The position numbers and the translations under genes are program-made. From Fimbriimonas ginsengisoli Gsoil 348 (lineage in GTDB: Bacteria; Armatimonadota; Fimbriimonadia; Fimbriimonadales; Fimbriimonadaceae), in assembly GCF_000724625.1 (NCBI RefSeq), contig NZ_CP007139.1, positions 620,001-684,000 of the forward strand: a stretch of DNA of 64,000 bases, read 5' to 3'. Below the pieces are notes generated by a model that was not told the origin of the DNA, searched no databases, and saw only the letters and a list, made by a program, of their open reading frames with translations. Shown piece by piece: positions 1 through 64,000 of this stretch (the first letter of the stretch is position 1; every line of letters starts with the position of its first letter).

Positions 1-606
1 TAAGCGGGGCAACTCGTCGATCGGATGAGTTTCGACCGGTTCGTCTCCCTTGACATGACGTCGCACGGCCACCACGTTTAGGTTGAAGGGAGCGAGCAAT
101 TGCACAAGGCGGCGAGCGATGGCTCCGAAGCTGAGGATGAGGACGGTTTGGCCATCCAGGAGCCGGGTTTGGGATCGCAACCGTTCGTAATCCCACGATT
201 TCGGTCCGAGCTGGTCGGACAAGGAGGCAGGCAACTGGCGGGCGAGGGCGAGCATGAAGGCCAAGAGATGCTGCGCGCAAGGCTCGTCGAAAACGGACGA
301 GCTGTTGGTCATCGTCGCGCCGCGCCCGGTGAGGGCACTTCGAAATTCCGGCGAATCGTACCGGGTGTAGCCAGCGCTGGTGAGGTGGACCCAGCGCAAG
401 GTCGACAACTCCATCGCCTGCCGAGGATCGGGTTGTCCAAAGGCAATCTCAGCTTCCTTCAAGAGCTCGCTCGCTCCGCCAGCCCCGAGGTTGCCGGTCT
501 GCTCCCCCTCGATCAGGAGCCGGTGCTTGGCGGTTCCCTCTTTAAGTTCAGCCATCGCCGGTTCGGAGAGGTCGGCGTTGCACCAGATCGTTAGCTTTTC
601 GGACAT
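1..606 (-). CDS. D-2-hydroxyacid dehydrogenase family protein, C-terminus cut by window edge
   Basis: The 202 visible codons run from the ATG at 606 to the window edge with no stop, so the C-terminal part, including the catalytic Arg-Glu-His half, lies outside. Residues 1-100 look like the substrate-binding lobe and residues 150 onward begin the Rossmann fold (GQTVLILSFGAIARRL). In the family this NAD-binding loop is normally GxGxxG; here it reads S159-F-G-A-I-A164, so the first and third glycines are replaced. Known members reduce 2-keto acids to D-2-hydroxy acids with NAD(P)H. It is divergent from the SDR gene at 678 with a 71-bp gap. The substrate cannot be told. Confidence 0.85.
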   Translation of the reverse strand, partial: MSEKLTIWCNADLSEPAMAELKEGTAKHRLLIEGEQTGNLGAGGASELLKEAEIAFGQPDPRQAMELSTLRWVHLTSAGYTRYDSPEFRSALTGRGATMTNSSSVFDEPCAQHLLAFMLALARQLPASLSDQLGPKSWDYERLRSQTRLLDGQTVLILSFGAIARRLVQLLAPFNLNVVAVRRHVKGDEPVETHPIDELPRL

Positions 607-677
607 GGATCGAAGATTACATCGGCGGCGGCGACGATGCTGGGTTCAAGGCAAACCGGTCGGCTAAACTCGGGCCC

Positions 678-1436
678 ATGAACAGACTCCTGGAAGGGAA
701 AGTGGCCATCGTTACCGGCGGCGCACGCGGGATCGGGGCGGACATTTGCCGAGCTCTCTCTCGGAACGGCTGCTCGGTAGTGGTGAACTACGCCCACGCG
801 GCTGAAAAGGCGGAAGCCGTCGCGGCGGAGGCGAGAGCGAACGGCGTAAAGGGGATCGCGATCGGCGCCGACGTTCGAAACCAGAGCGAAGTCGATTCCA
901 TGATCGAGCGGACGCTGCGTGAACTGGGACAGATCGACGGGCTGATCAACAACGCGATCAGCGGGCGGCAGCACGGCGCTTTCGCGGAGCTCGAAGATAA
1001 AGACTTCCAGGATATGTTCGACTTTGGCGCTCGTGCGGTGGTGAACACGATCCGAGCGGTGCGTCCGGCGATGAAGGAAGCGGGAAGCGGCCGGATCGTC
1101 AACATCGTTACGGAGCTTTGGGACATGGCGCCCGGCGATTGGTCCTCGTATCTGGCGGGAAAGGGGGCCATGGTCGGAATCTCGCGCGCGTTGGCCAATG
1201 AGCTCGGGCCGGAGGGGATCACGGTGAATATGGTGGCGCCGGGGTGGATGGCGACGGAGACGGTGGATACGACCTCCGAAGGGTCTCTCAATTTTGGAAA
1301 GTCGCTCCCGCTTCGTCGGCACGGTTCGGCGGAGGAGATCGGGAACGCCTGTGCCTTCTTTCTCAGCGACCTCGCCGGATACGTCACTGGCGCGTATCTT
1401 CCGGTCACGGGCGGCCGGATCACTCAGATGGGTTAA
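678..1436 (+). CDS. SDR-family NAD(P)-dependent oxidoreductase (FabG-like)
   Basis: This is a 252-residue classical short-chain dehydrogenase. The cofactor motif TGGARGIG is at residues 13-20, the structural NNA motif near 91-93, and the catalytic Y158-x3-K162 lies in SSYLAGK, followed by the PG motif (VAPGWMATE). The residue 13 before the Tyr, usually the catalytic Ser, is Thr145 (NIVTE). The stop at 1436 is 5 bases before the ATG of the Gfo/Idh/MocA gene at 1442, so the two are almost certainly one transcript. Together with that gene it suggests oxidation or epimerisation of a sugar or polyol. The exact substrate is unknown; FabG itself is unlikely because no fatty-acid genes are nearby. 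Confidence 0.93.
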   Translation: MNRLLEGKVAIVTGGARGIGADICRALSRNGCSVVVNYAHAAEKAEAVAAEARANGVKGIAIGADVRNQSEVDSMIERTLRELGQIDGLINNAISGRQHGAFAELEDKDFQDMFDFGARAVVNTIRAVRPAMKEAGSGRIVNIVTELWDMAPGDWSSYLAGKGAMVGISRALANELGPEGITVNMVAPGWMATETVDTTSEGSLNFGKSLPLRRHGSAEEIGNACAFFLSDLAGYVTGAYLPVTGGRITQMG

Positions 1437-1441
1437 CGGAC

Positions 1442-2545
1442 ATGGCAAACAAACCTCTTGGAATGGGCGTGGTTGGCGCCGGGAGCATCGGCATTCGGGC
1501 GGCTCTCCAACATTTCTCCTGTGCGGACGTTCAGGACCGCGTGACCTTGGCTGCCGTCTGCGATCCGGCTCCCGGACGAGCGGAGGCCGCCGCGGCAAAG
1601 TTTGGCGTCCCGGGGCATTTCGACAGCCTCGAAGCGCTGCTCGAGGACCCCGGTGTCGACCTGGTGACGATCTGCTCTCCGATCAGCCTCCATTACGAGC
1701 AAGGACTTATGGCGATCGCCGCCGGCAAGCACATCCACTTCAATAAGACCATCACCGTGACCGCCGACGAGGCGATCGACCTGATCGCCAAGGCCGAGCG
1801 GGCGGGGGTCAAGATCGTCGCTTCTCCGGGTCAGATGACGAGGCCCGCCCTGCGAGAAGTCCGCCGGCGAGTAAGGGAAGGCGAGTTGGGGCAACTCTCC
1901 TGGGCCGTTACCGGCGCATCCTTCGGCAGCTACCACGAGAAGGAAGGACTGCGACAAGGAACCGATGTGCTCTCGAACATCAACCCTGCCTGGTACTGGA
2001 AAAAGCCCGGCGGCGGCCCGCTTTACGACATGACGGTCTACGGCCTTCACTCTCTTACCGGCATCCTCGGCCCCGCCAAGCGGGTCACTGGCATGTCGGC
2101 AAATGTCGTGAAGGAGCGCGAGTTTCGGGGCGAAATGTATCCCTGCGACGCCGAAGACAACACCCTCATGGTGCTCGACTTCGGCTCGGGCGTCTTCGCT
2201 TTCGTGTACGGAACGTTCGCGGGCACGGTCAGCGACTGGGCAGGCCCTAGCTTCTTCGGAACGAAGGGGACGATCGTCGGTCTTAACCACAACGGGCAAC
2301 CGATCACCGCCGACGCCGGGCACCACGCCTACGGCCCCCACGTCACCGGTGTTCACGCCGACATGGAAGAGGCCCACGTCTTCGAGGACATGATGCAGCT
2401 CGTCGACTGGATCCGCGACGATAATGCGAAGCCGATCGCCACCGCGGAACATGCCGCCCACGTCGTGGAAATTATCGAAGCCGCGCTTCGGTCTTCGGAG
2501 ACCGGTGAGGCGCAGACTTTGAAGACGACCTTCCAGCAAGTGTAA
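1442..2545 (+). CDS. Gfo/Idh/MocA-family oxidoreductase
   Basis: The protein has 367 residues, the usual size for this family. The N-terminal Rossmann motif is MGVVGAGSIG (residues 8-17). Where most members have the EKP motif this one has H-F-N-K-T, keeping the catalytic-site Lys but replacing Glu and Pro. The C-terminal half (GGGPLYDMTVYGLHSL) matches the alpha/beta substrate domain typical of sugar dehydrogenases. A longer in-frame reading from 1244 overlaps the SDR gene and was rejected; the ATG at 1442 gives the canonical N-terminus and a 5-bp gap. Known relatives oxidise or reduce hexoses, inositols or glycosidic substrates with NAD(P). A GH106 rhamnosidase gene follows downstream, so sugar processing is a reasonable inference. 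Confidence 0.92.
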   Translation: MANKPLGMGVVGAGSIGIRAALQHFSCADVQDRVTLAAVCDPAPGRAEAAAAKFGVPGHFDSLEALLEDPGVDLVTICSPISLHYEQGLMAIAAGKHIHFNKTITVTADEAIDLIAKAERAGVKIVASPGQMTRPALREVRRRVREGELGQLSWAVTGASFGSYHEKEGLRQGTDVLSNINPAWYWKKPGGGPLYDMTVYGLHSLTGILGPAKRVTGMSANVVKEREFRGEMYPCDAEDNTLMVLDFGSGVFAFVYGTFAGTVSDWAGPSFFGTKGTIVGLNHNGQPITADAGHHAYGPHVTGVHADMEEAHVFEDMMQLVDWIRDDNAKPIATAEHAAHVVEIIEAALRSSETGEAQTLKTTFQQV

Positions 2546-2546
2546 G

Positions 2547-2602
2547 TCCGGAGCCCCCTCCTCGTCGATGTTTGTGCGATGGGGGGGGGGTTGGGGGTGG
2601 AG
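2547..2602 (+). repeat. CTCCGGAG/CCCTC stem-loop repeat, copy A (degenerate)
   Basis: Directly after the stop of the Gfo/Idh gene comes TCCGGAGCCCCCTCCTCG, an inner stem-loop TCG-ATGTTTGTG-CGA (2565-2579), a run of ten or more G, then TTGGGGGTGGAG. It is the shortest of three copies; the others are at 14744-14812 and 55932-55994. The nine-base loop ATGTNNGTG is common to all three while the inner stem differs and stays paired. The function is unknown; transcription termination or an RNA-stabilising hairpin are possible. Confidence 0.7.
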
Positions 2603-2612
2603 AAATCCGGAA

Positions 2613-2715
2613 GTGGCACTGGCATCTTGCCAGTGGGTCCCAAGGGCATCCTGCCCTTGTCGGACTCACATGCCCTGGAAGGGCATGATACACACGGGCT
2701 GGAAGCCCATGCCAC
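2613..2715 (+). repeat. Hairpin train 1: four stem-loops bracketed by GTGGC/GCCAC
   Basis: Four hairpins follow one another. Arms ACTGGC/GCCAGT with loop ATCTT lie at 2618-2634; CAAGGGC/GCCCTTG with loop ATCCT at 2641-2659; CATGCCC/GGGCATG with loop TGGAA at 2669-2687; and GGGC/GCCC with loop TGGAA at 2696-2708. The array starts with GTGGC and ends with GCCAC. The same grammar, with different arms, is seen inverted at 30772-30926. It lies between the Gfo/Idh and GH106 genes. No coding function; it could act as an intergenic RNA structure or be a non-autonomous repeat. Confidence 0.8.
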
Positions 2716-2757
2716 GTCGGCGACCGCCAAGGGAGTCTAGAATGGATTTACGCTTCG

Positions 2758-5700
2758 GTGCGCCTTATGCTGACCGTCATTGCCTTCCTCGCAACCCTTA
2801 CCTCGCAAGACACGCTTGCCCGCACGTTCAAGAATCCGCCCGCTTCGGCCAGGCCGCACACGTGGTGGCACTGGATGAACGGAAATGTGACCAAGGAGGG
2901 AATTACCGCCGACCTCGAGGCGATGAAGCAGGCGGGGATCGGCGGGGCTCAGATGTTCACGGTCGACCAGGGGATCCCCCACGGACCGGCCGGGTATGCC
3001 GGCCCGCTCTGGCGTGAGATGACCGCGCATGCCGTGCGGGAGGCGGGACGGCTCGGGATCGAGCTTTGCCTCCATAACTGCGCGGGCTGGTCCAGCAGCG
3101 GCGGACCCTGGATCAAGCCGGAGGACGCGATGCAGGTCATCGCTTGGTCGGAGCGCCGCACTCAGGGGCCTTCCCACTTCGATGAGCGGCTGCCGGAGGC
3201 GCATGCCCCGCAGGTCTACTCGGCGGTTCCTTACTATAAGGACATCGCCGTCTTCGCTTTCCGCACGTCGCCAGGTGCGCAGGTGCGACCCACCGATTTT
3301 CTCGCGAGGACCGGCGTCGTGCGGGGGGACAACCTTGGGCTAGACCTTTCCCGCAGCCAACCCGCAATCAGGGCGTCGGAGGTTATCAATCTCACTAACA
3401 AGCTCGGTTCGGATGGACGGCTCGACTGGAACGTCCCGGCCGGGAAGTGGACGATCCTTCGCATGGGGCATGTCCCGACGGGCAAAGACAACCACCCCGC
3501 GCCGCCGGAAGGGGACGGCCTCGAGGTGGACAAGCTGAGCCGGGAGGCACTCGACAAGCACTGGGCCGGTTTGATGGCGAAGGTGATTTCGGATGTGGGA
3601 CCGCTCGCGGGCAAGGTGCTCAACAATTCGCTGATCGACAGCTACGAGGTCGGAAGCCAAAACTGGACTCCGAAGTTTCGGGAGGAGTTCCGCAAGCGCC
3701 GGGGTTACGATCCGCTTCCCTTCCTTCCGACGATCGCCGGACAGGTGATCGACAGCAAGGAGAAGACGGAGCGGTTCCTATGGGATTTCCGGCGGACGAT
3801 TGCCGACCTGTATGCGGACAACTACTACGGCCACTTCGCCGAGCTTTGCCACCGGGCCGGGCTCAAATTCTCCACCGAGCCGTACGGAAACGGCGGGTTC
3901 GATACGATTCAGAGCGGCTCGAAGGCGGACATTCCGATGGGAGAGTTCTGGATCGGGGGCGCCGCGATGGAGACAGCGAAGCTCGCGTCTTCGATCGCCC
4001 ACGTCTACGGGCGCAAGGTGGTTGGCGCGGAGTCGTTCACCGCGGACGAATCGAGGGGTCGCTGGCTGGAGGAGCCTTACGCCATTAAGGCGCTTGGCGA
4101 TCAAGCATTCTGCGACGGCATCAATCGATATATCTTCCACCGATACGCGGCTCAGCCCTGGCTGAACCTGAAGCCTGGCATGACGATGGGGCCATGGGGG
4201 ACCCACCTCGAGCGAACCCAGACCTGGTGGACGGAGGCCGCGACCTGGCTGAAGTACGTGGCGCGGAGCCAATACCTGCTGCAATCGGGCCGGTTCGTGG
4301 CCGACGTTTGTTACTACTACGGGGAAGAGGCGCCGATCGACCTGCCGGGGCGGCGGGGTCTTCGTCCGGAACTGCCGCAGGGATACGACTACGACGGCTG
4401 CGACGCGAACGCTCTGCTCTCGATGACGGTCAAGGACGGGCGGATCGTGCTGCCGAGCGGGATGTCGTATTCCCTTCTCGTCTTGCCGAACTCGAAGTAC
4501 ATGACGCCGGCGGTGGCGAGCAAGATCCGGGAGCTTGTTGGAGCGGGGGCAACCATATACGGGCAGAAGCCAACCCAATCTCCGAGCCTGCAGAATTTCC
4601 CGGCATGCGATTCCGCGGTACGAAAGATCGCGAACGAGGTTTGGGGGCCGACGGACCATCCCCAACAAGGTTTTGGTAAGGGACACGTGGTTTGGGATCG
4701 TCCGTTGGCGGACGTGCTGAAGTCGATCAAGGTGGCGCCCGATTTCGAGTTTGCCCCCCACAATTTCACGACGAAGCTGATCGACATCCATCGCCGCATC
4801 GATAACGCGGACGTCTACTTCGTCTCCAATCAGAGCTATCGGAATACGGTCGCGCAATGCACTTTCCGAGTCAACGGGCGCGTTCCCGAGCTTTGGCATG
4901 CCGATACCGGCTTGGTGGAGGATGCGCCCGCTTACTCCGAGACCAACGGAAGGACCACGGTCTCGCTCTCATTCGATCCCGCCGAATCGGTCTTCGTAGT
5001 CTTCCGGAAGTCGGTGCCAAAGCTACACCTGACCGCGTTCGGACCGGCAGTCGGTCAGCCGAGCGGACCTCGGATGCCTTCCATCGTCGTCGACCGCGCT
5101 CGCTACGAGTCGGCGGACGGCCGCGGCGCCGATGTCACGGCTCAGGTACGACAGTTGGTTCGAGAGGGACAGTTTGAGATTCCGGCCAGCAACGAGCTGT
5201 TCGGCGACCCGGTGGTCAACGTGGTCAAGCGCCTCGTCATCGAGTACCGGATTGGCGGCAAACCGATGAAAGAGGTAGTCGAGGAGAACGGCCTTGCCAC
5301 CTTGGCCAAGACGCCTGGCGGGAAGGTGGAAGCGGCCGCTTACGAGCTGACGAGGGCGGGGGGCCACGCCTTCGATCTGACGGCATGGAAGCCAGGTGCG
5401 TTTGCTCTTTCCGACTCGTTCGGGCGGCGGAAGATCGTCAACGTCAACCAGCCGCCAGCTTCGCTGGATCTCAGCGGGGCATGGAATCTCTCGTTCCCGC
5501 CAAAACTTGGGGCGCCTGCCTCGGCGTCGTTTGCGAAGCTTATTTCTTGGCCTGAGCATTCGAACCCGGGGATCCGGTACTTCTCCGGAACGGCCACCTA
5601 TTCTAAGAGCTTCGCCGTTCCAGCTTCGTTCGTCGGTTCGGGTAAGTCGCTAAGGCTGGACTTGGGCGCCGTAAAGAACTTCGCGACGGTGTCGCTCAAC

Positions 5701-6033
5701 GGCCGGAAGGTGGCTACGCTCTGGAAGCCGCCGTTCGCCCTGGACGTCTCCGGTTTCGTGCGCCCGGGCATGAATCGCCTGGAGGTCAAAGTCACCAACC
5801 TGTGGCCGAACCGCCTGATCGGGGACGAGCAACTGCCCCCCGATGTGGAATGGAACGGCACCCAGCTCAAGCAGTGGCCCGAGTGGCTGGTCAAAGGGGA
5901 GCCGCGCCCGAAGACGGGCCGCATCACCTTCACGACGTGGCACTACTACAACAAGGATTCCCCTCTTCTAGAGTCCGGTCTGTTGGGCCCAGTAACGCTG
6001 AAATCGGCGAAGCGGATCCCCATAAAGCTCTAA
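2758..6033 (+). CDS. Glycoside hydrolase family 106 (alpha-L-rhamnosidase-like), secreted
   Basis: The predicted protein has 1091 residues, a typical GH106 length. The hydrophobic N-terminus (MLTVIAFLATL) looks like a signal peptide. The signature that opens the catalytic domain, PHTWWHWMNGNVTKEGI, lies near residue 37, followed by a long barrel region and C-terminal beta domains with a jelly-roll segment (LSGAWNLSF, FSGTATYSKSF). Known GH106 enzymes release terminal L-rhamnose from plant or microbial glycans. The start is either GTG 2758 or ATG 2767; neither has a clear ribosome binding site. Preceding redox genes could process the released sugar. The family is clear; substrate specificity is inferred only from the family. 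Confidence 0.88.
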   Translation: MRLMLTVIAFLATLTSQDTLARTFKNPPASARPHTWWHWMNGNVTKEGITADLEAMKQAGIGGAQMFTVDQGIPHGPAGYAGPLWREMTAHAVREAGRLGIELCLHNCAGWSSSGGPWIKPEDAMQVIAWSERRTQGPSHFDERLPEAHAPQVYSAVPYYKDIAVFAFRTSPGAQVRPTDFLARTGVVRGDNLGLDLSRSQPAIRASEVINLTNKLGSDGRLDWNVPAGKWTILRMGHVPTGKDNHPAPPEGDGLEVDKLSREALDKHWAGLMAKVISDVGPLAGKVLNNSLIDSYEVGSQNWTPKFREEFRKRRGYDPLPFLPTIAGQVIDSKEKTERFLWDFRRTIADLYADNYYGHFAELCHRAGLKFSTEPYGNGGFDTIQSGSKADIPMGEFWIGGAAMETAKLASSIAHVYGRKVVGAESFTADESRGRWLEEPYAIKALGDQAFCDGINRYIFHRYAAQPWLNLKPGMTMGPWGTHLERTQTWWTEAATWLKYVARSQYLLQSGRFVADVCYYYGEEAPIDLPGRRGLRPELPQGYDYDGCDANALLSMTVKDGRIVLPSGMSYSLLVLPNSKYMTPAVASKIRELVGAGATIYGQKPTQSPSLQNFPACDSAVRKIANEVWGPTDHPQQGFGKGHVVWDRPLADVLKSIKVAPDFEFAPHNFTTKLIDIHRRIDNADVYFVSNQSYRNTVAQCTFRVNGRVPELWHADTGLVEDAPAYSETNGRTTVSLSFDPAESVFVVFRKSVPKLHLTAFGPAVGQPSGPRMPSIVVDRARYESADGRGADVTAQVRQLVREGQFEIPASNELFGDPVVNVVKRLVIEYRIGGKPMKEVVEENGLATLAKTPGGKVEAAAYELTRAGGHAFDLTAWKPGAFALSDSFGRRKIVNVNQPPASLDLSGAWNLSFPPKLGAPASASFAKLISWPEHSNPGIRYFSGTATYSKSFAVPASFVGSGKSLRLDLGAVKNFATVSLNGRKVATLWKPPFALDVSGFVRPGMNRLEVKVTNLWPNRLIGDEQLPPDVEWNGTQLKQWPEWLVKGEPRPKTGRITFTTWHYYNKDSPLLESGLLGPVTLKSAKRIPIKL

Positions 6034-6060
6034 GCCCTCCGGTTGGGGGAGCCCGGAAGA

Positions 6061-6187
6061 GCCGGTCTGGAGACCAGCGGTCCTCCAGACCGGCATTTCG
6101 GGAACGTAACGTTTCATCTGCCAGCCTTGCGGATGCGGACGAGACGTCCGCGGACCGGGAGGCGGGCGGAACGCCCGCGCTCCAAAG
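6061..6187. repeat. Convergent-gene spacer with three stem-loops
   Basis: The spacer between two convergent genes holds GCCGGTCTGGAG/CTCCAGACCGGC (arms 6061-6072 and 6083-6094), GCGGAC-GAGAC-GTCCGC (6135-6151) and GCGGGCG-GAA-CGCCCGC (6162-6178). The 21 bases at 6061-6081 recur exactly, inverted, at 27457-27477. The 12-bp stem could terminate transcription from either side, but no T-tract follows. The other hairpins belong to the same class of short variable-arm modules seen elsewhere in the window. Confidence 0.75.
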
Positions 6188-6199
6188 CTTAAGTCAGGG

Positions 6200-6730
6200 T
6201 TAATGACCCCAAATCTTCGCCGGCTCCGGAGGGTTGTCGGACGGAGGCATCAGCTCCTTTTGCCACCATCCGACATCGTGCCACTGGCCGCACTTGAAAC
6301 CGACGTTTCGGTAGATGCCTACGAGGTGGAAGCCCATGGATTCGTGGAAGCCCACGCTCGCTTCATTAGGTAAGGCGATTCCAGCGAAGGCGTTGTAGAA
6401 GCCTTGTTCCCGGAGTTGATCGAGCAATTTGGAATAGAGTGCGCGGGCGACTCCCATGCGGCGAGCGTTGGGTGAAACGTAGACCGTAACATCGACCGAC
6501 CAGCGGTAGGCGGCGCGGTCGCGATGGCGGCTTCCGTAGGCGTAGCCGAGCAATTCCCCGTCACGGTCGGCGGCCAACCAAGGAAACCCGGAGCTCATTC
6601 GAGCGGCCATCTCTTCCATAGAAGGGGGGACCTCTTCGAACGAAACCGGCGTGTTCAACACATACGGCGAATAGATCGCGAGCATCCCGGGCGCGTCGTC
6701 CAGGGTCGCAGTGCGGATGTCGAACTCCAT
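6200..6730 (-). CDS. GNAT N-acetyltransferase, phosphinothricin-acetyltransferase-like
   Basis: The protein has 176 residues and the order of elements of the Pat/Bar group: N-terminal RTATLDDAPGMLAIYSPYV, then FPWLAADRDGELLGYAYG, and the acetyl-CoA loop VYVSPNARRMGVARALY around residues 89-105, followed by GFHESMGFHLVGIYRNVGFK. Known relatives N-acetylate phosphinothricin, methionine sulfoximine or similar small amines with acetyl-CoA in the cytoplasm. The gene converges on the GH106 gene and is followed, upstream on its strand, by hairpins at 6828-6873. The true substrate is not evident. Confidence 0.88.
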   Translation of the reverse strand: MEFDIRTATLDDAPGMLAIYSPYVLNTPVSFEEVPPSMEEMAARMSSGFPWLAADRDGELLGYAYGSRHRDRAAYRWSVDVTVYVSPNARRMGVARALYSKLLDQLREQGFYNAFAGIALPNEASVGFHESMGFHLVGIYRNVGFKCGQWHDVGWWQKELMPPSDNPPEPAKIWGH

Positions 6731-6827
6731 GACACATTTTGGCTGCTGTGCTGGCTAGAGGCGAGGTGTCACCCAACAAGTGGCATTCGATTGTTTGCTT
6801 GGCAGAAGGGTGAAAACAGTTTCGGAC

Positions 6828-6873
6828 AGGGGCGGGCCGCCCCTGGGACACACGGGCGAGCCGCCCGTGCCAC
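6828..6873. repeat. Two-hairpin repeat ending in GCCAC
   Basis: AGGGGCG-GGC-CGCCCCT (6828-6844) is followed by ACGGGCG-AGC-CGCCCGT (6852-6868) and GCCAC (6869-6873). Arms are seven bases, loops three. The right end GCCAC matches the edge of the hairpin trains at 2613 and 30772, and a GTGGC occurs upstream at 6780. It fills part of the spacer between the acetyltransferase start and the DUF1800 stop, both on the minus strand. Confidence 0.75.
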
Positions 6874-6876
6874 GTT

Positions 6877-8331
6877 TCACATCATGTGCATTTCGGGGGC
6901 GGCGACTAGGACTCGGATCGCGCGGTTGAGGGAGCCGGCCCACCAGCCGGGGTCGTTTAGGGAGCGTGGGTCGCCGACGGCTTTGGCCACTACTTTCATC
7001 GACGCCTCGGGAAGCTCGACGTCGAACAGTTCGCAGATCGCCGACGCGATCTCTTCCGAAGTTTTCGCGCCTTTACCTTTCACGAACTCCAAGGGGGTTT
7101 TCGAGCCCGCGCCCGGTCCCTTGTCATCCCAGAGAAGGAGTCCGGTGAACATGCCGCGTTCGCCCATCATGGCGGGCGTCGCCCACGCGTCCCCCCACTT
7201 CCATCCAGAAACGTCGACGGGATAGAGGAGGCTGAGCCCCATCCTCTCCATGCGGTAAGCAATATGCCCGGCGTTGTCCATCACTTTCTTTGGAATCGGT
7301 GTGTAGGGCGAGGCGGCCTGATCGCGCAGCCTCCGCAGCTCGGCGGCCGAACCCTGGGCGCGCACGATTCCGATGCAAAACTCGGCGGGACTCTTCACCA
7401 GCCCGCGGAAGCAGCGGTCCGACCAAAACTCCTCCTGCCGAACCATGGCATGCAGCGTCTTGCGGATGTCGCCTACGCTCGTCTGGAAGACGCGGGCGAT
7501 CGCGGCGACCGGCTTCGTTTCTGGATGCTGGTAGGCGAAGAACTCCCACAATCGCCGGGCGATCCGCTCGGAAGTGGCCGGCTGCTTGGCCAGCATCTCC
7601 AAGACCTGTTCTCCCTTCCAATCGCGGGACTTGCCGAGGATCTTCTTCGGTCCGTCGTCCCGCATGGCGGGCATATCGATAAAGGTGCTGAAAGGCCGCC
7701 CGTCCCGGAGGGCGTCACGCACTTTCTGCTCGGTGTTTCCCGGCATCTCATAGAAGGTGTTGAGGTAACCCCATCCGGTGAGCGACCGGGCGACCTCTTT
7801 CACGTCGGCCTCGTCGTAGTTGCCGATCCCCATCGTGAAGAGCTCCATCACCTCGCGGGCGAAGTTCTCGTTTGGCCGGCCACGTACCGCGCGTTCCATG
7901 TCGAGGTAACGCATCATCGCCGGGTTCTTGGCGATTGCGGTCAGAAGCTTCGGAAAAGGAGCCGCCGCGTGCTCGCGCAGGGTTTGCACGTAGTCGAGCA
8001 TCATCGGCCCATCCTCGACTTTGCCGTCGCTGACCGGGAAGTGGGAGTGCCAGAACAGAGTTAGCTTTTCCTTGAGAGGCGTCGGCGTGACCAGCATGTT
8101 GTAGACCCACCACGCCCGAGTCCGCCAAGAGCCGAGGTCCGGCTCTTCTTTTTCGCGCCAATAGAATTCGTACGGCGAAGGTTCCAGCGCCTCCCGGTAG
8201 TCGATCAGGGCGTCGATGGTGGCGTGGAGGCCGATCTTTTCCGCCGCGTCCAACTCCGATGGCGTCGCTCCGAACCCGAGCCGGCGATAAACATGTGCGA
8301 TCTTCTCCCGTTCCGTGCGCCTCGTTGCCAC
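6877..8331 (-). CDS. DUF1800 family protein
   Basis: This 484-residue protein carries the DUF1800 signature: an N-terminal RLGFGATP motif near residue 17, the LTLFWHSHFPVS segment near 90, and PNENFAREVMELFTMGIGNY followed by ARSLTGW in the middle. The family is large and widespread in environmental bacteria; its function is unknown, and members are frequently exported and paired with DUF1501 proteins. No signal peptide and no DUF1501 gene are visible here. The GTG at 8331 is the only possible start, since an in-frame stop lies four codons upstream. It is divergent from the ribosomal operon beginning at 8540. Confidence 0.92.
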   Translation of the reverse strand: MATRRTEREKIAHVYRRLGFGATPSELDAAEKIGLHATIDALIDYREALEPSPYEFYWREKEEPDLGSWRTRAWWVYNMLVTPTPLKEKLTLFWHSHFPVSDGKVEDGPMMLDYVQTLREHAAAPFPKLLTAIAKNPAMMRYLDMERAVRGRPNENFAREVMELFTMGIGNYDEADVKEVARSLTGWGYLNTFYEMPGNTEQKVRDALRDGRPFSTFIDMPAMRDDGPKKILGKSRDWKGEQVLEMLAKQPATSERIARRLWEFFAYQHPETKPVAAIARVFQTSVGDIRKTLHAMVRQEEFWSDRCFRGLVKSPAEFCIGIVRAQGSAAELRRLRDQAASPYTPIPKKVMDNAGHIAYRMERMGLSLLYPVDVSGWKWGDAWATPAMMGERGMFTGLLLWDDKGPGAGSKTPLEFVKGKGAKTSEEIASAICELFDVELPEASMKVVAKAVGDPRSLNDPGWWAGSLNRAIRVLVAAPEMHMM

Positions 8332-8370
8332 GAATTCATTCTAACGCCGTTTGGAATTAAGCGGAACTGG

Positions 8371-8412
8371 CGGAGCAAGCTCCGCGGATGCAAAGCGCGA
8401 AGAGCTTCGCGC
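8371..8412. repeat. Twin perfect hairpins in the DUF1800-rpsN spacer
   Basis: CGGAGC-AA-GCTCCG (8371-8384) and GCGCGAAG-AG-CTTCGCGC (8395-8412) sit in the 208-bp divergent spacer upstream of the ribosomal operon. The very short loops mean they would be cruciform-like or tight hairpins. They resemble in style the variable-arm modules at 6135-6178. Nothing else was recognised in the spacer apart from the promoter-like element at 8442. Confidence 0.65.
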
Positions 8413-8441
8413 ACTCCCAAAATAGCTCGTTTCCGCGATTC

Positions 8442-8450
8442 GGGTATCCT
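8442..8450 (+). promoter_or_regulatory. Possible -10 region upstream of rpsN
   Basis: GGGTATCCT, with TATCCT at 8445-8450, lies about 90 bases before rpsN. The identical nine bases occur in the better promoter upstream of rpmJ (15431-15439). No convincing -35 box is found 16-18 bases upstream here, so the call rests on position and on the shared element. Confidence 0.25.
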
Positions 8451-8539
8451 CTTCTGTCCGACAACCGTGCCACGGATTAGGCATGCGTTCCCGGTTGGCC
8501 CCGGGACGCGCGAACCGATCCGACAACGGCGGAGAGAAT

Positions 8540-8725
8540 ATGGCCAAACAAGCATTAATCGAAAAACAGCGAAAGAAGCCCAAATTCAAGGTGCGCGCGT
8601 ACAACCGCTGCCAGCTTTGTGGGCGAGATAGCGGTTACTTCCGCTTCTTCCAACTTTGCCGCATTTGCCTGCGCGAAAAAGCGCACCGAGGCGAACTGCC
8701 CGGCGTGAAGAAATCCAGCTGGTAG
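8540..8725 (+). CDS. rpsN: 30S ribosomal protein S14, zinc-binding short form
   Basis: The 61-residue protein begins at the ATG at 8540 behind GGAGAG. It is the short C+ form of S14, with two cysteine pairs, CQLCG and CRIC, that bind zinc, and it ends in the usual GVKKSSW. S14 binds 16S rRNA in the 30S head and is an essential assembly protein. In most bacteria rpsN follows rplE, but here it is the first gene of the operon, with a divergent unrelated gene upstream. A longer reading from 8483 has no support. Confidence 0.97.
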
Positions 8726-8746
8726 GACGAAGGAGGTCCCTGAACT

Positions 8747-9142
8747 ATGCATAGCGATCCAATCGCGGACCTACTGACGCGTATTCGTAACGGCGCCCAA
8801 GCGCGCCTGACGAGCGTCGACGTCCCGCACAGCAAAATCAAAGTCGAAATCGTGAAGATCCTCGAGGCGGAAGGTTACGTCACCAGCCACGAGATCAGCA
8901 CGGAATCCAAGTTCCCCACCATCAAGGTGCACCTGCGATACGACTCGAAGCGGAAGCCGCTGATCACGCACATCTCGCGTGTCAGTAAGCCCGGTCTTCG
9001 CGTGTACAAGCCGGTCACCGAGTTGAAGCCGCGACGCAGTGGCCTCTCCACTCAGATCGTGAGCACGAGCGCCGGACTGATGACCGACCGGGAGGCGCGA
9101 CGGCGCCGGATGGGCGGCGAAGTCCTCTGCGAGGTGTACTAA
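8747..9142 (+). CDS. rpsH: 30S ribosomal protein S8
   Basis: The protein has 131 residues, the normal length for S8. It starts with the classic SDPIADLLTRIRNG and ends in RRRMGGEVLCEVY, matching the conserved C-terminal domain that contacts helix 21 of 16S rRNA. A good AGGAGG ribosome binding site lies before the ATG at 8747. S8 is a primary rRNA binder and in Escherichia coli is the translational repressor of the spc operon. It is followed after 2 bases by rplF. Confidence 0.98.
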   Translation: MHSDPIADLLTRIRNGAQARLTSVDVPHSKIKVEIVKILEAEGYVTSHEISTESKFPTIKVHLRYDSKRKPLITHISRVSKPGLRVYKPVTELKPRRSGLSTQIVSTSAGLMTDREARRRRMGGEVLCEVY

Positions 9143-9144
9143 AC

Positions 9145-9711
9145 ATGTCTCGAATTGGCATTCGACCCATTCCCGTACCGTCGGGCGTGACCGTCTCGGT
9201 CGATGAGAATACGAACGAGGTCGCGGTCAAGGGCCCTAAAGGCGAACTTCGACAACCGATTTCCCGCCTGCTGACCTTAAAGCAGGAAGAGAACACGCTC
9301 ACCCTCGAGCGTCCGAACAACCTACGAGAGGCTCGTAGCCAGCACGGTCTGGCCCGAACGCTTATCTCGAACATGGTGGACGGCGTTACGAAAGGTCACG
9401 CGAAGACTCTGGAAGTCGTCGGCGTCGGCTACCGCGCCACGCTTGAAGGGCAGAACCTTCTTTTGAACATGGGTTACTCACACCCCGTTCGCGTCGAGGC
9501 TCCGGAAGGGATCACCTTCGAAGTCAAGGCCGACGAAAAGACCCGAACGCAGCAGATCATCGTGCGGGGCATCGACAAAGCATTGGTAGGCCAGATGGCG
9601 GCCGACGTCCGCAAGGTGCGCAAGCCCGAGCCCTATAAGGGTAAGGGAATCCGGTATCAGGGCGAAGTGATTCGTCTCAAGGCCGGTAAGCGCGCGGCGG
9701 CCAAGAAGTAA
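9145..9711 (+). CDS. rplF: 50S ribosomal protein L6
   Basis: The 188-residue protein starts MSRIGIRPIPVPSGV and has the two repeated L6 folds, with the conserved C-terminal motif PEPYKGKGIRYQGE. L6 binds 23S rRNA near the sarcin-ricin loop, beside the factor-binding site. The stop codon of rpsH ends 2 bases before its ATG. The basic tail KAGKRAAAKK is normal for the family. Confidence 0.98.
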   Translation: MSRIGIRPIPVPSGVTVSVDENTNEVAVKGPKGELRQPISRLLTLKQEENTLTLERPNNLREARSQHGLARTLISNMVDGVTKGHAKTLEVVGVGYRATLEGQNLLLNMGYSHPVRVEAPEGITFEVKADEKTRTQQIIVRGIDKALVGQMAADVRKVRKPEPYKGKGIRYQGEVIRLKAGKRAAAKK

Positions 9712-9726
9712 GGAGTTAGCGCAAAA

Positions 9727-10083
9727 ATGGCCAGTACCAAGAGCAGAACCGAATTACGCCAGGCGCGGCACGTACGAATTCGCAAGAGCCTTTCCGGCAC
9801 TGCGGAGCGTCCGCGACTTGCTGTCTACCGCAGCCTGAAGCACATCAGTGCGCAGATTATCGACGATACGACGGGACGCACCCTTGCCGCCGCGAGCTCC
9901 GTAGAAAAGGATCTCAGCGCGAAGGGGAACGTGGAAGGAGCGAAGCAGGTTGGCGCGAAGCTAGCCGAGCGAGCCAAGGAAGCCGGTATCACCACGGTCG
10001 TGTTCGACCGGGGCGGCTTCAAGTTCCACGGTCGCGTCGCCTCGCTTGCCACCGCCGCTCGAGAAGCCGGGTTGGAGTTTTAA
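9727..10083 (+). CDS. rplR: 50S ribosomal protein L18
   Basis: The 118-residue protein contains the [23 protein letters not shown] block and the C-terminal [26 protein letters not shown] typical of L18. L18 binds 5S rRNA and helps dock it in the central protuberance of the 50S subunit. An AGGAG-type site lies about 10 bases before the ATG. rpsE follows after 3 bases. Confidence 0.97.
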
Positions 10084-10086
10084 CCG

Positions 10087-10659
10087 ATGCGAATGATGAA
10101 TCGACTCAGCGGCAAGCGAGAGAGCCGCAACACCGAAGGGCCGCAGCTCGACGTTCGCGTCGTGCGCACCAATAAGGTGTTCAAAACCCATAAGGGAGGT
10201 AAGACCGCAAGCTGGTCCATCCTCGTCGTTGTGGGCGACAATAAGGGTCAGGTCGGCGTCGGCCTGGGCAAGGCCCGGGGTATCCCGGACGCCATCCGAA
10301 AGGCAGAGGAGTCGGCACGGAAGAACATGTTCCGCGTGCCGATGATCGGCCAGACGATCCCGCACGAAATCACCGCCACGTCGGGCACGGCCACGGTCAT
10401 GCTCCGCCCAGCCGCTCCGGGAACCGGAGTCAAGGCCGGCGGCGCCGTCCGAGCCTGCCTCGAGGCTTGCGGTATCCACAATGTGCTCGCGAAGTCGCTC
10501 GGCAGCCGCAACGCCATCAACATGGCGTATGCGACGGTCGCAGCGTTCCAGAAGCTGAGCAGCCCGGAGGACGTGGCGGCTCGCCGCGGCCTCGAAGCCA
10601 CCCAACTCACTCCTTGGATCGCCAAGGCCCGGAAGGAGGAAGCCGATGCTGCGTATTAA
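10087..10659 (+). CDS. rpsE: 30S ribosomal protein S5
   Basis: This is a 190-residue S5. The double-stranded RNA-binding-like domain (VRTNKVFKTHKGGKTASWSILVVVGD) is followed by the conserved GKARGIPDAIRKAEE and GTGVKAGGAVRACLEACGI. S5 sits in the 30S body near the decoding site and takes part in translational fidelity. The last 14 bases overlap rpmD, implying coupled translation. The start at 10087 is ATG-CGA-ATG-ATG, so any of three nearby ATGs could be used. Confidence 0.97.
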   Translation: MRMMNRLSGKRESRNTEGPQLDVRVVRTNKVFKTHKGGKTASWSILVVVGDNKGQVGVGLGKARGIPDAIRKAEESARKNMFRVPMIGQTIPHEITATSGTATVMLRPAAPGTGVKAGGAVRACLEACGIHNVLAKSLGSRNAINMAYATVAAFQKLSSPEDVAARRGLEATQLTPWIAKARKEEADAAY

Positions 10660-10915
10660 GCTGGTTAAAAGCCCCATCGGCCACAACCCTCGCCTCCAGG
10701 CGACGATCCAGGCCCTCGGTCTGCGGAAGGTGAACTCGGTTGTCGAGCACGACGACAACCCCAGCATCCGTGGACAGATCCACCACGTCAAGGAGCTTCT
10801 GCTCGTGGAAGATACGGCGACCAACACGGTCGTGGTAGACGCCCGAACGATGCGCGACAAGGCGACTCGGAAGCATCGAAAGCCTTCCGAGAAGCGGTGC
10901 AATACCAACCGGTAG
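10646..10915 (+). CDS. rpmD: 50S ribosomal protein L30 with C-terminal extension
   Basis: The first 60 residues (LRIKLVKSPIGHNPRLQATIQALGLRKVNS, then an HVKELL block) match bacterial L30. The protein continues to 89 residues, about 30 more than the usual length, with a tail rich in Lys and Arg (MRDKATRKHRKPSEKRCNTNR). The gene overlaps rpsE by 14 bases. The tail may contact rRNA, which is inference. L30 lies on the 50S surface and is absent from some lineages. Confidence 0.94.
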   Translation: MLRIKLVKSPIGHNPRLQATIQALGLRKVNSVVEHDDNPSIRGQIHHVKELLLVEDTATNTVVVDARTMRDKATRKHRKPSEKRCNTNR

Positions 10916-10948
10916 TAGCCCAACGCTACCAAGTGAGTGAGGAATTAG

Positions 10949-11389
10949 ATGAGTCTGCATAATTTCGAGCCCCCGAAGGGGAGCACGTTTAAGAAGAGGC
11001 GGGTCGGCCGGGGCATTGGCTCCGGCATGGGTAAGACCGCAACCCGAGGTTCGAAGGGTCAGAGCGCGCGACGCCAGATCAACCCGAACTTCGAGGGCGG
11101 CCAAACCCCGATCCAGCGACGGTTGCCCGTTAAGAAGGGCTTCCGAAACATCAACCATAAGGAATTCGCGATCGTGAACCTCGACGACCTGGACAAGATG
11201 TTCCAGGACGGCGACGAAGTCACGCCGGAAATTCTCTACACCAAGGGCATCGTCTCGCCCTCCAAAGACGGCGTGAAGGTGCTTGCGTTTGGCGAGCTTA
11301 AGAAGAAGCTGACCGTGCGTGCGCACAAGTTCAGCAAATCGGCGGCGGACGCAATCGCCGCTAAGGGCGGTCAGGCGGTAACGCTGTGA
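10949..11389 (+). CDS. rplO: 50S ribosomal protein L15
   Basis: The 146-residue protein starts with [20 protein letters not shown] and has the glycine- and lysine-rich N-terminal segment ([18 protein letters not shown]) plus [16 protein letters not shown], all typical of L15. It is a late-assembly 50S protein. Its TGA stop overlaps the GTG start of secY by four bases (GTGA), the standard arrangement for coupled L15-SecY expression. Confidence 0.98.
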
Positions 11390-12765
11390 GCCTTCCCTCC
11401 GGTTTCGGAGGGGGAGGCGCCGACTGGGGCGGGCGAGGCGACAAGGGCCTCGCCCTTCCGCTGTCGGAGACACTCCGGGCGGCATGGGCCGATCCGGACC
11501 TGCGCTCGCGCATTCTGTTCGTGTTGACAATGTTCTCCGTGTTCGCCTTCGGCGTGCACGTCGCGGTGCCGATTCCCGGCCTGCGGCCGGAGGACCTCAC
11601 CAGTCAGCTCGATAACCCGATGTTCCAGATGCTGAACATGTTCGGCGGCGGCGCCCTGCGGAGGATCTCGATCTTCTCGCTCGGCCTGAACCCGTACATT
11701 ACGGCGTCGATCATCATGCAGATCCTGTACACCGCGGTTCCTAAGTGGAAGCAGGAGATGCAGGATGGCGGCGAGTACGCCCGGAGCCAGCAGAACAAGA
11801 AGACGCGCTATCTGACGATCGCCCTCTGCCTTATCCAAGGTTGGGGTCTGCTCCAGATTCTGAACGGCGTTCCGCAGATCGCGGCGCTCGGCGTCCCGCT
11901 CAAGCTGGTGACGCTGCTGTTCTGGACGGCGGGCGCGATGTTCATGCTGTGGCTGGGAGAGCAGATCTCCGAGCGCGGCATCGGCAACGGCGTCTCGCTG
12001 ATGATCTTCGCGGGCATCATACTGTCGCTGCCCGGCACGGTCGAGCAGTTGTTCAAGGGGGTTCAAGCGCACGCCGTTCCGTTCTACAGCCCGATCGTAG
12101 TGATTGGAGTTTTCCTCCTCGCGACCTGGTTCATCGTTTACTTCACCACCGCCCAGCGCCGGATTCCGATCCAGCATATGCGGCGAATGGTGGGAACGCG
12201 GATGATGGGCGGACAGACGAGCTACTTGCCGCTCTCGGTAAACATGGCCGGCGTTATGCCGATCATTTTCGCGGTGTCGCTGCTCGGTCTCCCCTATCAG
12301 TTCTCGATGATGATGGGCGGCCAAAAGACGCCGGTCGGCAACTTCTTGTATGAGGCCGCCTCGTACCTTCAGCCGAACTCCACCTCGCCCCTCAAGGCGG
12401 TTCTGGCGTCGATCCTGTATACGGCGATGATCTTCTTCTTCACGTATTTCTGGACCGCGATCCAGTACAACGTGGAGGACATCAGCAACAACCTCAAGCG
12501 CGGCGGCTCGTTCATTCCGGGCGTGCGCCCGGGCAAGCAGACGAAGGACTTCCTCGACGGCGTGATCTCACGTATCACCGTCGTCGGCGCCGCCTTCATC
12601 TCGGTAGTCGCGCTGCTCCAGTACATCTCACCGCGCCTCGCGGGAATCTCTTCCCAACAAGTGAACGTCATCGGCGGCACCTCGCTGCTGATCATGGTCA
12701 GCGTGGCGCTAGAAACGATGCGCCAGATCGAAGCGAACCTGTTGATGAAGCAGTACGGGCAGTAG
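11386..12765 (+). CDS. secY: Preprotein translocase subunit SecY
   Basis: The 459-residue protein has ten hydrophobic segments. The first follows [20 protein letters not shown], with the plug-adjacent [24 protein letters not shown] and the conserved [12 protein letters not shown] downstream. It ends in [17 protein letters not shown], as SecY proteins do. SecY is the central pore of the inner-membrane protein-export channel. The start is the GTG at 11386, overlapping the rplO stop. A short Gly-rich N-terminal extension ([17 protein letters not shown]) precedes the conserved part. The spacer to adk is long and repeat-filled. Confidence 0.98.
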
Positions 12766-12772
12766 CTCCATT

Positions 12773-12987
12773 GCTTGATTGCAGGATTGCTTGACTGCTC
12801 GATTGGGCCGGTACGAACTCTTGGGTTCGTACCGGCCCTTCTACATTGCTTGATTGCTGGATTGTTGGATTGCTTGATTGGAGAGGAACAGTCCGCTGCC
12901 TCCGCCTAAGCTAGACCGGCGGCAAAGGCTCCATAATGGACCAACTGGGGAATCGAGCAATCGAGCAATTTAAGAATCCAGCAATCG
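12773..12987. repeat. Heptamer-word inverted repeat between secY and adk
   Basis: Two stretches of repeated ATTGCTTG/GATTGCT-type words (12773-12806 and 12844-12881) face a complementary stretch of AATCGAGCAATCGAGCAA-like words at 12951-12987, just before adk. A perfect 13-bp hairpin (12805-12838) is embedded. The left and right arrays could fold into a long imperfect stem. It is inside what should be one ribosomal transcript. Confidence 0.7.
12805..12838 (+). terminator. Strong hairpin in secY-adk spacer, terminator-like or processing site
   Basis: GGGCCGGTACGAA (12805-12817) pairs perfectly with TTCGTACCGGCCC (12826-12838) around an eight-base loop. It is followed only by TTCTACATT, so the T-tract is weak. 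It could attenuate transcription between secY and adk or stabilise mRNA ends. Confidence 0.5.
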
Positions 12988-12988
12988 A

Positions 12989-13642
12989 ATGAGCCTAAGA
13001 CTTATCCTAATCGGCCCTCCCGGCGTCGGGAAGGGGACGCAGAGCGCCCTTCTTTCATCCCGTTTGGGTCTGCGCGCGCTTTCCTCGGGGGAGATCTTTC
13101 GCCGGGAGATCGAGGCCGAGACGGATCTCGGGCGGCTTGCCAAACGATACATCGACCATGGCGAGCTTGTGCCGAACGGGGTAACCATCGAAATGATGGC
13201 CAAACGGCTCCGCTCCGAAGATGTGCGGAAACATGGGTTCGTCTTGGACGGCTTTCCCCGAACCGTGCGACAGGCGGAGGCGTTGGATGAAATCCTTTTC
13301 GAGATGGAGATGGGGCTCGACAAGGTCGTCTCGATCGAAGTCCCGGTCGAGACGATCGTCCACCGCCTCGCCGGACGTATGGGATGCACCAAGTGCGGCG
13401 AGATCTATAACAGCCGCAACAAGCCTCCGAAGCGGGAAGGGCTTTGCGATAAGTGCAACGGACCGCTCTTCACTCGGTCCGACGACCAGGAAGGGACGAT
13501 CCGCGAGCGCTTGCGTACATTCCGGGAGAACACGGCGCCGGTCATCGATTATTACGAGAGGACCGGTTCCCTGGAGCGAGTGGACGGAAGCGTGGGCCCG
13601 GAAGAGACCTATGCGCAAATTGCGGGCAGGGTGGGCGTGTGA
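12989..13642 (+). CDS. adk: Adenylate kinase
   Basis: The 217-residue protein has the P-loop GPPGVGKGTQ (residues 9-18), the NMP-binding region (LSSGEIFRREIE), the conserved DGFPRTVRQAEAL, and a long-type LID with four cysteines in two pairs (CTKC and CDKC, about 28 residues apart) that should bind zinc. It catalyses ATP + AMP = 2 ADP. Its stop overlaps the GTG start of map by four bases. The position after secY is common in bacteria. Confidence 0.98.
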   Translation: MSLRLILIGPPGVGKGTQSALLSSRLGLRALSSGEIFRREIEAETDLGRLAKRYIDHGELVPNGVTIEMMAKRLRSEDVRKHGFVLDGFPRTVRQAEALDEILFEMEMGLDKVVSIEVPVETIVHRLAGRMGCTKCGEIYNSRNKPPKREGLCDKCNGPLFTRSDDQEGTIRERLRTFRENTAPVIDYYERTGSLERVDGSVGPEETYAQIAGRVGV

Positions 13643-14391
13643 GCCTGCTCAAGACCCGCGCCCAGATCGAGAAAATGCGTGAATCCGGACGCATCGTCGC
13701 CCGAACCCTCCGCATCTGCTCCGAGAGCATCGTTCCCGGAAAGACGACCCCCAAGGACTTGGACACCCTCGCCCACCGGCTGATCCAGGAGTCCGGCGGC
13801 GTCCCGAGCTTCCTGGGATATCGCGATTATCCGGCCGCGACCTGTATTTCGGTCAACAACGTGGTCGTCCACGGCATCCCCACGGCGGTTCCGCTTCAGG
13901 AAGGGGACCTGATCTCCCTCGACTTCGGCGTGCTAAAAGATGGTTGGCATGCGGACGGAGCTTGGACCTATGCGGTCGGCAAGGTGAGCCCCGAAGCGCA
14001 ACGGCTGATGAACGTGACCCGCGAGAGCCTAATGCAAGGGATCGCGAAGGCACGAGTCGGTAACCGGATCGGCGACATCGGGGCTGCCGTGCAGCGCTAC
14101 TGCGAATCCAACGGCTATGGGGTCGTCCGCGAGCTCGTCGGCCACGGCATTGGGCAAAAGCTTCATGAGGAGCCGTCGAACGTGCCGATGTACGGCAAGC
14201 CCGGAAAGGGCGACCCGATCCGTGAAGGGATGACGATGTGCATCGAACCGATGATCAACCAGGGGACCCACCGGGTGGTGTTTCTGGACGACAAGTGGAC
14301 GGTGGTCACCGCCGACGGCAAGCTATCGGCCCACTTCGAGCACACCATCGCGGTCACCCGCGACGGCCCCGAGATCCTGACGCAAGAGTAG
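13639..14391 (+). CDS. map: Type I methionine aminopeptidase
   Basis: The 250-residue protein starts at the GTG overlapping the adk stop (GTGA), giving [21 protein letters not shown]. The five metal ligands of MetAP fall in [21 protein letters not shown] (two Asp), the His of [16 protein letters not shown], the Glu of GMTMCIEPM and the Glu of [10 protein letters not shown]. It removes N-terminal Met from nascent proteins. A longer reading from 13453 covers adk and is rejected. The order secY-adk-map-infA-rpmJ is the classic arrangement. Confidence 0.97.
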
Positions 14392-14398
14392 CGACCCT

Positions 14399-14447
14399 AC
14401 GCTCTCGCGCAGGTACGAGCCAACCTATAGCTACAACGCTTCGCGTT
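14399..14447 (-). repeat. Mosaic hairpin repeat in map-infA spacer
   Basis: Read on the minus strand this is AACGC-GAA-GCGTT (14435-14447) followed by GTAGC, AGGTTGGCTCGTACCTGCGC and GAGAGCGTAGG. It is a variant of the module found at 51799-51828 and 58063-58092, where the GCAGGT/ACCTGC arms are intact; here one arm is altered to ATAGGT. It occupies half of the 95-bp spacer before infA. Confidence 0.65.
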
Positions 14448-14486
14448 ACGGTTCAGAGCCGGGCTCACGGGGGTAAACTGTATCCA

Positions 14487-14741
14487 ATGGCCAGACGACG
14501 ACCGCCGTATAAGCCGCAGCAGGATAAGGAAAAGGGAATCGAGCTCGAGGGCGTAGTTCTCGAGAACCTTCCCAACGCGCGATTTCGCGTGAAGCTCGAT
14601 GAGACCGAGCAGGAGATCCTGGCGCACGTAAGCGGCAAGATGAGGATGAACTACATCCGAATCCTCCCTGGCGACCGCGTCCGAGTAGAGCTCAGCCCGT
14701 ACGACCTCACGATGGGTCGAATCGTCTACCGATACAAGTAG
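14487..14741 (+). CDS. infA: Translation initiation factor IF-1
   Basis: The 84-residue protein is slightly longer than the usual 71-72 because of an N-terminal tail ([17 protein letters not shown]). The S1-like OB fold follows: [59 protein letters not shown]-1 binds the ribosomal A site during initiation. The in-frame reading upstream to 14238 overlaps map and has no support. The conserved C-terminal LTxGRIxYRYK confirms the call. Confidence 0.97.
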
Positions 14742-14743
14742 CC

Positions 14744-14812
14744 TCCGGAGCCCCTCTCCCTCCTCGGGATGTATGTGTCCGACGAGGGAGAGGGGGTTGG
14801 GGGTGAGGGGGT
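14744..14812. repeat. CTCCGGAG/CCCTCTCCCTC stem-loop repeat, copy B
   Basis: The outer stem CCCCTCTCCCTC pairs with GAGGGAGAGGGG. The inner stem TCGGG/TCCGA (one G-T pair) encloses the loop ATGTATGTG at 14769-14777. The left end is CTCCGGAG and the right end is GTTGGGGGTGAGGGG. It begins 2 bases after the infA stop. Copy C (55932-55994) is the same element inverted, with a different but still paired inner stem. Confidence 0.75.
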
Positions 14813-14818
14813 ATGGAC

Positions 14819-14893
14819 GGTGATGGCTGATGGATGATGTCTGAAGATCGCCGACCTTCCGCCTTCCGCCTTCCGCCTTCCGCCTTCCGCCTT
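14819..14893. repeat. Heptamer tandem repeats (GNTGATG and CCTTCCG)
   Basis: GGTGATG, GCTGATG and GATGATG follow one another at 14819-14839. After a short gap comes a perfect five-fold tandem of the heptamer CCTTCCG (14855-14889). No facing complementary array was seen for this one. The spacer separates infA from a gene that is not normally in ribosomal operons. Confidence 0.8.
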
Positions 14894-14963
14894 TGAAAAA
14901 CTTGCGGTAAAAAAACGAAAACCGGCACTCACATTTCGGCATTTTCGTAGCCATGCTGTAAGC

Positions 14964-15371
14964 ATGTGGATATTTCTGCGCGATTCGTTCCTTTCCATCG
15001 TGCAGCACGAGCACGAACCGAGGCTCTTGCAGGTTCGGGGACGTATCCGAGGGGATATCGAGCGGGTGTTCCCGGAAGCGTTTGTAGCTGAGGACGGCCG
15101 GTCCGATTACCGGTTTTGCGCCAATCTCTCGAGGGAACGGGTGGCCCAAGCGATCGCGCTTCGCCTCAATCACATCGACTACGAGAGCCTGAACGAGAAC
15201 GTCCACGGTACGGATCGCGGGGTCGTCTACGACCAGGCTTATAGCATCATGTTGGAAGAGCAGGTGCGCCGGTACGGATCGGAACTCGACCTCCCCACCT
15301 ATATTCCCCACTACGACCTCCAGGAACCGGTCGGAGAATTGACGGAAGTCGTCAGCAGCCTCGAAGGTTGA
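14964..15371 (+). CDS. Conserved hypothetical protein with MW-I-F N-terminus
   Basis: The 135-residue protein begins MWIFLRDSFLSIVQHEHEP and continues RLLQVRGRIRGDIERVFPEA, then SDYRFCANLSRERVAQAIALRLNHIDYESLNENV. From memory this arrangement (MW-x-F start, SIV-x-H, a DYR motif and a HIDY/AIDY motif) belongs to a small soluble conserved family of unknown function found in varied bacteria; I cannot check it. There is no signal peptide or membrane segment. It sits between infA and rpmJ, where no gene is expected, and a promoter for rpmJ lies after it. Transcription with the operon seems likely. Confidence 0.75.
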   Translation: MWIFLRDSFLSIVQHEHEPRLLQVRGRIRGDIERVFPEAFVAEDGRSDYRFCANLSRERVAQAIALRLNHIDYESLNENVHGTDRGVVYDQAYSIMLEEQVRRYGSELDLPTYIPHYDLQEPVGELTEVVSSLEG

Positions 15372-15409
15372 CGACTGGGCGAACGAACGTTCGCGCGAAG
15401 GCGCAACGG

Positions 15410-15439
15410 TTGATCTAAACCGCGTGGCTTGGGTATCCT
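15410..15439 (+). promoter_or_regulatory. Sigma-70-type promoter upstream of rpmJ
   Basis: TTGATC (15410-15415) and TATCCT (15434-15439) are separated by 18 bases. The predicted transcript begins near 15446 and contains a CAGCCA/TGGCTG hairpin (15452-15470) before rpmJ at 15527. The GGGTATCCT block also occurs upstream of rpsN. This would allow the rpmJ-rpsM-rpsK-rpoA-rplQ part to be transcribed independently. Confidence 0.5.
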
Positions 15440-15526
15440 ATCGTCTTGCGTCAGCCAACTCTCGTGGCTGGGTGAAGCGATGTGTTTTGCCCTGTGCGAG
15501 TAGAGACGGATGAAGAGGCGATTTAG

Positions 15527-15640
15527 ATGAAAGTCAGGGCCAGTGTTAAAAAGATTTGCGATAAATGCAAGATCATCAAGCGCAACGGAGTTGTGCGGGT
15601 GATCTGCCAGGTTCCCAAGCATAAGCAGCGGCAGGGCTAA
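15527..15640 (+). CDS. rpmJ: 50S ribosomal protein L36
   Basis: This is a 37-residue protein, [20 protein letters not shown] and so on, ending PKHKQRQG. The zinc ligands are visible as CDKC, a later Cys (VICQ) and the His of PKHKQ, the zinc-binding C+ form of L36. It is the last small protein added to the 50S subunit. The gap of 40 bases to rpsM and the shared direction show it starts the alpha operon here. Confidence 0.96.
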
Positions 15641-15680
15641 TTCGATCGGCTGAGGCAACCCGAGTAAAGAGAAAACAAGA

Positions 15681-16058
15681 ATGGCGAGAATTGCAGGTAT
15701 CGACCTTCCGCGCGAAAAGGCAGTCCTTTACGCGCTTCCGTTGCTTTACGGCATCGGCAAGCATAACGTCCACGATTTGGTCGCCAAGGCCAACATCGAC
15801 CCGCGGAAGAAGATCCGGGACCTGACCGAAGCCGAGATCGGCCACCTCCGCGAGATCCTCGATCGCGAGTATCAGATCGAGGGAGACCTTCGACGCGAAG
15901 TGAACGGCAACATCCGCCGTCTGATGGAGATCGGCTGCTACCGCGGTCTTCGTCATCGACGCGGCCTGCCGACCCGCGGCCAGAACACCCGCCACAACGC
16001 TCGAACCCGCAAGGGCAAGCCGAAGACGGTCGCCGGCAAGAAGAAGGCCAAGAAGTAG
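15681..16058 (+). CDS. rpsM: 30S ribosomal protein S13
   Basis: The 125-residue protein starts [20 protein letters not shown] and has the helix-two-turn-helix region plus the C-terminal [23 protein letters not shown] that reaches the decoding site and P-site tRNA. S13 is located in the 30S head and forms bridges to the 50S subunit. The tail KKAKK is basic, as normal. A heptamer repeat follows before rpsK. Confidence 0.98.
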
Positions 16059-16063
16059 TAACT

Positions 16064-16118
16064 AGGTTGGCGGTCAGGGGCTCGAATGGCCGCTAACCGC
16101 TAACCGCTAACCGCTAAC
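16064..16118. repeat. Heptamer-word repeat between rpsM and rpsK
   Basis: CGCTAAC is repeated four times without a gap (16091-16118). A degenerate complementary left arm, GGTTGGCGGTCAG, starts at 16064. The folded element would lie immediately before the rpsK start at 16129, which has no other clear ribosome binding site. Confidence 0.8.
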
Positions 16119-16128
16119 GCACTAAGAC

Positions 16129-16521
16129 ATGGCAAGAAAAGCAGTCCAGAAAGGCAAGCAGAAGGAGCGGAAGAATATTCCGGTTGGCGTCGCCCACATT
16201 CGCGCGACGTTCAACAACACCCTTATCACCATCACCGATCCGGGAGGAAACACGATCTCCTGGGCGAGCGCCGGCAACGTGAACTTTAAGGGTTCGCGAA
16301 AGGGCACTCCGTTCGCCGCGCAGGTCGCCGCCGATAAGGCGAGCCGACTGGCGCAGGAGCACGGCCTTCGCCGAGTCGACGTTCAGGTTCGCGGCCCCGG
16401 CTCCGGCCGTGAAACGGCGATCCGTTCCCTTCAGGCATCGGGCCTCGAAGTGTCGAGCATCGTCGACGTCACCCCGCTTCCGCACAACGGCTGCCGACCG
16501 CCGAAGCGACGCCGAGTCTAA
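16129..16521 (+). CDS. rpsK: 30S ribosomal protein S11
   Basis: The 130-residue protein carries the S11 core [22 protein letters not shown], the ISWASAG segment, and the C-terminal [20 protein letters not shown]11 forms part of the 30S platform at the mRNA exit. In most bacteria rpsD follows, but here the next gene after a 93-bp spacer is rpoA. Confidence 0.98.
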
Positions 16522-16588
16522 GGTTTCGAGGTGTTGAGATCAAAGGGTGAATCTGCCCTAACCGCTTAAAGCCTCAGCACCGCAAACC
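16522..16588. repeat. Inverted repeat in rpsK-rpoA spacer
   Basis: GGTTTCGAGGTGTTGAG (16522-16538) faces CCTCAGCACCGCAAACC (16572-16588), an imperfect inverted repeat with about 12 of 17 positions paired. It begins right after the rpsK stop. No rpsD gene or remnant was recognised in the spacer. Confidence 0.55.
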
Positions 16589-16614
16589 CCACACAACGTA
16601 AACGAAAAACCGGA

Positions 16615-17610
16615 ATGCCCCACATCTCTACCCTTGACATCCAGCAAGACTACGGCAAATTCGTGCTCGAACCCCTCGAGCGCGGATACGGCCAGACCAT
16701 CGGCAACGCGCTTCGACGCGTGCTGCTGAGTTCGATCCAGGGCGCGGCGATCGCCGCCATCCGGGTCGATAAGGTCTTCCACGAGTTCGCTCCCATTCCT
16801 GGCGTCAAGGAAGACACCATCCAGCTCGTCCTCAACCTAAAGGACGTGGCAATCCGGGCAACCGGAGAGGCCGCGCAGAACGAGCAGGTGCTCCGCATCG
16901 ACGTGAAGGGTCCGGGCCGCGTTACCGGCGCCGACATCATCACTCCGGAAGGGGTCGAAGTCGTCAATCCCGAGGTTTACATCGCTACCATCAGCGACTC
17001 CAACTCCAGCCTTACCATGGAGATGTACGTCAACTGGGGCGCTGGCTACACTCTGCCGGAGAAGCAGGAGCGGTACAAGGGCATGATCGGAGTGATTCCG
17101 ACCGGCTCACAGTACACCCCGGTGAAGAAGGTCAACTACACGGTCGAGTCGACCCGCGTCGGTATGCGTACCGACTACGAGCGGCTTGTGCTGGACGTTT
17201 GGACCAACGGCGCCGTCACCCCGAACGACGCGATTTCGCAGGCCGCCCACATTCTCGACAAGTATTTCCGAATGTTCTTCGATCTCGGCCAGGCCGGTTT
17301 CGAGGACGAGGCGGAAATCACCGAGGACATGTCGGACGAGATGCTGAAGAACGTTCCCGATCTTCGGATCGAGGAGCTCGACTTCTCGCAACGAACCTTC
17401 AACTGTCTGCGCCGCGCCGGGATCTTGAACCTCAAGAATCTCGCCGTGGCCACCGAAAGCGACCTGACGGCGATCCGAGGCTTCGGTAAGAAGTCGCTGC
17501 TCGAAGTTCGCGACAAACTGGCCGAGCACGGACTCGAACTGAAGCCGCCGAAGGGTGGTTACCGTTCCGCGCTCGATACCCTCGACGACGAAGACGACGA
17601 GGACTTCTGA
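16615..17610 (+). CDS. rpoA: DNA-directed RNA polymerase subunit alpha
   Basis: The 331-residue protein has the alpha N-terminal domain (FVLEPLERGYGQTIGNALRRVLLSSIQGAAI, about residues 13-43, the dimerisation region) and the C-terminal domain after a linker (LDFSQRTFNCLRRAGILNLKNLAVATESDLTAIRGFGKKSLLEVRDKLAEHGL). The CTD binds UP elements and activators. An acidic tail (DTLDDEDDEDF) ends the protein. It is preceded by rpsK and followed by rplQ, as usual. Confidence 0.98.
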   Translation: MPHISTLDIQQDYGKFVLEPLERGYGQTIGNALRRVLLSSIQGAAIAAIRVDKVFHEFAPIPGVKEDTIQLVLNLKDVAIRATGEAAQNEQVLRIDVKGPGRVTGADIITPEGVEVVNPEVYIATISDSNSSLTMEMYVNWGAGYTLPEKQERYKGMIGVIPTGSQYTPVKKVNYTVESTRVGMRTDYERLVLDVWTNGAVTPNDAISQAAHILDKYFRMFFDLGQAGFEDEAEITEDMSDEMLKNVPDLRIEELDFSQRTFNCLRRAGILNLKNLAVATESDLTAIRGFGKKSLLEVRDKLAEHGLELKPPKGGYRSALDTLDDEDDEDF

Positions 17611-17616
17611 ATTTGA

Positions 17617-17688
17617 GTTAGCAGTTCGCAGTTAGCAGTTGGCACTTTGCCTCCCCTAACTGCAAGCTGCAAACTGCCAACCGCTAAC
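17617..17688. repeat. Heptamer-word inverted repeat between rpoA and rplQ
   Basis: The left arm is built from GTTAGCA/GTTCGCA-like heptamers (17617-17644). The right arm (17657-17688) consists of TAACTGC/AAGCTGC/AAACTGC words that are their complements. The loop is about 12 bases. This is one of the clearest paired arrays in the window and nearly fills the 88-bp spacer. Confidence 0.8.
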
Positions 17689-17698
17689 TAAAAGGAAA

Positions 17699-18151
17699 AT
17701 GAGACACCTAGTCGACCACCGAAAGCTTGGGCTACCGTCGGACCAGCGCATGGCCCTGCTGACGAACCTGCAGCGCCAGTTCATCCGCCACGGCTATACC
17801 CGTACCACCATGGGCCGAGCGAAGGAGCTTCAACGACTCGTCGAGAAGCTCATCACCCTCACCAAGATGGAGGACGGAATCGAGGCGCGTCGACGCGCTC
17901 GCAAAGTCCTCGTCGGCCACAGCAGCAGCTCGCCCAAACCCGAGAAGCTCCTCGCCGGCAAAACCCAGGGTGAGAAGACGCAGATTCTGGCCGACCGAAG
18001 CCTTATCAACGGCGAAGACCTCGTAGCTCACCTGTTCAACGAGATCGGCCCCCGATTTAAGGATCGCCCGGGCGGATACACCCGAATTACCCGACTCGGC
18101 CCGCGCCGAGGCGACGGCGCCCCCGAGGCCGTCCTCGAACTCGTCATCTAG
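17699..18151 (+). CDS. rplQ: 50S ribosomal protein L17
   Basis: The protein has 150 residues. The N-terminal MRHLVDHRKLGLPSDQRMALLTNL, the TTMGRAKELQRLVEKLIT segment, and RFKDRPGGYTRITRLGPRRGDGAPEAVLELV are all conserved in L17. It is longer than the 116-127 residues usual in many bacteria because of the middle insert (LVGHSSSSPKPEKLLAGKTQGEK). L17 lies near the peptide exit of the 50S subunit. Confidence 0.97.
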   Translation: MRHLVDHRKLGLPSDQRMALLTNLQRQFIRHGYTRTTMGRAKELQRLVEKLITLTKMEDGIEARRRARKVLVGHSSSSPKPEKLLAGKTQGEKTQILADRSLINGEDLVAHLFNEIGPRFKDRPGGYTRITRLGPRRGDGAPEAVLELVI

Positions 18152-18157
18152 GAGGGA

Positions 18158-18220
18158 AAGGCGCGAGGCGTAAGGCGTAAAGTTTAGAACTTCACGCTCC
18201 GCGCCTCACGCCTTGCGCCT
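18158..18220. repeat. Heptamer-word inverted repeat between rplQ and truA
   Basis: AAGGCGCGAGGCGTAAGGCG (from 18158) is a run of GGCGNNA words. It faces CTTCACGCTCCGCGCCTCAC and GCCTTGCGCC (18190-18220), the complementary words. The array ends one base before the truA ATG, so a folded mRNA would hide the truA start region. Confidence 0.8.
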
Positions 18221-18221
18221 C

Positions 18222-19013
18222 ATGCGCATCAAGCTCACCGTCGCCTACGACGGAACTGAATTCCGCGGTTGGGCTCCGCAAGCTGGACAGAGAACTGTTC
18301 AGGGCACATTGAGAGAAGCTGTTCGCCTTATCTCGGGCGAGGAAGTCGAGATCACCGGAGCCAGCCGCACCGACAGCGGCGCTCACGCGCGGGGACAGGT
18401 ATGCCACTTCGATACGAAGTCGCCAATGCCTACCGCGAAGTGGGCGCGAGTGCTGAACAAGCGGCTTCCCTCCGACCTGGCCGTCGTCAGCGCGACCGTC
18501 GTGGATGAATCGTTCCACAGCCGGTTCTGCGCAATGGATCGATTCTATCGGTATCGAATCCAGACCGGCGTCCGGGATCCCCACCGCACGCGCTTCGCGC
18601 ATTGGTATGGACGTCCTTTGGACATCCCCGCTATGCAAATCGGAGCCGGCGCGCTTACCGGGGAGCACGACTTCCTGGCGTTCACCGAAGAACTCGAACC
18701 CCACGTGATCAACACGCGGCGAGAGCTCTTCTCCTTCCGTGTTCGCCAAGTTCGAGATGAGGTGTGGCTGGACGTTGTCGGCACGGCCTTCCTACGCGGA
18801 ATGATGCGGAGGATGGCGGGCGCGCTCCTGGAAGTGGGGCGAGGCTACCGAGACGTCGCAGAGGTCAGCAAGCTCCTCCACCCAGAGGAGCGGATGGGTG
18901 TCCAGTTGCCCGTAGTTCTCCCCGCAAACGGCTTATGCCTGATGCAGGTGCGATACGGCCGCTTTCCCAAAGACAACCGCACCACGACAATCGAACCGCT
19001 TCCCACGACTTAA
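18222..19013 (+). CDS. truA: tRNA pseudouridine(38-40) synthase
   Basis: The 263-residue protein starts at ATG 18222 (MRIKLTVAYDGTEFRGWAPQ). The catalytic Asp lies in the conserved SRTDSGAHARGQ block (near residue 50), and later come FYRYRIQ and the FLRGMMRRMAGALLEVGRG motif. TruA modifies uridines 38-40 of the tRNA anticodon arm. A TTG nine bases upstream would add only three residues. truA between rplQ and rplM is a common order. The start is overlapped by the preceding heptamer repeat. Confidence 0.96.
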   Translation: MRIKLTVAYDGTEFRGWAPQAGQRTVQGTLREAVRLISGEEVEITGASRTDSGAHARGQVCHFDTKSPMPTAKWARVLNKRLPSDLAVVSATVVDESFHSRFCAMDRFYRYRIQTGVRDPHRTRFAHWYGRPLDIPAMQIGAGALTGEHDFLAFTEELEPHVINTRRELFSFRVRQVRDEVWLDVVGTAFLRGMMRRMAGALLEVGRGYRDVAEVSKLLHPEERMGVQLPVVLPANGLCLMQVRYGRFPKDNRTTTIEPLPTT

Positions 19014-19073
19014 CAGGTCCGGGTCACAGGCAACCCCTGAGATTCCCTAAGACCTACGACCTGAGACCTGAGA
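19014..19073. repeat. Heptamer repeat between truA and rplM
   Basis: GACCTAC-GACCTGA-GACCTGA occupies 19051-19071. A degenerate complementary stretch (AGGTCCGGGTCACAGG) precedes it just after the truA stop. The period is again seven bases. Confidence 0.65.
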
Positions 19074-19082
19074 TACAGACAA

Positions 19083-19523
19083 ATGAACCGAACCTACGTT
19101 AATAAGGAAGGAAGCATCGAGCGCAAGTGGTTTGTGGTCGACGCCGCGGGAATCCCCGTGGGTCGCCTCGCCGCCCAAGTCGCCCAGGTGCTGCGAGGCA
19201 AACATAAGCCGACCTTCGCCTACAACGCCGACTGTGGCGATTTCGTTATCATCATCAATGCCGAAAAGGTCGTCCTGACCGGCGGAAAGAAAGATGAGCT
19301 GATCTACTGGCACACTGGTTGGCCCGGCGGCCTCAAGAACGTGAGCCGCGGCGACATGCTGGAGAACGACCCGGTGAAGATGGTCGAAAAGGCCGTCTGG
19401 GGCATGACCCCTAAGACCAAGCTCGGCAAAGCGCTCTTCAAGAAGCTCAAGGTCTACAAGGGCTCCGAGCATCCCCATGAGGCTCAAAACCCTCAGCCGC
19501 TTAACGTTCGTAAGGAGAAGTAA
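19083..19523 (+). CDS. rplM: 50S ribosomal protein L13
   Basis: The 146-residue protein shows the L13 core: KWFVVDAAGIPVGRLAAQVA, FVIIINAEKVVLTGGK, then the VEKAVWGMTPKTKLGKALFKKLKVYKGSEHPHEAQNPQPL block. L13 is an early-assembly 23S rRNA binder. rpsI starts 9 bases after its stop, the standard rplM-rpsI pair. Confidence 0.98.
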   Translation: MNRTYVNKEGSIERKWFVVDAAGIPVGRLAAQVAQVLRGKHKPTFAYNADCGDFVIIINAEKVVLTGGKKDELIYWHTGWPGGLKNVSRGDMLENDPVKMVEKAVWGMTPKTKLGKALFKKLKVYKGSEHPHEAQNPQPLNVRKEK

Positions 19524-19532
19524 GGACACCCG

Positions 19533-19928
19533 ATGGCAGCCACTCAACAGAATTACGGCACCGGCCGGCGCAAATGCGCTATCGCCCGTGTCTGGATGAC
19601 CCCCGGCGAGGGGAAGATTTCAATCAACGGTCGCGAGTTCAAGGAGTACCTGGGACGCCCAGTGCTCGAGATCCTCGTCAAATCCCCCTTCGTCCACCTT
19701 GGTATGGACGGCCGGTTCGACATTAAAGCGACGGTCAAGGGCGGAGGGATCACCGGCCAAGCCGGCGCGATTCGACTCGGCATCTCCCGCGCCCTCGTCG
19801 AGATGGACGAGACGCTACGCAAGGAGCTCCGAGCCGGCGGCTACATGACCCGCGACTCGCGAGTCAAAGAGCGGAAGAAGTACGGACGGAAGAAGGCCCG
19901 ACGCGGCTTCCAGTTCGTCAAGCGCTGA
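19533..19928 (+). CDS. rpsI: 30S ribosomal protein S9
   Basis: The 131-residue protein begins with the GTGRRKCAIARVW motif, contains VKGGGITGQAGAIRLGISRAL, and ends with the KKYGRKKARRGFQFVKR tail whose last Arg touches P-site tRNA in known ribosomes. It closes the ribosomal block; a strong terminator follows 50 bases later. Confidence 0.98.
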   Translation: MAATQQNYGTGRRKCAIARVWMTPGEGKISINGREFKEYLGRPVLEILVKSPFVHLGMDGRFDIKATVKGGGITGQAGAIRLGISRALVEMDETLRKELRAGGYMTRDSRVKERKKYGRKKARRGFQFVKR

Positions 19929-19973
19929 TCTCCGGACCGCCACTCTCCAGAGCGGCTCTTTCCTTCAGTGCTC

Positions 19974-20007
19974 AAAAAGCCCGAAGCCTACGGCTTCGGG
20001 CTTTTTT
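19974..20007. terminator. Rho-independent terminator after rpsI
   Basis: A perfect 10-bp stem GCCCGAAGCC/GGCTTCGGGC (19979-19988 and 19992-20001) with a three-base loop is preceded by five A and followed by six T. The symmetry means it can also terminate the converging lipoprotein gene that ends at 20022. Confidence 0.92.
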
Positions 20008-20021
20008 GTCTTCCACAGCCC

Positions 20022-20753
20022 CTACAAAGTGCCCAGGTAGGAGATGCCACTTCCCACCGTCAAATCGCCGACCGTCGAGAGGGTCCTCGAAGTTGAGATT
20101 TGCTTCAAAGTGCTGATCGTGGCCACGGTAGCCCCGGTAAATTGAGCCAATACGTGCCCCTTATCTTTGACCGTGACGGTGATGTCGACGCGGCTGTTGG
20201 TCTTGAAGACCAGCTTTGCCTGGTGACTTCCGCAGGTCCCCACATACTCGATGGAACCGTTTCCTAGGTCCCTCCGGGTGGACGTGTCGAAGGTGCCCGA
20301 CATCTCTTGAAAGGCGAAGCTGACGACGCTTCGACCGGTGGAAAACAGTCGAGCCAAGGGAGAAAACTCGATCGATTCGCCGGGGCGATCCGATCTCGTC
20401 AGGAGAAACCCTCCCTTCGCGGTGGAATGGCCCACCAACTTGAACTTCGTGTTGGCCATCGTATGGCAAGTCACATCGAACTGACCGCCCTGCAGCGTTC
20501 CATAGAAAGCCCCTTCGTCTTCCGGCGCATCGGAATCCGCGCTAACGATATGGGAGAACTCCCCCTCGATCGTCGACGAAGACGACGGGTCCATCTCGAT
20601 AATCATCCTCGAGCCGTCGGAGAGGGTAGCCGAGTATTCCTGGATGTGATCGGATGGGGTGGCGGTCGGGCCTCCACTCGACCCGGAACCACCGCAAGCG
20701 GCTCCGGTCAGTAGGGCGGCAAAGACTAGCAAGAGGACGCTGGTTCTGGGCAT
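20022..20753 (-). CDS. Predicted lipoprotein, paralogue of the gene at 20922
   Basis: The 243-residue protein has a lipoprotein signal (LLLVFAALLTGAAC, Cys20) followed by a Gly/Ser/Thr/Pro-rich linker. The mature part is beta-rich, with TLSDGSRMIIEMD, LLTRSDRPGESIEFSPLARLFSTG and RRDLGNGSIEY. These blocks align with the neighbour (TLSDGSLMLLEVD, RLTRSDHPSEVLQFSPEARLF, RKDRGNGVFDY), so the two arose by tandem duplication. No known domain was recognised. It is probably attached to a membrane and faces the periplasm or surface. Confidence 0.75.
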   Translation of the reverse strand: MPRTSVLLLVFAALLTGAACGGSGSSGGPTATPSDHIQEYSATLSDGSRMIIEMDPSSSSTIEGEFSHIVSADSDAPEDEGAFYGTLQGGQFDVTCHTMANTKFKLVGHSTAKGGFLLTRSDRPGESIEFSPLARLFSTGRSVVSFAFQEMSGTFDTSTRRDLGNGSIEYVGTCGSHQAKLVFKTNSRVDITVTVKDKGHVLAQFTGATVATISTLKQISTSRTLSTVGDLTVGSGISYLGTL

Positions 20754-20840
20754 GCGCCCATTATAGGGACGGGGCTTTTCAAAGGGGTCGTCATTCGGCG
20801 GCCAAGGGCTTTTTCGTCTTTGAGAATGGCGTCCCTACCT

Positions 20841-20917
20841 CCAGCCGCAGGTTGGCTCGTGGCTGCGCCCGGTGTACCTTCGGTACACCGGGACATCGGC
20901 GAGGGCGCCGACGCTAC
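20841..20917 (+). repeat. Mosaic hairpin repeat: GCAG module, GGTGTACC hairpin, TCGGCG hairpin
   Basis: The order is AGCCGCAGGTTGGCTCGTGG (first module, arms partly decayed), CCCGGTGTACC-TTC-GGTACACCGGG (20868-20892, perfect 11-bp arms) and TCGGCG-AGGG-CGCCGA (20896-20911) followed by CGCTAC. The 25 bases 20893-20917 are identical to 53031-53055. The same module order occurs at 51783-51876. Confidence 0.8.
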
Positions 20918-20921
20918 TGGG

Positions 20922-21647
20922 TTAGCCGGGTCCGATGAAGAACCGGCCGAATTGAACCTCGAACTCACCGAGAAGGATGGCTGAGCCATACGAACTGAAG
21001 CTCTTAGTCCCAAAATTGTCGACTTTGAGTCCGTCGAATGCGCCCATCATCTGTCCCCCGCCGGCAACCTCGACGACAACCACGCTGGTGTTGTTCGTGA
21101 AGAAGCGGGCGAAGCCCGGGTGACTGCCGATGGTGATCGCGTAATCAAAGACACCGTTGCCCCGATCCTTCCGGGAGTCTAGGTTGATTTGCCCCGCAAT
21201 ACCCTGATACTTGAAGTTACGAGAGGCCCTAGTTTGGCTAAAGAGCCGCGCTTCGGGCGAGAACTGAAGCACCTCGCTCGGGTGGTCTGAGCGGGTCAGG
21301 CGATATCCCCCCGTGGAGGTGACCTGCCCGTCCAAGTCAAAGGTCGTGCCGTCGAGCGCCTGGCAAGTAGCGTGGATCACGCCGTCGGTCAGAGTGCCGT
21401 TGAACTCTCCGTTCCCCTGCAACGAGAACGAGCCATCTGCCGGAACGATGTCGAAGTCCCCCTCCCAGGTAGTGCCCGTCGGCGAGTCGACTTCCAATAA
21501 CATTAGCGACCCATCGGAAAGCGTAGCCTTATATGCCGCAAGCGAATCGCTCGGGCTTGGGCCGGGCGTAGAACGCGAGGAGGATCCCCCGCAAGCGGCC
21601 GCCGCCAGGATTCCAATGGCGGCGAAAAAGAGAAGAGTAGAACGCAT
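20922..21647 (-). CDS. Predicted lipoprotein, paralogue of the gene at 20022
   Basis: From the ATG at 21647 the protein has 241 residues and starts MRSTLLFFAAIGILAAAACGG, a lipoprotein signal with Cys19. The mature region matches its neighbour in length and in several blocks. An upstream extension of about 70 residues on the same frame has no signal character and was not used. The function is unknown. A 168-bp spacer with a mosaic hairpin repeat separates the two genes, so they may not share a transcript. Confidence 0.75.
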   Translation of the reverse strand: MRSTLLFFAAIGILAAAACGGSSSRSTPGPSPSDSLAAYKATLSDGSLMLLEVDSPTGTTWEGDFDIVPADGSFSLQGNGEFNGTLTDGVIHATCQALDGTTFDLDGQVTSTGGYRLTRSDHPSEVLQFSPEARLFSQTRASRNFKYQGIAGQINLDSRKDRGNGVFDYAITIGSHPGFARFFTNNTSVVVVEVAGGGQMMGAFDGLKVDNFGTKSFSSYGSAILLGEFEVQFGRFFIGPG

Positions 21648-21825
21648 CGCGGCAGTATAGAAGCATTTGATCCCGGTAAAGTCAGCAGGTTGCCGCCACC
21701 GCCTTATCGTCGTCGGCGAACTGGTCCCAGCCTGGGTCTTGGTTCCTTCCAACCTCCGCCCGATAAAAACCCTAAACCAGTAAACTCCTTGCAACCGGAA
21801 TAGGTCGTACAACGCAGGAGAAAGG

Positions 21826-23163
21826 ATGGCGAACCCACTAACCACGACCGAACCGGCAACGCCGAACAAGGCGCTGCTGCGACGGCCGACGGTTCTGCGC
21901 CTTCTGATCGTCGCCCTTCTCGCCGAAATCGGCTACGCCGTGCTGAACCTCAGCACGATGACGATCTACCTCCGCGACGACCGCCACTTTGGCGAAGCGA
22001 CCGTCGGCTGGGTTGTAGTCTCCTTCCTCTTGGTCGAAGCGCTCTTCAAGAGCCCCATGGGGCACCTGGCCGATCGGTTCGGCCCCAAGATGTTCATGCT
22101 CCTCGGTCCGGCGATGAGCGCAGTCACGGCCGTTCTCAGCCTCGTCGTACCACGAACGGGTGGAGCTCCATTTGAGGTCTTCCTCTTCATCCTGCTGCGA
22201 GCGATCGACGGCCTCGGCGCCGCTATGCTCTGGCCCGCGGCATTCCTACGGATGAACGATGCCGTCGCCGACGACGAGCGCCAGCAGGGGATGTCGCTCA
22301 TGAACCTCTGCTACATGCTGGGAATCGCCGTCGCCTTCCCTCTCGGCGGCGCCGCCAACGATATTGCGACCCAGATCCTGCAGCGCCATGGAATGGGCCC
22401 GATCCGCTGGGCGGCGCTTATCCTTGCCTCCTCCCTGTTCGCCGCGGTGGCCATCGCAGTTTGGCGGCTCGTCCCGTCGGGCAAACCGAAACATGCCCAC
22501 GTGGAGGAAGTCGCGACCAACGAAGTGGGGCTGGCAGACTTTCTCAAGTCGATGCGGCAGATCCCGAGCTATCTCCTCCTAGCCACGGTCACTTTCGCCG
22601 GCATCGGCTTTCCAATGGTGATCTTCAAACTGTTTCCGGTCGACCAGTTCGGCTTTAGCGAAACTCAGATCGGATTCCTAATCCTCCCCGGCGCTGCCGT
22701 ACTAGCCGCCTGCAGCGTCCCGATGTCCAAGTTCGGGGAGAAGATCGGCCGGGTCAAAGCGGTTCACCTCGGCCTTGGCCTATGCACTATTGGCATGGCG
22801 GCCATCGGCAGCGGGATGTTCTTGCCGCTGCTGCGGCAGCCATGGCTCCTCGCATTGGGAGGCATCCCGGTCGGCATCGGTTTCCTGTTGGCGATTCCCG
22901 CCTGGATGGCCAGCGTCAGCGATATCGACCCTCAGAGGCGGGGAACGAACATCGGCGCCGTAATGACCGCTCAAGGGTTGGGGGCGATCGTCGGCGCCCC
23001 GATCGGATCCGCGATGTACGAAAAACTGCAGCCGCTGGGACGGCAATTGGGCCTTACCGAGGCATTCGGCCGTTACTCCCCTTTCGTCGGCTGCGCCGTC
23101 TGCCTCCTGATCGGCTGGCTCATTAGCCTAAGAATCCTAAAACCGCGTAGCGAAGCCGTATAG
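21826..23163 (+). CDS. Major facilitator superfamily transporter
   Basis: The 445-residue protein has about 12 hydrophobic segments. The loop between segments 2 and 3 carries the MFS motif A form GHLADRFGPK. A charged central loop (PSGKPKHAHVEEVATNEVG) divides the two halves. An AGGAGAAAGG site precedes the ATG at 21826. MFS proteins use the proton gradient to move small molecules; the overall look is that of drug or sugar exporters of the DHA type, but the substrate cannot be inferred. It is divergent from the lipoprotein at 20922. Confidence 0.9.
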   Translation: MANPLTTTEPATPNKALLRRPTVLRLLIVALLAEIGYAVLNLSTMTIYLRDDRHFGEATVGWVVVSFLLVEALFKSPMGHLADRFGPKMFMLLGPAMSAVTAVLSLVVPRTGGAPFEVFLFILLRAIDGLGAAMLWPAAFLRMNDAVADDERQQGMSLMNLCYMLGIAVAFPLGGAANDIATQILQRHGMGPIRWAALILASSLFAAVAIAVWRLVPSGKPKHAHVEEVATNEVGLADFLKSMRQIPSYLLLATVTFAGIGFPMVIFKLFPVDQFGFSETQIGFLILPGAAVLAACSVPMSKFGEKIGRVKAVHLGLGLCTIGMAAIGSGMFLPLLRQPWLLALGGIPVGIGFLLAIPAWMASVSDIDPQRRGTNIGAVMTAQGLGAIVGAPIGSAMYEKLQPLGRQLGLTEAFGRYSPFVGCAVCLLIGWLISLRILKPRSEAV

Positions 23164-23249
23164 CAGGTTGGCCCGTCCCCGCGGTTCCATGTTTCTATGT
23201 TCTCGGGGCTTGACGTTAACGATCGCCGCCCCCGCGATTCGTTCGACCT

Positions 23250-23279
23250 TTGACCCAAAATAGGTCTTTCGACTCAAAT
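23250..23279 (+). promoter_or_regulatory. Candidate promoter for the YIDAGSGS-methyltransferase-sulfatase operon
   Basis: TTGACC (23250-23255) and TCAAAT (23274-23279) are 18 bases apart, about 40 bases before the small gene at 23320. A GACC/GGTC inverted repeat overlaps the spacer (23252-23266). The rest of the 156-bp gap shows only CCATGTT/TCTATGT-like words near 23188. Confidence 0.35.
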
Positions 23280-23319
23280 TAAGAAATGGTGTGCAATCCA
23301 CCAAACATTAACACGTCGA

Positions 23320-23574
23320 ATGCGTCTTTCAGCCAAGATGTCGCCCACTCACCGTTTTACCGTTCTACTCCTTGCGGTAGGCATGTTCCTCACGATTTGT
23401 CCGAGAGCCGAGGCGTATATCGACGCCGGATCGGGAAGCTATCTGTTGCAGATCGCCATCGCCAGCTTGCTGGGTGCAAGTCTCGCGCTGAAGTCTTCGT
23501 TGGCGAACTTCAAGGCAGTCCTTTTGAGGAAGCGCGCACCCAAGAGCGGCTCGCCCGAGAACGAAGGTGCCTAG
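23320..23574 (+). CDS. Small exported/membrane protein with YIDAGSGS motif
   Basis: The 84-residue protein has an N-terminal signal (RFTVLLLAVGMFLTICPRAEA), then AYIDAGSGSYLLQIAIASLLGASLAL, a second hydrophobic segment, and a basic tail. From memory, small proteins with a YIDPGSGS-like motif recur next to sulfatase-like and methyltransferase genes in envelope or polysaccharide loci; their role is unknown. The start may be ATG 23320 or ATG 23338. The end overlaps the next gene by eight bases, indicating coupled translation. Confidence 0.75.
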   Translation: MRLSAKMSPTHRFTVLLLAVGMFLTICPRAEAYIDAGSGSYLLQIAIASLLGASLALKSSLANFKAVLLRKRAPKSGSPENEGA

Positions 23575-24937
23575 GACGCGGCTCTCGTCCTCTTTTCGCG
23601 ATCCGAGCGGGTTTGTATTTCGAGAAGGGGACACCCTCCTTCGCGCCGTCAGCCCTTCTTACCTGCCCCACCTTGGCCATCTGACCAACTCAGGCCTCTA
23701 CGCCGATCTTGTAAAGGCCAACCTTCTGATTCCTCACGAAGAGCTTGTAACTAGCACCTCCGAAGCGGGCGTCTTGCTCAAGCCGGAGCCGGTCAAGTTC
23801 ATCTCGTATCCTTACGAGTGGTCGTTTGGCCAACTCAAAGACGCCGCCCTTACGACGCTGGAGATTCAGCGACGGGCGCTCGGCTTTGGAATGTGGTTGA
23901 AAGACGCATCTGCCTATAACATTCAGCGGCACGGTGGCCGTAGCCTCCTCATCGACACCCTGTCGTTCGAACTCTACGAGGAAGGCGCTCCCTGGCCGGC
24001 CTACCGGCAGTTCTGCGAGCACTTCCTGGCTCCCTTGGCGTTGATGGGTCTGGTCGATATTCGGCTTGGCCGGCTTCAACGGGAGTACATCGACGGGATC
24101 CCGCTCGATTTGGCCTCTCGCCTCGTCCCGGCGATGACGAAACTCAACGTCGGACTTGCCATCCACCTCCACGCCCATGCCCGCGCCCAGGTTGCCCATG
24201 CCGGGGCTGGGACGAATACCAACTCCGGCCGGGTCGCCAAGAATGGCCTCCTCGCCATCGTCGACAGTCTCCGCACAACCGTCGAACGTCTCGACTGGAA
24301 ACCGAAAGGGACTCCCTGGGCCGACTATTACAGCGATACCAACTACGGCGAGGAGGCGTTTGCGGAGAAGCGGAGGCTAGTCTCGCAAATGCTGGAGTCG
24401 ATCGAACCAAAGCCGGAATCGGTGTGGGATCTGGGCGCCAATACCGGCGAGTTCTCGCTTCTCGCCACCGACCGCGGAATCGACACCGTCTCTTGGGATA
24501 TCGATCCCGGCGCGGTCGAGCGGAACTACCGGAAAAACCGGAGCAACGACCGTCTTTACCCGTTGCTCCAGGATTTGACAAACCCGAGTCCCGGCCTGGG
24601 GTGGGGGAATCGGGAGAGAGACGGTCTCGCCGGACGATCGCCTGCCGGAGCGATCATGGCGCTCGCCCTCGTCCACCATCTCGCCATCGGCAACAACGTG
24701 CCTTTATCCGAGGTGGCGGGCTACTTCGCCGAACTCGCGCCTTGGGCCATCGTGGAGTTCGTCCCAAAATCGGATTCGCAGGTTCAGCGCCTTCTCTCGA
24801 CCAGGAAGGATATTTACGCGGACTACAGCGCGGCCGGGTTCGAGGAGGCGTTTTGCGAACCGTTCGACATCGTAAAGCGAGCCCCCATCTCGGGAAGCGA
24901 CCGCACGCTGTACCTGCTTAAGAGGCGGACCGATTGA
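23567..24937 (+). CDS. Class I SAM-dependent methyltransferase, NoeA-like
   Basis: The 456-residue protein begins at a GTG. Residues 1-200 hold a conserved block (FRDPSGFVF, LKDASAYNIQ, LLIDTLSFELYEEGAPWPAYRQFCEHFLAPLALM) typical of NoeA-related proteins. The C-terminal half has the SAM motif I VWDLGANTGEFS and a later ALALVHHLAIGNN segment. NoeA is associated with nodulation-factor modification in rhizobia; the acceptor of its relatives is not known. Overlap with the genes on both sides (8 and 4 bases) makes a three-gene unit with a membrane sulfatase-like protein, suggesting methylation of a surface glycan, which is inference. Confidence 0.85.
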   Translation: MPRTRLSSSFRDPSGFVFREGDTLLRAVSPSYLPHLGHLTNSGLYADLVKANLLIPHEELVTSTSEAGVLLKPEPVKFISYPYEWSFGQLKDAALTTLEIQRRALGFGMWLKDASAYNIQRHGGRSLLIDTLSFELYEEGAPWPAYRQFCEHFLAPLALMGLVDIRLGRLQREYIDGIPLDLASRLVPAMTKLNVGLAIHLHAHARAQVAHAGAGTNTNSGRVAKNGLLAIVDSLRTTVERLDWKPKGTPWADYYSDTNYGEEAFAEKRRLVSQMLESIEPKPESVWDLGANTGEFSLLATDRGIDTVSWDIDPGAVERNYRKNRSNDRLYPLLQDLTNPSPGLGWGNRERDGLAGRSPAGAIMALALVHHLAIGNNVPLSEVAGYFAELAPWAIVEFVPKSDSQVQRLLSTRKDIYADYSAAGFEEAFCEPFDIVKRAPISGSDRTLYLLKRRTD

Positions 24938-26451
24938 AGTTGCGGCGACCCTTTCACCCGCTCCTGTTCGCCGCCTATCCGGTCCTCTCGCTTTACGCCG
25001 CCAACACCGCCCTGTTCCCCGCCGCGGACCTCGCTCGTCCCCTCGCGGCCATGCTGGCGGCGACGCTACTCCTTTGGGCCATCCTCGGGGCGATCCTGCG
25101 AGACGCCGCCAGAGCCGCCGCCGGCGCCTCGGTCGCCGCGATCGGATTTTTCTCGTACGGTCCCATTTGCGATTTCGTGGGAAATCCTAACTACGGCCGA
25201 CGAGTGACCGACCAATGGACGCTATCGATCTGGGCGCTGATTTGGCTCGTACTGATCGTCGCGGTGTGTTGGAAGTGGCGTCGCACTGCGAACCTTACTC
25301 AAGGGATGAACATCGCCGGAGCCGTGCTCGTCGCGATCCCCGCCTTTACCATCGGGCTTGCTTGGGCCAAGGGGAGCCAAGTCCCTGCCGCCGCGATCCA
25401 GGGCGTCCGCTACGACGGTCCGCGTCCGGATCTTTTCTACATCATTCTCGACGGGTACGGCCGAAGCGACGTTTTACGGCACGACGTGGGCTTGGACAAC
25501 TCCGAATTCATCGATGGCCTCCGCCGCCGTGGCTTCTACGTTGCAGATAAGAGCCATTCCAACTATTGCCAGACCGAGCTATCGATCACCTCGTCACTCA
25601 ACATGTCGTATCTGCCGGGCCTCATTCCGGGCCTCTCGCCGGATCAGAAGGATCGGGGCGTGCTCGACAGCAGGATCGATCAAAGCCGGTTGAGCCTGCA
25701 GATGCGGGCGCTCGGCTACGGCTATATTTCCGTGGTCACCGGTTTTCCGGCCATTCACCCACATTCCGCGGACCTCATCATCAGCCCGACCAGCGGTGGG
25801 TCGCTTTTCGAATCGGCGCTGTGGGATCGCACCCCGCTGCCGGTTTCGGGAATCACGGAATCGCAATATGAGAGCCGTCGGAAGGGTCTCATCTCGGCTT
25901 TGCAAACGGTCGGCGACCTCGGCAAGCCAGCTAGCCGGCCCCGTTTCGTGTTCGCCCACATCCTTGCGCCGCATCCGCCGTTTGTGCTCGGTCCAAACGG
26001 CGAGTCGGTCCGGCCTAAGGGGGGCTTCGCGATCGTAGACGGCAGCCATTTCTTTCAGCATGGCGGCACACCCGAGGAATACGCCAAGGGATACGCCGGG
26101 CAGGCACAGGCGATCGGCCGCTTGGTCTTGAAGGCGATCGACGACCTGTTGCGTAACGCCCGGGTCCCACCGATCATCGTGATTCAAGGAGACCATGGCC
26201 CGAAGCTGCATCTGGACCAGGAGCGGCTCGACAAAACCGACGTGAACGAAGTTTTCCCGATTCTGAACGCCTACTACGTTCCTCCCAAAATCCGCGAAAA
26301 GCTCTATCCCACGATCACCCCGGTTAACACATTCCGAACTATCTTGCGAGAGCAGTTCGGCCAAAGCCTCCCGAACCTCGCCGACCGCAGCTTCTACTCC
26401 TCTTGGACGTGGCCGTTCCGCTTTAACGAAGTCACCGAGCGCCTTAAGTAG
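24934..26451 (+). CDS. Membrane-anchored sulfatase-like (alkaline phosphatase superfamily) protein
   Basis: The 505-residue protein starts with TTG overlapping the previous stop (TTGA). Four to five hydrophobic segments fill residues 1-155, followed by an external catalytic domain. Metal and nucleophile motifs are visible: DLFYIILDGYGR, then CQTELSITSSLNM with the candidate Thr/Ser nucleophile, and IIVIQGDHGPKL with the Asp-His pair. The architecture resembles LtaS/phosphoglycerol or phosphoethanolamine transferases rather than secreted sulfatases. It probably acts on an envelope glycan or lipid outside the cytoplasmic membrane. Confidence 0.85.
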   Translation: MKLRRPFHPLLFAAYPVLSLYAANTALFPAADLARPLAAMLAATLLLWAILGAILRDAARAAAGASVAAIGFFSYGPICDFVGNPNYGRRVTDQWTLSIWALIWLVLIVAVCWKWRRTANLTQGMNIAGAVLVAIPAFTIGLAWAKGSQVPAAAIQGVRYDGPRPDLFYIILDGYGRSDVLRHDVGLDNSEFIDGLRRRGFYVADKSHSNYCQTELSITSSLNMSYLPGLIPGLSPDQKDRGVLDSRIDQSRLSLQMRALGYGYISVVTGFPAIHPHSADLIISPTSGGSLFESALWDRTPLPVSGITESQYESRRKGLISALQTVGDLGKPASRPRFVFAHILAPHPPFVLGPNGESVRPKGGFAIVDGSHFFQHGGTPEEYAKGYAGQAQAIGRLVLKAIDDLLRNARVPPIIVIQGDHGPKLHLDQERLDKTDVNEVFPILNAYYVPPKIREKLYPTITPVNTFRTILREQFGQSLPNLADRSFYSSWTWPFRFNEVTERLK

Positions 26452-26453
26452 GC

Positions 26454-26481
26454 GATGATTGATATTTGATGTGTGATTTGT
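26454..26481. repeat. Degenerate heptamer repeat after the sulfatase-like gene
   Basis: GATGATT-GATATTT-GATGTGT-GATTTGT are four consecutive heptamers sharing GAT at the start and T at the end. It lies 2 bases after the stop codon. No complementary array was found nearby. Confidence 0.45.
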
Positions 26482-26573
26482 GAGCGGCCGGATTCGGACG
26501 CCGACCGATTGCCTACAAACACCCGGAACTCGCAATGTCCCGGCAACATCCAAGTCTCGGTGACCACCACTAG

Positions 26574-27452
26574 ATGAACCCGTGCTGCACGATCCTAATG
26601 AACGACAGGGCGGGCCGCTTTAAATCGACTGTCTCGACCGACGAGATGTCCAAGCTGCTTAAACACCTCGACCTCAACATCGCGGTGGTGGGCACCAAGT
26701 CCGAGGCCCATATGATCGCGGTGCTGAAGGAACTGGTGGCCAAACGAGCCGACCGCGTCGCTCTCGCCGGAGGCGACGGCACCATCCACACCGCCATCCA
26801 AGTACTGGCCGGAACCCAAACGTCGATGGGTATCGTGCCGCAAGGCACCCAAAATAATTTCGCCACTGCCTTGCGGCTCCCCCAGGACTTGCCATCCGCT
26901 CTCCGCACCCTGATCGAAGGCGAGCCGCTTCCGGTGGATCTTGGCTACGGCTGCGGAATGTATTTCGCCGAATCCGCCGGAGTGGGGCTGTTCGCCAACG
27001 CCCTCGCCCTCTATGGCGCCGACGCCAATAAGAACCTCATTCGCGGTATGTACGCCATCTTTAAGATCGTTACGAATCTACGAGCGAGCCGTATCAGACT
27101 CACCGTTGACGGCGAGCTGATCAACGAGCCCGCCGTCTTCTGCGCGGCGATGAACACGTACCGGTTCGCCCAGTCCCTTCCGATCGCCCCCAGCGCAAAG
27201 GTTACCGACGGTTTGCTGGACGTGGTCGTCCTCGGCGACCTCCACCGAAACGAGCTCATCGGCTATTACCGCGCGATCCGAAAGCAGCTTCACGTCATGC
27301 TCCCGAAGACCCGGATCATCCAAGCCAAGTCCGTCAAAATCGAATCCCGCCGCCCCCTGCCCGTCCACGTAGACGATAAAATCCGCGGCGCCACCCCCGT
27401 CACCCTCGAGTGCCGCCCCGGCATCCTAAAAGTTATCGTAGAAAGACTCTGA
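26574..27452 (+). CDS. Diacylglycerol/lipid kinase family protein
   Basis: The 292-residue protein has the catalytic nucleotide-binding motif GGDGT at residues 66-70 and the following GIVPQGTQNNFATALRLP, which corresponds to the GTxNDFA motif of the DagK/YegS/BmrU fold. The C-terminal beta-rich domain is present (VHVDDKIRGATPVTLECRPGIL). Known members phosphorylate diacylglycerol or other lipids and long-chain bases. The start ATG is at 26574. The spacer to GAPDH contains a hairpin also found near 6061. Confidence 0.9.
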   Translation: MNPCCTILMNDRAGRFKSTVSTDEMSKLLKHLDLNIAVVGTKSEAHMIAVLKELVAKRADRVALAGGDGTIHTAIQVLAGTQTSMGIVPQGTQNNFATALRLPQDLPSALRTLIEGEPLPVDLGYGCGMYFAESAGVGLFANALALYGADANKNLIRGMYAIFKIVTNLRASRIRLTVDGELINEPAVFCAAMNTYRFAQSLPIAPSAKVTDGLLDVVVLGDLHRNELIGYYRAIRKQLHVMLPKTRIIQAKSVKIESRRPLPVHVDDKIRGATPVTLECRPGILKVIVERL

Positions 27453-27477
27453 CCGGACCGCTGGTCTCCAGACCGGC
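27451..27477. repeat. Short inverted copy of the 6061 hairpin
   Basis: GACCGG-ACCGCTGGTCT-CCAGACCGGC contains 21 bases (27457-27477) identical, in reverse complement, to 6061-6081. It lies at the lipid kinase stop codon and could help end transcription before the GAPDH gene. Confidence 0.65.
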
Positions 27478-27572
27478 TTCCCCGTGCCCTCCGACGCAAC
27501 GGTCAGGCGGTAAACTTCATCCATTCATCCTGAGCGACGAGGCTACGGGGAAGGCTGAGGTTAAAAATTCGC

Positions 27573-28580
27573 ATGGCAATTCGTATCGGCATCAATGGTT
27601 TCGGTCGCATCGGACGTCTTTCTCTTCGCACGATCTTGGCGCGATATCCCGGCGAGGTCGAGGTTGTGGCCGTCAACGACCTAACCGACACCAAGACCAA
27701 CGCTCACCTCTTTAAGCACGACTCCACTTACGGCAACTTTGCCGGCGCGGTCGACTACGCCGATAGCGAGATCCACGTCAACGGTAAGGCGATCAAAGTC
27801 TTTGCCGAGCGAGATCCGGGCGCTATCGCTTGGGATTCCGTCGGCGTCGATGTGGTCATCGAGTCGACCGGCCTGTTCACCGACGCGACCAAGGCGGCTG
27901 CGCACCGGAACCACGGCGTCAAGAAGGTGATCATCTCGGCCCCGGCCAAGAATGAGGATCTCACCATCGTGCTCGGGGTCAACGACGACGTTTACGACCC
28001 GGCCAAGCATAACGTCATTTCCAACGCGAGCTGCACCACGAACGGTCTCGCGCCGGTAGCCAAGATCCTGCACGACCGATTCGGAATCGAAAAAGGTCTC
28101 CTAACCACCATCCACGCTTTCACCAACTCCCAGAAGACCCAAGACACCGCGGCGAAGGACCTGCGCGACGCGCGAGCCGCCTCGCAGAACATCGTTCCCT
28201 CCAGCACGGGCGCGGCCAAGGCGGTTGGTCTGGTCATTCCCGAGCTCCAGGGCAAGTTCACCGGCATGGCGTTCCGGGTTCCGGTTCCCACGGTATCGGT
28301 GGTCGATTTCACCGCCGTCCTCGCTAAGGACGCGAGTCCCGCGGAGATCAACGCCGCGATGAAGGAGTATGCGGAAGGCAAGATGAAGGACATCCTCGAA
28401 TACACCGAGGAGGAGCTCGTCTCGACCGACCTGAAGGGGAATCCGCACTCCTCGATCTTTTCCGCCGTCGACACCGTCGGCGTCGGCAACCTGGTGAAGG
28501 TCGTGAGCTGGTACGACAACGAGTGGGGCTATTCCTGCCGCATCGCCGACCTCTGCAAATTCGTCGCCGATCGCTTCTAG
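27573..28580 (+). CDS. gap: Glyceraldehyde-3-phosphate dehydrogenase
   Basis: The 335-residue protein starts with the NAD-binding MAIRIGINGFGRIGRLSLR. The catalytic Cys is residue 154 in SNASCTTNGLAPVAKIL; the conserved TTIHAFTNSQ and SSTGAAKAVGLVIPEL follow, and WYDNEWGYSCR closes the active site. It is the glycolytic/gluconeogenic enzyme converting glyceraldehyde-3-phosphate and phosphate to 1,3-bisphosphoglycerate. No pgk or tpi lies beside it, so it is a single-gene unit here. Confidence 0.98.
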   Translation: MAIRIGINGFGRIGRLSLRTILARYPGEVEVVAVNDLTDTKTNAHLFKHDSTYGNFAGAVDYADSEIHVNGKAIKVFAERDPGAIAWDSVGVDVVIESTGLFTDATKAAAHRNHGVKKVIISAPAKNEDLTIVLGVNDDVYDPAKHNVISNASCTTNGLAPVAKILHDRFGIEKGLLTTIHAFTNSQKTQDTAAKDLRDARAASQNIVPSSTGAAKAVGLVIPELQGKFTGMAFRVPVPTVSVVDFTAVLAKDASPAEINAAMKEYAEGKMKDILEYTEEELVSTDLKGNPHSSIFSAVDTVGVGNLVKVVSWYDNEWGYSCRIADLCKFVADRF

Positions 28581-28595
28581 CCATCCGGGCGTTCG

Positions 28596-28633
28596 CTGGG
28601 ACAGATGGGACTTAGAGGTCTCATGTGTCCCAG
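28596..28633. terminator. Nested hairpin after the GAPDH gene
   Basis: CTGGGACA (28596-28603) pairs with TGTCCCAG (28626-28633), and inside it ATGGGAC pairs with GTCTCAT around a six-base loop. The total stem is about 15 bp. There is no T-tract, so it may be a 3-prime stabilising structure or belong to the variable-arm hairpin class. Confidence 0.5.
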
Positions 28634-28687
28634 TGGGCCTCGCCCCTTCAACACCTCGGGCTCAACTTGGCGTACAGTAGGTCATCC

Positions 28688-30172
28688 ATGCATTCCTACC
28701 GTAGCTCGCTGTCCGTTCTACTTCCCGCTCTCCTCTTATCTCTGGCTTCGGCCCAATATCCGGGTGCGACGCCGCCGCCAAACGATCTTAAGCGCGGATT
28801 CGACGCGATCACGATTCCGAAAGCGCAGTCGATCCTCACCTTCCTCGCCACCCAGTGTGACGGCCGGGGTACCGGCCAACCCGGATTTCAGAAAGCGGCG
28901 GAATACGTCGCGAAGAAATTCAAAGCCGCGGGCCTCAAGCCGATGGGCGATAACGGAACGTACTTCCAACACCAGACCTTCTACCGGTCGATGACGGTGA
29001 ACCCGAAGATCGCCGGCGCCGATGGCAAGGTTTTGGTCGATCGCGGCTTGGTTTTGAACCCGACCAAGGAAAATATCGACGTCACCGGACCGGTGATGGT
29101 GGTGCGAGCGATCAACGATAAGATGCGGCTCTCCGAGGCCGACGCGGCGAAGCTCGACGGTAAGATCGTCATCCTCATCGCTCCGGCAGGCCGCAGCTCA
29201 GTTCGGTCTCAGGTCGCGGCCGCCGACACCAAGGCTCTGCTCACCGTCGTAGACGGGAATCCAATTTTCGCCCCGAGCGTGCGGAGAACCCCCGGCGGGC
29301 CGACCAGCATGACGGTCAGCGGGCGGATTGCGAAAAAGTCACTGGGCCGGCTCGGCAAGTCGATTGAGACATTTGCGGGAATGACGCCGGTCAGCGAAAT
29401 CACCATCTTAGAGCCCAGCCTAACGCTCCATGTGACCGGCCAAACGAAGAGCGAGGACGTTAAGGTTCCCAACGTCGTCGGCCTTCTCGAGGGCTCTGAT
29501 CCGGTGCTCAAGAATGAGTACATCGGAATTGGGGGCCATCTGGACCACCTAGGAGTTAACCAGGCGGGCGTCGTTTACCCCGGGGCGGACGACGACGGAT
29601 CGGGCTCGACATCGGTGATGCTGATCGCGGATGCGATGAAGAACAACCGCGTCAAACCCCGGCGCAGCATTCTTTTCATGACCTTCTTCGGCGAAGAAAT
29701 GGGGCTGCTCGGATCGTCATTTTTGACGGACCACCCACCCGTACCGCTCGATAAGATGGTCTCCGAGCTCCAGATGGACATGGTTGCCAGGGACTCGTTC
29801 GGCCCCCAAAACGGCGATCCAAACCGGATCGACAAGGTCGAAGAAAACATGGATACGATCCGCCTGGTCGGCAGCAAACGGATCTCGACCGATCTCGACC
29901 ACGTGATCCAGGACGTCAACAAGTACGTGGGATTCCGTTTCAAGTACGACGCCGAAGACGTCTACACCCGCAGCGACCACTACAACTTCGCCAAGAAAGG
30001 GATCCCAATCGCCTTCCTCTTCGACGGATTCACTCCCAGCTACCACCAGCCGACCGACACCGTCGACACGATCGACTTTAAGAAGCTGACGAGCGCCGCC
30101 AAGCTGTACTACCTGACGGCGCTGGCGATCGCCAACACCGACCAGGCACCGCGGAAGGATGTTGGGAAGTAG
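28688..30172 (+). CDS. M28 family metallopeptidase with PA domain, exported
   Basis: From the ATG at 28688 the protein has 494 residues with a signal peptide (SSLSVLLPALLLSLASAQ). A protease-associated region occupies about 100-260. The di-zinc site is visible: GGHLDHLG (His), PGADDDGSGS (Asp), FFGEEMGLLGS (catalytic and ligand Glu), and the C-terminal HQPTDTVDTIDF (His). Known members are aminopeptidases or carboxypeptidases acting in the periplasm or outside. An upstream in-frame extension to 28625 lacks a signal and was rejected. Its stop codon is the first triplet of a heptamer repeat. Confidence 0.92.
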   Translation: MHSYRSSLSVLLPALLLSLASAQYPGATPPPNDLKRGFDAITIPKAQSILTFLATQCDGRGTGQPGFQKAAEYVAKKFKAAGLKPMGDNGTYFQHQTFYRSMTVNPKIAGADGKVLVDRGLVLNPTKENIDVTGPVMVVRAINDKMRLSEADAAKLDGKIVILIAPAGRSSVRSQVAAADTKALLTVVDGNPIFAPSVRRTPGGPTSMTVSGRIAKKSLGRLGKSIETFAGMTPVSEITILEPSLTLHVTGQTKSEDVKVPNVVGLLEGSDPVLKNEYIGIGGHLDHLGVNQAGVVYPGADDDGSGSTSVMLIADAMKNNRVKPRRSILFMTFFGEEMGLLGSSFLTDHPPVPLDKMVSELQMDMVARDSFGPQNGDPNRIDKVEENMDTIRLVGSKRISTDLDHVIQDVNKYVGFRFKYDAEDVYTRSDHYNFAKKGIPIAFLFDGFTPSYHQPTDTVDTIDFKKLTSAAKLYYLTALAIANTDQAPRKDVGK

Positions 30173-30226
30173 GCGCTAGGCGTTGGGCGTTAGGGAGGAG
30201 GTAAAGCCTCAACGCCCTACAACCTT
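30170..30226. repeat. Heptamer-word inverted repeat after the M28 peptidase
   Basis: TAGGCGC-TAGGCGT-TGGGCGT-TAGGGAG (30170-30197) begins at the stop codon itself. It faces CCTCAACGCCCTACAACCTT (30207-30226), whose words are complementary. The same GGCGTTA-type word is used at 39141 and, with changes, at 50811. Confidence 0.75.
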
Positions 30227-30289
30227 GGCGTAAGATGTAAGGGAGGGCGGGGAGCCGCCCAACACGTATATAGAAAAGGAGATGACGCG

Positions 30290-30772
30290 ATGGAACGCAT
30301 CATGCCAATCGATTTAGAGCGCCCCGAACTCAGGAAGAGAATTCGGGGCTACGACCCAACTGCGGTGGACCGGTTGATCCACGGCGCGGCGAAGACGCTA
30401 CAAGAGCTTCTCTTTGAAAACTCGGCCCTCAGAGAAGAGTTGGAGCGCCTGCGCGCCGACTCCGATCGAGCGAAGCTTCAAGAGGAAACCCTTAAAGACG
30501 TCCTCGTCCTCGCGCAACGCGCGGCCGACGAGACGCGCGCGACCGCTCAGAAACAGGCGGAAGCGGTGGTCGAGGAGGCTCGCCAGGCAGCGATGTCCGA
30601 GCGAATGGCGACCCAGCAGAAGCTGAGTGAAACCCGCTGGGAAATCGAACGCCTCCGCTTGGAGCGATCCCGCTACGCGGAAGAATTCCGAGCGCTCCTC
30701 GAGCGCCACCAGCGGGAGCTTTCCCAAATGGTGCCTTTAACGATCGTTGAAGGAGAAGCGTCCAGCGCATAG
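30290..30772 (+). CDS. DivIVA-like coiled-coil protein
   Basis: The 160-residue protein has a DivIVA-like N-terminus (MPIDLERPELRKRIRGYDPTAVDRLI) followed by a long, highly charged coiled coil (about residues 35-145, rich in Glu, Arg, Ala). DivIVA/GpsB proteins sense membrane curvature and organise cell division or polar growth in Gram-positive and some other bacteria. An AAGGAG site lies 9 bases before the ATG at 30290; the ATG at 30302 is an alternative. The stop overlaps the next hairpin train. Confidence 0.85.
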   Translation: MERIMPIDLERPELRKRIRGYDPTAVDRLIHGAAKTLQELLFENSALREELERLRADSDRAKLQEETLKDVLVLAQRAADETRATAQKQAEAVVEEARQAAMSERMATQQKLSETRWEIERLRLERSRYAEEFRALLERHQRELSQMVPLTIVEGEASSA

Positions 30773-30926
30773 TGGCACCGTCTTCCAGCCCGCGTGTATC
30801 ACGACCATCCTGGTCGTGTAAACGTAGCATCGGTTCCCAGCCGATGAACCCCACGACCATCCCGGTCGTGTGAATAGGCCAGGGGCAAGATGCCCCTGGG
30901 ACCCACTGGCAAGATGCCAGTGCCAC
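30772..30926 (-). repeat. Hairpin train 2: six stem-loops bracketed by GTGGC/GCCAC
   Basis: On the minus strand it reads ACTGGC-ATCTT-GCCAGT, AGGGGC-ATCTT-GCCCCT, CACGACC-GGGAT-GGTCGTG, CATCGGC-TGGGA-ACCGATG, CACGACC-AGGAT-GGTCGTG, then a decayed GCGGGC-TGGAA unit, with GTGGC and GCCAC at the ends. The first module is identical to that of train 1 at 2613 and the others share its loops but not its arms. The train lies between DivIVA and DUF167 genes and runs to 10 bases before the DUF167 start. Confidence 0.82.
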
Positions 30927-30935
30927 GGAAACCCA

Positions 30936-31196
30936 ATGCCACATAGCGAGCTCAAAGTCCGGGTGACGCCGCGAAGCAGCCGGAATAAGATTGAGGCGGT
31001 GGGAGGCCAGGTCAAGGTGTGGGTGACCGCTTCGCCGACCGACGGCCAAGCGAATGATGCCGTCTGCCGCGCCGTCGCCGACGCCTTGGACCTTCCGCGA
31101 TCGGCCGTCTCGGTCAAAAGGGGACACACGGCTCGGGAAAAGACGCTTACCGTGGAAGGGTTGCCGATCGACGAAGTCCTTCGGCGCATTGCTTAA
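30936..31196 (+). CDS. DUF167 (YggU family) protein
   Basis: The 86-residue protein starts at ATG 30936 (MPHSELKVRVTPRSSRNKIEAV) and shows the family blocks VKVWVTASPTDGQANDAVCRAVADAL and VSVKRGHTAREKTLTVEGL. Family members are small soluble proteins of unknown function, often next to division genes such as divIVA, sepF or yggT. Here it follows the DivIVA-like gene, a matching neighbourhood, though a 163-bp hairpin train separates them. A longer frame begins within the repeat and was rejected. Confidence 0.9.
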   Translation: MPHSELKVRVTPRSSRNKIEAVGGQVKVWVTASPTDGQANDAVCRAVADALDLPRSAVSVKRGHTAREKTLTVEGLPIDEVLRRIA

Positions 31197-31304
31197 TTTT
31201 GAACGTCTCTAGCCTGTGATTTTTGCCGTGGGACCCTCGCGGTTTTAGGTCAACTCACCGATGTACTCCTGTGGAGAGACCGCTCTCTCCAATGAACGGA
31301 GTCA

Positions 31305-33035
31305 ATGTTGGAAGTCCCCACCCGGATAGAAACCCGATTGCGCCTTGGCAAGGGCCTGCTTAAGAGGCTCGGCGACCGTCTCATGGAAGACGGCATGATT
31401 AATGACGAGCAGCTCAAAGAGGGGCTCGGCCGTCAGTCCAACACGGGCGAATTTCTAGGCGAAGCCCTCGTCGCTCTTGGCTTTCTTTCCCCCGCCCAGA
31501 TTGGCCCCTATATGGAGGAAGTCACGGGCTTTCCATTCTTCGATTTGAGCGAACAGCGCATCGAAGAGGAGATCGCCCACATCATTCCCGAGCCGCTCTG
31601 TACCTCCCGGCGGGTCATCGCGTTCCGCGTCGTTAAGGGGCGAGTTCACGTGGCGATGGCCGACCCGCTGAACCTTAGCATCGTGGATGAGATCCGCGGC
31701 GCGATCGATCAACCGGTGGTTCCCTATCTCGCGTTCCCCGGGGACGTTGAAGAGGCGATTCGTCGAGCTTACGGCAAGAACAAGGCGCACGCGGTTCTCG
31801 AGGAGATTCGCGACGATTCGAGCGGCATCGCTCCCCAAGAGACGATCGAGCAGCTCATCGGCATGGCCGAAGACGCGCCGATCGTTCGCCTCGTCCACTC
31901 AATCGTGACGGGCGCCGTTGCGGCGGGCGCAAGCGACGTCCATCTCGAACCGCAAGAGGACTGCATCCGAGTCCGGTACCGGATCGACGGCCTGCTCTAC
32001 GAGCAGATGCTCCTTCCGCCCCACGTCCTGGCGGCTACGATGTCGCGATTGAAGATCATGTCGAACCTCGACATCGCGGAGAAGCGCCGCCCGCAGGACG
32101 GTCGCTTTGCGATGCGCGAAGATTCGGGGCGAGAGTTCGACGTTCGTCTTTCGCTAATGCCGACGGTCTACGGCGAGAAGGCTTGTATGCGTCTTCTCGA
32201 AAAGAAGGGGCGCGGCGGCAATATGGACAAGCTCGGCTTCCTTCCGGACCAGAAGGAGCTGATGGAAAAGTTGATCCGCCGGCCGCACGGCGTCATCTTG
32301 GTCACCGGCCCCACCGGTTCCGGAAAGTCGACCACGCTTTACTCCGCGCTGCAGACGATCAACGATCCCGGCATCAACATCAACACGGTCGAAGACCCGG
32401 TCGAGTACAAGCTTTACGGAATCAATCAGCTTCAGGTGAATCCCCGCATCGGGGTCACGTTCGCGGCGGGACTTCGAACCCTGGTTCGGCAAGACCCGGA
32501 CGTGATCCTCGTCGGAGAAATCCGCGACGCGGAAACGGCCGAGATCTCGGTTCAAGCCGCCCTTACCGGCCACTTAGTTCTGAGCACGCTTCACACCAAC
32601 GACGCTCCCGGTGCGTTGGTCCGGCTTCAGAACATGGGAGTCGAGCCGTTCCTCATCTCTTCCGCCGTCATCGGCGTGGTAGGTCAGCGTCTACTCCGCA
32701 CCACCTGTTCCGGCTGCAAAGAGATTCAAACCCTGGAGCAGGAGCTCAAGCTGACCCTCGGCTTGGATCCAGACAAGGAGTACGAGATCGCCCGAGGCAC
32801 GGGCTGCCGGCGATGCGGCGGCCGGGGCAGCATCGGGCGAACCGCCATCTACGAAATCATGAAGATGACCGACCCGCTTCGCAACGCGGTACTCCGCGGC
32901 GCCTCGGGAGCCGAAATCTCCGCACTCGCCGTCACCGAGGGAATGCAGACGATGCGAGAGACCGCGCTCGTGAAGATGAGCGAGCATATCGTCTCCCCCG
33001 AGGAAGTTCTTCGAGTCCTCTCCTACCAAGAATAG
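31305..33035 (+). CDS. pilB: Type IV pilus assembly ATPase PilB (GspE family)
   Basis: The 576-residue protein has an N-terminal MshEN/T2SSE_N domain (residues 20-155) and an ATPase domain. Walker A is GPTGSGKST (335-343), followed by the Asp box (VEDPVEYKLYGINQ), Walker B ILVGEIRDAETA, the His box GHLVLSTLHTND, and a zinc tetracysteine (CSGCK and CRRCGG). PilB powers pilus extension from the cytoplasmic side. pilC follows after 3 bases. No pilT retraction ATPase is present in the window. The alternative GspE (type II secretion) is less likely given the PilMNOQ genes. Confidence 0.95.
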   Translation: MLEVPTRIETRLRLGKGLLKRLGDRLMEDGMINDEQLKEGLGRQSNTGEFLGEALVALGFLSPAQIGPYMEEVTGFPFFDLSEQRIEEEIAHIIPEPLCTSRRVIAFRVVKGRVHVAMADPLNLSIVDEIRGAIDQPVVPYLAFPGDVEEAIRRAYGKNKAHAVLEEIRDDSSGIAPQETIEQLIGMAEDAPIVRLVHSIVTGAVAAGASDVHLEPQEDCIRVRYRIDGLLYEQMLLPPHVLAATMSRLKIMSNLDIAEKRRPQDGRFAMREDSGREFDVRLSLMPTVYGEKACMRLLEKKGRGGNMDKLGFLPDQKELMEKLIRRPHGVILVTGPTGSGKSTTLYSALQTINDPGININTVEDPVEYKLYGINQLQVNPRIGVTFAAGLRTLVRQDPDVILVGEIRDAETAEISVQAALTGHLVLSTLHTNDAPGALVRLQNMGVEPFLISSAVIGVVGQRLLRTTCSGCKEIQTLEQELKLTLGLDPDKEYEIARGTGCRRCGGRGSIGRTAIYEIMKMTDPLRNAVLRGASGAEISALAVTEGMQTMRETALVKMSEHIVSPEEVLRVLSYQE

Positions 33036-33038
33036 ACC

Positions 33039-34253
33039 ATGCCGAACTACCAATACAAAGCGCGAGACCTCGCCGGGAACCTCACCACCGGTGTGGTGTT
33101 TGCGGACAACGATGCGGCGCTTAGGACTGCTCTCCGCGATAGCCGGCTCTACCTCGTCGACTACAAGAAGAGTCTCGACGGCGGCGATAGGGGGCTGGGA
33201 AGCGGCCGGCCCAGGAAGGTCAAGCTCCTCGACCTCGTGGTTGCCAGCCGGCAATTGGCAACCCTGGTCCGGGCCGGTCTGCCCATTATCGAAACCCTCG
33301 CCACCCTTCGAGCGCAGGTGGAGAACCCGACGCTTTCGGCGGCGCTCGCGCAGATTCAATCCGAAGTGATGTCCGGCAGCTCGCTGCATGAAGCGATGGC
33401 TAAACATCCCAAGATCTTCACGCGGCTTTGCATCGCCCTCGTCGCCGCCGGAGAGGCGGGCGGAATGCTCGACAAGACGCTGGATATCATGGCCGACCAG
33501 TTGGACAAGGAAAACCAGATCCAGCAACAAATCAAGGGCGCCATGGCCTACCCGAAGCTCGTCTGCGTTGCCTGCGGCGGCGTCATCGCCTTCATGCTCA
33601 CCTTCATCGTTCCGGTCTTCGAGAAGGTGTACACGCAGTTCAATGCCCAGCTCCCCTCCGTGACGCTGCTTCTCGTCACGATGAGCAACTTCGTGACGCA
33701 CATGTGGTGGATGGCGCTCATGCTCATCTTCCTCTTCATCAAGGCGATCAAAGGTTTTCGCGCGACGAAGCCCGGAACCAAGTTCTTCGACACGATGGCC
33801 CTCAAGATGCCGATCTTCGGCCCGATCATGCGGAAAATCGCCATCGGGCGATTCGCACAGACCTTTGCGGGTTCCACCCGGAGCGGCATTCCGATCTTGA
33901 ACGCGCTCGCCGTCTGCGCCGACACCTCGGGTAACACGATCATTCACGCCGCGATCATGAAAGTCGCCTCGCAAGTAAGCGAGGGAGCGCCTTTGGCGCC
34001 GTCGCTCGACGAAACCGGCCAGTTCCCTCCGATGGTGACGCGAATGATCGCCGCCGGCGAAAAGTCGGGCAACCTCGACGAGATGCTGGACGAGATCGCC
34101 AAGTTCTACAGCCGCGACGTCGACTACGCGGTGGAGAAGATGACGAAGCTGCTGGAGCCGCTCATGACGATCGTGGTCGGCGGCATCGTCCTCTTCGTCC
34201 TCCTCGCCCTCTACATGCCGGTCTTCAGCCTCAGCAAGGTCATCAAGAAGTAA
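33039..34253 (+). CDS. pilC: Type IV pilus inner-membrane platform protein PilC (GspF family)
   Basis: The 404-residue protein has the two repeated T2SSF domains. The first includes VASRQLATLVRAGLPIIETLATL; the second includes IGRFAQTFAGSTRSGIPILNAL and ends in the membrane helix IVVGGIVLFVLLALYMPVF. Further membrane segments lie near residues 165-195 and 220-240. PilC couples the PilB motor to pilin polymerisation. It is followed by a strong bidirectional hairpin and then a gene on the opposite strand. Confidence 0.96.
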   Translation: MPNYQYKARDLAGNLTTGVVFADNDAALRTALRDSRLYLVDYKKSLDGGDRGLGSGRPRKVKLLDLVVASRQLATLVRAGLPIIETLATLRAQVENPTLSAALAQIQSEVMSGSSLHEAMAKHPKIFTRLCIALVAAGEAGGMLDKTLDIMADQLDKENQIQQQIKGAMAYPKLVCVACGGVIAFMLTFIVPVFEKVYTQFNAQLPSVTLLLVTMSNFVTHMWWMALMLIFLFIKAIKGFRATKPGTKFFDTMALKMPIFGPIMRKIAIGRFAQTFAGSTRSGIPILNALAVCADTSGNTIIHAAIMKVASQVSEGAPLAPSLDETGQFPPMVTRMIAAGEKSGNLDEMLDEIAKFYSRDVDYAVEKMTKLLEPLMTIVVGGIVLFVLLALYMPVFSLSKVIKK

Positions 34254-34282
34254 GCCGAGCACACCCGGAAGGAAACTCACAA

Positions 34283-34326
34283 AGCGAAACAACCCCGATC
34301 ATCGGGGCTGTTTCGCTTCCTTTTTT
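34283..34326. terminator. Bidirectional terminator between pilC and the opposing gene
   Basis: AGCGAAACA pairs with TGTTTCGCT, and an inner stem CCCCGAT/ATCGGGG has a single-base loop at 34300. TTCCTTTTTT follows on the plus strand. The stop codon (34299-34301) of the minus-strand gene is inside the stem, so its last codons are part of the terminator. Confidence 0.85.
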
Positions 34327-34784
34327 CGGGCGGCCTCGACGATCGACATTGGCGGAAGTAGGTCGGGGTATGGCACCTTCTTTTGGCGGCAGATCTCTGG
34401 CGTGTCGTACAGCGAGCACTGGGCGGACACGAACGACTCCGTTCTAACCGTCACCCCCCGCTCGCGAAGCTCCACTCGAATGGTGTCGACGGTGGTGCAG
34501 TTGCCTCGGTCGTGCTCTCGGTAGTACTTCAGCAGATGGTCCAACCGCCGGACTTGGCGTCGGTTCAAATCGACGCTCCCAAACCGCTGCCCCGGACGCC
34601 TCAGAACCGTCGCTTTCAGACCGTCCGTTCCCGGCTGCCGCTGGAAATGAAAGACGAAGGCGACATTGCGAAAGCAACCGCGGCTCCGATAGTCCAAGAC
34701 CACCTCCTGATCTGGGCGCAAACGACTGAATTCAATCGGTGCATTGTCCCATTGCTGAAAGATGAGGGCGGGTAGCAAGAACAC
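34299..34784 (-). CDS. Hypothetical protein
   Basis: The 161-residue reading starts at GTG 34784 with a short hydrophobic run (FLLPALIFQQW) that might be a weak signal peptide. The body is charged, with three or four cysteines (RGCFRNV, GNCTTVD, SAQCSLYDTPEIC), and ends in a Lys/Glu-rich tail. No family was recognised. It lies on the opposite strand between pilC and the pilin gene. Coding is supported by length and by convergence on a terminator, but the start is uncertain. Confidence 0.6.
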   Translation of the reverse strand: MFLLPALIFQQWDNAPIEFSRLRPDQEVVLDYRSRGCFRNVAFVFHFQRQPGTDGLKATVLRRPGQRFGSVDLNRRQVRRLDHLLKYYREHDRGNCTTVDTIRVELRERGVTVRTESFVSAQCSLYDTPEICRQKKVPYPDLLPPMSIVEAARKKEAKQPR

Positions 34785-34999
34785 GACCGTGGGTGTCCCT
34801 TAGCCGTCAAATCGTTCACTCATCGGTTCGAATAGACCGGTTTCGGCTTGCGCTCAAAAATCTTTAGGGTGGCGGCTTGTGCATGTTTGGGCATGAATTC
34901 AAGTGTGGTGATTCCACGCGAGCGCCTAATTGATTAATGGACGGGCCGGCTAGAGAATTAGCAGCGGTCCCTCGAAACAAACAGGGGTAATTCTCACCA

Positions 35000-35413
35000 A
35001 TGCTTAAAGTCAACTCTCGCAAAAACCGCCGCGGCTTCACGCTCGTTGAGCTGCTCGTCGTCGTCCTGATCCTCGCCACCCTCATGGCAGTCGCGTTGCC
35101 GCTCTACCTGAGCTCGGTCGCCGACTCCAGTAAGAAGACGTGCCGCGCCAACATGCAGTCGATCGCCAACGCCGCCCAGGCATGGAAGGTGAAGAACCGA
35201 GCCGCCGACTTCACCACGATGACGATCTCCGCTCTCACTCCCGACCTCGGCGCGGTGCCGACCTGTCCGGACGGCGGCGCCTACTCGATCGCCACCACCG
35301 GTTCGGTCAACGACGAAGGCGGCGCCTCCACCGCCATCCCCACCGGCTCCCTCGGCATCAGCTGCAACAAAGCCGGCCACAACGGCTTCATCCCCGGCGT
35401 GATGACCAAGTAA
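35000..35413 (+). CDS. Type IV pilin-like protein (major pilin candidate)
   Basis: The 137-residue prepilin has the cleavage site NRRG-FTLVELLVVVLILATLMAVALPLY, with Glu5 of the mature protein. The remaining part is short, with three cysteines (KKTC, VPTC, GISC) and a GspG/PilA-like layout (CRANMQSIANAAQAW). It is the only conventional FTLVE pilin in the window. It is located downstream of pilB-pilC and upstream of the minor pilins, so it is probably the main subunit. The upstream 215-bp gap contains no clear promoter; a TTGATT at 34930 is a weak candidate -35. Confidence 0.9.
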   Translation: MLKVNSRKNRRGFTLVELLVVVLILATLMAVALPLYLSSVADSSKKTCRANMQSIANAAQAWKVKNRAADFTTMTISALTPDLGAVPTCPDGGAYSIATTGSVNDEGGASTAIPTGSLGISCNKAGHNGFIPGVMTK

Positions 35414-35695
35414 GTCGACACGGTAGATTGATCGCAGGCCGTCAAGTCTCCGACCGGAGATCTGGCGGCCTTTGCGTTTGAGACGGGCACGGCGGGATCT
35501 CGGCTCGATAACCTTGAGCTTGAGAATCATCAAGATAAGGCCCTGTGGGCGAGAGCTTTTTTGATCGCGCTGGGTCATTCGGCTTCGTTGTCAAAAAACA
35601 CCGCCGAAAAACTGAGGAAAGCCCCCGATAGAGCCGATGAAACTATTGGCGAACCGGCCGATCTGCGAGTTTCGGGGCCGAAAGCACGCCAGGTT

Positions 35696-37069
35696 ATGAT
35701 CCAAAAATTTCGAAGAGTACGGGAGCGGGGCTCCGCACTGATTTCAGCATTGGCATTGGTCGCGATCACGGCGCTGATGGTGAGCGGAATTTCGGTGCTC
35801 GCAACCTCGCACGCGACGCTTCAGCAACGCGAAGCGGACTACGCGCTGGCGATGCAACTTGCCGAGGCCGGGATCAATTACGAGCTGCGGTACGTCTCGA
35901 CTCACCTCACCAGCTCGCCAGTCGCCCACCTCTCCGGGTCCGCTTACCAGGGGAGTGTCCCCGGGGTTGCCGGTACCTTCACCACCTACGTCACCAACAC
36001 CGACGGCACGACCAACTGGGCTCCGCCGAGCGCGATGACGGTGGTCTCCACCGGTACCGTCAACGGCATTTCGCGCACCGTTACCGCCAACTGCAAAGGG
36101 GGCGGCGGGCGCAAGCTATTCGACGGTAAGTACACGATCTTCGGTTATTCGGGGGTCACGTTCTCCGGCGCCAGCAGCGCCATTAACGGCGATCTCGGCG
36201 CAAACGGACCGATCGTCGTGAAGGCGGGGGGCAACGGGTCGATCAACGGAAACGTCGTCCTCTGCGGACCCAGCGCCAACCTTCCGGGTGGCAACTCGGT
36301 CACCTGCCGTTCCATCATTCGGCAGACCGACGCGCTTACCTGGCCAACGATCGATACGATCGTGGCGGCGACGTTTCCGAACGGCTGGAGCACCCTCCGG
36401 AGCGCCACGCAGATTTCCGCTCAATCCGCGCGGATGAGAACCTTCGTCGGTAACTCTCCCGTGGTAACCGTCGCGGGAACGAAATTGGCCGGCTGGACCT
36501 ACACGTCGAGCCTTACCAACTCAATGTTCAACTCCCTAGGTGTGAACACCCTAATCCTTCCCCCGGGCGACTACTATTTCACCGATATCCAGATCAGCGG
36601 AAACAGCAAGATCATCTGCGATACCGCCGCCCTGACCGTTCCGGGAGGAACCCCAGGGCCGGTACGGATCTGGGTAAACGACTCGACCAGTCAAGACACC
36701 ATCAACTGCGACGTCACGTTCACCACGCCCAACGATCCTTCGAAGTTCCGGCTCTACTACAACAAGGCTTCCTCCATCTCTCTGGGGGGCAATATGCCGT
36801 ACTACGGCGGGATCTACGGAGTAAGGGCCGGCGCCAATTCTGCGATCACTGCGGCGACGATCTCCCTCGCCGGAGGCGCAAAGGTTACCGGCGAAGTGAT
36901 CGCGGACCAGGTCTCGCTCACGGGAGGCGCGGTTGCCACCGGCCCATCGGCCGACATGTCGGACGGCGGCGACTTCGTGATCGGCAATATCTACGGCTTC
37001 TCCGACACCTGGCAGGAGATCAAGGTCATCGCCAACGGCTCCGTTTTCGCGGATGGGACTAACCGATGA
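35696..37069 (+). CDS. PilX-like minor pilin / pilus tip protein, copy 1
   Basis: From ATG 35696 the protein has 457 residues. It begins RRVRERGSALISALALVAITALM, a prepilin-like site with Ser rather than Glu at mature position 5, followed by ATSHATLQQREADYALAMQLAEAGINYEL, as in PilX/GspK-type proteins. The large C-terminal domain has repeated hydrophobic-Gly strands (SGVTFSGASSAINGDLGANGPI, then PGGTPGPVRIW). It ends ATGA, overlapping the next pilin. The paralogue at 41404 (461 residues) shares the same domain order. An upstream in-frame reading to 35561 was rejected. Confidence 0.85.
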   Translation: MIQKFRRVRERGSALISALALVAITALMVSGISVLATSHATLQQREADYALAMQLAEAGINYELRYVSTHLTSSPVAHLSGSAYQGSVPGVAGTFTTYVTNTDGTTNWAPPSAMTVVSTGTVNGISRTVTANCKGGGGRKLFDGKYTIFGYSGVTFSGASSAINGDLGANGPIVVKAGGNGSINGNVVLCGPSANLPGGNSVTCRSIIRQTDALTWPTIDTIVAATFPNGWSTLRSATQISAQSARMRTFVGNSPVVTVAGTKLAGWTYTSSLTNSMFNSLGVNTLILPPGDYYFTDIQISGNSKIICDTAALTVPGGTPGPVRIWVNDSTSQDTINCDVTFTTPNDPSKFRLYYNKASSISLGGNMPYYGGIYGVRAGANSAITAATISLAGGAKVTGEVIADQVSLTGGAVATGPSADMSDGGDFVIGNIYGFSDTWQEIKVIANGSVFADGTNR

Positions 37070-37518
37070 TGGTTCGAACAAGGCGAATATCGCGGTCGCA
37101 ACGCTCCCGGGGAATCACGATGATCGAAACGCTGATCGCAACGGTGATCGTTACGGTCGCGATGCTCGGCGCGGTAGGGATCTTTATGAGCGTGGCGACC
37201 CTTAGCGCGAATACCGCGCAAGCATCCACCGCCGAAACCATCGCCCGGCGCGCCATCGAGGAGGCCAAGAACCTCGGGTTCGCCAACCTTCCCGAGGGTT
37301 CGACCACGCGTTATTTCGACATCAACGGAGCCGGCGGAGCCACGAGCACGTCGCCTACCGACCGCTTCAAGGTCGTTACGACGGTAAGCAGCGACGTTAT
37401 CTCTGGCGGGGTGGTGGACAAAACGGCGCTCCGCACGGTGATCGTCACGGTGATTAGCACTACCGACAACAAGACGCTCGAGACCACGGGCACCTACTTT
37501 GCGTGGGGTGGACCATGA
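37066..37518 (+). CDS. PilV-like minor prepilin, copy 1
   Basis: The 150-residue protein has the leader RSQRSRG followed by ITMIETLIATVIVTVAMLGAVGIF, with the conserved Glu5. The body contains ARRAIEEAKNLGFANLPEGSTTRYFD. It overlaps PilX by four bases (ATGA) and the PilW-like gene by four bases. Copy 2 at 42959 shares IEEAKNLGFANL, EGSTTRYYD and the C-terminal AWGGP. Minor pilins prime pilus assembly or form the tip. Confidence 0.88.
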   Translation: MMVRTRRISRSQRSRGITMIETLIATVIVTVAMLGAVGIFMSVATLSANTAQASTAETIARRAIEEAKNLGFANLPEGSTTRYFDINGAGGATSTSPTDRFKVVTTVSSDVISGGVVDKTALRTVIVTVISTTDNKTLETTGTYFAWGGP

Positions 37519-38090
37519 GAAAAGAAGGTTTTACTCTCCTCCAGACCCTTTTGTCGCTCTTTATCGGCGGCCTCGTCTGCGTCATCGTGTTTCAGCAGCT
37601 TCTCACGCTGTCGATCGGCCAACAAGCAGCGAGCGACACGAACATGACCGCGACGGGTTCTCGCCAGGAGCTCGACACGCTGGCCGACCACCTTCGCTCG
37701 GCCGACTCCTGCACAAATTCCGCGGCCGGGGTGCTGAATTCGGTAGTCGACGCCGCAACGGCGACCAGCTTGACTTACTACGGGGACAGCGCCTGCACCA
37801 AGGTCCGCTACTTCCTCACCAACGGAACGCTCTCGCGAACGGATAACGGTGTGACCACCATCGTAGCCCGCAATGTCTCTTCCCTCTCCTTCACCTACTA
37901 CAAGGCCGCCACCTACAACTCGCCTTGGACGACGACGACGCTTCCGAATGCGCCCACGGCGGCGGAACTTCCCTACGTGTGCGGCGTGCTGATCGACGTA
38001 ACCACCACTTACAACGGCGTCGCCACTCGGATGCAAACGACCGTTCGCATGCGTAACGCCCCCAAGAAGATCAGTCTCGACGGCCTCTAA
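37515..38090 (+). CDS. PilW-like minor prepilin, copy 1
   Basis: The 191-residue protein starts at the ATG overlapping the PilV stop. Its processing site is MRKEG-FTLLQTLLSLFIGGLVCVIVFQQL: position 5 is Gln where pilins have Glu. Copy 2 at 43417 has the same length and shares TLLQTLLSL, DTLADHLR, SFTYYKAA, NSPWTTTT and RMRNAPKK. The cysteine pairs (DSCTNSA, DSACTK, VCGVLID) are conserved between the copies except for local changes. It ends the pilin operon; a 14-bp hairpin follows. Confidence 0.87.
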   Translation: MRKEGFTLLQTLLSLFIGGLVCVIVFQQLLTLSIGQQAASDTNMTATGSRQELDTLADHLRSADSCTNSAAGVLNSVVDAATATSLTYYGDSACTKVRYFLTNGTLSRTDNGVTTIVARNVSSLSFTYYKAATYNSPWTTTTLPNAPTAAELPYVCGVLIDVTTTYNGVATRMQTTVRMRNAPKKISLDGL

Positions 38091-38127
38091 AGGGTCGGCG
38101 ATATGTGGCGGAGCAATCCAGGCTGAG

Positions 38128-38157
38128 TGAATCCTCCGGATGAATCCGGAGGATTCA
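38128..38157. terminator. 14-bp hairpin between convergent PilW-like and NmrA-like genes
   Basis: TGAATCCTCCGGAT (38128-38141) and ATCCGGAGGATTCA (38144-38157) are perfectly complementary around a two-base spacer. The position between two convergent stop codons fits a bidirectional terminator without T-tract, or another variable-arm palindrome. Confidence 0.6.
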
Positions 38158-38167
38158 GGGTTGGCGG

Positions 38168-39115
38168 CTACTTCGTGGCGAAGCTATCCGCGTGGGCTTG
38201 GAGCCACTGGTGGAACGATTGGAGGCGGGGGTTTAGCAGCGCGGACTCGGCGACATCGCGAGGGGCGCGGAAGTCGTCCTGGAAGTCGTGCTTAAACTGG
38301 AACATATTGCCCAGGTCGTCTGCGCCGGGAAACCCGAGGCTGCGGTAGACGTCGAACGGGACCGCGTTGTACACGACCTCTTCGCCGAGCGCCTCGCTGA
38401 ATTCACGCGCCATTTCCGTGCCGGTGGGGTGCTCGCCGGCGATACCGACGGTCTGGCCGATCAACTCGGGGCGCTTGAAGATCCCGTATGCGCACCGGCC
38501 GATGTCTTCGGCGGCAATCCCGGGAAGGCGGCGGTCGCCCATTGGGAGATTGAGCGCGAGCTTGCCGTCCGGCCCCCGCTGTGGGCCCATACCGAAGTGG
38601 ATGAAGTTATCCCAGTAGAAGGAGGTAAGCAAGAAGGTCGTGGGCACGCCGGCCTGCACGAAGAGCTGGTTGGACTCACCCTTGACGTCGAAGTGCGGAA
38701 CCTTGTACTTGCCTTGGAGCGTCGGCATCCGGTCGTCGCTCAATGGCACGAATTTGCGCGTGTCTTCGAGGGTCGACCAGATGGCGTGCTGAATACCCGC
38801 CGCTTTGGCGGCTTCGGCGAAAGTCTTGGCCTGAGCGGCCTCCTTCTCGGGCGAGAAGTGGTCCCAGAAGAAGGTGACGAAGTAAGCGCCGTAGGCTCCT
38901 TCTAGCGCTTTGGCTACGCTCGCGGGGTCGTCGACGTCGCCCGCCACCACTTCCGCACCAAGCGCGGCGAGCGCTTTTGCCTTGTCGGAATCTGGGTTGC
39001 GGGTGACGGCTCGCGCCTTGAATCCACCTTCTGGGTCGTCGAGAATCGCGCGGACCAACCCGCCTCCTTGAGCCCCGGTCGCGCCGAATACGGTAATAAT
39101 CTTGCTCTCACTCAC
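38168..39115 (-). CDS. NmrA-like NAD(P)-binding protein
   Basis: The protein (315 residues from GTG 39115) starts with the Rossmann motif ITVFGATGAQGGGLVRAIL, and has a GDVDDPASVAKALEGAYGAYFVTFFW segment and the WSTLEDTRKF and FDVKGESNQLF blocks, typical of NmrA/HSCARG-like atypical SDRs. Such proteins sense the NADP(H) ratio or act as NAD(P)-dependent reductases. ATG 39145 would add ten residues that are not typical. It interrupts the two pilin modules and is on the opposite strand from them. Confidence 0.88.
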   Translation of the reverse strand: MSESKIITVFGATGAQGGGLVRAILDDPEGGFKARAVTRNPDSDKAKALAALGAEVVAGDVDDPASVAKALEGAYGAYFVTFFWDHFSPEKEAAQAKTFAEAAKAAGIQHAIWSTLEDTRKFVPLSDDRMPTLQGKYKVPHFDVKGESNQLFVQAGVPTTFLLTSFYWDNFIHFGMGPQRGPDGKLALNLPMGDRRLPGIAAEDIGRCAYGIFKRPELIGQTVGIAGEHPTGTEMAREFSEALGEEVVYNAVPFDVYRSLGFPGADDLGNMFQFKHDFQDDFRAPRDVAESALLNPRLQSFHQWLQAHADSFATK

Positions 39116-39140
39116 GTACCGTAAGATACCTTTTTGGAAA

Positions 39141-39247
39141 GGCATTGGGCGTTAGGCGTTGGGCGTTAACGTGCGCATAACGCTCTTCAGCATACGAACG
39201 ACTTCTCCAACGTCCAACGCCTTAGCGCCTAACGCCTCAACGCCCCT
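39141..39247. repeat. Heptamer-word inverted repeat between GH172 and NmrA-like genes
   Basis: The left array is GGCATTG-GGCGTTA-GGCGTTG-GGCGTTA (39141-39168). The right array is CCAACGT-CCAACGC-CTTAGCG-CCTAACG (39207-39234), continuing CCTCAACGCCC. Left and right are complementary in word and frame, about 38 bases apart. It is the clearest example of the type in the window and fills most of the spacer. Confidence 0.85.
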
Positions 39248-39251
39248 CCGC

Positions 39252-40847
39252 CTAGTTATACAAAATCGGATTCTTCTTCCAATCCTTGTCTTTGTCGAAC
39301 CCGAACGTCGTCACTCGGGGTCGGCGTTCTCTGAGGCGGAGGGACTCGATGCCGGCGAAATAGCCGCGGGAGGCTGGGTTTTTGCCTACGCACTCTAGGC
39401 GCAGGGTGTACTGGCCGGGGTCGGGCCAGAAGTCGAGGAGGTGGACCTCGAGGTTCTTGACGTCGGCGCTGTATAGGTCGATTGGGCCGCCGAGTTTGAT
39501 GCCGTTTAGGTACGCCTGGTAGGTGCCGAAGTCGTAGGAGGTCGTCATGTTCAACAGCAAGCGCAACGGCTCTTTCTTGGCGACGGTGAACGGCACTTCC
39601 AGCCAGGCTCCTTCTTGGCTCTTCGGCTCGTAAAGGGTCTGCGGACCGTCGTAGAGGTCGAGCTGTTGGGACGTCGCCTCTCCGGCGCCATGCCGGACTT
39701 CCCGCGCCACGATTCTCTCAAGGCTCGGCAGCTTGCGCTCCTTGGCATCAGGGGCGCGGGCGGTGAAGGTCGGCTCGCCGGTTTGGTACCAGTAGGCGAC
39801 GCTGGAGTAGTCGTCCTCTCGCTCGTTCCAGCTATTGGTCTGGCCCTTCGGGTTTTCGTCGGGCGACATCCAGCCGAAGTGCTCCATCGTTACGCGGATC
39901 CCCTTTTGGAAGACGAGCGGGTCGTTTAGGTGCCACCGGTAGGCGCTGGTGTGGCCGCCGACGATTCCCCACTGGTCGAAGTCGGGGACGCCGAAGTACG
40001 GCGTGCTGGTCTTCTTGAGCCCCCAGGCGGAGAGGAAGTAATCCTCGGTGCCGGTGCCCCAGATCGAGGCGTGATCTTCGCCGTCGATGTAGATCTTTTC
40101 GTCACCCTCGCCGAACCACATCGGCGAGCGGGTGCGGACCGACAAGACGGTTCCCACGTAATGGCCCTTCCCCTTGGTGTCGAGGATCACGTAATCCTCG
40201 CCGTGCTTGACCGGATATTCCTGCCGGTATTGGGCATAGAAGTACGGAGTGTCCTTGGCCAGCCGGTCGAGCTTGATCCAGTCGATGTTGTAGTAGAGAA
40301 GGTTGATCGGCTTGTCGCTCTGGTTGACGATCTCCACCCGGGCCGATTTGTGAAACGGCATCCGCCAGAAGCAGTTGTAAGAATCGGCGTCCTCAACCAG
40401 CACGGGCAGCGAAATCACTTCGTTCCGCTTTCCAAACGCATTGGCGAAGAAATCGCCGACCGGCGCTTCGACGGCGGGGCGTTTGCTGCCGTCCCAGTAG
40501 ATCCGCAGCAGCATTTCCTGGTGGTTGGCCGATCCGTTCTTGGCCCAATCCTGCGGCTCCGGACCCAGGAACGTCATCCACATGTGGGTGATCGCGCCGG
40601 GGCCCTTCACGTCCATCAGCGTGTGGGTTTCGCCGGGGGCGACGCGGAAATTGTCCGAGTTGCTTCGCTCCTCAAGGTCGCCCTTCGGGAACGCTTTGGA
40701 GTCGTACTTGCCGTCCTTGCCTTGGCGAAAGGTCGAGGTCGCGCGCATGCTGCGCCCTTCCATGGGGCGGGCGAGGCTTCCCATCACACCCGCTTGATCT
40801 TGGGTCGATCCGACCGCCAGCAACGCCAATGCCACGAGAAACCCCAT
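39252..40847 (-). CDS. GH172 (DUF2961) family glycoside hydrolase-like protein, exported
   Basis: The 531-residue protein from ATG 40847 begins with a short signal (GFLVALALLAVGSTQ). The DUF2961 core is visible in order: MDVKGPGAITHMWMTF, LLRIYWDGSKRPAVEAPVGDFFAN, MPFHKSARVEIVNQS and GTGTEDYFLSAWGL. The C-terminal part looks like an all-beta domain (YTLRLECVGKNPASRGYFAGIESL). Characterised GH172 enzymes act on difructose dianhydrides or D-arabinofuranosides. The ATL gene lies 17 bases upstream on the same strand. An in-frame extension upstream overlaps that gene and was rejected. Confidence 0.9.
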   Translation of the reverse strand: MGFLVALALLAVGSTQDQAGVMGSLARPMEGRSMRATSTFRQGKDGKYDSKAFPKGDLEERSNSDNFRVAPGETHTLMDVKGPGAITHMWMTFLGPEPQDWAKNGSANHQEMLLRIYWDGSKRPAVEAPVGDFFANAFGKRNEVISLPVLVEDADSYNCFWRMPFHKSARVEIVNQSDKPINLLYYNIDWIKLDRLAKDTPYFYAQYRQEYPVKHGEDYVILDTKGKGHYVGTVLSVRTRSPMWFGEGDEKIYIDGEDHASIWGTGTEDYFLSAWGLKKTSTPYFGVPDFDQWGIVGGHTSAYRWHLNDPLVFQKGIRVTMEHFGWMSPDENPKGQTNSWNEREDDYSSVAYWYQTGEPTFTARAPDAKERKLPSLERIVAREVRHGAGEATSQQLDLYDGPQTLYEPKSQEGAWLEVPFTVAKKEPLRLLLNMTTSYDFGTYQAYLNGIKLGGPIDLYSADVKNLEVHLLDFWPDPGQYTLRLECVGKNPASRGYFAGIESLRLRERRPRVTTFGFDKDKDWKKNPILYN

Positions 40848-40864
40848 GATGTTGCAGGATAGCA

Positions 40865-41269
40865 CTAGATCTTGATCCCTTCTTCCCCGAGGAGCTCGCG
40901 GTGGCGCGATTCGCCGCCGGGGAGTTTGGGGTTGGGCTTTCCGTCTCGAGTTACGCGCCACCAGGGGGTCACTTCGGTCGCGCCTTCGGCTCGATCCTCC
41001 TCGGCGGCCTCGGCCACGACTCGCCAGAAGACACCGGCGGCAAACGGACAGGTGACATCCGCGCCGGAATCCCTCGCCAGGTCGGCTCTTAGTTGGCCGA
41101 ACGTCTTCGACTGTCCCACCGGGATGGCGGCGATCGCGTCGCGTACCTGCATCGGGGACGGGATCAGCATCGTTCGCCCTTTCAGGCGAGCCGCTTTCGC
41201 ATCGTCCAAGGTGTACACGGCGGGCGGATCGCCCGCGGCAAGCCTCTCCCGTGCCGTCAATTTGACCAT
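40865..41269 (-). CDS. MGMT-domain (alkyltransferase-like) protein without the Cys
   Basis: The 134-residue protein carries the winged-helix DNA-binding part of O6-alkylguanine transferases: IPVGQSKTFGQLRADLARDSGADVTCPFAAGVFWRVVAEAA and TPWWRVTRDGKPNPKLPGG. The PCHRV active-site motif is not present; the corresponding region reads TPWWRV, so it is an alkyltransferase-like (ATL-type) protein that would flag damage rather than repair it. The N-terminal 30 residues (VKLTARERLAAGDPPAVYTLD) are extra. It is 17 bases upstream of the GH172 gene. Confidence 0.78.
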   Translation of the reverse strand: MVKLTARERLAAGDPPAVYTLDDAKAARLKGRTMLIPSPMQVRDAIAAIPVGQSKTFGQLRADLARDSGADVTCPFAAGVFWRVVAEAAEEDRAEGATEVTPWWRVTRDGKPNPKLPGGESRHRELLGEEGIKI

Positions 41270-41364
41270 GCAGGAATTCTAATCCGGTTGGACAGGAAAG
41301 ATGTAGACGCGTTGCGGGCTGGCGAGCTGGATGGCGTGGGCGAGCGCCCCACCCCAGGTAGGAG

Positions 41365-41386
41365 GGCCATTGGCTGGGAGCCGATG
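41365..41386. repeat. Variable-arm hairpin module (inverted copy at 50167)
   Basis: CATTGGC-TGGGA-GCCGATG (41368-41386) is one module of the hairpin-train class; the related CATCGGC-TGGGA-ACCGATG is in train 2. The 21 bases 41365-41385 recur exactly inverted at 50167-50187. The two copies flank the second pilin module and the whole pilMN-O-Q-P set. Confidence 0.7.
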
Positions 41387-41403
41387 CTAAGGGGAGAGGT
41401 GGT

Positions 41404-42789
41404 TTACCAGTTTGTTCCGTCGGAGAAGACACGTGGGCGGGTGCCGACGAGCTCCTTCCAGTTCTTTAGGAACCCGTACTTGTCGACGTAGTCGCCCGCG
41501 TAGCCGAGACCCCCGGTGGGGTAGGTGACCGCGCCGCCACCGCCCATCTTCACGACATCGGCGATGATGGAACCGGTAACCCGGGCGCCTCCCGCAAGGC
41601 TCAACGTAGCTGGCGTCACCGACCCGTTCAAGCCCGCGCGAATGGCGTAGATTCCGCCGTAGTAGGCCATGTTTCCGCCGATCGAGAGGGCCGACGCCTT
41701 GTTGTAATAGAGTCGGAAGTAGTGGGCGTCGGCTGCCGTGAACGTAACGTTGATGTTCAGCGTGTCTTGCTGAGTGCCGCTTCCACCCATCCAGATCCTG
41801 ACCGGTCCCGGCGAGCCTCCGGTGTAAGTCACGCCGCCAGTGTCGCAAACGATCGCGCTCTGGCCGCTAAGCTGGGCGGAGGTGAAGTAGTAATCGCCGG
41901 GGGGCAAGATCATCGTCGAAAGCGGAAAGCTACCGAAAGATGAGTTCGTCAGGTCCGTGACCGACGCGCTCCAGTTTGCCGACGTCGTTCCAGTCGGAGA
42001 AAGCGTTCCGGAGGTATTGGTAAATTTTCGGATTCTTGCCGCTTGAGCGGAGAGCTGAGCGGAGGAAGTCAATGTCGCCCACCCCTGGGGGAAAACCTCG
42101 GCGACGATGGTATCGATCGTAGGGTAGTCCACCGCCCGTGTATAGCGGGTGACCCCTTGGGAGGTAATTCCGCTTCCGATGGACGCGGCTGTACCACCCA
42201 GGAATACCTGGCCGGTGACCGAGCCGTTGCCCGTGATCGGACCGTTGGAGCCCAGATTTCCGGTGAGGGTGCTGCTCGCGCCGCTGAACGCCACGCTTTG
42301 GTTGCCAAATACGGCGTAGTCGCCCTGGAATAGAGGGCTGTACCCTCTGGCGGAAAAACTGATGGTGCGGCTTACCGACTCGCTGCCGGTGCCAGCGGTT
42401 CCGGTTGCCACGACCACCATATCGTCCGGAGGCGACCAGGTTCCCGTTCCGGAGGCGGGGGCGGTGTAGACGGAAAACGAGCCGGAGATCCCGCTGATCG
42501 AACCGGTATAGGGGGAGGCCGCCGTGTGGGCGTTCCAACCCGAGGCCATGTGGGTGTCCACGTAGTTGAGCTCGTAATTCGTGGCGGCGTCCGCAATATC
42601 GATCGCACGGGCGTACTCTTCGTCCCTGGTTTGCTTGGCGACGTAGGACGTGGTCAACAGGCAAGCTCCGGTCACGAGAAGCGAAGTCATCGCCACGAGG
42701 GCGAGGGCAGACATCAGGGCCGATCCACGGCGTCCGCGATAGCGGGTGACGCCTGCCGGGAAGCGGCGGGGGTTGGGGGGGAACTTCAT
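41404..42789 (-). CDS. PilX-like minor pilin / pilus tip protein, copy 2
   Basis: The 461-residue protein from ATG 42789 has the prepilin-like start RYRGRRGSALMSALALVAMTSLLVTGACLL and TRDEEYARAIDIADAATNYELNYVDTHM. Its C-terminal domain aligns with copy 1 (FSGASSTLTGNLGSNGPI, ILPPGDYYFT, NKASALSIGGNMAYYGGIY). Unlike copy 1 it lies on the minus strand, divergent from its PilV and PilW partners, so one part of the duplicated trio was inverted. Last residues RVFSDGTNW match the SVFADGTNR of copy 1. Confidence 0.84.
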   Translation of the reverse strand: MKFPPNPRRFPAGVTRYRGRRGSALMSALALVAMTSLLVTGACLLTTSYVAKQTRDEEYARAIDIADAATNYELNYVDTHMASGWNAHTAASPYTGSISGISGSFSVYTAPASGTGTWSPPDDMVVVATGTAGTGSESVSRTISFSARGYSPLFQGDYAVFGNQSVAFSGASSTLTGNLGSNGPITGNGSVTGQVFLGGTAASIGSGITSQGVTRYTRAVDYPTIDTIVAEVFPQGWATLTSSAQLSAQAARIRKFTNTSGTLSPTGTTSANWSASVTDLTNSSFGSFPLSTMILPPGDYYFTSAQLSGQSAIVCDTGGVTYTGGSPGPVRIWMGGSGTQQDTLNINVTFTAADAHYFRLYYNKASALSIGGNMAYYGGIYAIRAGLNGSVTPATLSLAGGARVTGSIIADVVKMGGGGAVTYPTGGLGYAGDYVDKYGFLKNWKELVGTRPRVFSDGTNW

Positions 42790-42958
42790 TGGGAGAATCC
42801 TTATTTCCTTATCGGTTCGAGCCGCCTCGTTCAATAGTTCTTTGGGGACATTCGCCGCGCGAGAGCTTCGCGACCCTATAGATCTATTCGAATTCCACCG
42901 ACTTTAAGGGAAGGACGACCTTGGCGCTCCCCGAACCGCTTCACAGGAGCCCATCGAC

Positions 42959-43420
42959 ATGCGCAAATTCAGGAGCCTCCGGAACCCCATAAGCACCGCG
43001 AGAACCCGGCGCGGCATCACGATGATCGAAACCCTGGTGGCGACGTTGATCGTGACCGTCGCGATGTTGGGATCGGTGGGCATCTTCATGACGGTCTCTA
43101 ACCTCACGGCGAGAGTGTCGGAGGACTCGGCCGCCCAAATGCTCTGTCGCCGTGGGATCGAGGAGGCGAAGAATCTGGGATTCGCCAACCTTGCCGAGGG
43201 AAGCACGACCCGCTATTACGACCAGAACTGCGCGGGTGGCAGCACGACCACTTCGTCGACCGACCGATACCGGGTCACCACCACCGTCTCGAGCAATCTT
43301 TTCGTCGACACCTCGGTGAGTGAAAAAGCGCTCCGCACCGTTACCGTCGTCGTGAGCTTGGCTCCGAATGGAGCGGAGAAAGGGCGGTCCGTAACCTATC
43401 TGGCGTGGGGCGGTCCGTGA
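42959..43420 (+). CDS. PilV-like minor prepilin, copy 2
   Basis: The 153-residue protein has the leader ISTARTRRG followed by ITMIETLVATLIVTVAMLGSVGIF, with Glu5. An AGGAG site is 9 bases before the ATG. It is a clear paralogue of the gene at 37066. It overlaps the next gene by four bases (GTGA). The divergent 169-bp spacer to copy 2 of PilX probably holds both promoters; a TATAGATCTAT near-palindrome at 42877 lies in it. Confidence 0.88.
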   Translation: MRKFRSLRNPISTARTRRGITMIETLVATLIVTVAMLGSVGIFMTVSNLTARVSEDSAAQMLCRRGIEEAKNLGFANLAEGSTTRYYDQNCAGGSTTTSSTDRYRVTTTVSSNLFVDTSVSEKALRTVTVVVSLAPNGAEKGRSVTYLAWGGP

Positions 43421-43992
43421 GACGCGGACTTACGCTTCTACAAACCCTGTTGTCGCTGCTCATCGGCGGTCTGGTTTCGGTCATCGTGTTCCAACAACTC
43501 GTCACGTTGATGATAGGGCAGCAGTCGAACAGCGACATGAATGCGAGCACGGCCCAAACTCGGGCGGCGATCGACACGCTGGCGGACCACCTTCGGGGCG
43601 CCGACGCTTGCACGAATTCGAGCAATGGGACCGTGGACTCGGTGCTGGATGCGGCTACCGCAACTAGCTTGACCTACTACTACGACGGCACTGCCTGCAA
43701 TAAGATCACCTACTCCTTCGCGAACGGGACTCTTTCCCGCACGGCGGGAGGTGTTACGACCTCGGTGGTCACCCTCGTCTCGGCGGTCTCCTTCACGTAC
43801 TACAAAGCCGCGTCCTACAACTCGCCCTGGACGACGACCACCAACCCGAACGCCCCTACCGCGGCCGAGCGGCCGTTTGTCTGCGGGGTTCTCATCGACA
43901 TTACGACGAGCTCCAGCGGCGTGACCAACCGCATGACGACGACGGTGCGGATGCGAAACGCTCCGAAGAAAGTTCGCCTCGACGGACTTTAA
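43417..43992 (+). CDS. PilW-like minor prepilin, copy 2
   Basis: The 191-residue protein starts at the GTG overlapping the PilV stop. Its site MRRG-LTLLQTLLSLLIGGLVSVIVFQQL again has Gln at mature position 5, and Leu instead of Phe at position 1. Blocks shared with copy 1 are listed there. It is followed by a 6-bp hairpin (44019-44035) and then the PilM-PilN gene. Confidence 0.86.
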   Translation: MRRGLTLLQTLLSLLIGGLVSVIVFQQLVTLMIGQQSNSDMNASTAQTRAAIDTLADHLRGADACTNSSNGTVDSVLDAATATSLTYYYDGTACNKITYSFANGTLSRTAGGVTTSVVTLVSAVSFTYYKAASYNSPWTTTTNPNAPTAAERPFVCGVLIDITTSSSGVTNRMTTTVRMRNAPKKVRLDGL

Positions 43993-44018
43993 GCCAGCTT
44001 ACGTCCACCCTCAACCTT

Positions 44019-44035
44019 CGCGGCGCAAAGCCGCG
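44019..44035. terminator. Hairpin after the second PilW-like gene
   Basis: CGCGGC-GCAAA-GCCGCG lies 27 bases after the stop codon and is followed by CCCTTCC. The stem is short but GC-rich; there is no T-tract. It may be another member of the variable-arm class. Confidence 0.4.
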
Positions 44036-44186
44036 CCCTTCCATCGGCAATCCTAGCCACGGAGTGCCCTAGTTGCCTTATCTCGGACCGGCGGTTTGGC
44101 CCAGAGAAAACCGAGTGCCTCAAGAGTTCTAGGAATGCGCCGATATTAACCAAGTGAGTCGAACGCGACTCAAAAGGATAGGTTTC

Positions 44187-45824
44187 ATGGGTCTGAAAGC
44201 TTCACGCAGCTTACTGGGAATAGAGCTCCACGAACAGGAGATCCGGATCGTAGAAATCCGGAACAAGGACGGCGAGGCTTCGATTTCCGCGCTTGCCGTA
44301 TTCAAGCCGGGCGAGGACTTTCTCGGCGAGTGGGGGGTCACGGATCCGGAGCGCTTGGGCGCACAACTCCGTCACTGCCTCGACGAGGCCAATATCCATA
44401 CCTCCGAAGCGGCCTTCGGCATTCCCGCTTGGTGCTGCCTGGTTAGACCGCTCGGCGTGCCTCCGGTTGCCGGCCAAGAGCTGCACCGCATCGTCGAGGG
44501 TGAGATCGAGCACTACCAGCTCTTCCGAGAGCCGGGCGCTTCTTTCGACCTTGTTCGACTGAACGATAGCAAGCTACTGGAGTCGTCGTTCCGGAACTTC
44601 CTGATGTTTGGCGCGGAGCGCCGGATCTTGGAGAGCGTCCAAGTGTTGGCGCGGGCCGCGGGACTTCGTCTCATCGCCGTCGAGCCGACCCACTCGGCCC
44701 TATACCGGGTGGCGTACAGCCAGGTCACTTCCCCGCCCAGCGTCGTAGTCACGCTGAGCGAGACGCACGCTCAAATTTCGCTCCTCGACGCGGGCCAGCT
44801 TGCGCTTCATCGATCCTTCGACCTGGGCTCGTCGATCTTCGACGTGCCCGATCCGGAGGACGGCACGTTCAAGCCTTACTTCGACGTCGATGCGGCCAGC
44901 AGCCTCGCCATCGAGCTTCGGCGGTCGATCGACTTCCTTGCCCGCGAGCTCCCCGAGAGCCGCGGAACGGATTTGATCCACATGGGTTGCACCCATGCCG
45001 AGGCGTCGACGCTCGCCCACTGGCTTGAATCGGCGCTCCAGTTGACGGTCCAGGTCTCGGATATCCGCCGCGGCGGTCCGAACATCCGCATCCTCAAGGC
45101 ATTAACCGAGAAAGACACCAACCGATACGTCGCGGCTTACGGACTTGCGCTCCGCGATCCTCGCCATCTGCCGGAAGGGGTGCCGATCATTTCCCTTTTC
45201 GCCAACCAGCGCGTCAAGGCGGAGGTCAAAGAGGAAGGACGCCGAAAGTTCGGCGTCGCAATGGTTTGCTCGCTGGTACTGCTCGCATGCGGCCTCCTGA
45301 CCGCGGCGCTCGGTACGGTTAGGGCTCGGTCGGCCGCCAACGATTTGGCGAAGTCGAAGGAGAAGCTCGCCACCACTCAGCAGATCGAGCAGGCCCAAGC
45401 CCAACAGGCGATTCAGAAGGAGGAACGGTTGCGGCTGCTCTCCGCCGAGGGGGTTCCGGTGCGCTCGCTTATCTCCGCCATCACGCGCGCCGTTCCGGAC
45501 GGCGTCGGACTCATGGAAGTCCGCATGTCTCCGGCGACCGCCGACATATCGGGAGAAACCACCTCTCAAGCGGCGATTATCAAGATGAGCGACTCGCTTC
45601 GTAGCGAGCCGCTGTTCGCCGGAGTTTCGCTGACCTGGTTCGAGAGCGTAGATCCCAACATCCCCGCGGCCGGAATCCGGTTCCGAATGAGCGTCCAGAA
45701 TGCTCCCCGGCCGGTTGCTCCGCCTCCCAGCGCCTCGCCTACCACTACCGCCAGCTTAGGTCTGGCGGGAACGCCTACCGGCGCAACGCCCCTTTCCAAC
45801 CCAGGCCAAGGAGCCCGCTCATGA
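44187..45824 (+). CDS. PilM-PilN fusion protein
   Basis: The 545-residue protein joins two normally separate proteins. Residues 1-330 are a PilM-like actin-fold protein (SLLGIELHEQEIRIVEIRN start, VVVTLSETHAQISLLDAGQL in the middle, RYVAAYGLAL near the end). Residue 333 on (PIISLFANQR) corresponds to the start of PilN, with a membrane helix at 356-376, a coiled coil at 380-430, and a PilN-like periplasmic domain. A Pro/Ala/Thr-rich tail ends it. AAAGGA before ATG 44187 decides the start. It overlaps PilO by four bases. It would tether the cytoplasmic PilM ring to the membrane covalently. Confidence 0.83.
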   Translation: MGLKASRSLLGIELHEQEIRIVEIRNKDGEASISALAVFKPGEDFLGEWGVTDPERLGAQLRHCLDEANIHTSEAAFGIPAWCCLVRPLGVPPVAGQELHRIVEGEIEHYQLFREPGASFDLVRLNDSKLLESSFRNFLMFGAERRILESVQVLARAAGLRLIAVEPTHSALYRVAYSQVTSPPSVVVTLSETHAQISLLDAGQLALHRSFDLGSSIFDVPDPEDGTFKPYFDVDAASSLAIELRRSIDFLARELPESRGTDLIHMGCTHAEASTLAHWLESALQLTVQVSDIRRGGPNIRILKALTEKDTNRYVAAYGLALRDPRHLPEGVPIISLFANQRVKAEVKEEGRRKFGVAMVCSLVLLACGLLTAALGTVRARSAANDLAKSKEKLATTQQIEQAQAQQAIQKEERLRLLSAEGVPVRSLISAITRAVPDGVGLMEVRMSPATADISGETTSQAAIIKMSDSLRSEPLFAGVSLTWFESVDPNIPAAGIRFRMSVQNAPRPVAPPPSASPTTTASLGLAGTPTGATPLSNPGQGARS

Positions 45825-46402
45825 CCTCTCACGATCGAAGTAGAATCGCACTGGTCGCCCTGCCGACCCTCATCGCTTTTGGCCTTTTCGCCGACGCGTT
45901 CTCGCAGAGAAATCACTTCGTCCAAGACTCGGAGCAGCGGCAACAGGTCGAGCGGCTTATCCAGCAGACGCTGAAATCGCTCGAGTCGCAGCAGAATATT
46001 CCCGAAGGTCGAAAGGCGGCGGTGCCAGAGGACGCGGTAGAAGAGAGCCAGTTCCTGAACTACGTTCGTGGCACTGCCCGGGCCAACGAGGTAGAGATTT
46101 TGCGCTGGAGCGCCAACCCTCGCCTACCGGCCGGACCTCCGGGAGGGCCGCCTCCTCCGGCCGCGCTTGCCGAAATTAGTCCAATCTCGGGACTGCTAGA
46201 GGTAGTCGGACCTTACCGGTCAGTGCTAGCATTCGCTCGGACACTGGAACAGAATGATCGACTGCTGAACTTTTCAAGCGTTGCGTGGACGCGGCCCGAC
46301 GCGAGGGACAAGGTACGTCTCTCCATGATCGTCACTCGCTACGTCGTCAAAGCGCCGACTCCACCAGCCCCTGCGGCTACGCCCGTCGTTCCAGCCCACT
46401 AG
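45821..46402 (+). CDS. pilO: PilO-like pilus alignment protein
   Basis: The 193-residue protein has one N-terminal membrane helix (IALVALPTLIAFGLFADAF), a short coiled coil (SEQRQQVERLIQQTLKSLE) and a periplasmic ferredoxin-like domain (ISGLLEVVGPYRSVLAFARTLEQNDRLLNF). This arrangement and the position between PilMN and PilQ identify it as PilO-like. A Pro/Gly-rich insert (RLPAGPPGGPPPPAAL) is unusual. PilO partners with PilN in the inner-membrane frame of the pilus machine. Confidence 0.78.
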   Translation: MTSHDRSRIALVALPTLIAFGLFADAFSQRNHFVQDSEQRQQVERLIQQTLKSLESQQNIPEGRKAAVPEDAVEESQFLNYVRGTARANEVEILRWSANPRLPAGPPGGPPPPAALAEISPISGLLEVVGPYRSVLAFARTLEQNDRLLNFSSVAWTRPDARDKVRLSMIVTRYVVKAPTPPAPAATPVVPAH

Positions 46403-46409
46403 AGAACTC

Positions 46410-48233
46410 ATGAACACCATCCTCGCCGCCGGTATCTTGGCCTTGGCCACTCAGGGTTCGGGAACGACCGTTACACCCATTCAAACCGGAGTGACCGCCC
46501 CGATTACTCTGAACTTTTCGCAGACCGACGTGGGCCAAATCTTTCGCACCATCGGTCTCTTGAGCGGAGCGAACATTATTTACTCGGGAGCCGAGAAGCT
46601 TCCGGTCACTCTGCACTTCGTGGCGGCAAACGCCGACGAGGCGGTGCGAGGGACGACGGCCGCCGCCGGGCTCTCCTACCGGCGGGTCGGCAAGATCTAC
46701 GTGGTGGCGAAAGCGGAGGCGATGCGCCAGGCACTAACGCCGTTCGCCGAGCGGGCGCGAATCAAGGCAGACGGCATCACTCCGGATTTTGTGAAGTCGC
46801 TCCAGGATCTTCTTCCACATGCCACCGTCACCGGGGGAAACAGCGAAATTACGGTCGTCGGCATCCCCGACGACATCAAGCTGGCTCGCGAGTTGATCAC
46901 CGACCGGCCCGTGCAAGCTCCGAAGGAGGCTCGCCTCGCGGAGGTCGTTAGCCTGGGGGTCGCGTCGGCGAAGCAGGTTGCCATCGTTCTCACCGAGCTC
47001 TATCCGGACGTGAAGACCTCGGTGCTCGCCGATGGCCAGGGCGGCGGCGGATCGATCGCGCTGATCGGAAGCCCCGCGGGTGTTGCGGAAGCGAAAGCGA
47101 AGGCGATCCAACTCGACTCAATTACCCCGTCCGCCGCTTCCCTGCCGGTGGTGGAGATGTACGACGTCCGGTACGCGAGCGCCGTCACCATCCTAGCCTT
47201 TCTCCAGGAGGCGACCCCGAGCGTTCAAGCAACCATCGCTCCGCCCACCTATATTCCGAGCGGAGTCGCCGGACGCGGGTCGCTTGCGAACGTTAGCGGG
47301 GCTAGCGTCGGAGGAGCCAGTCAAACGAGCTCCGGACCTTCCGGCGGTTCGGGCATTGGCGGCGGCCAGGGACCTAGCGACTCGGCTGGCGGCGGGGCCT
47401 CCGGCGGCCCCGGAGCCGGCGGGTCATCGACCTCCACAGCCTATGATCGCTCAACGAGGATTGTCCTAAAGGGCCGCCGCGACGATGTCAGCAACGCCTT
47501 GGCTTTACTTGCCAAGGTCGACACCAAGCCGCTCCAGGTGGTGATCGACGTGCGCATCGTCGACGCTTCGCCGACCGACATTGAAAAGGTTGGCCTTAAA
47601 TACAGTTGGCAGCCGCTTCAGTTCTTCGACATTGCGCCAGGCACCGACACGAATACCTTAACCCATATCTCTCACACCCCCGGCGTGGGGCAGATTGGCA
47701 GGCTTCCGTTCAACTTACTGGCCGTCCTCGACCTCATGGTGCAGAAAACGGATGCCAAGCTCATGGCGAATCCAAGTATGCAGGTGATGAACAACGAGGA
47801 AGCGAACTTCTTTATCGGCGACGAGCTGAGCTTTCCGATCAGCACGAACGGTGCTTTAGGTTCCCAGAACGTTCAGTTGGAAAAGTTCAACATCGGCATC
47901 GGACTTAACGTCCGGCCACGCGTCAATGCGGATGGCAATATCACCCTCCGTCTGAACCCGGTCGTACAGACTCTGACCAGCATTACCAACGGCCTCCCAC
48001 AAACCGCCTCCCGTGATGCGAAGACGGTAGTGATGGTCCAGGACGGCGAGACGGTGGTTATCGGCGGGCTGATCCGCGACGAAGACACCCGCACCATCTC
48101 GGAAGTCCCATTTCTCAGCAAACTGCCGATCGTGGGTCAACTTTTCCGGCACAACGACCGAAACCATAGACGGAGCAACATCATCGTGACGGTTACGCCC
48201 CACATCGTAAAGGACGCTCAGGATAAGAAATGA
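46410..48233 (+). CDS. pilQ: Type IV pilus secretin PilQ
   Basis: The 607-residue protein has an N-terminal export signal (short, TILAAGILALATQGS), an STN/N0-like domain (residues 30-80, NFSQTDVGQIFRTIGLLSGANII), N1-type domains, a Gly/Ser-rich linker (about 290-340), and the C-terminal secretin core with LMANPSMQVMNNEEANFFIGDEL and VVIGGLIRDEDTRTISEVPFLSKLPIVGQLF. PilQ forms the outer-membrane pore for the pilus, implying an outer membrane. It overlaps the next gene by four bases. Confidence 0.95.
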   Translation: MNTILAAGILALATQGSGTTVTPIQTGVTAPITLNFSQTDVGQIFRTIGLLSGANIIYSGAEKLPVTLHFVAANADEAVRGTTAAAGLSYRRVGKIYVVAKAEAMRQALTPFAERARIKADGITPDFVKSLQDLLPHATVTGGNSEITVVGIPDDIKLARELITDRPVQAPKEARLAEVVSLGVASAKQVAIVLTELYPDVKTSVLADGQGGGGSIALIGSPAGVAEAKAKAIQLDSITPSAASLPVVEMYDVRYASAVTILAFLQEATPSVQATIAPPTYIPSGVAGRGSLANVSGASVGGASQTSSGPSGGSGIGGGQGPSDSAGGGASGGPGAGGSSTSTAYDRSTRIVLKGRRDDVSNALALLAKVDTKPLQVVIDVRIVDASPTDIEKVGLKYSWQPLQFFDIAPGTDTNTLTHISHTPGVGQIGRLPFNLLAVLDLMVQKTDAKLMANPSMQVMNNEEANFFIGDELSFPISTNGALGSQNVQLEKFNIGIGLNVRPRVNADGNITLRLNPVVQTLTSITNGLPQTASRDAKTVVMVQDGETVVIGGLIRDEDTRTISEVPFLSKLPIVGQLFRHNDRNHRRSNIIVTVTPHIVKDAQDKK

Positions 48234-49075
48234 AGCCGATTGACGCAAAAGACAAGCCCAAGGTAATCGTGCTTGGAATCTTGTCGGTGGGAATGCTGGG
48301 GTTTTTCAGCATGAGCATCATGGGCATGGTGGCCAAGAAACCCGCTCCGGCCCCGCTTGCCCCTCCGGGATCGACCCAAGCTCCGGGTTTGATCGTGGCG
48401 ACGAATACTCGGACTCCGGCTTATTCACCTCCTCCGACATCGGCGACTGCAACCGGAACCGCGCCGTCGCCGATTTCAACGCCGGCGGGTAATCCCTACG
48501 AACCGGCTAACAAAGGTACGGCGATCGACCGGACAACCGAAATGGGCGGCCCGAGCGACCCGTTCCGGAAAGTTCTCCCGGAGCCGGGACAGCTCCGGCG
48601 ACCCGACCCGACGCCGAAGGTCACGGGCGGAGGGCGGACTCCGCCTCCGCTTTCTGGCACCCTCCCCGGTTCCGGCCCGATCTACCTTCATCCCGGAGGT
48701 GCGGGAGGGGGCATCACTCCCGCCGCGATCGTCGAGCCAACGATTCGATTGGACGGCGTGGTCACCGGCAGCAACAGCTATGCGATGGTCACATGCCACG
48801 AGAAGACCGAGATTTTCCACATTGGCGGAAGGATCGAAGGGTTGTATACGGTTACGAGCGTGGACTCTAAGGGCGCAAGTTTTAGCGGACCGAAGGGCAA
48901 ATTCCGGCTCGAGGTCGGGGACGTCCGCTCGGGCACCGCGCCGGTCGCGCCTTCGGGCAACGATCCCCGTCTAATGCAAGGCGATCCGCAGGAAATGGCA
49001 ATCAACTCCTCGACCCTCCCGCTTCCTTCGGCCGACGTCTCCGACGCGCCGAAGCGGCGAAAGAAGAGTTCGTAG
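48230..49075 (+). CDS. PilP/GspC-like periplasmic pilus protein
   Basis: The 281-residue protein has one membrane helix (VIVLGILSVGMLGFFSMSIMGMV), a long Pro/Thr/Gly-rich linker (residues 35-165) and a small beta domain (IRLDGVVTGSNSYAMVTCHEKTEIFHIGGRIEGLYTVTSVDSKGASF) reminiscent of the HR domain of PilP and GspC. It overlaps pilQ by four bases. pilP usually precedes pilQ; here it follows. The assignment rests on architecture and context. A 184-bp gap without clear signals follows it. Confidence 0.65.
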   Translation: MKPIDAKDKPKVIVLGILSVGMLGFFSMSIMGMVAKKPAPAPLAPPGSTQAPGLIVATNTRTPAYSPPPTSATATGTAPSPISTPAGNPYEPANKGTAIDRTTEMGGPSDPFRKVLPEPGQLRRPDPTPKVTGGGRTPPPLSGTLPGSGPIYLHPGGAGGGITPAAIVEPTIRLDGVVTGSNSYAMVTCHEKTEIFHIGGRIEGLYTVTSVDSKGASFSGPKGKFRLEVGDVRSGTAPVAPSGNDPRLMQGDPQEMAINSSTLPLPSADVSDAPKRRKKSS

Positions 49076-49259
49076 CGGGTTTGAGGCTGTTCGGTTCTTC
49101 GGCTCCGGTGGGCTCCTGGATGGTTGCGGAGCGTTCTGGGGCGGAGCAGAGCGCGCCGCGGTAAACGGGTCGCGCCCTCCGAGCCTATCGAGCCTAAGAG
49201 CCCATGCCTCATAATGGGTCAAACCAACGCGTGTCCTCAGCGCGTCCATCTCGTGCCGT

Positions 49260-50165
49260 ATGTCCGACATATACAAGACCCAGATGCTTACCGGGGACCT
49301 AAACCGGACCCAACTTGGGGCGCCCCCGACGCTCGACCCCAACAAGACGATGATGGGTACGGCGCCGTCGTTGAACGCGACGCAGACGATCAAGCCGACC
49401 CAGTGCCCGGTCTGTAAGACCTTTAACCCGGCCGGCGTCATGTTTTGCGTCGATTGCGGGCTGATTTTCGACCGCGCTCTCCCTCCGGACGCGTTTGGCG
49501 CGCCGGCGGTGCAGCTTCCGTTCTTGGTGGAGCAGAGCGGCCGCGAGCATCCGCTGCGGCCCGGAACCACCGTCGTCGGCCGCGAAGGGGACATCATGAT
49601 CTCCGATGGACGAGCGTCTCGAAGGCACGCGCAGCTCACCCAGAACGAAGGCGCGGTGACCGTGGAGGACCTCGGGTCTACCAACGGCACCAAGGTCAAC
49701 GGTCAGGCATTGGCTCAGGGGGAGCGGCGCTCGCTGAACGGGGGCGAGAAGATTTCCTTCGGCGGAGTCGAGATGCAACTCGCTTTGCCGGGCCAGAAGG
49801 GGGGCAACACCACCCAGGTCTTCGGCTCCAATAAGACGGCGGCGATCTCCGCGCCTCCGGTTAAGGAAGTTCCGCCAGCGAAGCTGGTGGGCGAAGGACT
49901 TTCGATACCGCTTCGAAAAGGAGCCAACATCTTTGGCCGGAAGGCGGAGAGCGACGTCCAGATCTCCGATCCCTACGTCTCCGGCAAGCATGGCTTGATC
50001 GAGATTACGGACGACGGCGTGTACGTTACCGACACCGGTTCCTCGAACGGCACCATGCTGAACGACGCAAAGCTCGTTCCCAACATGCGAACCCAGGTCC
50101 AGCCCGACGACGTCATCCGCCTCGGCAGCAAAGAGTTCCGCGTCGAACTGGCAACGAAAAAGTAG
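49260..50165 (+). CDS. Zinc-ribbon protein with two FHA domains and a TQ-rich tail
   Basis: The 301-residue protein has a 45-residue N-terminal tail with repeated Thr-containing motifs (KTQM, RTQL, KTMM, ATQT), a zinc ribbon (CPVC and CVDC), then FHA domain 1 (VVGREGDIMISDGRASRRHAQL with GSTNGTKVNG) and FHA domain 2 (IFGRKAESDVQISDPYVSGKHGLIE with GSSNGTML). Both FHA domains keep the phosphothreonine-binding Arg, Ser/Gly-x-His and Asn. FHA domains bind phosphothreonine peptides. It lies just after the pilus genes and two genes before a PP2C phosphatase, suggesting Ser/Thr phosphorylation signalling. Confidence 0.9.
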   Translation: MSDIYKTQMLTGDLNRTQLGAPPTLDPNKTMMGTAPSLNATQTIKPTQCPVCKTFNPAGVMFCVDCGLIFDRALPPDAFGAPAVQLPFLVEQSGREHPLRPGTTVVGREGDIMISDGRASRRHAQLTQNEGAVTVEDLGSTNGTKVNGQALAQGERRSLNGGEKISFGGVEMQLALPGQKGGNTTQVFGSNKTAAISAPPVKEVPPAKLVGEGLSIPLRKGANIFGRKAESDVQISDPYVSGKHGLIEITDDGVYVTDTGSSNGTMLNDAKLVPNMRTQVQPDDVIRLGSKEFRVELATKK

Positions 50166-50166
50166 G

Positions 50167-50214
50167 ATCGGCTCCCAGCCAATGGCCGGTCCAGACGCGG
50201 GCACAGAACCCGCG
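50167..50214. repeat. Variable-arm hairpin modules after the FHA gene
   Basis: The first part (50167-50187) is the exact reverse complement of 41365-41385. It is followed by CGCGGG-CACAGAA-CCCGCG. It starts one base after the FHA stop. The GGCTCCCAGCC core corresponds to the TGGGA-loop module of train 2. Confidence 0.7.
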
Positions 50215-50255
50215 ACTACAAGCCTTCGGCGTACAAATCTCAACACCCCAACGCC

Positions 50256-50831
50256 ATGTCCCCTCCCCTCACCCGCTGCTCCTGGGCTGTGTCCGATCTG
50301 ATGGCTCGGTATCACGATGAGGAGTGGGGGATTCCCTGCCACGACGACGATCGGCTCTTTGAGATGCTCTCGTTGGAAGGGGCTCAGGCGGGGTTGAGCT
50401 GGGAGACCGTATTGAAGAAGCGGGAGGGGTACCGGCAGGAGTATCACGGCTTCCGGATCGCTCGGGTGGCAGAAATGACTCCCGACGACGTGGAGAGGAT
50501 CCTTCAGAACCCGGGCGTCATTCGGCACCGAGGGAAGCTGGAAAGCGTCGTGTCGAACGCCAAGGCCGTGATCGAGATTCAGAGGGAATATGGCTCGTTG
50601 TCCACCTACCTTTGGAGCTTTGTCGGCAATGCGCCGATCGTCAATCGGGAGTCGGCCCTGGCAAGCACGCCGGAGTCGGATGCGATGAGCAAGGCACTCA
50701 AGAAGCGGGGATTCAAGTTCGTCGGCTCGACGATCGTGTACGCCTTCATGCAAGCCTGCGGCATGGCCGACGACCATTCGCCGGATTGCTTTCGTGCGAA
50801 GGAGCAGATGGGCGTGAGGCGTAAGGCGTGA
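50256..50831 (+). CDS. tag: DNA-3-methyladenine glycosylase I
   Basis: The 191-residue protein has the Tag signature: RCSWAVSDLMARYHDEEWGIPCHDD at residues 7-31, FEMLSLEGAQAGLSWETVLKKREGYR, and KRGFKFVGSTIVYAFMQACGMADDHSPDCF at the end. The zinc ligands (Cys near 8, His in YHDEEWG, and the C-terminal His and Cys) are all present. It excises 3-methyladenine from DNA in base-excision repair. The last residues (GVRRKA) and the stop are encoded by a heptamer repeat, so the C-terminus may have been reset by repeat insertion. Confidence 0.95.
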   Translation: MSPPLTRCSWAVSDLMARYHDEEWGIPCHDDDRLFEMLSLEGAQAGLSWETVLKKREGYRQEYHGFRIARVAEMTPDDVERILQNPGVIRHRGKLESVVSNAKAVIEIQREYGSLSTYLWSFVGNAPIVNRESALASTPESDAMSKALKKRGFKFVGSTIVYAFMQACGMADDHSPDCFRAKEQMGVRRKA

Positions 50832-50865
50832 ATTACCTTCGCGCCTTACGCTCCGCGCCTTCACA
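50811..50865. repeat. Heptamer-word inverted repeat at the end of tag
   Basis: GGCGTGA-GGCGTAA-GGCGTGA (50811-50831) includes the last codons and stop of tag. It faces TTCGCGC-CTTACGC-TCCGCGC-CTTCACA (50838-50865), the complementary words. Period seven in both arms. Confidence 0.8.
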
Positions 50866-50926
50866 CTATTTTCCCCGCCAACGCGCGCACGATTGCCGTT
50901 TGCGGTAGCGTCTAGGCATACGCGAC

Positions 50927-51772
50927 ATGGATGAGATCACCGCCGAATACGCCCAGGACCAATTAGGGACCGCCATCGAGCTTCGCGTGCGACCCCGCAC
51001 TACGATCGCCGCTAAAACGGACCTCGGCCGCGTGCGGCAGAACAACGAGGACAAGTTCGAGTATTTCGTCAGCGAGGACCCTCGGGTGCTGGCCTCGCGC
51101 GGCCACGTCTATGTCCTTTGCGATGGGATGGGCGGGCACGAGGCGGGCGAAATCGCCAGCGACCTCACGGTGAAGACATTCATCGACGTGTACCTGAGCC
51201 ACCCCGCGTCGGAGGCGACGACTGCGATGGCGGCGGCGGTCACCGCGGCGAACCGGTTCGTCCTCGACAACGCCCGGACCTTCCCCAAGCGGCGGGGAAT
51301 GGGGACGACGCTGACCGCGCTCATTCTTCTGCAAGACCAGGCGTACACCGTCAATGTCGGGGACAGCCGCAGCTATCGGCTGCGTAATGGCGAGCTCTTG
51401 CGGCTGACGATGGATCACACGGTGATCGAAGAGTACGTTCGCTCGGGCCTGCTGACCCCTGAGCAGGCGGAGACTCACCCTCACAAGCACGTTCTCACCC
51501 GCGCCATCGGCGGGGATGCCGATGTCCGTCCGGATATCGAGGCGTACGACCTGAAGGTCGGCGACACGTTCCTGCTGTGCAGCGACGGCGTGATGAACCA
51601 CGTCAGCGACGATCACATCGGTGAGATTCTTCGCACCAAGTCCCCGGCCGAGGCCGCTTGGAATATCGTCGGCCAAGCGCTGCTAGGCGGCGGCACCGAC
51701 AACACCACGGTGATCGTCGTGCGAGTGGACGATCTCGAGGATGTAGGTTCGACCAACGCCGAAGCCGAGTAA
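50927..51772 (+). CDS. PP2C-family serine/threonine phosphatase
   Basis: The 281-residue protein has the metal-binding motifs of PP2C: the start AAKTDLGRVRQNNEDKFEY, CDGMGGHEAGEIAS, VNVGDSRSYRLRNGELLRLTMDHTVIEEYV, LCSDGVMNHVSDD, and TDNTTVIVVRVDD. These phosphatases reverse Ser/Thr kinase activity, often on proteins with FHA domains. The FHA protein at 49260 is a plausible partner. No kinase gene is in the window. An N-terminal 30-residue extension (MDEITAEYAQDQLGTAIELR) precedes the domain. Confidence 0.95.
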   Translation: MDEITAEYAQDQLGTAIELRVRPRTTIAAKTDLGRVRQNNEDKFEYFVSEDPRVLASRGHVYVLCDGMGGHEAGEIASDLTVKTFIDVYLSHPASEATTAMAAAVTAANRFVLDNARTFPKRRGMGTTLTALILLQDQAYTVNVGDSRSYRLRNGELLRLTMDHTVIEEYVRSGLLTPEQAETHPHKHVLTRAIGGDADVRPDIEAYDLKVGDTFLLCSDGVMNHVSDDHIGEILRTKSPAEAAWNIVGQALLGGGTDNTTVIVVRVDDLEDVGSTNAEAE

Positions 51773-51782
51773 CCGTCATCCC

Positions 51783-51876
51783 TACGTCCGAAGGACGTGT
51801 AGCCGCAGGTTGGCTCGTACCTGCGCGAGGGTGTACCTTACGGTACACCGGATCATCGGCGAGGCGCCGACGCTAC
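51783..51876 (+). repeat. Mosaic hairpin repeat, four modules
   Basis: The order is ACGTCC-GAA-GGACGT (51784-51798), GCAGGT-TGGCTCGT-ACCTGC (51805-51824), GGTGTACC-TTAC-GGTACACC (51830-51849), and TCGGCG-AGG-CGCCGA (51856-51870) followed by CGCTAC. It fills the spacer between two convergent genes. The 30 bases 51799-51828 are identical to 58063-58092. Confidence 0.82.
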
Positions 51877-51884
51877 GGGGGAGG

Positions 51885-53055
<1,171 letters not shown>

Positions 53056-53107
53056 GAACGACCGCCTTAGTTGCCCGGGTGACGAATACGTGCTAGCATG
53101 AGCCGAG

Positions 53108-53908
53108 ATGGATGCGGTTTCGGCGTTGACACCGTTTGGGTTTACCGGCTTAGAGGCGGAGATCTACTCTTTCCTACTCACCGAGTCGCCGGCGACCGGC
53201 TATAGGATCGCGCAAGGGTTGGGAAAGCCGGTGGCGAACACCTATAAGGCGATCCAGACGCTGCAGGCAAAGGGGGCGATCGTGGTGGAAGAAGGAGAGT
53301 CTCGCCTCTGCCGCGCGGTTCCAAGCGACGAGCTTCTCGACCGTCTGGCGAAGGAATACGATGCGCGGCGTATCGCGGCGAAACAGTTTCTGGCCGGACT
53401 TGGCTCGCCGGAACACGATCAGCGGATTTACTTCATCCGCGCCTATTTGCAGGCGATGCATCGGCTGAGGACGATGTTGGGCGAGGCCGAGGAGATCGCC
53501 TTGCTTTCCGCAAAGTCCTCGGTGGTCCAGGCGCTAGCCGACGACTTGGCGGCGGCGGTAGCGCGCGGGGTGGAGGTCTTCGTCAAGACGGACGCGGTGG
53601 TTACCATTCCGAGGGTCGAGACGATGGTCTCGAGTCGCGAGGACGATCTGCTGCGGACCGTTTCCATCGTGCGCCTCGTCGTCGACGGCGAGCAACACCT
53701 CGTGGGCGCCTTGTCGGAAGCCTCTACGGAGGCGATCTGGTCCCGCCATCCGGCGCTGTCGCTGTCGCAACACGAGGGGCTTGCCGCCGAGCTGACGCTG
53801 CTGGAGATCGCCGAGCGCCTTGAAGACGGAGCCGGACCCAAGCGACTGACCCGAGCCCTCTCGACGGTTAAGCCGGCCAGCAAGACCCCGGGCGCAAAAA
53901 ACGTTTAA
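53108..53908 (+). CDS. TrmB-family transcriptional regulator
   Basis: The 266-residue protein has an N-terminal winged helix: LTPFGFTGLEAEIYSFLLTESPATGYRIAQGLGKPVANTYKAIQTLQAKGAIVVEEG. The rest (about 90-240) looks like a regulatory domain with HDQRIYFIRAYLQAMHRL and ALLSAKSSVVQALADDL. TrmB regulators respond to sugars in archaea; bacterial homologues are poorly known. The adjacent divergent OYE gene is a possible target because the 161-bp spacer is shared, which is inference. Confidence 0.85.
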   Translation: MDAVSALTPFGFTGLEAEIYSFLLTESPATGYRIAQGLGKPVANTYKAIQTLQAKGAIVVEEGESRLCRAVPSDELLDRLAKEYDARRIAAKQFLAGLGSPEHDQRIYFIRAYLQAMHRLRTMLGEAEEIALLSAKSSVVQALADDLAAAVARGVEVFVKTDAVVTIPRVETMVSSREDDLLRTVSIVRLVVDGEQHLVGALSEASTEAIWSRHPALSLSQHEGLAAELTLLEIAERLEDGAGPKRLTRALSTVKPASKTPGAKNV

Positions 53909-53940
53909 GGGTGCCACGGGGGAAGGAGGATGCCTCGTGC

Positions 53941-53972
53941 CTTCGTAACCCGTGCGGACACGGGTTACGAAG
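53941..53972. terminator. 14-bp hairpin after the TrmB-like gene
   Basis: CTTCGTAACCCGTG (53941-53954) and CACGGGTTACGAAG (53959-53972) are perfectly complementary around CGGA. It lies 32 bases after the TrmB stop. No T-tract follows. The remainder of the 262-bp gap to the next gene shows no feature I recognise. Confidence 0.6.
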
Positions 53973-54170
53973 GGCGTATTCGGTTTGAGCCAAGGCAGAA
54001 GTTTTTCGACGCCCGTCTGCACCCTTGGCACCCGTCTTGTGGATATTGGGTTCCACAAGCTTCCTAAGATCGTGCCCATTCTCCCACCCTTCGTCGTAAC
54101 CTATAGCGATAGTCCGCTTAATTCCGCTCGGTGCCGAACAAATGCGCCCCTTCTTGCAATCCCGAGGTTG

Positions 54171-54899
54171 ATGCCGATGCTTTCGCTTGTGTACCTTGCG
54201 CTTATCGCCCTCTCTCCGTCACCAAAGGCGCCTCAAGCGCATGGACTTTCCATTCCTCTTCCCCATCGCATCGCCCCGCCGGGAAGGGGCCCATCGCCGA
54301 AGGTGTCTCCGGCGGACAGGCTTTTCCGGCGACTGAGCCTTACACGAACGCAACGCTTTCGGCGCGTCGTCGGAAAAGATTTGACCGCGTCTGGTCCGAT
54401 CTACTTCAACATGGGCGAGGTATCGACCACTCAGGTGCTCTTTCCGCTCGGAAATGCGAATGCCATCTTCTTCTTTACCGACGATCCGACCCATGGTCGT
54501 CGTATCACGTTCTCGAAGTTTCGGTTTGACACAGAAGGGCGCCCTTTTCTATCCTATCAGTTCCTTTTGGAGCGAAGGAAGGGTGGCCCGCAAAGGACCG
54601 GCACGCTCTCCAGGTTTCTCTACCACGATAACTGGAATGACAACCTGGTTGCAGGTGACGGCACGGCACCCATCGGGAGGATGGGGGCGCAGGCTAAGCG
54701 AGATCTAGCACTTAGACGCCGCTACGCGGTTTATGCGGAGGAACATAACCAGGGTTACATGTTTGGAGCGATCATCGGCGAGTCGGGAGCGATGCTTCGG
54801 AAATCCTTCAAGCAATGGAAATTCCCGGGAGGCGGCTTTCTAATAACCGATGCAGAGAAGAAGTACATACTCCGCCGAAGGAACCGTGCCCGCGGGTAA
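54171..54899 (+). CDS. Hypothetical secreted protein
   Basis: From ATG 54171 (or 54177) the protein has about 242 residues and begins with an apparent signal peptide, MLSLVYLALIALSPSPKAPQA. The mature part is basic (SPADRLFRRLSLTRTQRFRRVVGKDL) with aromatic strand-like stretches (ANAIFFFTDDPTHGRRITFSKFRFD). It ends with an Arg/Lys-rich tail (KKYILRRRNRARG). No family was recognised. Longer readings upstream were rejected because the signal would be internal. The next unknown gene lies 25 bases downstream and may be co-transcribed. Confidence 0.6.
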   Translation: MPMLSLVYLALIALSPSPKAPQAHGLSIPLPHRIAPPGRGPSPKVSPADRLFRRLSLTRTQRFRRVVGKDLTASGPIYFNMGEVSTTQVLFPLGNANAIFFFTDDPTHGRRITFSKFRFDTEGRPFLSYQFLLERRKGGPQRTGTLSRFLYHDNWNDNLVAGDGTAPIGRMGAQAKRDLALRRRYAVYAEEHNQGYMFGAIIGESGAMLRKSFKQWKFPGGGFLITDAEKKYILRRRNRARG

Positions 54900-54924
54900 T
54901 AACGAGATCTGGATAAGTGGAGCC

Positions 54925-55896
54925 ATGATACCGATCTTTCTGTTCTGCCAGAGTACTTGGCACGCACCGAATGACATCCTTAGATTTCTTGGTGTCAAGT
55001 CCGTAATCGGCATGAGTGAGCTTGGAGATACCGAGAGATCTCAGGTCTTCTTTGTTGGCGGTGGTAAATATGTCTGTAGGGTAACGGCACGGGTAGTGTG
55101 GGGGAGCAAAGTTACTCTCTACCGAGTAGGAGCTCATGTAGCACCGGTTTCAACCACAATAATTGACGGAATCTTCTCTCGCGTCTTTGTCGAATCGAGG
55201 GATGCTTCAGGCTTAGTCTTGGTGGGAAACCGCTCCGCAACTTTCGAGTGTGATCTTTTTCGCGGGAAAGTGGTGAAGAGGTTCAAAAGTGGACGGCGAA
55301 TGTATTGGCGGGGCGGCCGGCCAGTACCCGTGAACACGGCGGGCATCCTTCATTCCGCCGGCTTGCCGCGACGCATCCCACTTCTTTGTTTTGATCCTGG
55401 TTCGGGGGCGGCTGTCTTCGCACAGCCTGTGAACGATGCAGAAGACCTTCGTTTTTGGCTGGTAACTTCCGGCAAAGGTAGACCCCTCCTGCTTCCCAAC
55501 CGCGTAAGACTTGGCGATGCATTGGGCACCCTTGTGAAAGGGAGCGGGCAATACGTCCTTGGTCTGCCCATTTTCGCCACGGGTTGCCTAACGCCCGTTG
55601 TCGTCCGCGGTCGCCATGCCACCAGTTGGTCGTCCGACAAGGATGACCCGCTCGGTACAAGGATGCTGTGCTCCAATGCTGTTTTTAGCCGAGGTAAGGT
55701 AAGGGGCTTCGGCGTCTTTGCTTCGGGTCGAACCGGCGAGCGTCGCTTCGAGGCAATGGCGCTGTCAGATCAAAAGGCGATTCGAACTTCGGTGGAAGTT
55801 CTCGATGTGGCACGAGATCGCTCGACGGGAAGGGTCGCGTTCATCTATGAGAACAAGGGACATAGGCGGTACCTGGTTGTCGGTCGTGGTCCGTAG
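54925..55896 (+). CDS. Hypothetical protein
   Basis: From ATG 54925 the protein has 323 residues. It is beta-rich with repeated strand-like blocks (SQVFFVGGGKYVCRVTARVVWGSK, FSRVFVESRDASGLVLVGNRSATF) and might form a beta-propeller, but no motif is decisive. No signal peptide is obvious at this start (MIPIFLFCQSTWHAP is weakly hydrophobic). The DNA of 54900-55280 is less GC-rich than its surroundings, suggesting recent acquisition or relaxed selection. An alternative start at 54850 overlaps the preceding gene. Confidence 0.55.
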   Translation: MIPIFLFCQSTWHAPNDILRFLGVKSVIGMSELGDTERSQVFFVGGGKYVCRVTARVVWGSKVTLYRVGAHVAPVSTTIIDGIFSRVFVESRDASGLVLVGNRSATFECDLFRGKVVKRFKSGRRMYWRGGRPVPVNTAGILHSAGLPRRIPLLCFDPGSGAAVFAQPVNDAEDLRFWLVTSGKGRPLLLPNRVRLGDALGTLVKGSGQYVLGLPIFATGCLTPVVVRGRHATSWSSDKDDPLGTRMLCSNAVFSRGKVRGFGVFASGRTGERRFEAMALSDQKAIRTSVEVLDVARDRSTGRVAFIYENKGHRRYLVVGRGP

Positions 55897-55931
55897 CTTG
55901 TTTGGCTGTTCGATTATTCCAGGGCGCTCCC

Positions 55932-55994
55932 TCACCCCCAACCCCCTCTCCCTCGTCCAGCACGAACATCTGGAGGAGGGAGAGGGGGCTCCGG
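55932..55994. repeat. CTCCGGAG/CCCTCTCCCTC stem-loop repeat, copy C (inverted)
   Basis: On the plus strand the outer stem CCCCCTCTCCCTC pairs with GAGGGAGAGGGGG. The inner stem CCAG/CTGG encloses CACGAACAT, the complement of ATGTTCGTG (55961-55969). It ends GCTCCGGA. It is the reverse complement of copy B in layout and lies in the 120-bp spacer before the DUF4434 gene. Confidence 0.75.
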
Positions 55995-56016
55995 ACGTTA
56001 GGATAACCTAGACGAC

Positions 56017-56928
56017 ATGAACTCCCTTCCCCGGATATCCGGCACGTTTCTCGACGAGATCACCCACGACATTCCCTCGCAGAACTGGGGAGAGCGGCAG
56101 TGGCGGCGTGAGTTCGAGCTCTACAAGAAGATCGGCATCGACACCGTGATCATCATTCGGGCCGGATATGGCAACAAGTGCATCTTCCCCGCCAAATCGC
56201 TGCCGAATCTGCTCCCGGTATATGAGGACCTCGGCGAGATCTTTTTCACGCTAGCCGACGAGATCGGGTTGAACGTTTACTTCGGCACTTACGATTCCGG
56301 ATTCCATTGGATGCGCGGGGCGTGGTGGAATGAGGTGGAGGTCAACAAGGCGTTTATCACGGAGGCGGCGGAGCGGTACGGGCGCCACGCCAGCTTCAAA
56401 GGGTGGTATCTGTGCCATGAGACGAGCCGTAACGCCTCTAACATCATCGAGCTGTTCAATCACATGGGCCGGTTCTGCAAAGAGACCAAGGACGTACCCG
56501 TTCTGATCTCGCCGTTCCCTCAGGGGGCCAAGCAGTTCAGCGGCGGGAACGTGATGTCACTCGACGAGTCGTTCGAGCATTGGGAGCGGATCTTCTCCGA
56601 GACGCAAGGCGCTTACGACATCTGCGCGTTTCAGGATGGCCAGATCCACTATCAAGAGCTTCCCCGCTTCATCCAGGGGATCGGCGAGCTTGGGAAACGG
56701 CACGGGGTGACGATCTGGTCCAATTTGGAGACGTTCGACCGCGACATGCCGATCAAATTCCCGCCGGCGGATTGGCGTTATCTGCGCTACAAGCTGGAAG
56801 CAGCCGCGCCGGTGGCGGAGAAGGTCATCACGTTCGAGTTCCCGCACTTTATGTCGCCCCACTCCTCGTATCCCTCGGCGCACCATCTGTTCGAGCGGTA
56901 TTGCGAGAACGTGGGCATCACCCTATAG
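56017..56928 (+). CDS. DUF4434 domain protein (glycosidase-like barrel)
   Basis: The 303-residue protein begins ISGTFLDEITHDIPSQNWGERQWRREFELYKKIGIDTVIIIRAGYG, the DUF4434 signature, and continues with strand-helix repeats typical of a TIM barrel (LNVYFGTYDSGFHW, SFKGWYLCHETSRN, VPVLISPFPQGAK, YDICAFQDGQIHYQELP). Members are thought to be glycoside hydrolase-like proteins with unknown substrate. There is no signal peptide here. It stands alone between an unknown gene and an STN-domain gene. Confidence 0.85.
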   Translation: MNSLPRISGTFLDEITHDIPSQNWGERQWRREFELYKKIGIDTVIIIRAGYGNKCIFPAKSLPNLLPVYEDLGEIFFTLADEIGLNVYFGTYDSGFHWMRGAWWNEVEVNKAFITEAAERYGRHASFKGWYLCHETSRNASNIIELFNHMGRFCKETKDVPVLISPFPQGAKQFSGGNVMSLDESFEHWERIFSETQGAYDICAFQDGQIHYQELPRFIQGIGELGKRHGVTIWSNLETFDRDMPIKFPPADWRYLRYKLEAAAPVAEKVITFEFPHFMSPHSSYPSAHHLFERYCENVGITL

Positions 56929-56973
56929 GGAACGGGCAAATCTGGTGCATTCTGTAGCTGGAGGATTCGCATC

Positions 56974-57522
56974 ATGACTCGCACGACCCTAACGGCGATC
57001 GCCGCCCTTTCCGCCCTGACGCTCGTCTCAGTTTTGGTACCCGGCTACGGACACGCCGCTCCCAAGACCGGGTCGATTTTGGCCCAGCAGCCGTTCCAGC
57101 GGATCCTTCCGGTCGTCGACTACAACCGAGACAACGTCCGCGACGCGTTGCGGGAGCTGATGGGGAATTCCAGCCAGTCGTTTACGATCGACAGCGACGT
57201 CCAGGGGGAGGTTACCCTCAGCCTTCACAACGTGACGTTCGACACCGCCTTGCAGCTTGTGCTGCGGCAGGTCGATGCTACGTACCGGATGGAAGGCAGC
57301 GTCATTCACGTCTACCGGAAGGCGGTCGCGCCGGCAACGCCGCCGGTATTAACCGGGCCGGACATTACGGCTGAAAGTTCGTCGAGTGAAGGGGCAAGCG
57401 GAGCCGGAGACACAGTGATCGTGCACGACGGGTCGTTCTTGTACGTCCTGCGAGGGACGCGGATGTTCAAGCTTCGCAAATCGGACCTCAAGATCGTCGC
57501 GGCCGGGACCGTGCCGCGTTGA
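56974..57522 (+). CDS. Stand-alone STN (secretin/TonB N-terminal) domain protein
   Basis: The 182-residue protein has a signal peptide (residues 1-29, ending YGHAA) and a single STN domain (about 45-110: VDYNRDNVRDALRELMGNSSQSFTIDSDVQGEVTLSLHNVTFDTALQLVLRQVDATYRMEGSVIHVYRK). Most STN domains are the periplasmic start of secretins or TonB receptors; here no barrel follows. The C-terminal part is Ser/Gly-rich, then a short strand region (TVIVHDGSFLYVLRGTRMFKLRKSDL). It might be a secretin accessory, perhaps for the PilQ in this window. Confidence 0.8.
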   Translation: MTRTTLTAIAALSALTLVSVLVPGYGHAAPKTGSILAQQPFQRILPVVDYNRDNVRDALRELMGNSSQSFTIDSDVQGEVTLSLHNVTFDTALQLVLRQVDATYRMEGSVIHVYRKAVAPATPPVLTGPDITAESSSSEGASGAGDTVIVHDGSFLYVLRGTRMFKLRKSDLKIVAAGTVPR

Positions 57523-57562
57523 GAGGAACCTTGAACCGGCCGACTCAGGTAAAAGGGCTGAT

Positions 57563-57994
57563 ATGAAATTCTTCAGGTTCGGTCTCCCGGTGGCATGCGC
57601 GGTCGCACTGGTCGCGATGGGTTGTGGCGGCGGCAGCTTTATCGACAACGACCGTTCCAACGGCCTTAGCGGCACGTGGGTGCTGGACTCGATGCTGGTG
57701 AACGGCACTACCGTTACCTGCCCAGGAAATGCGACGCTGCCCGGATTCGACATCGGCTGCAGCCGCTACACGGTCGTCTACACCACGGCGGGGCAGTTCA
57801 CGCAGAAGTCGGCGGATGGAACGGTCACGACCACCGGCACATTCAACAACGACGGCCAAACCCTGACGATGAACTACGGATCGCAGACGATAAGCAGCCG
57901 GATCACCGTCACGAACAACGCCAATACGTTCGCCATCGTCATCCCGAACAACGGGTATCCGGTGACGTACACGTTTATCCGGCAGGTCGTCTAA
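57563..57994 (+). CDS. Predicted small lipoprotein
   Basis: The 143-residue protein has a lipoprotein signal with VAMGC (Cys21). The mature part is a beta-rich domain (LSGTWVLDSMLVNGTTVTC, GTVTTTGTFNNDGQTLTMNYGSQTISSRITV), resembling lipocalin-like small lipoproteins. The function is unknown. It starts 40 bases after the STN gene and could share its transcript. A mosaic hairpin repeat follows. Confidence 0.75.
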   Translation: MKFFRFGLPVACAVALVAMGCGGGSFIDNDRSNGLSGTWVLDSMLVNGTTVTCPGNATLPGFDIGCSRYTVVYTTAGQFTQKSADGTVTTTGTFNNDGQTLTMNYGSQTISSRITVTNNANTFAIVIPNNGYPVTYTFIRQVV

Positions 57995-58011
57995 GGGGAC
58001 ATTGTCTCCGG

Positions 58012-58096
58012 CGTAGCGTCGCCGCCCTCGCCGATGATCCGGTGTACCTAACGCGAAGCGTTGTAGCCGCAGGTTGGCTCGTACCTGCGCGAAGGT
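58012..58096. repeat. Rearranged mosaic hairpin repeat
   Basis: It begins with an inverted tail module (GTAGCGTCG...CGCCGATGAT), then CCGGTGTACC, AACGC-GAA-GCGTT (58050-58062) and GCAGGT-TGGCTCGT-ACCTGC (58069-58088). The 30 bases 58063-58092 equal 51799-51828. The tail module is inverted relative to its position in the other copies, so the element was rearranged. It lies between convergent genes. Confidence 0.8.
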
Positions 58097-58158
58097 GTTT
58101 CGCAAACAACCAACATGCGGAAGCGTCGTGGTTGTCGCGGCTGCGCCGCAACCAATGC

Positions 58159-58401
58159 CTAGTGGACGGTCGTTTGCTTGAAGTAGTACTGCCGGTAGTT
58201 CCCCATTTTTCCGCTGACGTACACCGTCACCAGTTCCCAACCGTCTTCACTGGCGTGCTGGAACATCTCCATTTCGGAGAGGAACTCTTGATCCTCTCCG
58301 GACGTGTCTTTCCAGTGCACTGGCCGGAAGACGGCACCTTCTGCGAGCGCGTAATGGTATTGCACGAAGATCATCTTAAGCCGGTTTTGCCCTGAAAGCA
58401 A
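58159..58401 (-). CDS. DUF4177-like small protein
   Basis: The 80-residue protein contains EMEMFQHASEDGWELVTVYVSGKMGNYRQYYFKQ, the pattern of DUF4177 proteins (a helix, GWELV, and a YYFKR end). The N-terminal part (MIFVQYHYALAEGAVFRPVHW) could start at an internal ATG, 58374. Such proteins are small, soluble and of unknown function. Confidence 0.65.
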   Translation of the reverse strand: MLSGQNRLKMIFVQYHYALAEGAVFRPVHWKDTSGEDQEFLSEMEMFQHASEDGWELVTVYVSGKMGNYRQYYFKQTTVH

Positions 58402-58446
58402 GAAATTCCGTTTTGAGCCGGGCCGCGCCGTGTTAACATCGGCTCC

Positions 58447-59004
58447 GTGTCAGAGAGAGCGCCTCGCGGAAAATTCAACTGGGGCATCGAGCGTGTCTTT
58501 GAGCACTTCTACTTCCCCCACATGGAGGAAGTGCGGCTGGAGTTCGAGCCGCGGGTTCTGATGATTCTGATGGACGCTCGCCCGATCGCGGAGGATCGCC
58601 TTCAGCGATTTGCCCAGCGGCTGATGGATGCGGGGGTGATCTTCTTCGTCTGCTGGGGGCCTGGGTGTAAGCGGATGCACGACGCCGCCGACTGGGCCCG
58701 GAGCGCCGAGACCCTTGAGGCGCTTAGACGCGGCGAGGACCCGGAAGAGGTCTTCGAGGCACGAAATCCGATCATCATGACCACGTACCACTATCCACAT
58801 GACGAGGAAGTGGAGCAAACCGCCGAATTCTGGTGCCGGTTCTGCTATCCGCCCGCGGCGTGGGGCCCGGTCCGCACATGGACGAGCGTGGTGATTGGAA
58901 ACGAAGAATGGCACGACCGCCTCGTCCACCACATCGAAACCCGCCCCCTCTCTCGCCTCGAACGAGGCCTATCCCCGGAGCCGCCAGGGGAAGAGACGGA
59001 GTGA
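58447..59004 (+). CDS. Hypothetical protein
   Basis: The 185-residue protein starts with GTG at 58447. It includes EEVRLEFEPRVLMILMDARPIAEDRLQRFAQRLMDAGVIFFVCWGPGCKRMHDAADWA and NPIIMTTYHYPHDEEVEQTAEFWCRFCYP, which looks like a Rossmann-like alpha/beta fold with several Cys and His. No family was recognised. The stop overlaps the next gene by four bases (GTGA), so the pair is probably translated together. Confidence 0.65.
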   Translation: MSERAPRGKFNWGIERVFEHFYFPHMEEVRLEFEPRVLMILMDARPIAEDRLQRFAQRLMDAGVIFFVCWGPGCKRMHDAADWARSAETLEALRRGEDPEEVFEARNPIIMTTYHYPHDEEVEQTAEFWCRFCYPPAAWGPVRTWTSVVIGNEEWHDRLVHHIETRPLSRLERGLSPEPPGEETE

Positions 59005-59492
59005 AGTTCGATAAATTCCCCTTCTATCAACGTGTTATGATCGCCGCCGTCTTCGGGCTGATCGGCTACATTGGATCGTCCGTCTCCCTCGAAGCCGCAT
59101 TCGTTTGCTGGGGGTTCGGGCTGCTGACCCTCACGATCCAACACTTTTTGATCATCGACGCGTCGGCGCGATTCTATCAGCTCCAGCGAAGTTTCTGGCC
59201 GCTCCGCCCGACCCGAGGTTCGGTCGACGAGATCGCTTCGATCGAAGTCGACTACGTGATCCCCGGAAATGAAGGTTCGAGGCCCTGCTACCCAGTACGC
59301 GTGCGATGGAAAGACGACCGGCCCGAGTCCTACCACCTCAAGTCGTTTCCGACCATCGAGGCGGCGGGCAACTTTGCGTTAGGCATTTCCGAAGCCACGG
59401 ACGCTCCGATAGTAGACGGCGAGTCGCTGGCCAAACTTCGGCACTCGCTCCTGAATGCTCCCTTCGATGGGTTGCAAAAGCCAAGGCGGTAG
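59001..59492 (+). CDS. Hypothetical membrane protein, coupled to the preceding gene
   Basis: The 163-residue protein from the GTG overlapping the previous stop has two membrane helices (VMIAAVFGLIGYIGSSVSL and AFVCWGFGLLTLTIQHFLIID) followed by a cytoplasmic-looking domain (ASIEVDYVIPGNEGSRPCYPVRVRWKDDRPESYHLKSF). No family recognised. A 24-bp palindrome follows after 61 bases. Confidence 0.65.
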   Translation: MKFDKFPFYQRVMIAAVFGLIGYIGSSVSLEAAFVCWGFGLLTLTIQHFLIIDASARFYQLQRSFWPLRPTRGSVDEIASIEVDYVIPGNEGSRPCYPVRVRWKDDRPESYHLKSFPTIEAAGNFALGISEATDAPIVDGESLAKLRHSLLNAPFDGLQKPRR

Positions 59493-59553
59493 TTTGCCGG
59501 CTATCGACGGTAACTCCGCTATTCGGCGGACTCGAACCTCGATCCGTTTGATA

Positions 59554-59577
59554 TAGCAGGGGCCTAGGCCCCTGCTA
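59554..59577. terminator. 24-bp perfect palindrome between convergent genes
   Basis: TAGCAGGGGCCTAGGCCCCTGCTA (positions 59554-59577) is its own reverse complement. It lies between the stops of the membrane protein (59492) and the HAF-repeat lipoprotein (59591). Because the symmetry has no loop it would form a tight hairpin in RNA of either direction. Confidence 0.6.
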
Positions 59578-59590
59578 GTTGGTGAGAAGT

Positions 59591-61252
59591 TTACGGGTTT
59601 GGGAAGGCGACGTAGGTGTGCACGGCGCCAGACAACGTGCCTTGGCCAAAGATGGCGCCGTTGTTGTTGACCGAGATCGCGTAGTTCAACTTCCAACCGG
59701 TCCGACTCGCGTCGCAGACGTCGTACAGAAGCTTTAGCCCATCGGCGGCCTTCCACACGTAAGCGCGTTGCGTTAGGTTACTGGGGTCGCTGGGATCCGT
59801 GGAAGATCCGACGACGACACCGGCATTGTTGACTCCGTAAGGAGTAAACGCGCCGAGGGGGGTGGGCGCGCTTCCCGGGGACGACCACATCAATCCCGAC
59901 AAACCGATCCCAGAGATGACGTAATAACCGACGATTGCGCCTGAGTCGTTACAACTCGTGGCCGCGTAGTCGTTTGCGCCCAAGTACGTTTGCAGAATTG
60001 CCGGGGCGGCAGAGTGGCTGGGGTAGTAGATCGCGGTTCCACGGGTGACGCCGGTTGTGGTCGAAGCCGTGCCGACGATCAAGCCGCCGGCGTTGATGTC
60101 CTTAGGCAGAATGTCCAATGAGGTGTCGGGCAGCAACCCGAGTGCCTCTCCCGCAGCGGTTGCGCTGGCCCAATACAGCGGGCCATTGGTACCGGCGCTT
60201 ACGATGTTGCCGGAAGCGTTGATCCCGAGCGGATTCCGCCCACTGGTTCCTTGGAAAGGCGAAAACGCCGCGTAGGGACTGCGCCAGAAGACCACTCCCG
60301 TTCCGAGTTGGTTCCCCATTACATCGCCGGCGGCGTTGATTGCGAAGAGCGAACTTTGCCCGTCGCTACCGGGAAGCAAGGTTCTTGATGATGGATTCGT
60401 CGCGTCGACAATGTAGTAGTGATTGTCGACGAGGTTGTACACGACGCACTTGGACGTGTCGTTCATTCGCCGCCCAATGAATTGCACGTTAACCGAGCGA
60501 AAGGCGGGCTGGAGAGCGGACGCACCCAAATCTACAACTCTGTATGTCGAAGGTCCGCCCTCGGCGGGGTTGATCGTGATCGTTGCGGCCGCGCTCGTCA
60601 CGCCGTCAACCGTAGCGGTCACGGTTATCGTCCCGGCCGAGAGAGGCGACACGATTCCATCTTTGGTTACGGTAGCCGCGGCTCCAGTCGACGAGAACAC
60701 AGCCGAACCGGGAGTTACGACCACGGCATTGGAATGCGAGTCCTCGGCTAGGAACCCAAGCTGCTTGGTTCCGCCACCGACCGTTAGAGTCGTTGGAACG
60801 ACGGTCACCTTGGTGATCGCCTGGTTCAAGGTGAATGACGTCAATTGGAAACTCGAGCAGGTCACCGCCAACCTCGCGTTCGCCGTTCCAACCACCGCCC
60901 CGGTCTGGTCGGCATTGCCATACAGGGTGACGACGCCGGCGGTCGCGGACGTCTTTACACTCGGCAATCCGTAGGTTTCCGAATGAGCGGTGAGGGTCGA
61001 ATTCCGGTTGAAGTTGACCGTGATGTCTCCGCCACTCGCGGCGCCGTTGGTAATCACCATGCGCCCGGACAACGCGCTCGAAAGGACGGACGATCGACTG
61101 CGTTCCGGATAGCTTACGCTGAAAGATGCGCCGGCCAAAATGCCGCCGCAGCCTACCGGACCCGAATCGCCCGGAAGACGCGCTCGACCGCCGCACCCGG
61201 CCAGAAGAGTCCCGCAAGACAGCGCCAATAGAAACAAGCCGGGCGCTTTCAT
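59591..61252 (-). CDS. Lipoprotein with Ig-like domain and HAF repeats
   Basis: From ATG 61252 the protein has 553 residues with a lipoprotein signal (LFLLALSCGTLLAGC, Cys20). A bacterial Ig-like segment lies at about 155-235 (TLTVGGGTKQLGFLAEDSHSNAVVV, SPLSAGTITVTATVDG). The rest consists of HAF-like repeats of the form IN-x-x-G-x-I-V-G (INAAGDVMG, INASGNIV, INAGGLIVG, VNNAGVVVG, VNNNGAIFG), about one per 40-60 residues. Such proteins are extracellular and of unknown function. It is downstream of a tandem 12-bp repeat that may be an operator. Confidence 0.8.
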   Translation of the reverse strand: MKAPGLFLLALSCGTLLAGCGGRARLPGDSGPVGCGGILAGASFSVSYPERSRSSVLSSALSGRMVITNGAASGGDITVNFNRNSTLTAHSETYGLPSVKTSATAGVVTLYGNADQTGAVVGTANARLAVTCSSFQLTSFTLNQAITKVTVVPTTLTVGGGTKQLGFLAEDSHSNAVVVTPGSAVFSSTGAAATVTKDGIVSPLSAGTITVTATVDGVTSAAATITINPAEGGPSTYRVVDLGASALQPAFRSVNVQFIGRRMNDTSKCVVYNLVDNHYYIVDATNPSSRTLLPGSDGQSSLFAINAAGDVMGNQLGTGVVFWRSPYAAFSPFQGTSGRNPLGINASGNIVSAGTNGPLYWASATAAGEALGLLPDTSLDILPKDINAGGLIVGTASTTTGVTRGTAIYYPSHSAAPAILQTYLGANDYAATSCNDSGAIVGYYVISGIGLSGLMWSSPGSAPTPLGAFTPYGVNNAGVVVGSSTDPSDPSNLTQRAYVWKAADGLKLLYDVCDASRTGWKLNYAISVNNNGAIFGQGTLSGAVHTYVAFPNP

Positions 61253-61367
61253 AGTGCACCCCAAGTATCGTGAACCCGCTGTGGATGGATTGGAATCACC
61301 GCATTCTCCTTTCCTACACCTCCTCCAACTTGGCGGGAGTAGGACACTGAAAGGTGGAGGATGGGGC

Positions 61368-61391
61368 GTTACACTAGCTGTTACAATAGCT
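61368..61391 (-). promoter_or_regulatory. Tandem 12-bp direct repeat upstream of the HAF lipoprotein
   Basis: GTTACACTAGCT (61368-61379) is directly followed by GTTACAATAGCT (61380-61391), one mismatch in twelve. It lies 116-139 bases upstream of the lipoprotein start and just after the stop of the BTAD-type regulator. SARP/BTAD-family DNA-binding domains are known to bind tandem direct repeats at about one helical turn, so this is a candidate operator; the link is inference. Confidence 0.4.
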
Positions 61392-61413
61392 CGCTAAAAT
61401 GCTGGGTTTTAGT

Positions 61414-64000
61414 TCACGACAGCCTTTGCCGTAGCTCATTGCAGCGTTGGAACAAGGAATCGGATTTCACTCGGCTCAGGATCTGCTCGGCCCGAGCCAA
61501 ATAGGCTCGGGCGGCAAAGAGGTCTCCTCTCGACTCGTAAATCTCCACCAGGCGGGTCAAGTTATGCACCGTCGAGGTGTCCATCCCGGTCAGCGACGTA
61601 ATCGCAACGACCTCCTCGAGGAGCTCGATCGCTTTGGGGTGATCGCCCAACCCCGCGTAGGCCCAGGCTTGATTTTGAAGGGCGTAAACACGTTTGTGAC
61701 CATGCCCCTGCGAGCACAAGATCGACAGCGCCTCGTCGGCGTAGGCGATGGCCGACGTGTAGTCTCCGCGTCGAACGGCGATATCGCCTAACGAGTTCAG
61801 AATCCAGTGGCGCATCTGGTCTTGCCCGGCGCGAAGGCGATGCGAGTCGCAATCTCTCAGTACCTGCTCGGCCTCGTCTCGACGGTCCTCGTTCATCAAC
61901 ATCACGGCGAGCGTTTCCCGCGTGGACAGCAACCGTTCGGAATCGCCCGACATGGCAAAGATTCGCAGGCATTCATCCAACAAGCGGCGAGCGGTTTCGA
62001 AGTCGCGCTGTTCGCCCGCCACGTAGGCTTGGCGCTCCATAACTCTGGCCGCCAAAATCGGGTTGTCAAGCCGATTGGCGATTTCCAGGGCGAGACTTGC
62101 CTCTTGCTCGGCGCGGGCCCAGGATTCTTGATTTGCTAGAGCCCTTGAGAATTCCAACCGGAATTCGAACTCGAGGCCGGTGACGGCGTCGGAGTTACTT
62201 ACGACAGCGAGACCGCGCTCAAAGAACTTGCTGGCATCGGAGAGATCATAAAGCTCCGACGCACATCGCCCTCGGCTAAGGAGAAGCGAGGCCATTTCCG
62301 AATCGCTCGCGGATGCCCGTCCAAGCACAAACTCATCGAGCCACTTCGCCGCTATGGCATAGTCGCCCCGGCTCTCGCATATCGCCACGAGGGCTTCGGC
62401 CAGCTTTCTTCCGCGGCGAAGATCCACCTCGGATTCCCGCATCAGCAACCGTTCGGCGGAAAAACGAATGCCCGACTCCAACGCGCGAGATGGCGGCTCG
62501 ACGTCCCGGGCCTTCGCCTCAAAATAAGCGACGAGGAGGTCGATCACGTTTCTGGCACTTTCGAGGTTGTCGTCCAACCGCCTTAGTGCTAACTGGCGCA
62601 AGGGGTTGACGGAGCGAAAGAGGCCTTCGCGGTTGGTAGTCACCAGGCCAGAGAGGACAAGCTCCTCGAAGTCCGAGAGCTCGAAGCCAAGCGCCGACAC
62701 GATATCCGAAGACCAGGCAAACTCCAGCGGGCTAAGCGTCGAAAACAGCCGTTGGGCGCCCGGCCTCAGGCGAGAGAAGCTCCATTCGTAGGCGGCTTGG
62801 ATGGACTTTGCGTGGTTGCCACGCGTACCGTCGATTAGGCTCACATCCTGCCGTAGGCCGGATAGGACGCTTTGCGGCGAAAGACCCTGAAGCTTGTGGG
62901 CGGCAAGCTTGAGCGCAAGTGGGACGCCTCCTAGGAAGTCGCAAATCTCTTCGATGACGGTAATCACTTTGGAGTCGAGGAACGCAATGCCTTTCGGTAA
63001 ATAAGCGCTCAACAGCTCAAAGGCGTCGGAGGGCTGGGTTGGATCGACGGCCTCGAGACGTACCGGTTGAATATGGAACGGGTGTTCTTCGGCGATGCCT
63101 AACAGCTCTCGGCTGGTTGCCAGGATGGTTACTCCCGGACATGCGTCGAGGATTGCCGTAATGAATCTGCGGTCTTCGGAGGAAGCCGATTCGGCATTAT
63201 CGATGACCAGCAAGGCACTCAAGGGCTTGAGCCTCTCAAGGATGGTCGATTCCGCGACAGCGGTTCCCATCGTCTCGGCCACGATCGCGCTGAGCGATTT
63301 CGACGAGTCACCGCCCATCGAGAACCAGAACACTTTCCCCTCCCTCTGTTCGGCGACATGCGAAGCGAGGCGGGTCTTCCCCATCCCCCCGACTCCCACG
63401 ATGGTGACTGCGCGTTTATTTCGGAGCGAATCCAGCGTCGCCACCGCGTCGGTTCGCCCTACAAACGGTTCCCCGGTATAGGGGAGTTGCTTGCCATTGA
63501 GGGAGAGCGGGCGAAAGGACGGGGCTTTGAGAATCGCCTCAACGAGAGAATCCGTTTCGGGACTCGGAGCGAGATCCAGGTCCCAAGCGAGTCGTCTCCG
63601 TAATGATTTAAAGGCAGAAGGGATCTGGGCCTGGTTCCCAGCGCCCGCCATCGCCCGAAAGAGGGCTCTCCAAAGTTGCTCGTTGTAAGGCTCGATGGAA
63701 ATCGCGATCTCTAAAAAATCGATCGCATCGTCCGGGAGCCTATCCGCCATTCGTTGGTGGCTCGCGGTGAGAAGACCGTGCGCGAGGGTCGCCGAGAGTT
63801 CCATGCGGGCATCTTCGAGCCAGGTCCCGTGTAATCCTTGGAGGAGGGGGAGCGCGATTTGCTCGCGTTCGTCGTCGGTCAGGGCCAGCGGCTCACGCGA
63901 TCGCTTAATCTTTCGGAGAAGGGATGTGAGGGCACAGTGGACGGCGCCCTGGTCGAGAGTCAGCGAATCGCCATCGAAAACGAAGGCGGGGCCGGCCGAG
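61414..64000 (-). CDS. BTAD/NB-ARC/TPR transcriptional regulator, N-terminus cut by window edge
   Basis: The frame is open from 61414 to the right edge without a stop, giving 861 codons; the N-terminal DNA-binding part lies outside. Residues near the edge (TSLLRKIKRSREPLALTDD, RRRLAWDLDLAPSPETDSL) fit a BTAD domain. The NB-ARC ATPase has P-loop VGVGGMGKTRL, Walker B-like LLVIDNAES, ATSRELLGIAEEHPF, and GVPLALKLAA. About ten TPR-like helical pairs follow to the C-terminus. Such STAND proteins are signal-dependent activators (AfsR/SARP or MalT-like logic). The start at 63804 is not the true start. Confidence 0.88.
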   Translation of the reverse strand, partial: SAGPAFVFDGDSLTLDQGAVHCALTSLLRKIKRSREPLALTDDEREQIALPLLQGLHGTWLEDARMELSATLAHGLLTASHQRMADRLPDDAIDFLEIAISIEPYNEQLWRALFRAMAGAGNQAQIPSAFKSLRRRLAWDLDLAPSPETDSLVEAILKAPSFRPLSLNGKQLPYTGEPFVGRTDAVATLDSLRNKRAVTIVGVGGMGKTRLASHVAEQREGKVFWFSMGGDSSKSLSAIVAETMGTAVAESTILERLKPLSALLVIDNAESASSEDRRFITAILDACPGVTILATSRELLGIAEEHPFHIQPVRLEAVDPTQPSDAFELLSAYLPKGIAFLDSKVITVIEEICDFLGGVPLALKLAAHKLQGLSPQSVLSGLRQDVSLIDGTRGNHAKSIQAAYEWSFSRLRPGAQRLFSTLSPLEFAWSSDIVSALGFELSDFEELVLSGLVTTNREGLFRSVNPLRQLALRRLDDNLESARNVIDLLVAYFEAKARDVEPPSRALESGIRFSAERLLMRESEVDLRRGRKLAEALVAICESRGDYAIAAKWLDEFVLGRASASDSEMASLLLSRGRCASELYDLSDASKFFERGLAVVSNSDAVTGLEFEFRLEFSRALANQESWARAEQEASLALEIANRLDNPILAARVMERQAYVAGEQRDFETARRLLDECLRIFAMSGDSERLLSTRETLAVMLMNEDRRDEAEQVLRDCDSHRLRAGQDQMRHWILNSLGDIAVRRGDYTSAIAYADEALSILCSQGHGHKRVYALQNQAWAYAGLGDHPKAIELLEEVVAITSLTGMDTSTVHNLTRLVEIYESRGDLFAARAYLARAEQILSRVKSDSLFQRCNELRQRLS

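Follow-up and report, generated by a model that had tools for sequence, protein, structure and literature searches.

Paired inverted arrays of seven- and eight-base-pair words in intergenic spacers of Fimbriimonas ginsengisoli

Heptamer and octamer arrays described in other bacteria

The STRR sequences of heterocystous cyanobacteria are tandem 7-bp words, several per genome, that lie in spacers. A 300-kb plasmid of Trichormus variabilis carries seven period-7 arrays, against 0-2 at most control periods, and one inverted pair (176122-176155 and 176351-176380). The arrays of Fimbriimonas ginsengisoli considered here are also tandem 7-bp words, in many versions and in spacers, but 8-bp words are common among them, and both arms usually occupy one spacer with a fixed polarity. 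Their host belongs to the Armatimonadota rather than to the heterocystous cyanobacteria, and by definition they are not STRR.

In Geobacter metallireducens, tandem octamers (GTTGCTYN and TCTCCGTS) form opposite-strand pairs at variable distance and there is a heptamer class, MTYCTGA; the paired repeats were proposed as putative IHF/HU sites (PMC2700814). The F. ginsengisoli elements have the same tandem 7-8-bp arrays, opposite-strand pairs, and variable distance. The Geobacter repeats differ in falling into few fixed consensus classes (1-3), seen as protein-binding sites, and the available part of the report mentions neither word turnover at orthologous spacers nor a polarity rule. The P6b stem of the Nostoc trnL intron consists of 7-nt repeats, TDNGATT or NNTGAGT, and its word class has been swapped repeatedly while the stem shape was kept (Kaasalainen et al., 2015; PMC4476775). 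Replacement of the word within a constant stem design is also seen in F. ginsengisoli spacers; P6b, however, is one group I intron locus with two words, whereas in F. ginsengisoli dozens of spacers are involved, and a genome sample of ~1.08 Mb contains at least 33 distinct words.

GGGNATC heptamers of Xanthomonas and Nostoc are bound to spacers, may overlap a stop codon, and have a G-rich strand that reads away from the nearest ORF on its 5' side in any gene orientation (Rehm et al., 2015; PMC4692102). Their polarity is that of the F. ginsengisoli elements, but they are explained as G-quadruplexes, and assignment of the F. ginsengisoli arrays to a G-quadruplex class was rejected since a G3 quadruplex motif occurs in only 3/57 of them. 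The copy number of arrays in F. ginsengisoli spacers peaks at four units (21/57 arrays), to which the detection threshold may contribute; a four-unit peak is also reported for GGGNATC (PMC4692102), yet few F. ginsengisoli arrays are quadruplex-capable. The TAACTGA repeats of Beggiatoaceae are found directly before start codons, also in ribosomal-protein operons, and are patchy across phyla, with 169 direct sets and one indirect repeat (MacGregor, 2015; PMC4679880). The F. ginsengisoli words TAACTGC and TAACCGC are close to this sequence, but TAACTGA is one fixed word, in direct repeats only bar the one indirect set.

The paired inverted form, set apart from the known tandem heptamers in the first-pass annotation of this DNA, has precedents in G. 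metallireducens (PMC2700814), Nostoc trnL P6b (PMC4476775), and the cyanobacterial plasmid pair. Repeats of this kind have no mention in the main text of the F. ginsengisoli genome paper (PMC4072686). Within the part of the literature covered, no description was found of a polarity shared by dozens of words of a single genome in combination with word replacement at orthologous spacers; the polarity and the word turnover at orthologous sites appear new. One architecture with a common polarity would link STRR, the Geobacter paired sites, TAACTGA, GGGNATC, and Nostoc P6b.

Arrays in the window and across the genome

The genome of F. ginsengisoli Gsoil 348 (Armatimonadota) is a single contig of 5,231,762 bp; the window, which is the whole 64-kb stretch analysed, comprises bases 620001-684000 and has no match in Rfam. 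Genome counts refer to the ~1.08-Mb sample (1.0 Mb in one piece and a further 80 kb), with gene calls from a codon-usage model. Arrays were detected by a lag scan of matches and by a segment score (cut-off ≥10).

The spacer at 39141-39247 has a G/T-rich left arm, (GGCRTTR)4, with period 7 on the plus strand (39141-39167), located 5' of the start of a minus-strand NmrA-like gene. The A/C-rich right arm, on the minus strand (39209-39245), consists of YAACGCC words spaced at 7-8 bp and ends 6 bp short of the stop codon in a minus-strand DUF2961 gene. The period-7 score of 13.2 is reached by 0/200 shuffles, the fold-back score is 18 against a shuffle maximum of 14, and the predicted RNA fold of the spacer is -63.3 kcal/mol (z -6.2).

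Six of the eleven sites reported at first pass lie inside the SecY-Adk-InfA-S13-S11-RpoA-L17-TruA-L13 operon, part of a SecY-Adk-Map-InfA-S13-S11-RpoA-L17-TruA-L13-S9 cluster at 10.9-19.9 kb (identified by Pfam, except for Map and S9, whose assignment is based on position and order only). The SecY-Adk spacer (12767-12988) has period 8, with G/T-rich octamer arrays, ATTGCTTG, at 12767-12805 and 12845-12880 and complementary octamers, AATCGAGC, at 12951-12988. In the spacer after InfA (14819-14893) a degenerate TGATGGN array is followed by (CCTTCCG)5.6. The S13-S11 spacer (16064-16118) has a left arm of GGTTGGCGGTC and a right arm of (CCGCTAA)4, and in the RpoA-L17 spacer (17616-17689) an AGTTAGC array faces a CTAACTGC array, with a Shine-Dalgarno-like AAAAGGAAA intact between array and L17 start. 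In the L17-TruA spacer (18158-18221) a GGCGYRA (GGCGTRA) array facing its complement fills the gap as far as the TruA ATG at 18222, and the TruA-L13 spacer (19046-19073, plus strand) carries a CCTGAGA array with weak pairing to its left. The usual place of the S4 gene in the alpha operon is between S11 and RpoA; no S4 gene was seen there (16521-16615, within 10.9-19.9 kb).

The remaining sites lie outside this operon. A G/T-rich TGATNTT array (26454-26481, plus strand), for which no partner was found, lies directly 3' of a stop codon. At 30170-30226 a GGCGYTR array faces CAACGCC and overlaps the stop codon of an M28 peptidase gene. At 50811-50865 a GGCGTRA array faces its complement, and the stop codon of a 3-methyladenine glycosylase gene is inside the left arm. 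A degenerate CACGCTT-type array at 52991-53018 (minus strand) is weak (P = 0.01) and unpaired.

A significant 7-bp period is present at 10/11 sites (at two of them weakly, P 0.005-0.01). The exception is 12773-12987, where the period is 8 (P = 0 for period 8, P = 1.0 for period 7), so that the period of seven is not, as had been claimed, always kept; 8-bp arrays are also common in the genome sample. All seven sites described as paired have fold-back scores above shuffles (P ≤ 0.015), and those at 16064, 17617, 18158, 30170, and 50811 pass both the period-7 and the fold-back test (fold P ≤ 0.015). The arrays described as unpaired do have the 7-bp period (P ≤ 0.01), but two are in part paired: 14819-14893 has a fold-back score of 10 (P = 0.005) and 19051-19071 a weak partner to its left.

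Apart from 8, period 7 is the sole frequent short tandem period in a lag scan of the window. In the 100 kb of spacers of the genome sample, runs of at least seven matches number 39 at lag 7 and 27 at lag 8, against 5 in shuffles for each, with echoes at 14, 16, 21, and 24. By segment score (≥10) the spacers hold 37 period-7 arrays against 0 in shuffled spacers, which bears out the 7-bp periodicity noted at first pass, and 18 period-8 arrays, also against 0; control periods of 4, 5, 10, 11, 13, and 17 give 0-3 arrays each. There are about two 7-bp arrays for each 8-bp array, so that the 8-bp type makes up about one third of the total. Coding sequences of the same sample show no enrichment of 7- or 8-bp arrays by either measure, and 57/61 arrays are intergenic; tandem 7-bp units confined to non-coding DNA are features of the STRR type.

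Elements typically consist of a G/T-rich left arm and an A/C-rich right arm, e.g., tagGCGTTGGGCGTT...AACGCC-atg, and array position is associated with composition (26:6 on the left, 4:21 on the right; Fisher P = 9e-7). Among stems with periodic arms, 23/25 are G/T-richer on the left, with one opposite and one tie, whereas non-periodic stems of the genome show no such polarity (75 vs 87). The polarity of periodic stems is present in ++, --, +-, and -+ spacers; since an inverted repeat reads alike on both strands, it is a property of the element and not of the direction of transcription. Most elements bridge the intergenic gap, often running from one stop codon to the following start or stop codon. 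An arm can overlap the stop codon, and A/C-rich arms often adjoin start codons.

The two arms of an element are often unlike, with 2-4 units of period 7 in one and 12-16 identical units of period 8 in the other; arm periods often differ in the sense of 7 on the left and 8 on the right, and copy numbers differ too. Pairing was assessed by matching the first and last 70 nt of each spacer in inverted orientation, with partners permuted 5000 times. Ends of array spacers match their own partner at 10.5 against 8.1 ± 0.43 for permuted partners (0/5000), and at 9.4 against 7.2 without the GGCGTT word (0/5000); control spacers have a smaller own-arm excess (8.2 vs 7.15), because the F. ginsengisoli genome is hairpin-rich. 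In the GGCGTT class, the most frequent of the word classes, own arms match no better than the arms of other elements (mean normalised rank 0.50; Wilcoxon P = 0.94). The palindromy that is kept concerns the word, and unit register is usually not common to both arms. The first-pass proposal of a copying or slippage mechanism that preserves palindromy thus holds for the sharing of words within spacers (0/5000) but not for the order of units, which is not mirrored in the GGCGTT class. Mirrored unit order as a general proof of arm copying, initially found in 13/28 elements at P < 0.05, was rejected: the test was inflated, as arms were cut at the best alignment, and a stricter same-word comparison removed the signal for the GGCGTT class. 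Near-exact mirror elements with variant units in the same order do occur, at loci 1174956 (35/37 identical) and 1145747.

Orthologous spacers and other taxa

Orthologous spacers in the family, a comparison suggested at first pass, support a constant architecture with changed words. In most relatives these spacers are short gaps or contain plain hairpins, and in four other species they carry inverted heptamers in different words, in line with the first-pass description of one plan in changing words. The S13-S11 spacer is only 2-25 bp in most of 30 family genomes, but inverted heptamers occupy it in F. ginsengisoli (CCGCTAA), in G091 (CAGGGTN facing CTGAACC), and in G141 (GAATGCC facing ACATTCG). 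The L17-TruA spacer has inverted heptamers in F. ginsengisoli (GGCGTRA) and G103 (GCAGTTT/AAACTGC), and less regular ones in G141 (GGTGAGA/TCTCACA). Most other congeners have plain hairpins there, of which some end in T6 tails; plain hairpins were seen in G001, G002, G003, G006, G009, G100, and G101, several with T-runs. F. ginsengisoli has an octamer in the SecY-Adk spacer, where G004 has GGCGTTR (locus L082), and in the family comparison the RpoA-L17 spacer has an array in F. ginsengisoli only.

Among 82 ribosomal-protein spacers of the family (30-240 bp), period 7 is found in 8 (score ≥8), period 8 in 1, period 9 in 2, and periods 5, 6, and 10 in 0; all of the period-7 spacers among those listed fold back above 30 shuffles. 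The comparison also shows that the elements are recent and not required. Spacers of ribosomal-protein operons may serve as a test bed for the origin and turnover of hairpins at orthologous positions.

Three consecutive GGCGTTR words are found in 6/291 Armatimonadota, are absent from 19 congeners, and are present in many phyla. In other phyla, 27 flanks of 107 such arrays have a complementary partner within 200 bp, against 2 for a reversed control (score ≥14); the partner is on the 3' side in 18 vs 9 cases (20 vs 10 at score ≥12, P = 0.10), and overall there is no polarity relative to the nearest ORF (35 vs 36). Genome G126, from another genus of the same family, has a higher array density than F. 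ginsengisoli, with many words (loci L160-L169), and the polarity of its arrays is not significant; its degenerate heptamers GATCTCC, CAATCTC, CTCCCAG, and GTTCATC are mostly without clear partners.

Possible origins of the elements

The reading tentatively favoured here, at somewhat less than an even chance, is that the elements are non-coding repeats of the STRR kind, specific to the lineage and generated locally, which take an inverted form with two arms and arise by inverted duplication at the DNA level followed by independent slippage. A short spacer would gain a few copies of a 7-8-bp word; then, as DNA is synthesized, the nascent strand would fold back and switch template, leaving an inverted copy of the array alongside; and each arm would expand, shrink, and homogenize separately by slippage, a step indirectly indicated by the unlike arms. 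The two arms would still share the word as their unit orders and copy numbers diverged, and the elements, sitting between genes, would be tolerated as intercistronic hairpins. Speculatively, the polarity might arise if fold-back is initiated chiefly during growth of the G/T-rich strand. Hairpins can be both formed and repaired by template switching (PMC8794818; in E. coli, PMC7202029).

Inverted duplication is favoured because words match within spacers above permutation and most elements bridge the intergenic gap, because there is no G.U excess, few U-tracts occur, and the arms are unlike in period and copy number, and because the polarity (23:1 vs 75:87) is independent of the direction of transcription. 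Loci 1174956 and 1145747 mirror almost exactly, as expected soon after inverted copying, and local generation is preferred over the spread of a single element because orthologous spacers gain unrelated words in each species. The model is weakened because GGCGTT-class arms bear no direct trace of copying in most elements, because known template switching accounts neither for a period of 7-8 nor for the polarity, because GGCGTTR across phyla needs convergence or transfer, and because hairpin-rich spacers are general in the genome and controls show an own-arm excess of their own.

Selection for intercistronic stems that work in mRNA (differential stability, processing, or translation coupling), the alternative offered at first pass, is rather unlikely. 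Stems are strong (predicted fold z -2.7 to -6.6) and sites lie between co-transcribed essential genes; the L17-TruA gap has some hairpin, of differing sequence, in nearly all members of the genus, and the frequent position of A/C-rich arms beside start codons would also suit such a role. Against this, the predicted excess of G.U over A.C mismatches in the sense orientation is not seen either in stems of tandem spacers of F. ginsengisoli (23 vs 26) or in ribosomal-protein hairpins family-wide (17 vs 23), counts at which a two-to-one excess is detectable and a weak one is not. Polarity and design are identical in convergent and divergent spacers, many relatives have no hairpin at S13-S11 and RpoA-L17, and period and copy number drift between arms. 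Transcription terminators are highly improbable: arrays are slightly more common in convergent (8/101) than in divergent (3/138) spacers, but a U-tract follows only 4/25 periodic stems, a rate like that of other short-loop stems (13/99), arm polarity tends to be opposite to that of terminator-like stems of F. ginsengisoli, and six sites are inside an essential operon. The mismatch pattern and the rarity of U-tracts argue against both sense-RNA selection and terminators. A role of the A/C arm in translation initiation was rejected, as Shine-Dalgarno use is unchanged in genes whose start is preceded by an array (4/23 vs 210/846, P = 0.62) and convergent spacers carry the identical arm type.

Non-autonomous mobile elements of REP/MITE type, with the arrays as terminal repeats, are unlikely as a general explanation, although one subset has features of this kind. 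An onion-layered element consists of a K-array, a TGTGGACTG heptamer block, ATGGGACGA 9-mers with their complement, a AAGGTAAAGCC block, and an M-array; its core has ~50 matches in the genome (L120-L149), in both orientations and inside G/T and A/C arrays, which indicates that some of the elements were dispersed as units. The fixed outer polarity resembles that of terminal inverted repeats, and the genome has 13 matches to a Y1-type transposase. However, no array was found within 1.5 kb of the 8 Y1 loci inspected, no target-site duplication was identified, most elements have no common core, and the words are many (at least 33 in the 1.08-Mb sample). Co-variation of the outer words around the onion core is suggestive only (Fisher P = 0.08), and in a plasmid collection neither this core nor a typical cyanobacterial heptamer array has a match. 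A function as paired sites bound by a DNA-bending or nucleoid protein, by analogy with the proposal for G. metallireducens, is improbable. The layout of tandem 7- and 8-mers in opposite-strand pairs at variable distance is shared, and the ATTGCTTG octamers are similar to the octamer GTTGCTYN of class 1 (PMC2700814), but word turnover within one genome and at orthologous spacers leaves no constant recognition sequence, and the Geobacter precedent is itself only a proposal.

Under local inverted duplication followed by slippage, the onion-layered subset must additionally have been dispersed as a unit. A broader version of this reading, doubtful at present, is that a widespread, hitherto undescribed process acting on DNA places inverted arrays of a 7-8-bp word, chosen locus by locus, in intergenic gaps and always with the G/T-to-A/C polarity; a given gap would thereby gain the same hairpin design independently, and in different words, from species to species. 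If the process is mutational, an apparent conserved RNA structure with changing sequence could arise without selection on RNA, which would affect how covariation is read.

Several other repeats were observed beside these elements. The words GTTAGGC/GCCTAAC resemble the core sites of integron attC sites, which were set aside because attC sites have a polarity opposite to that of the heptamer elements and a fixed length and structure. The onion-layered element nests inverted arrays of 7-mers, 7-mers, and 9-mers together with a conserved AAGGTAAAGCCTCACACTAA block. A dispersed hairpin family, CCCCCTCTCCCTC...GAGGGAGAGGGGG, with members at 14751-14812 and 55942-55988 of the window, has an arm polarity opposite to that of the heptamer elements, and other dispersed palindromes (GATCCCTCCCGACGCG, CACGGGCTTCCAGCCCGTG, CGCAGGTTGGCTCGTACCTGCG, and GTAGCCCGGGG) fill further spacers of the genome.
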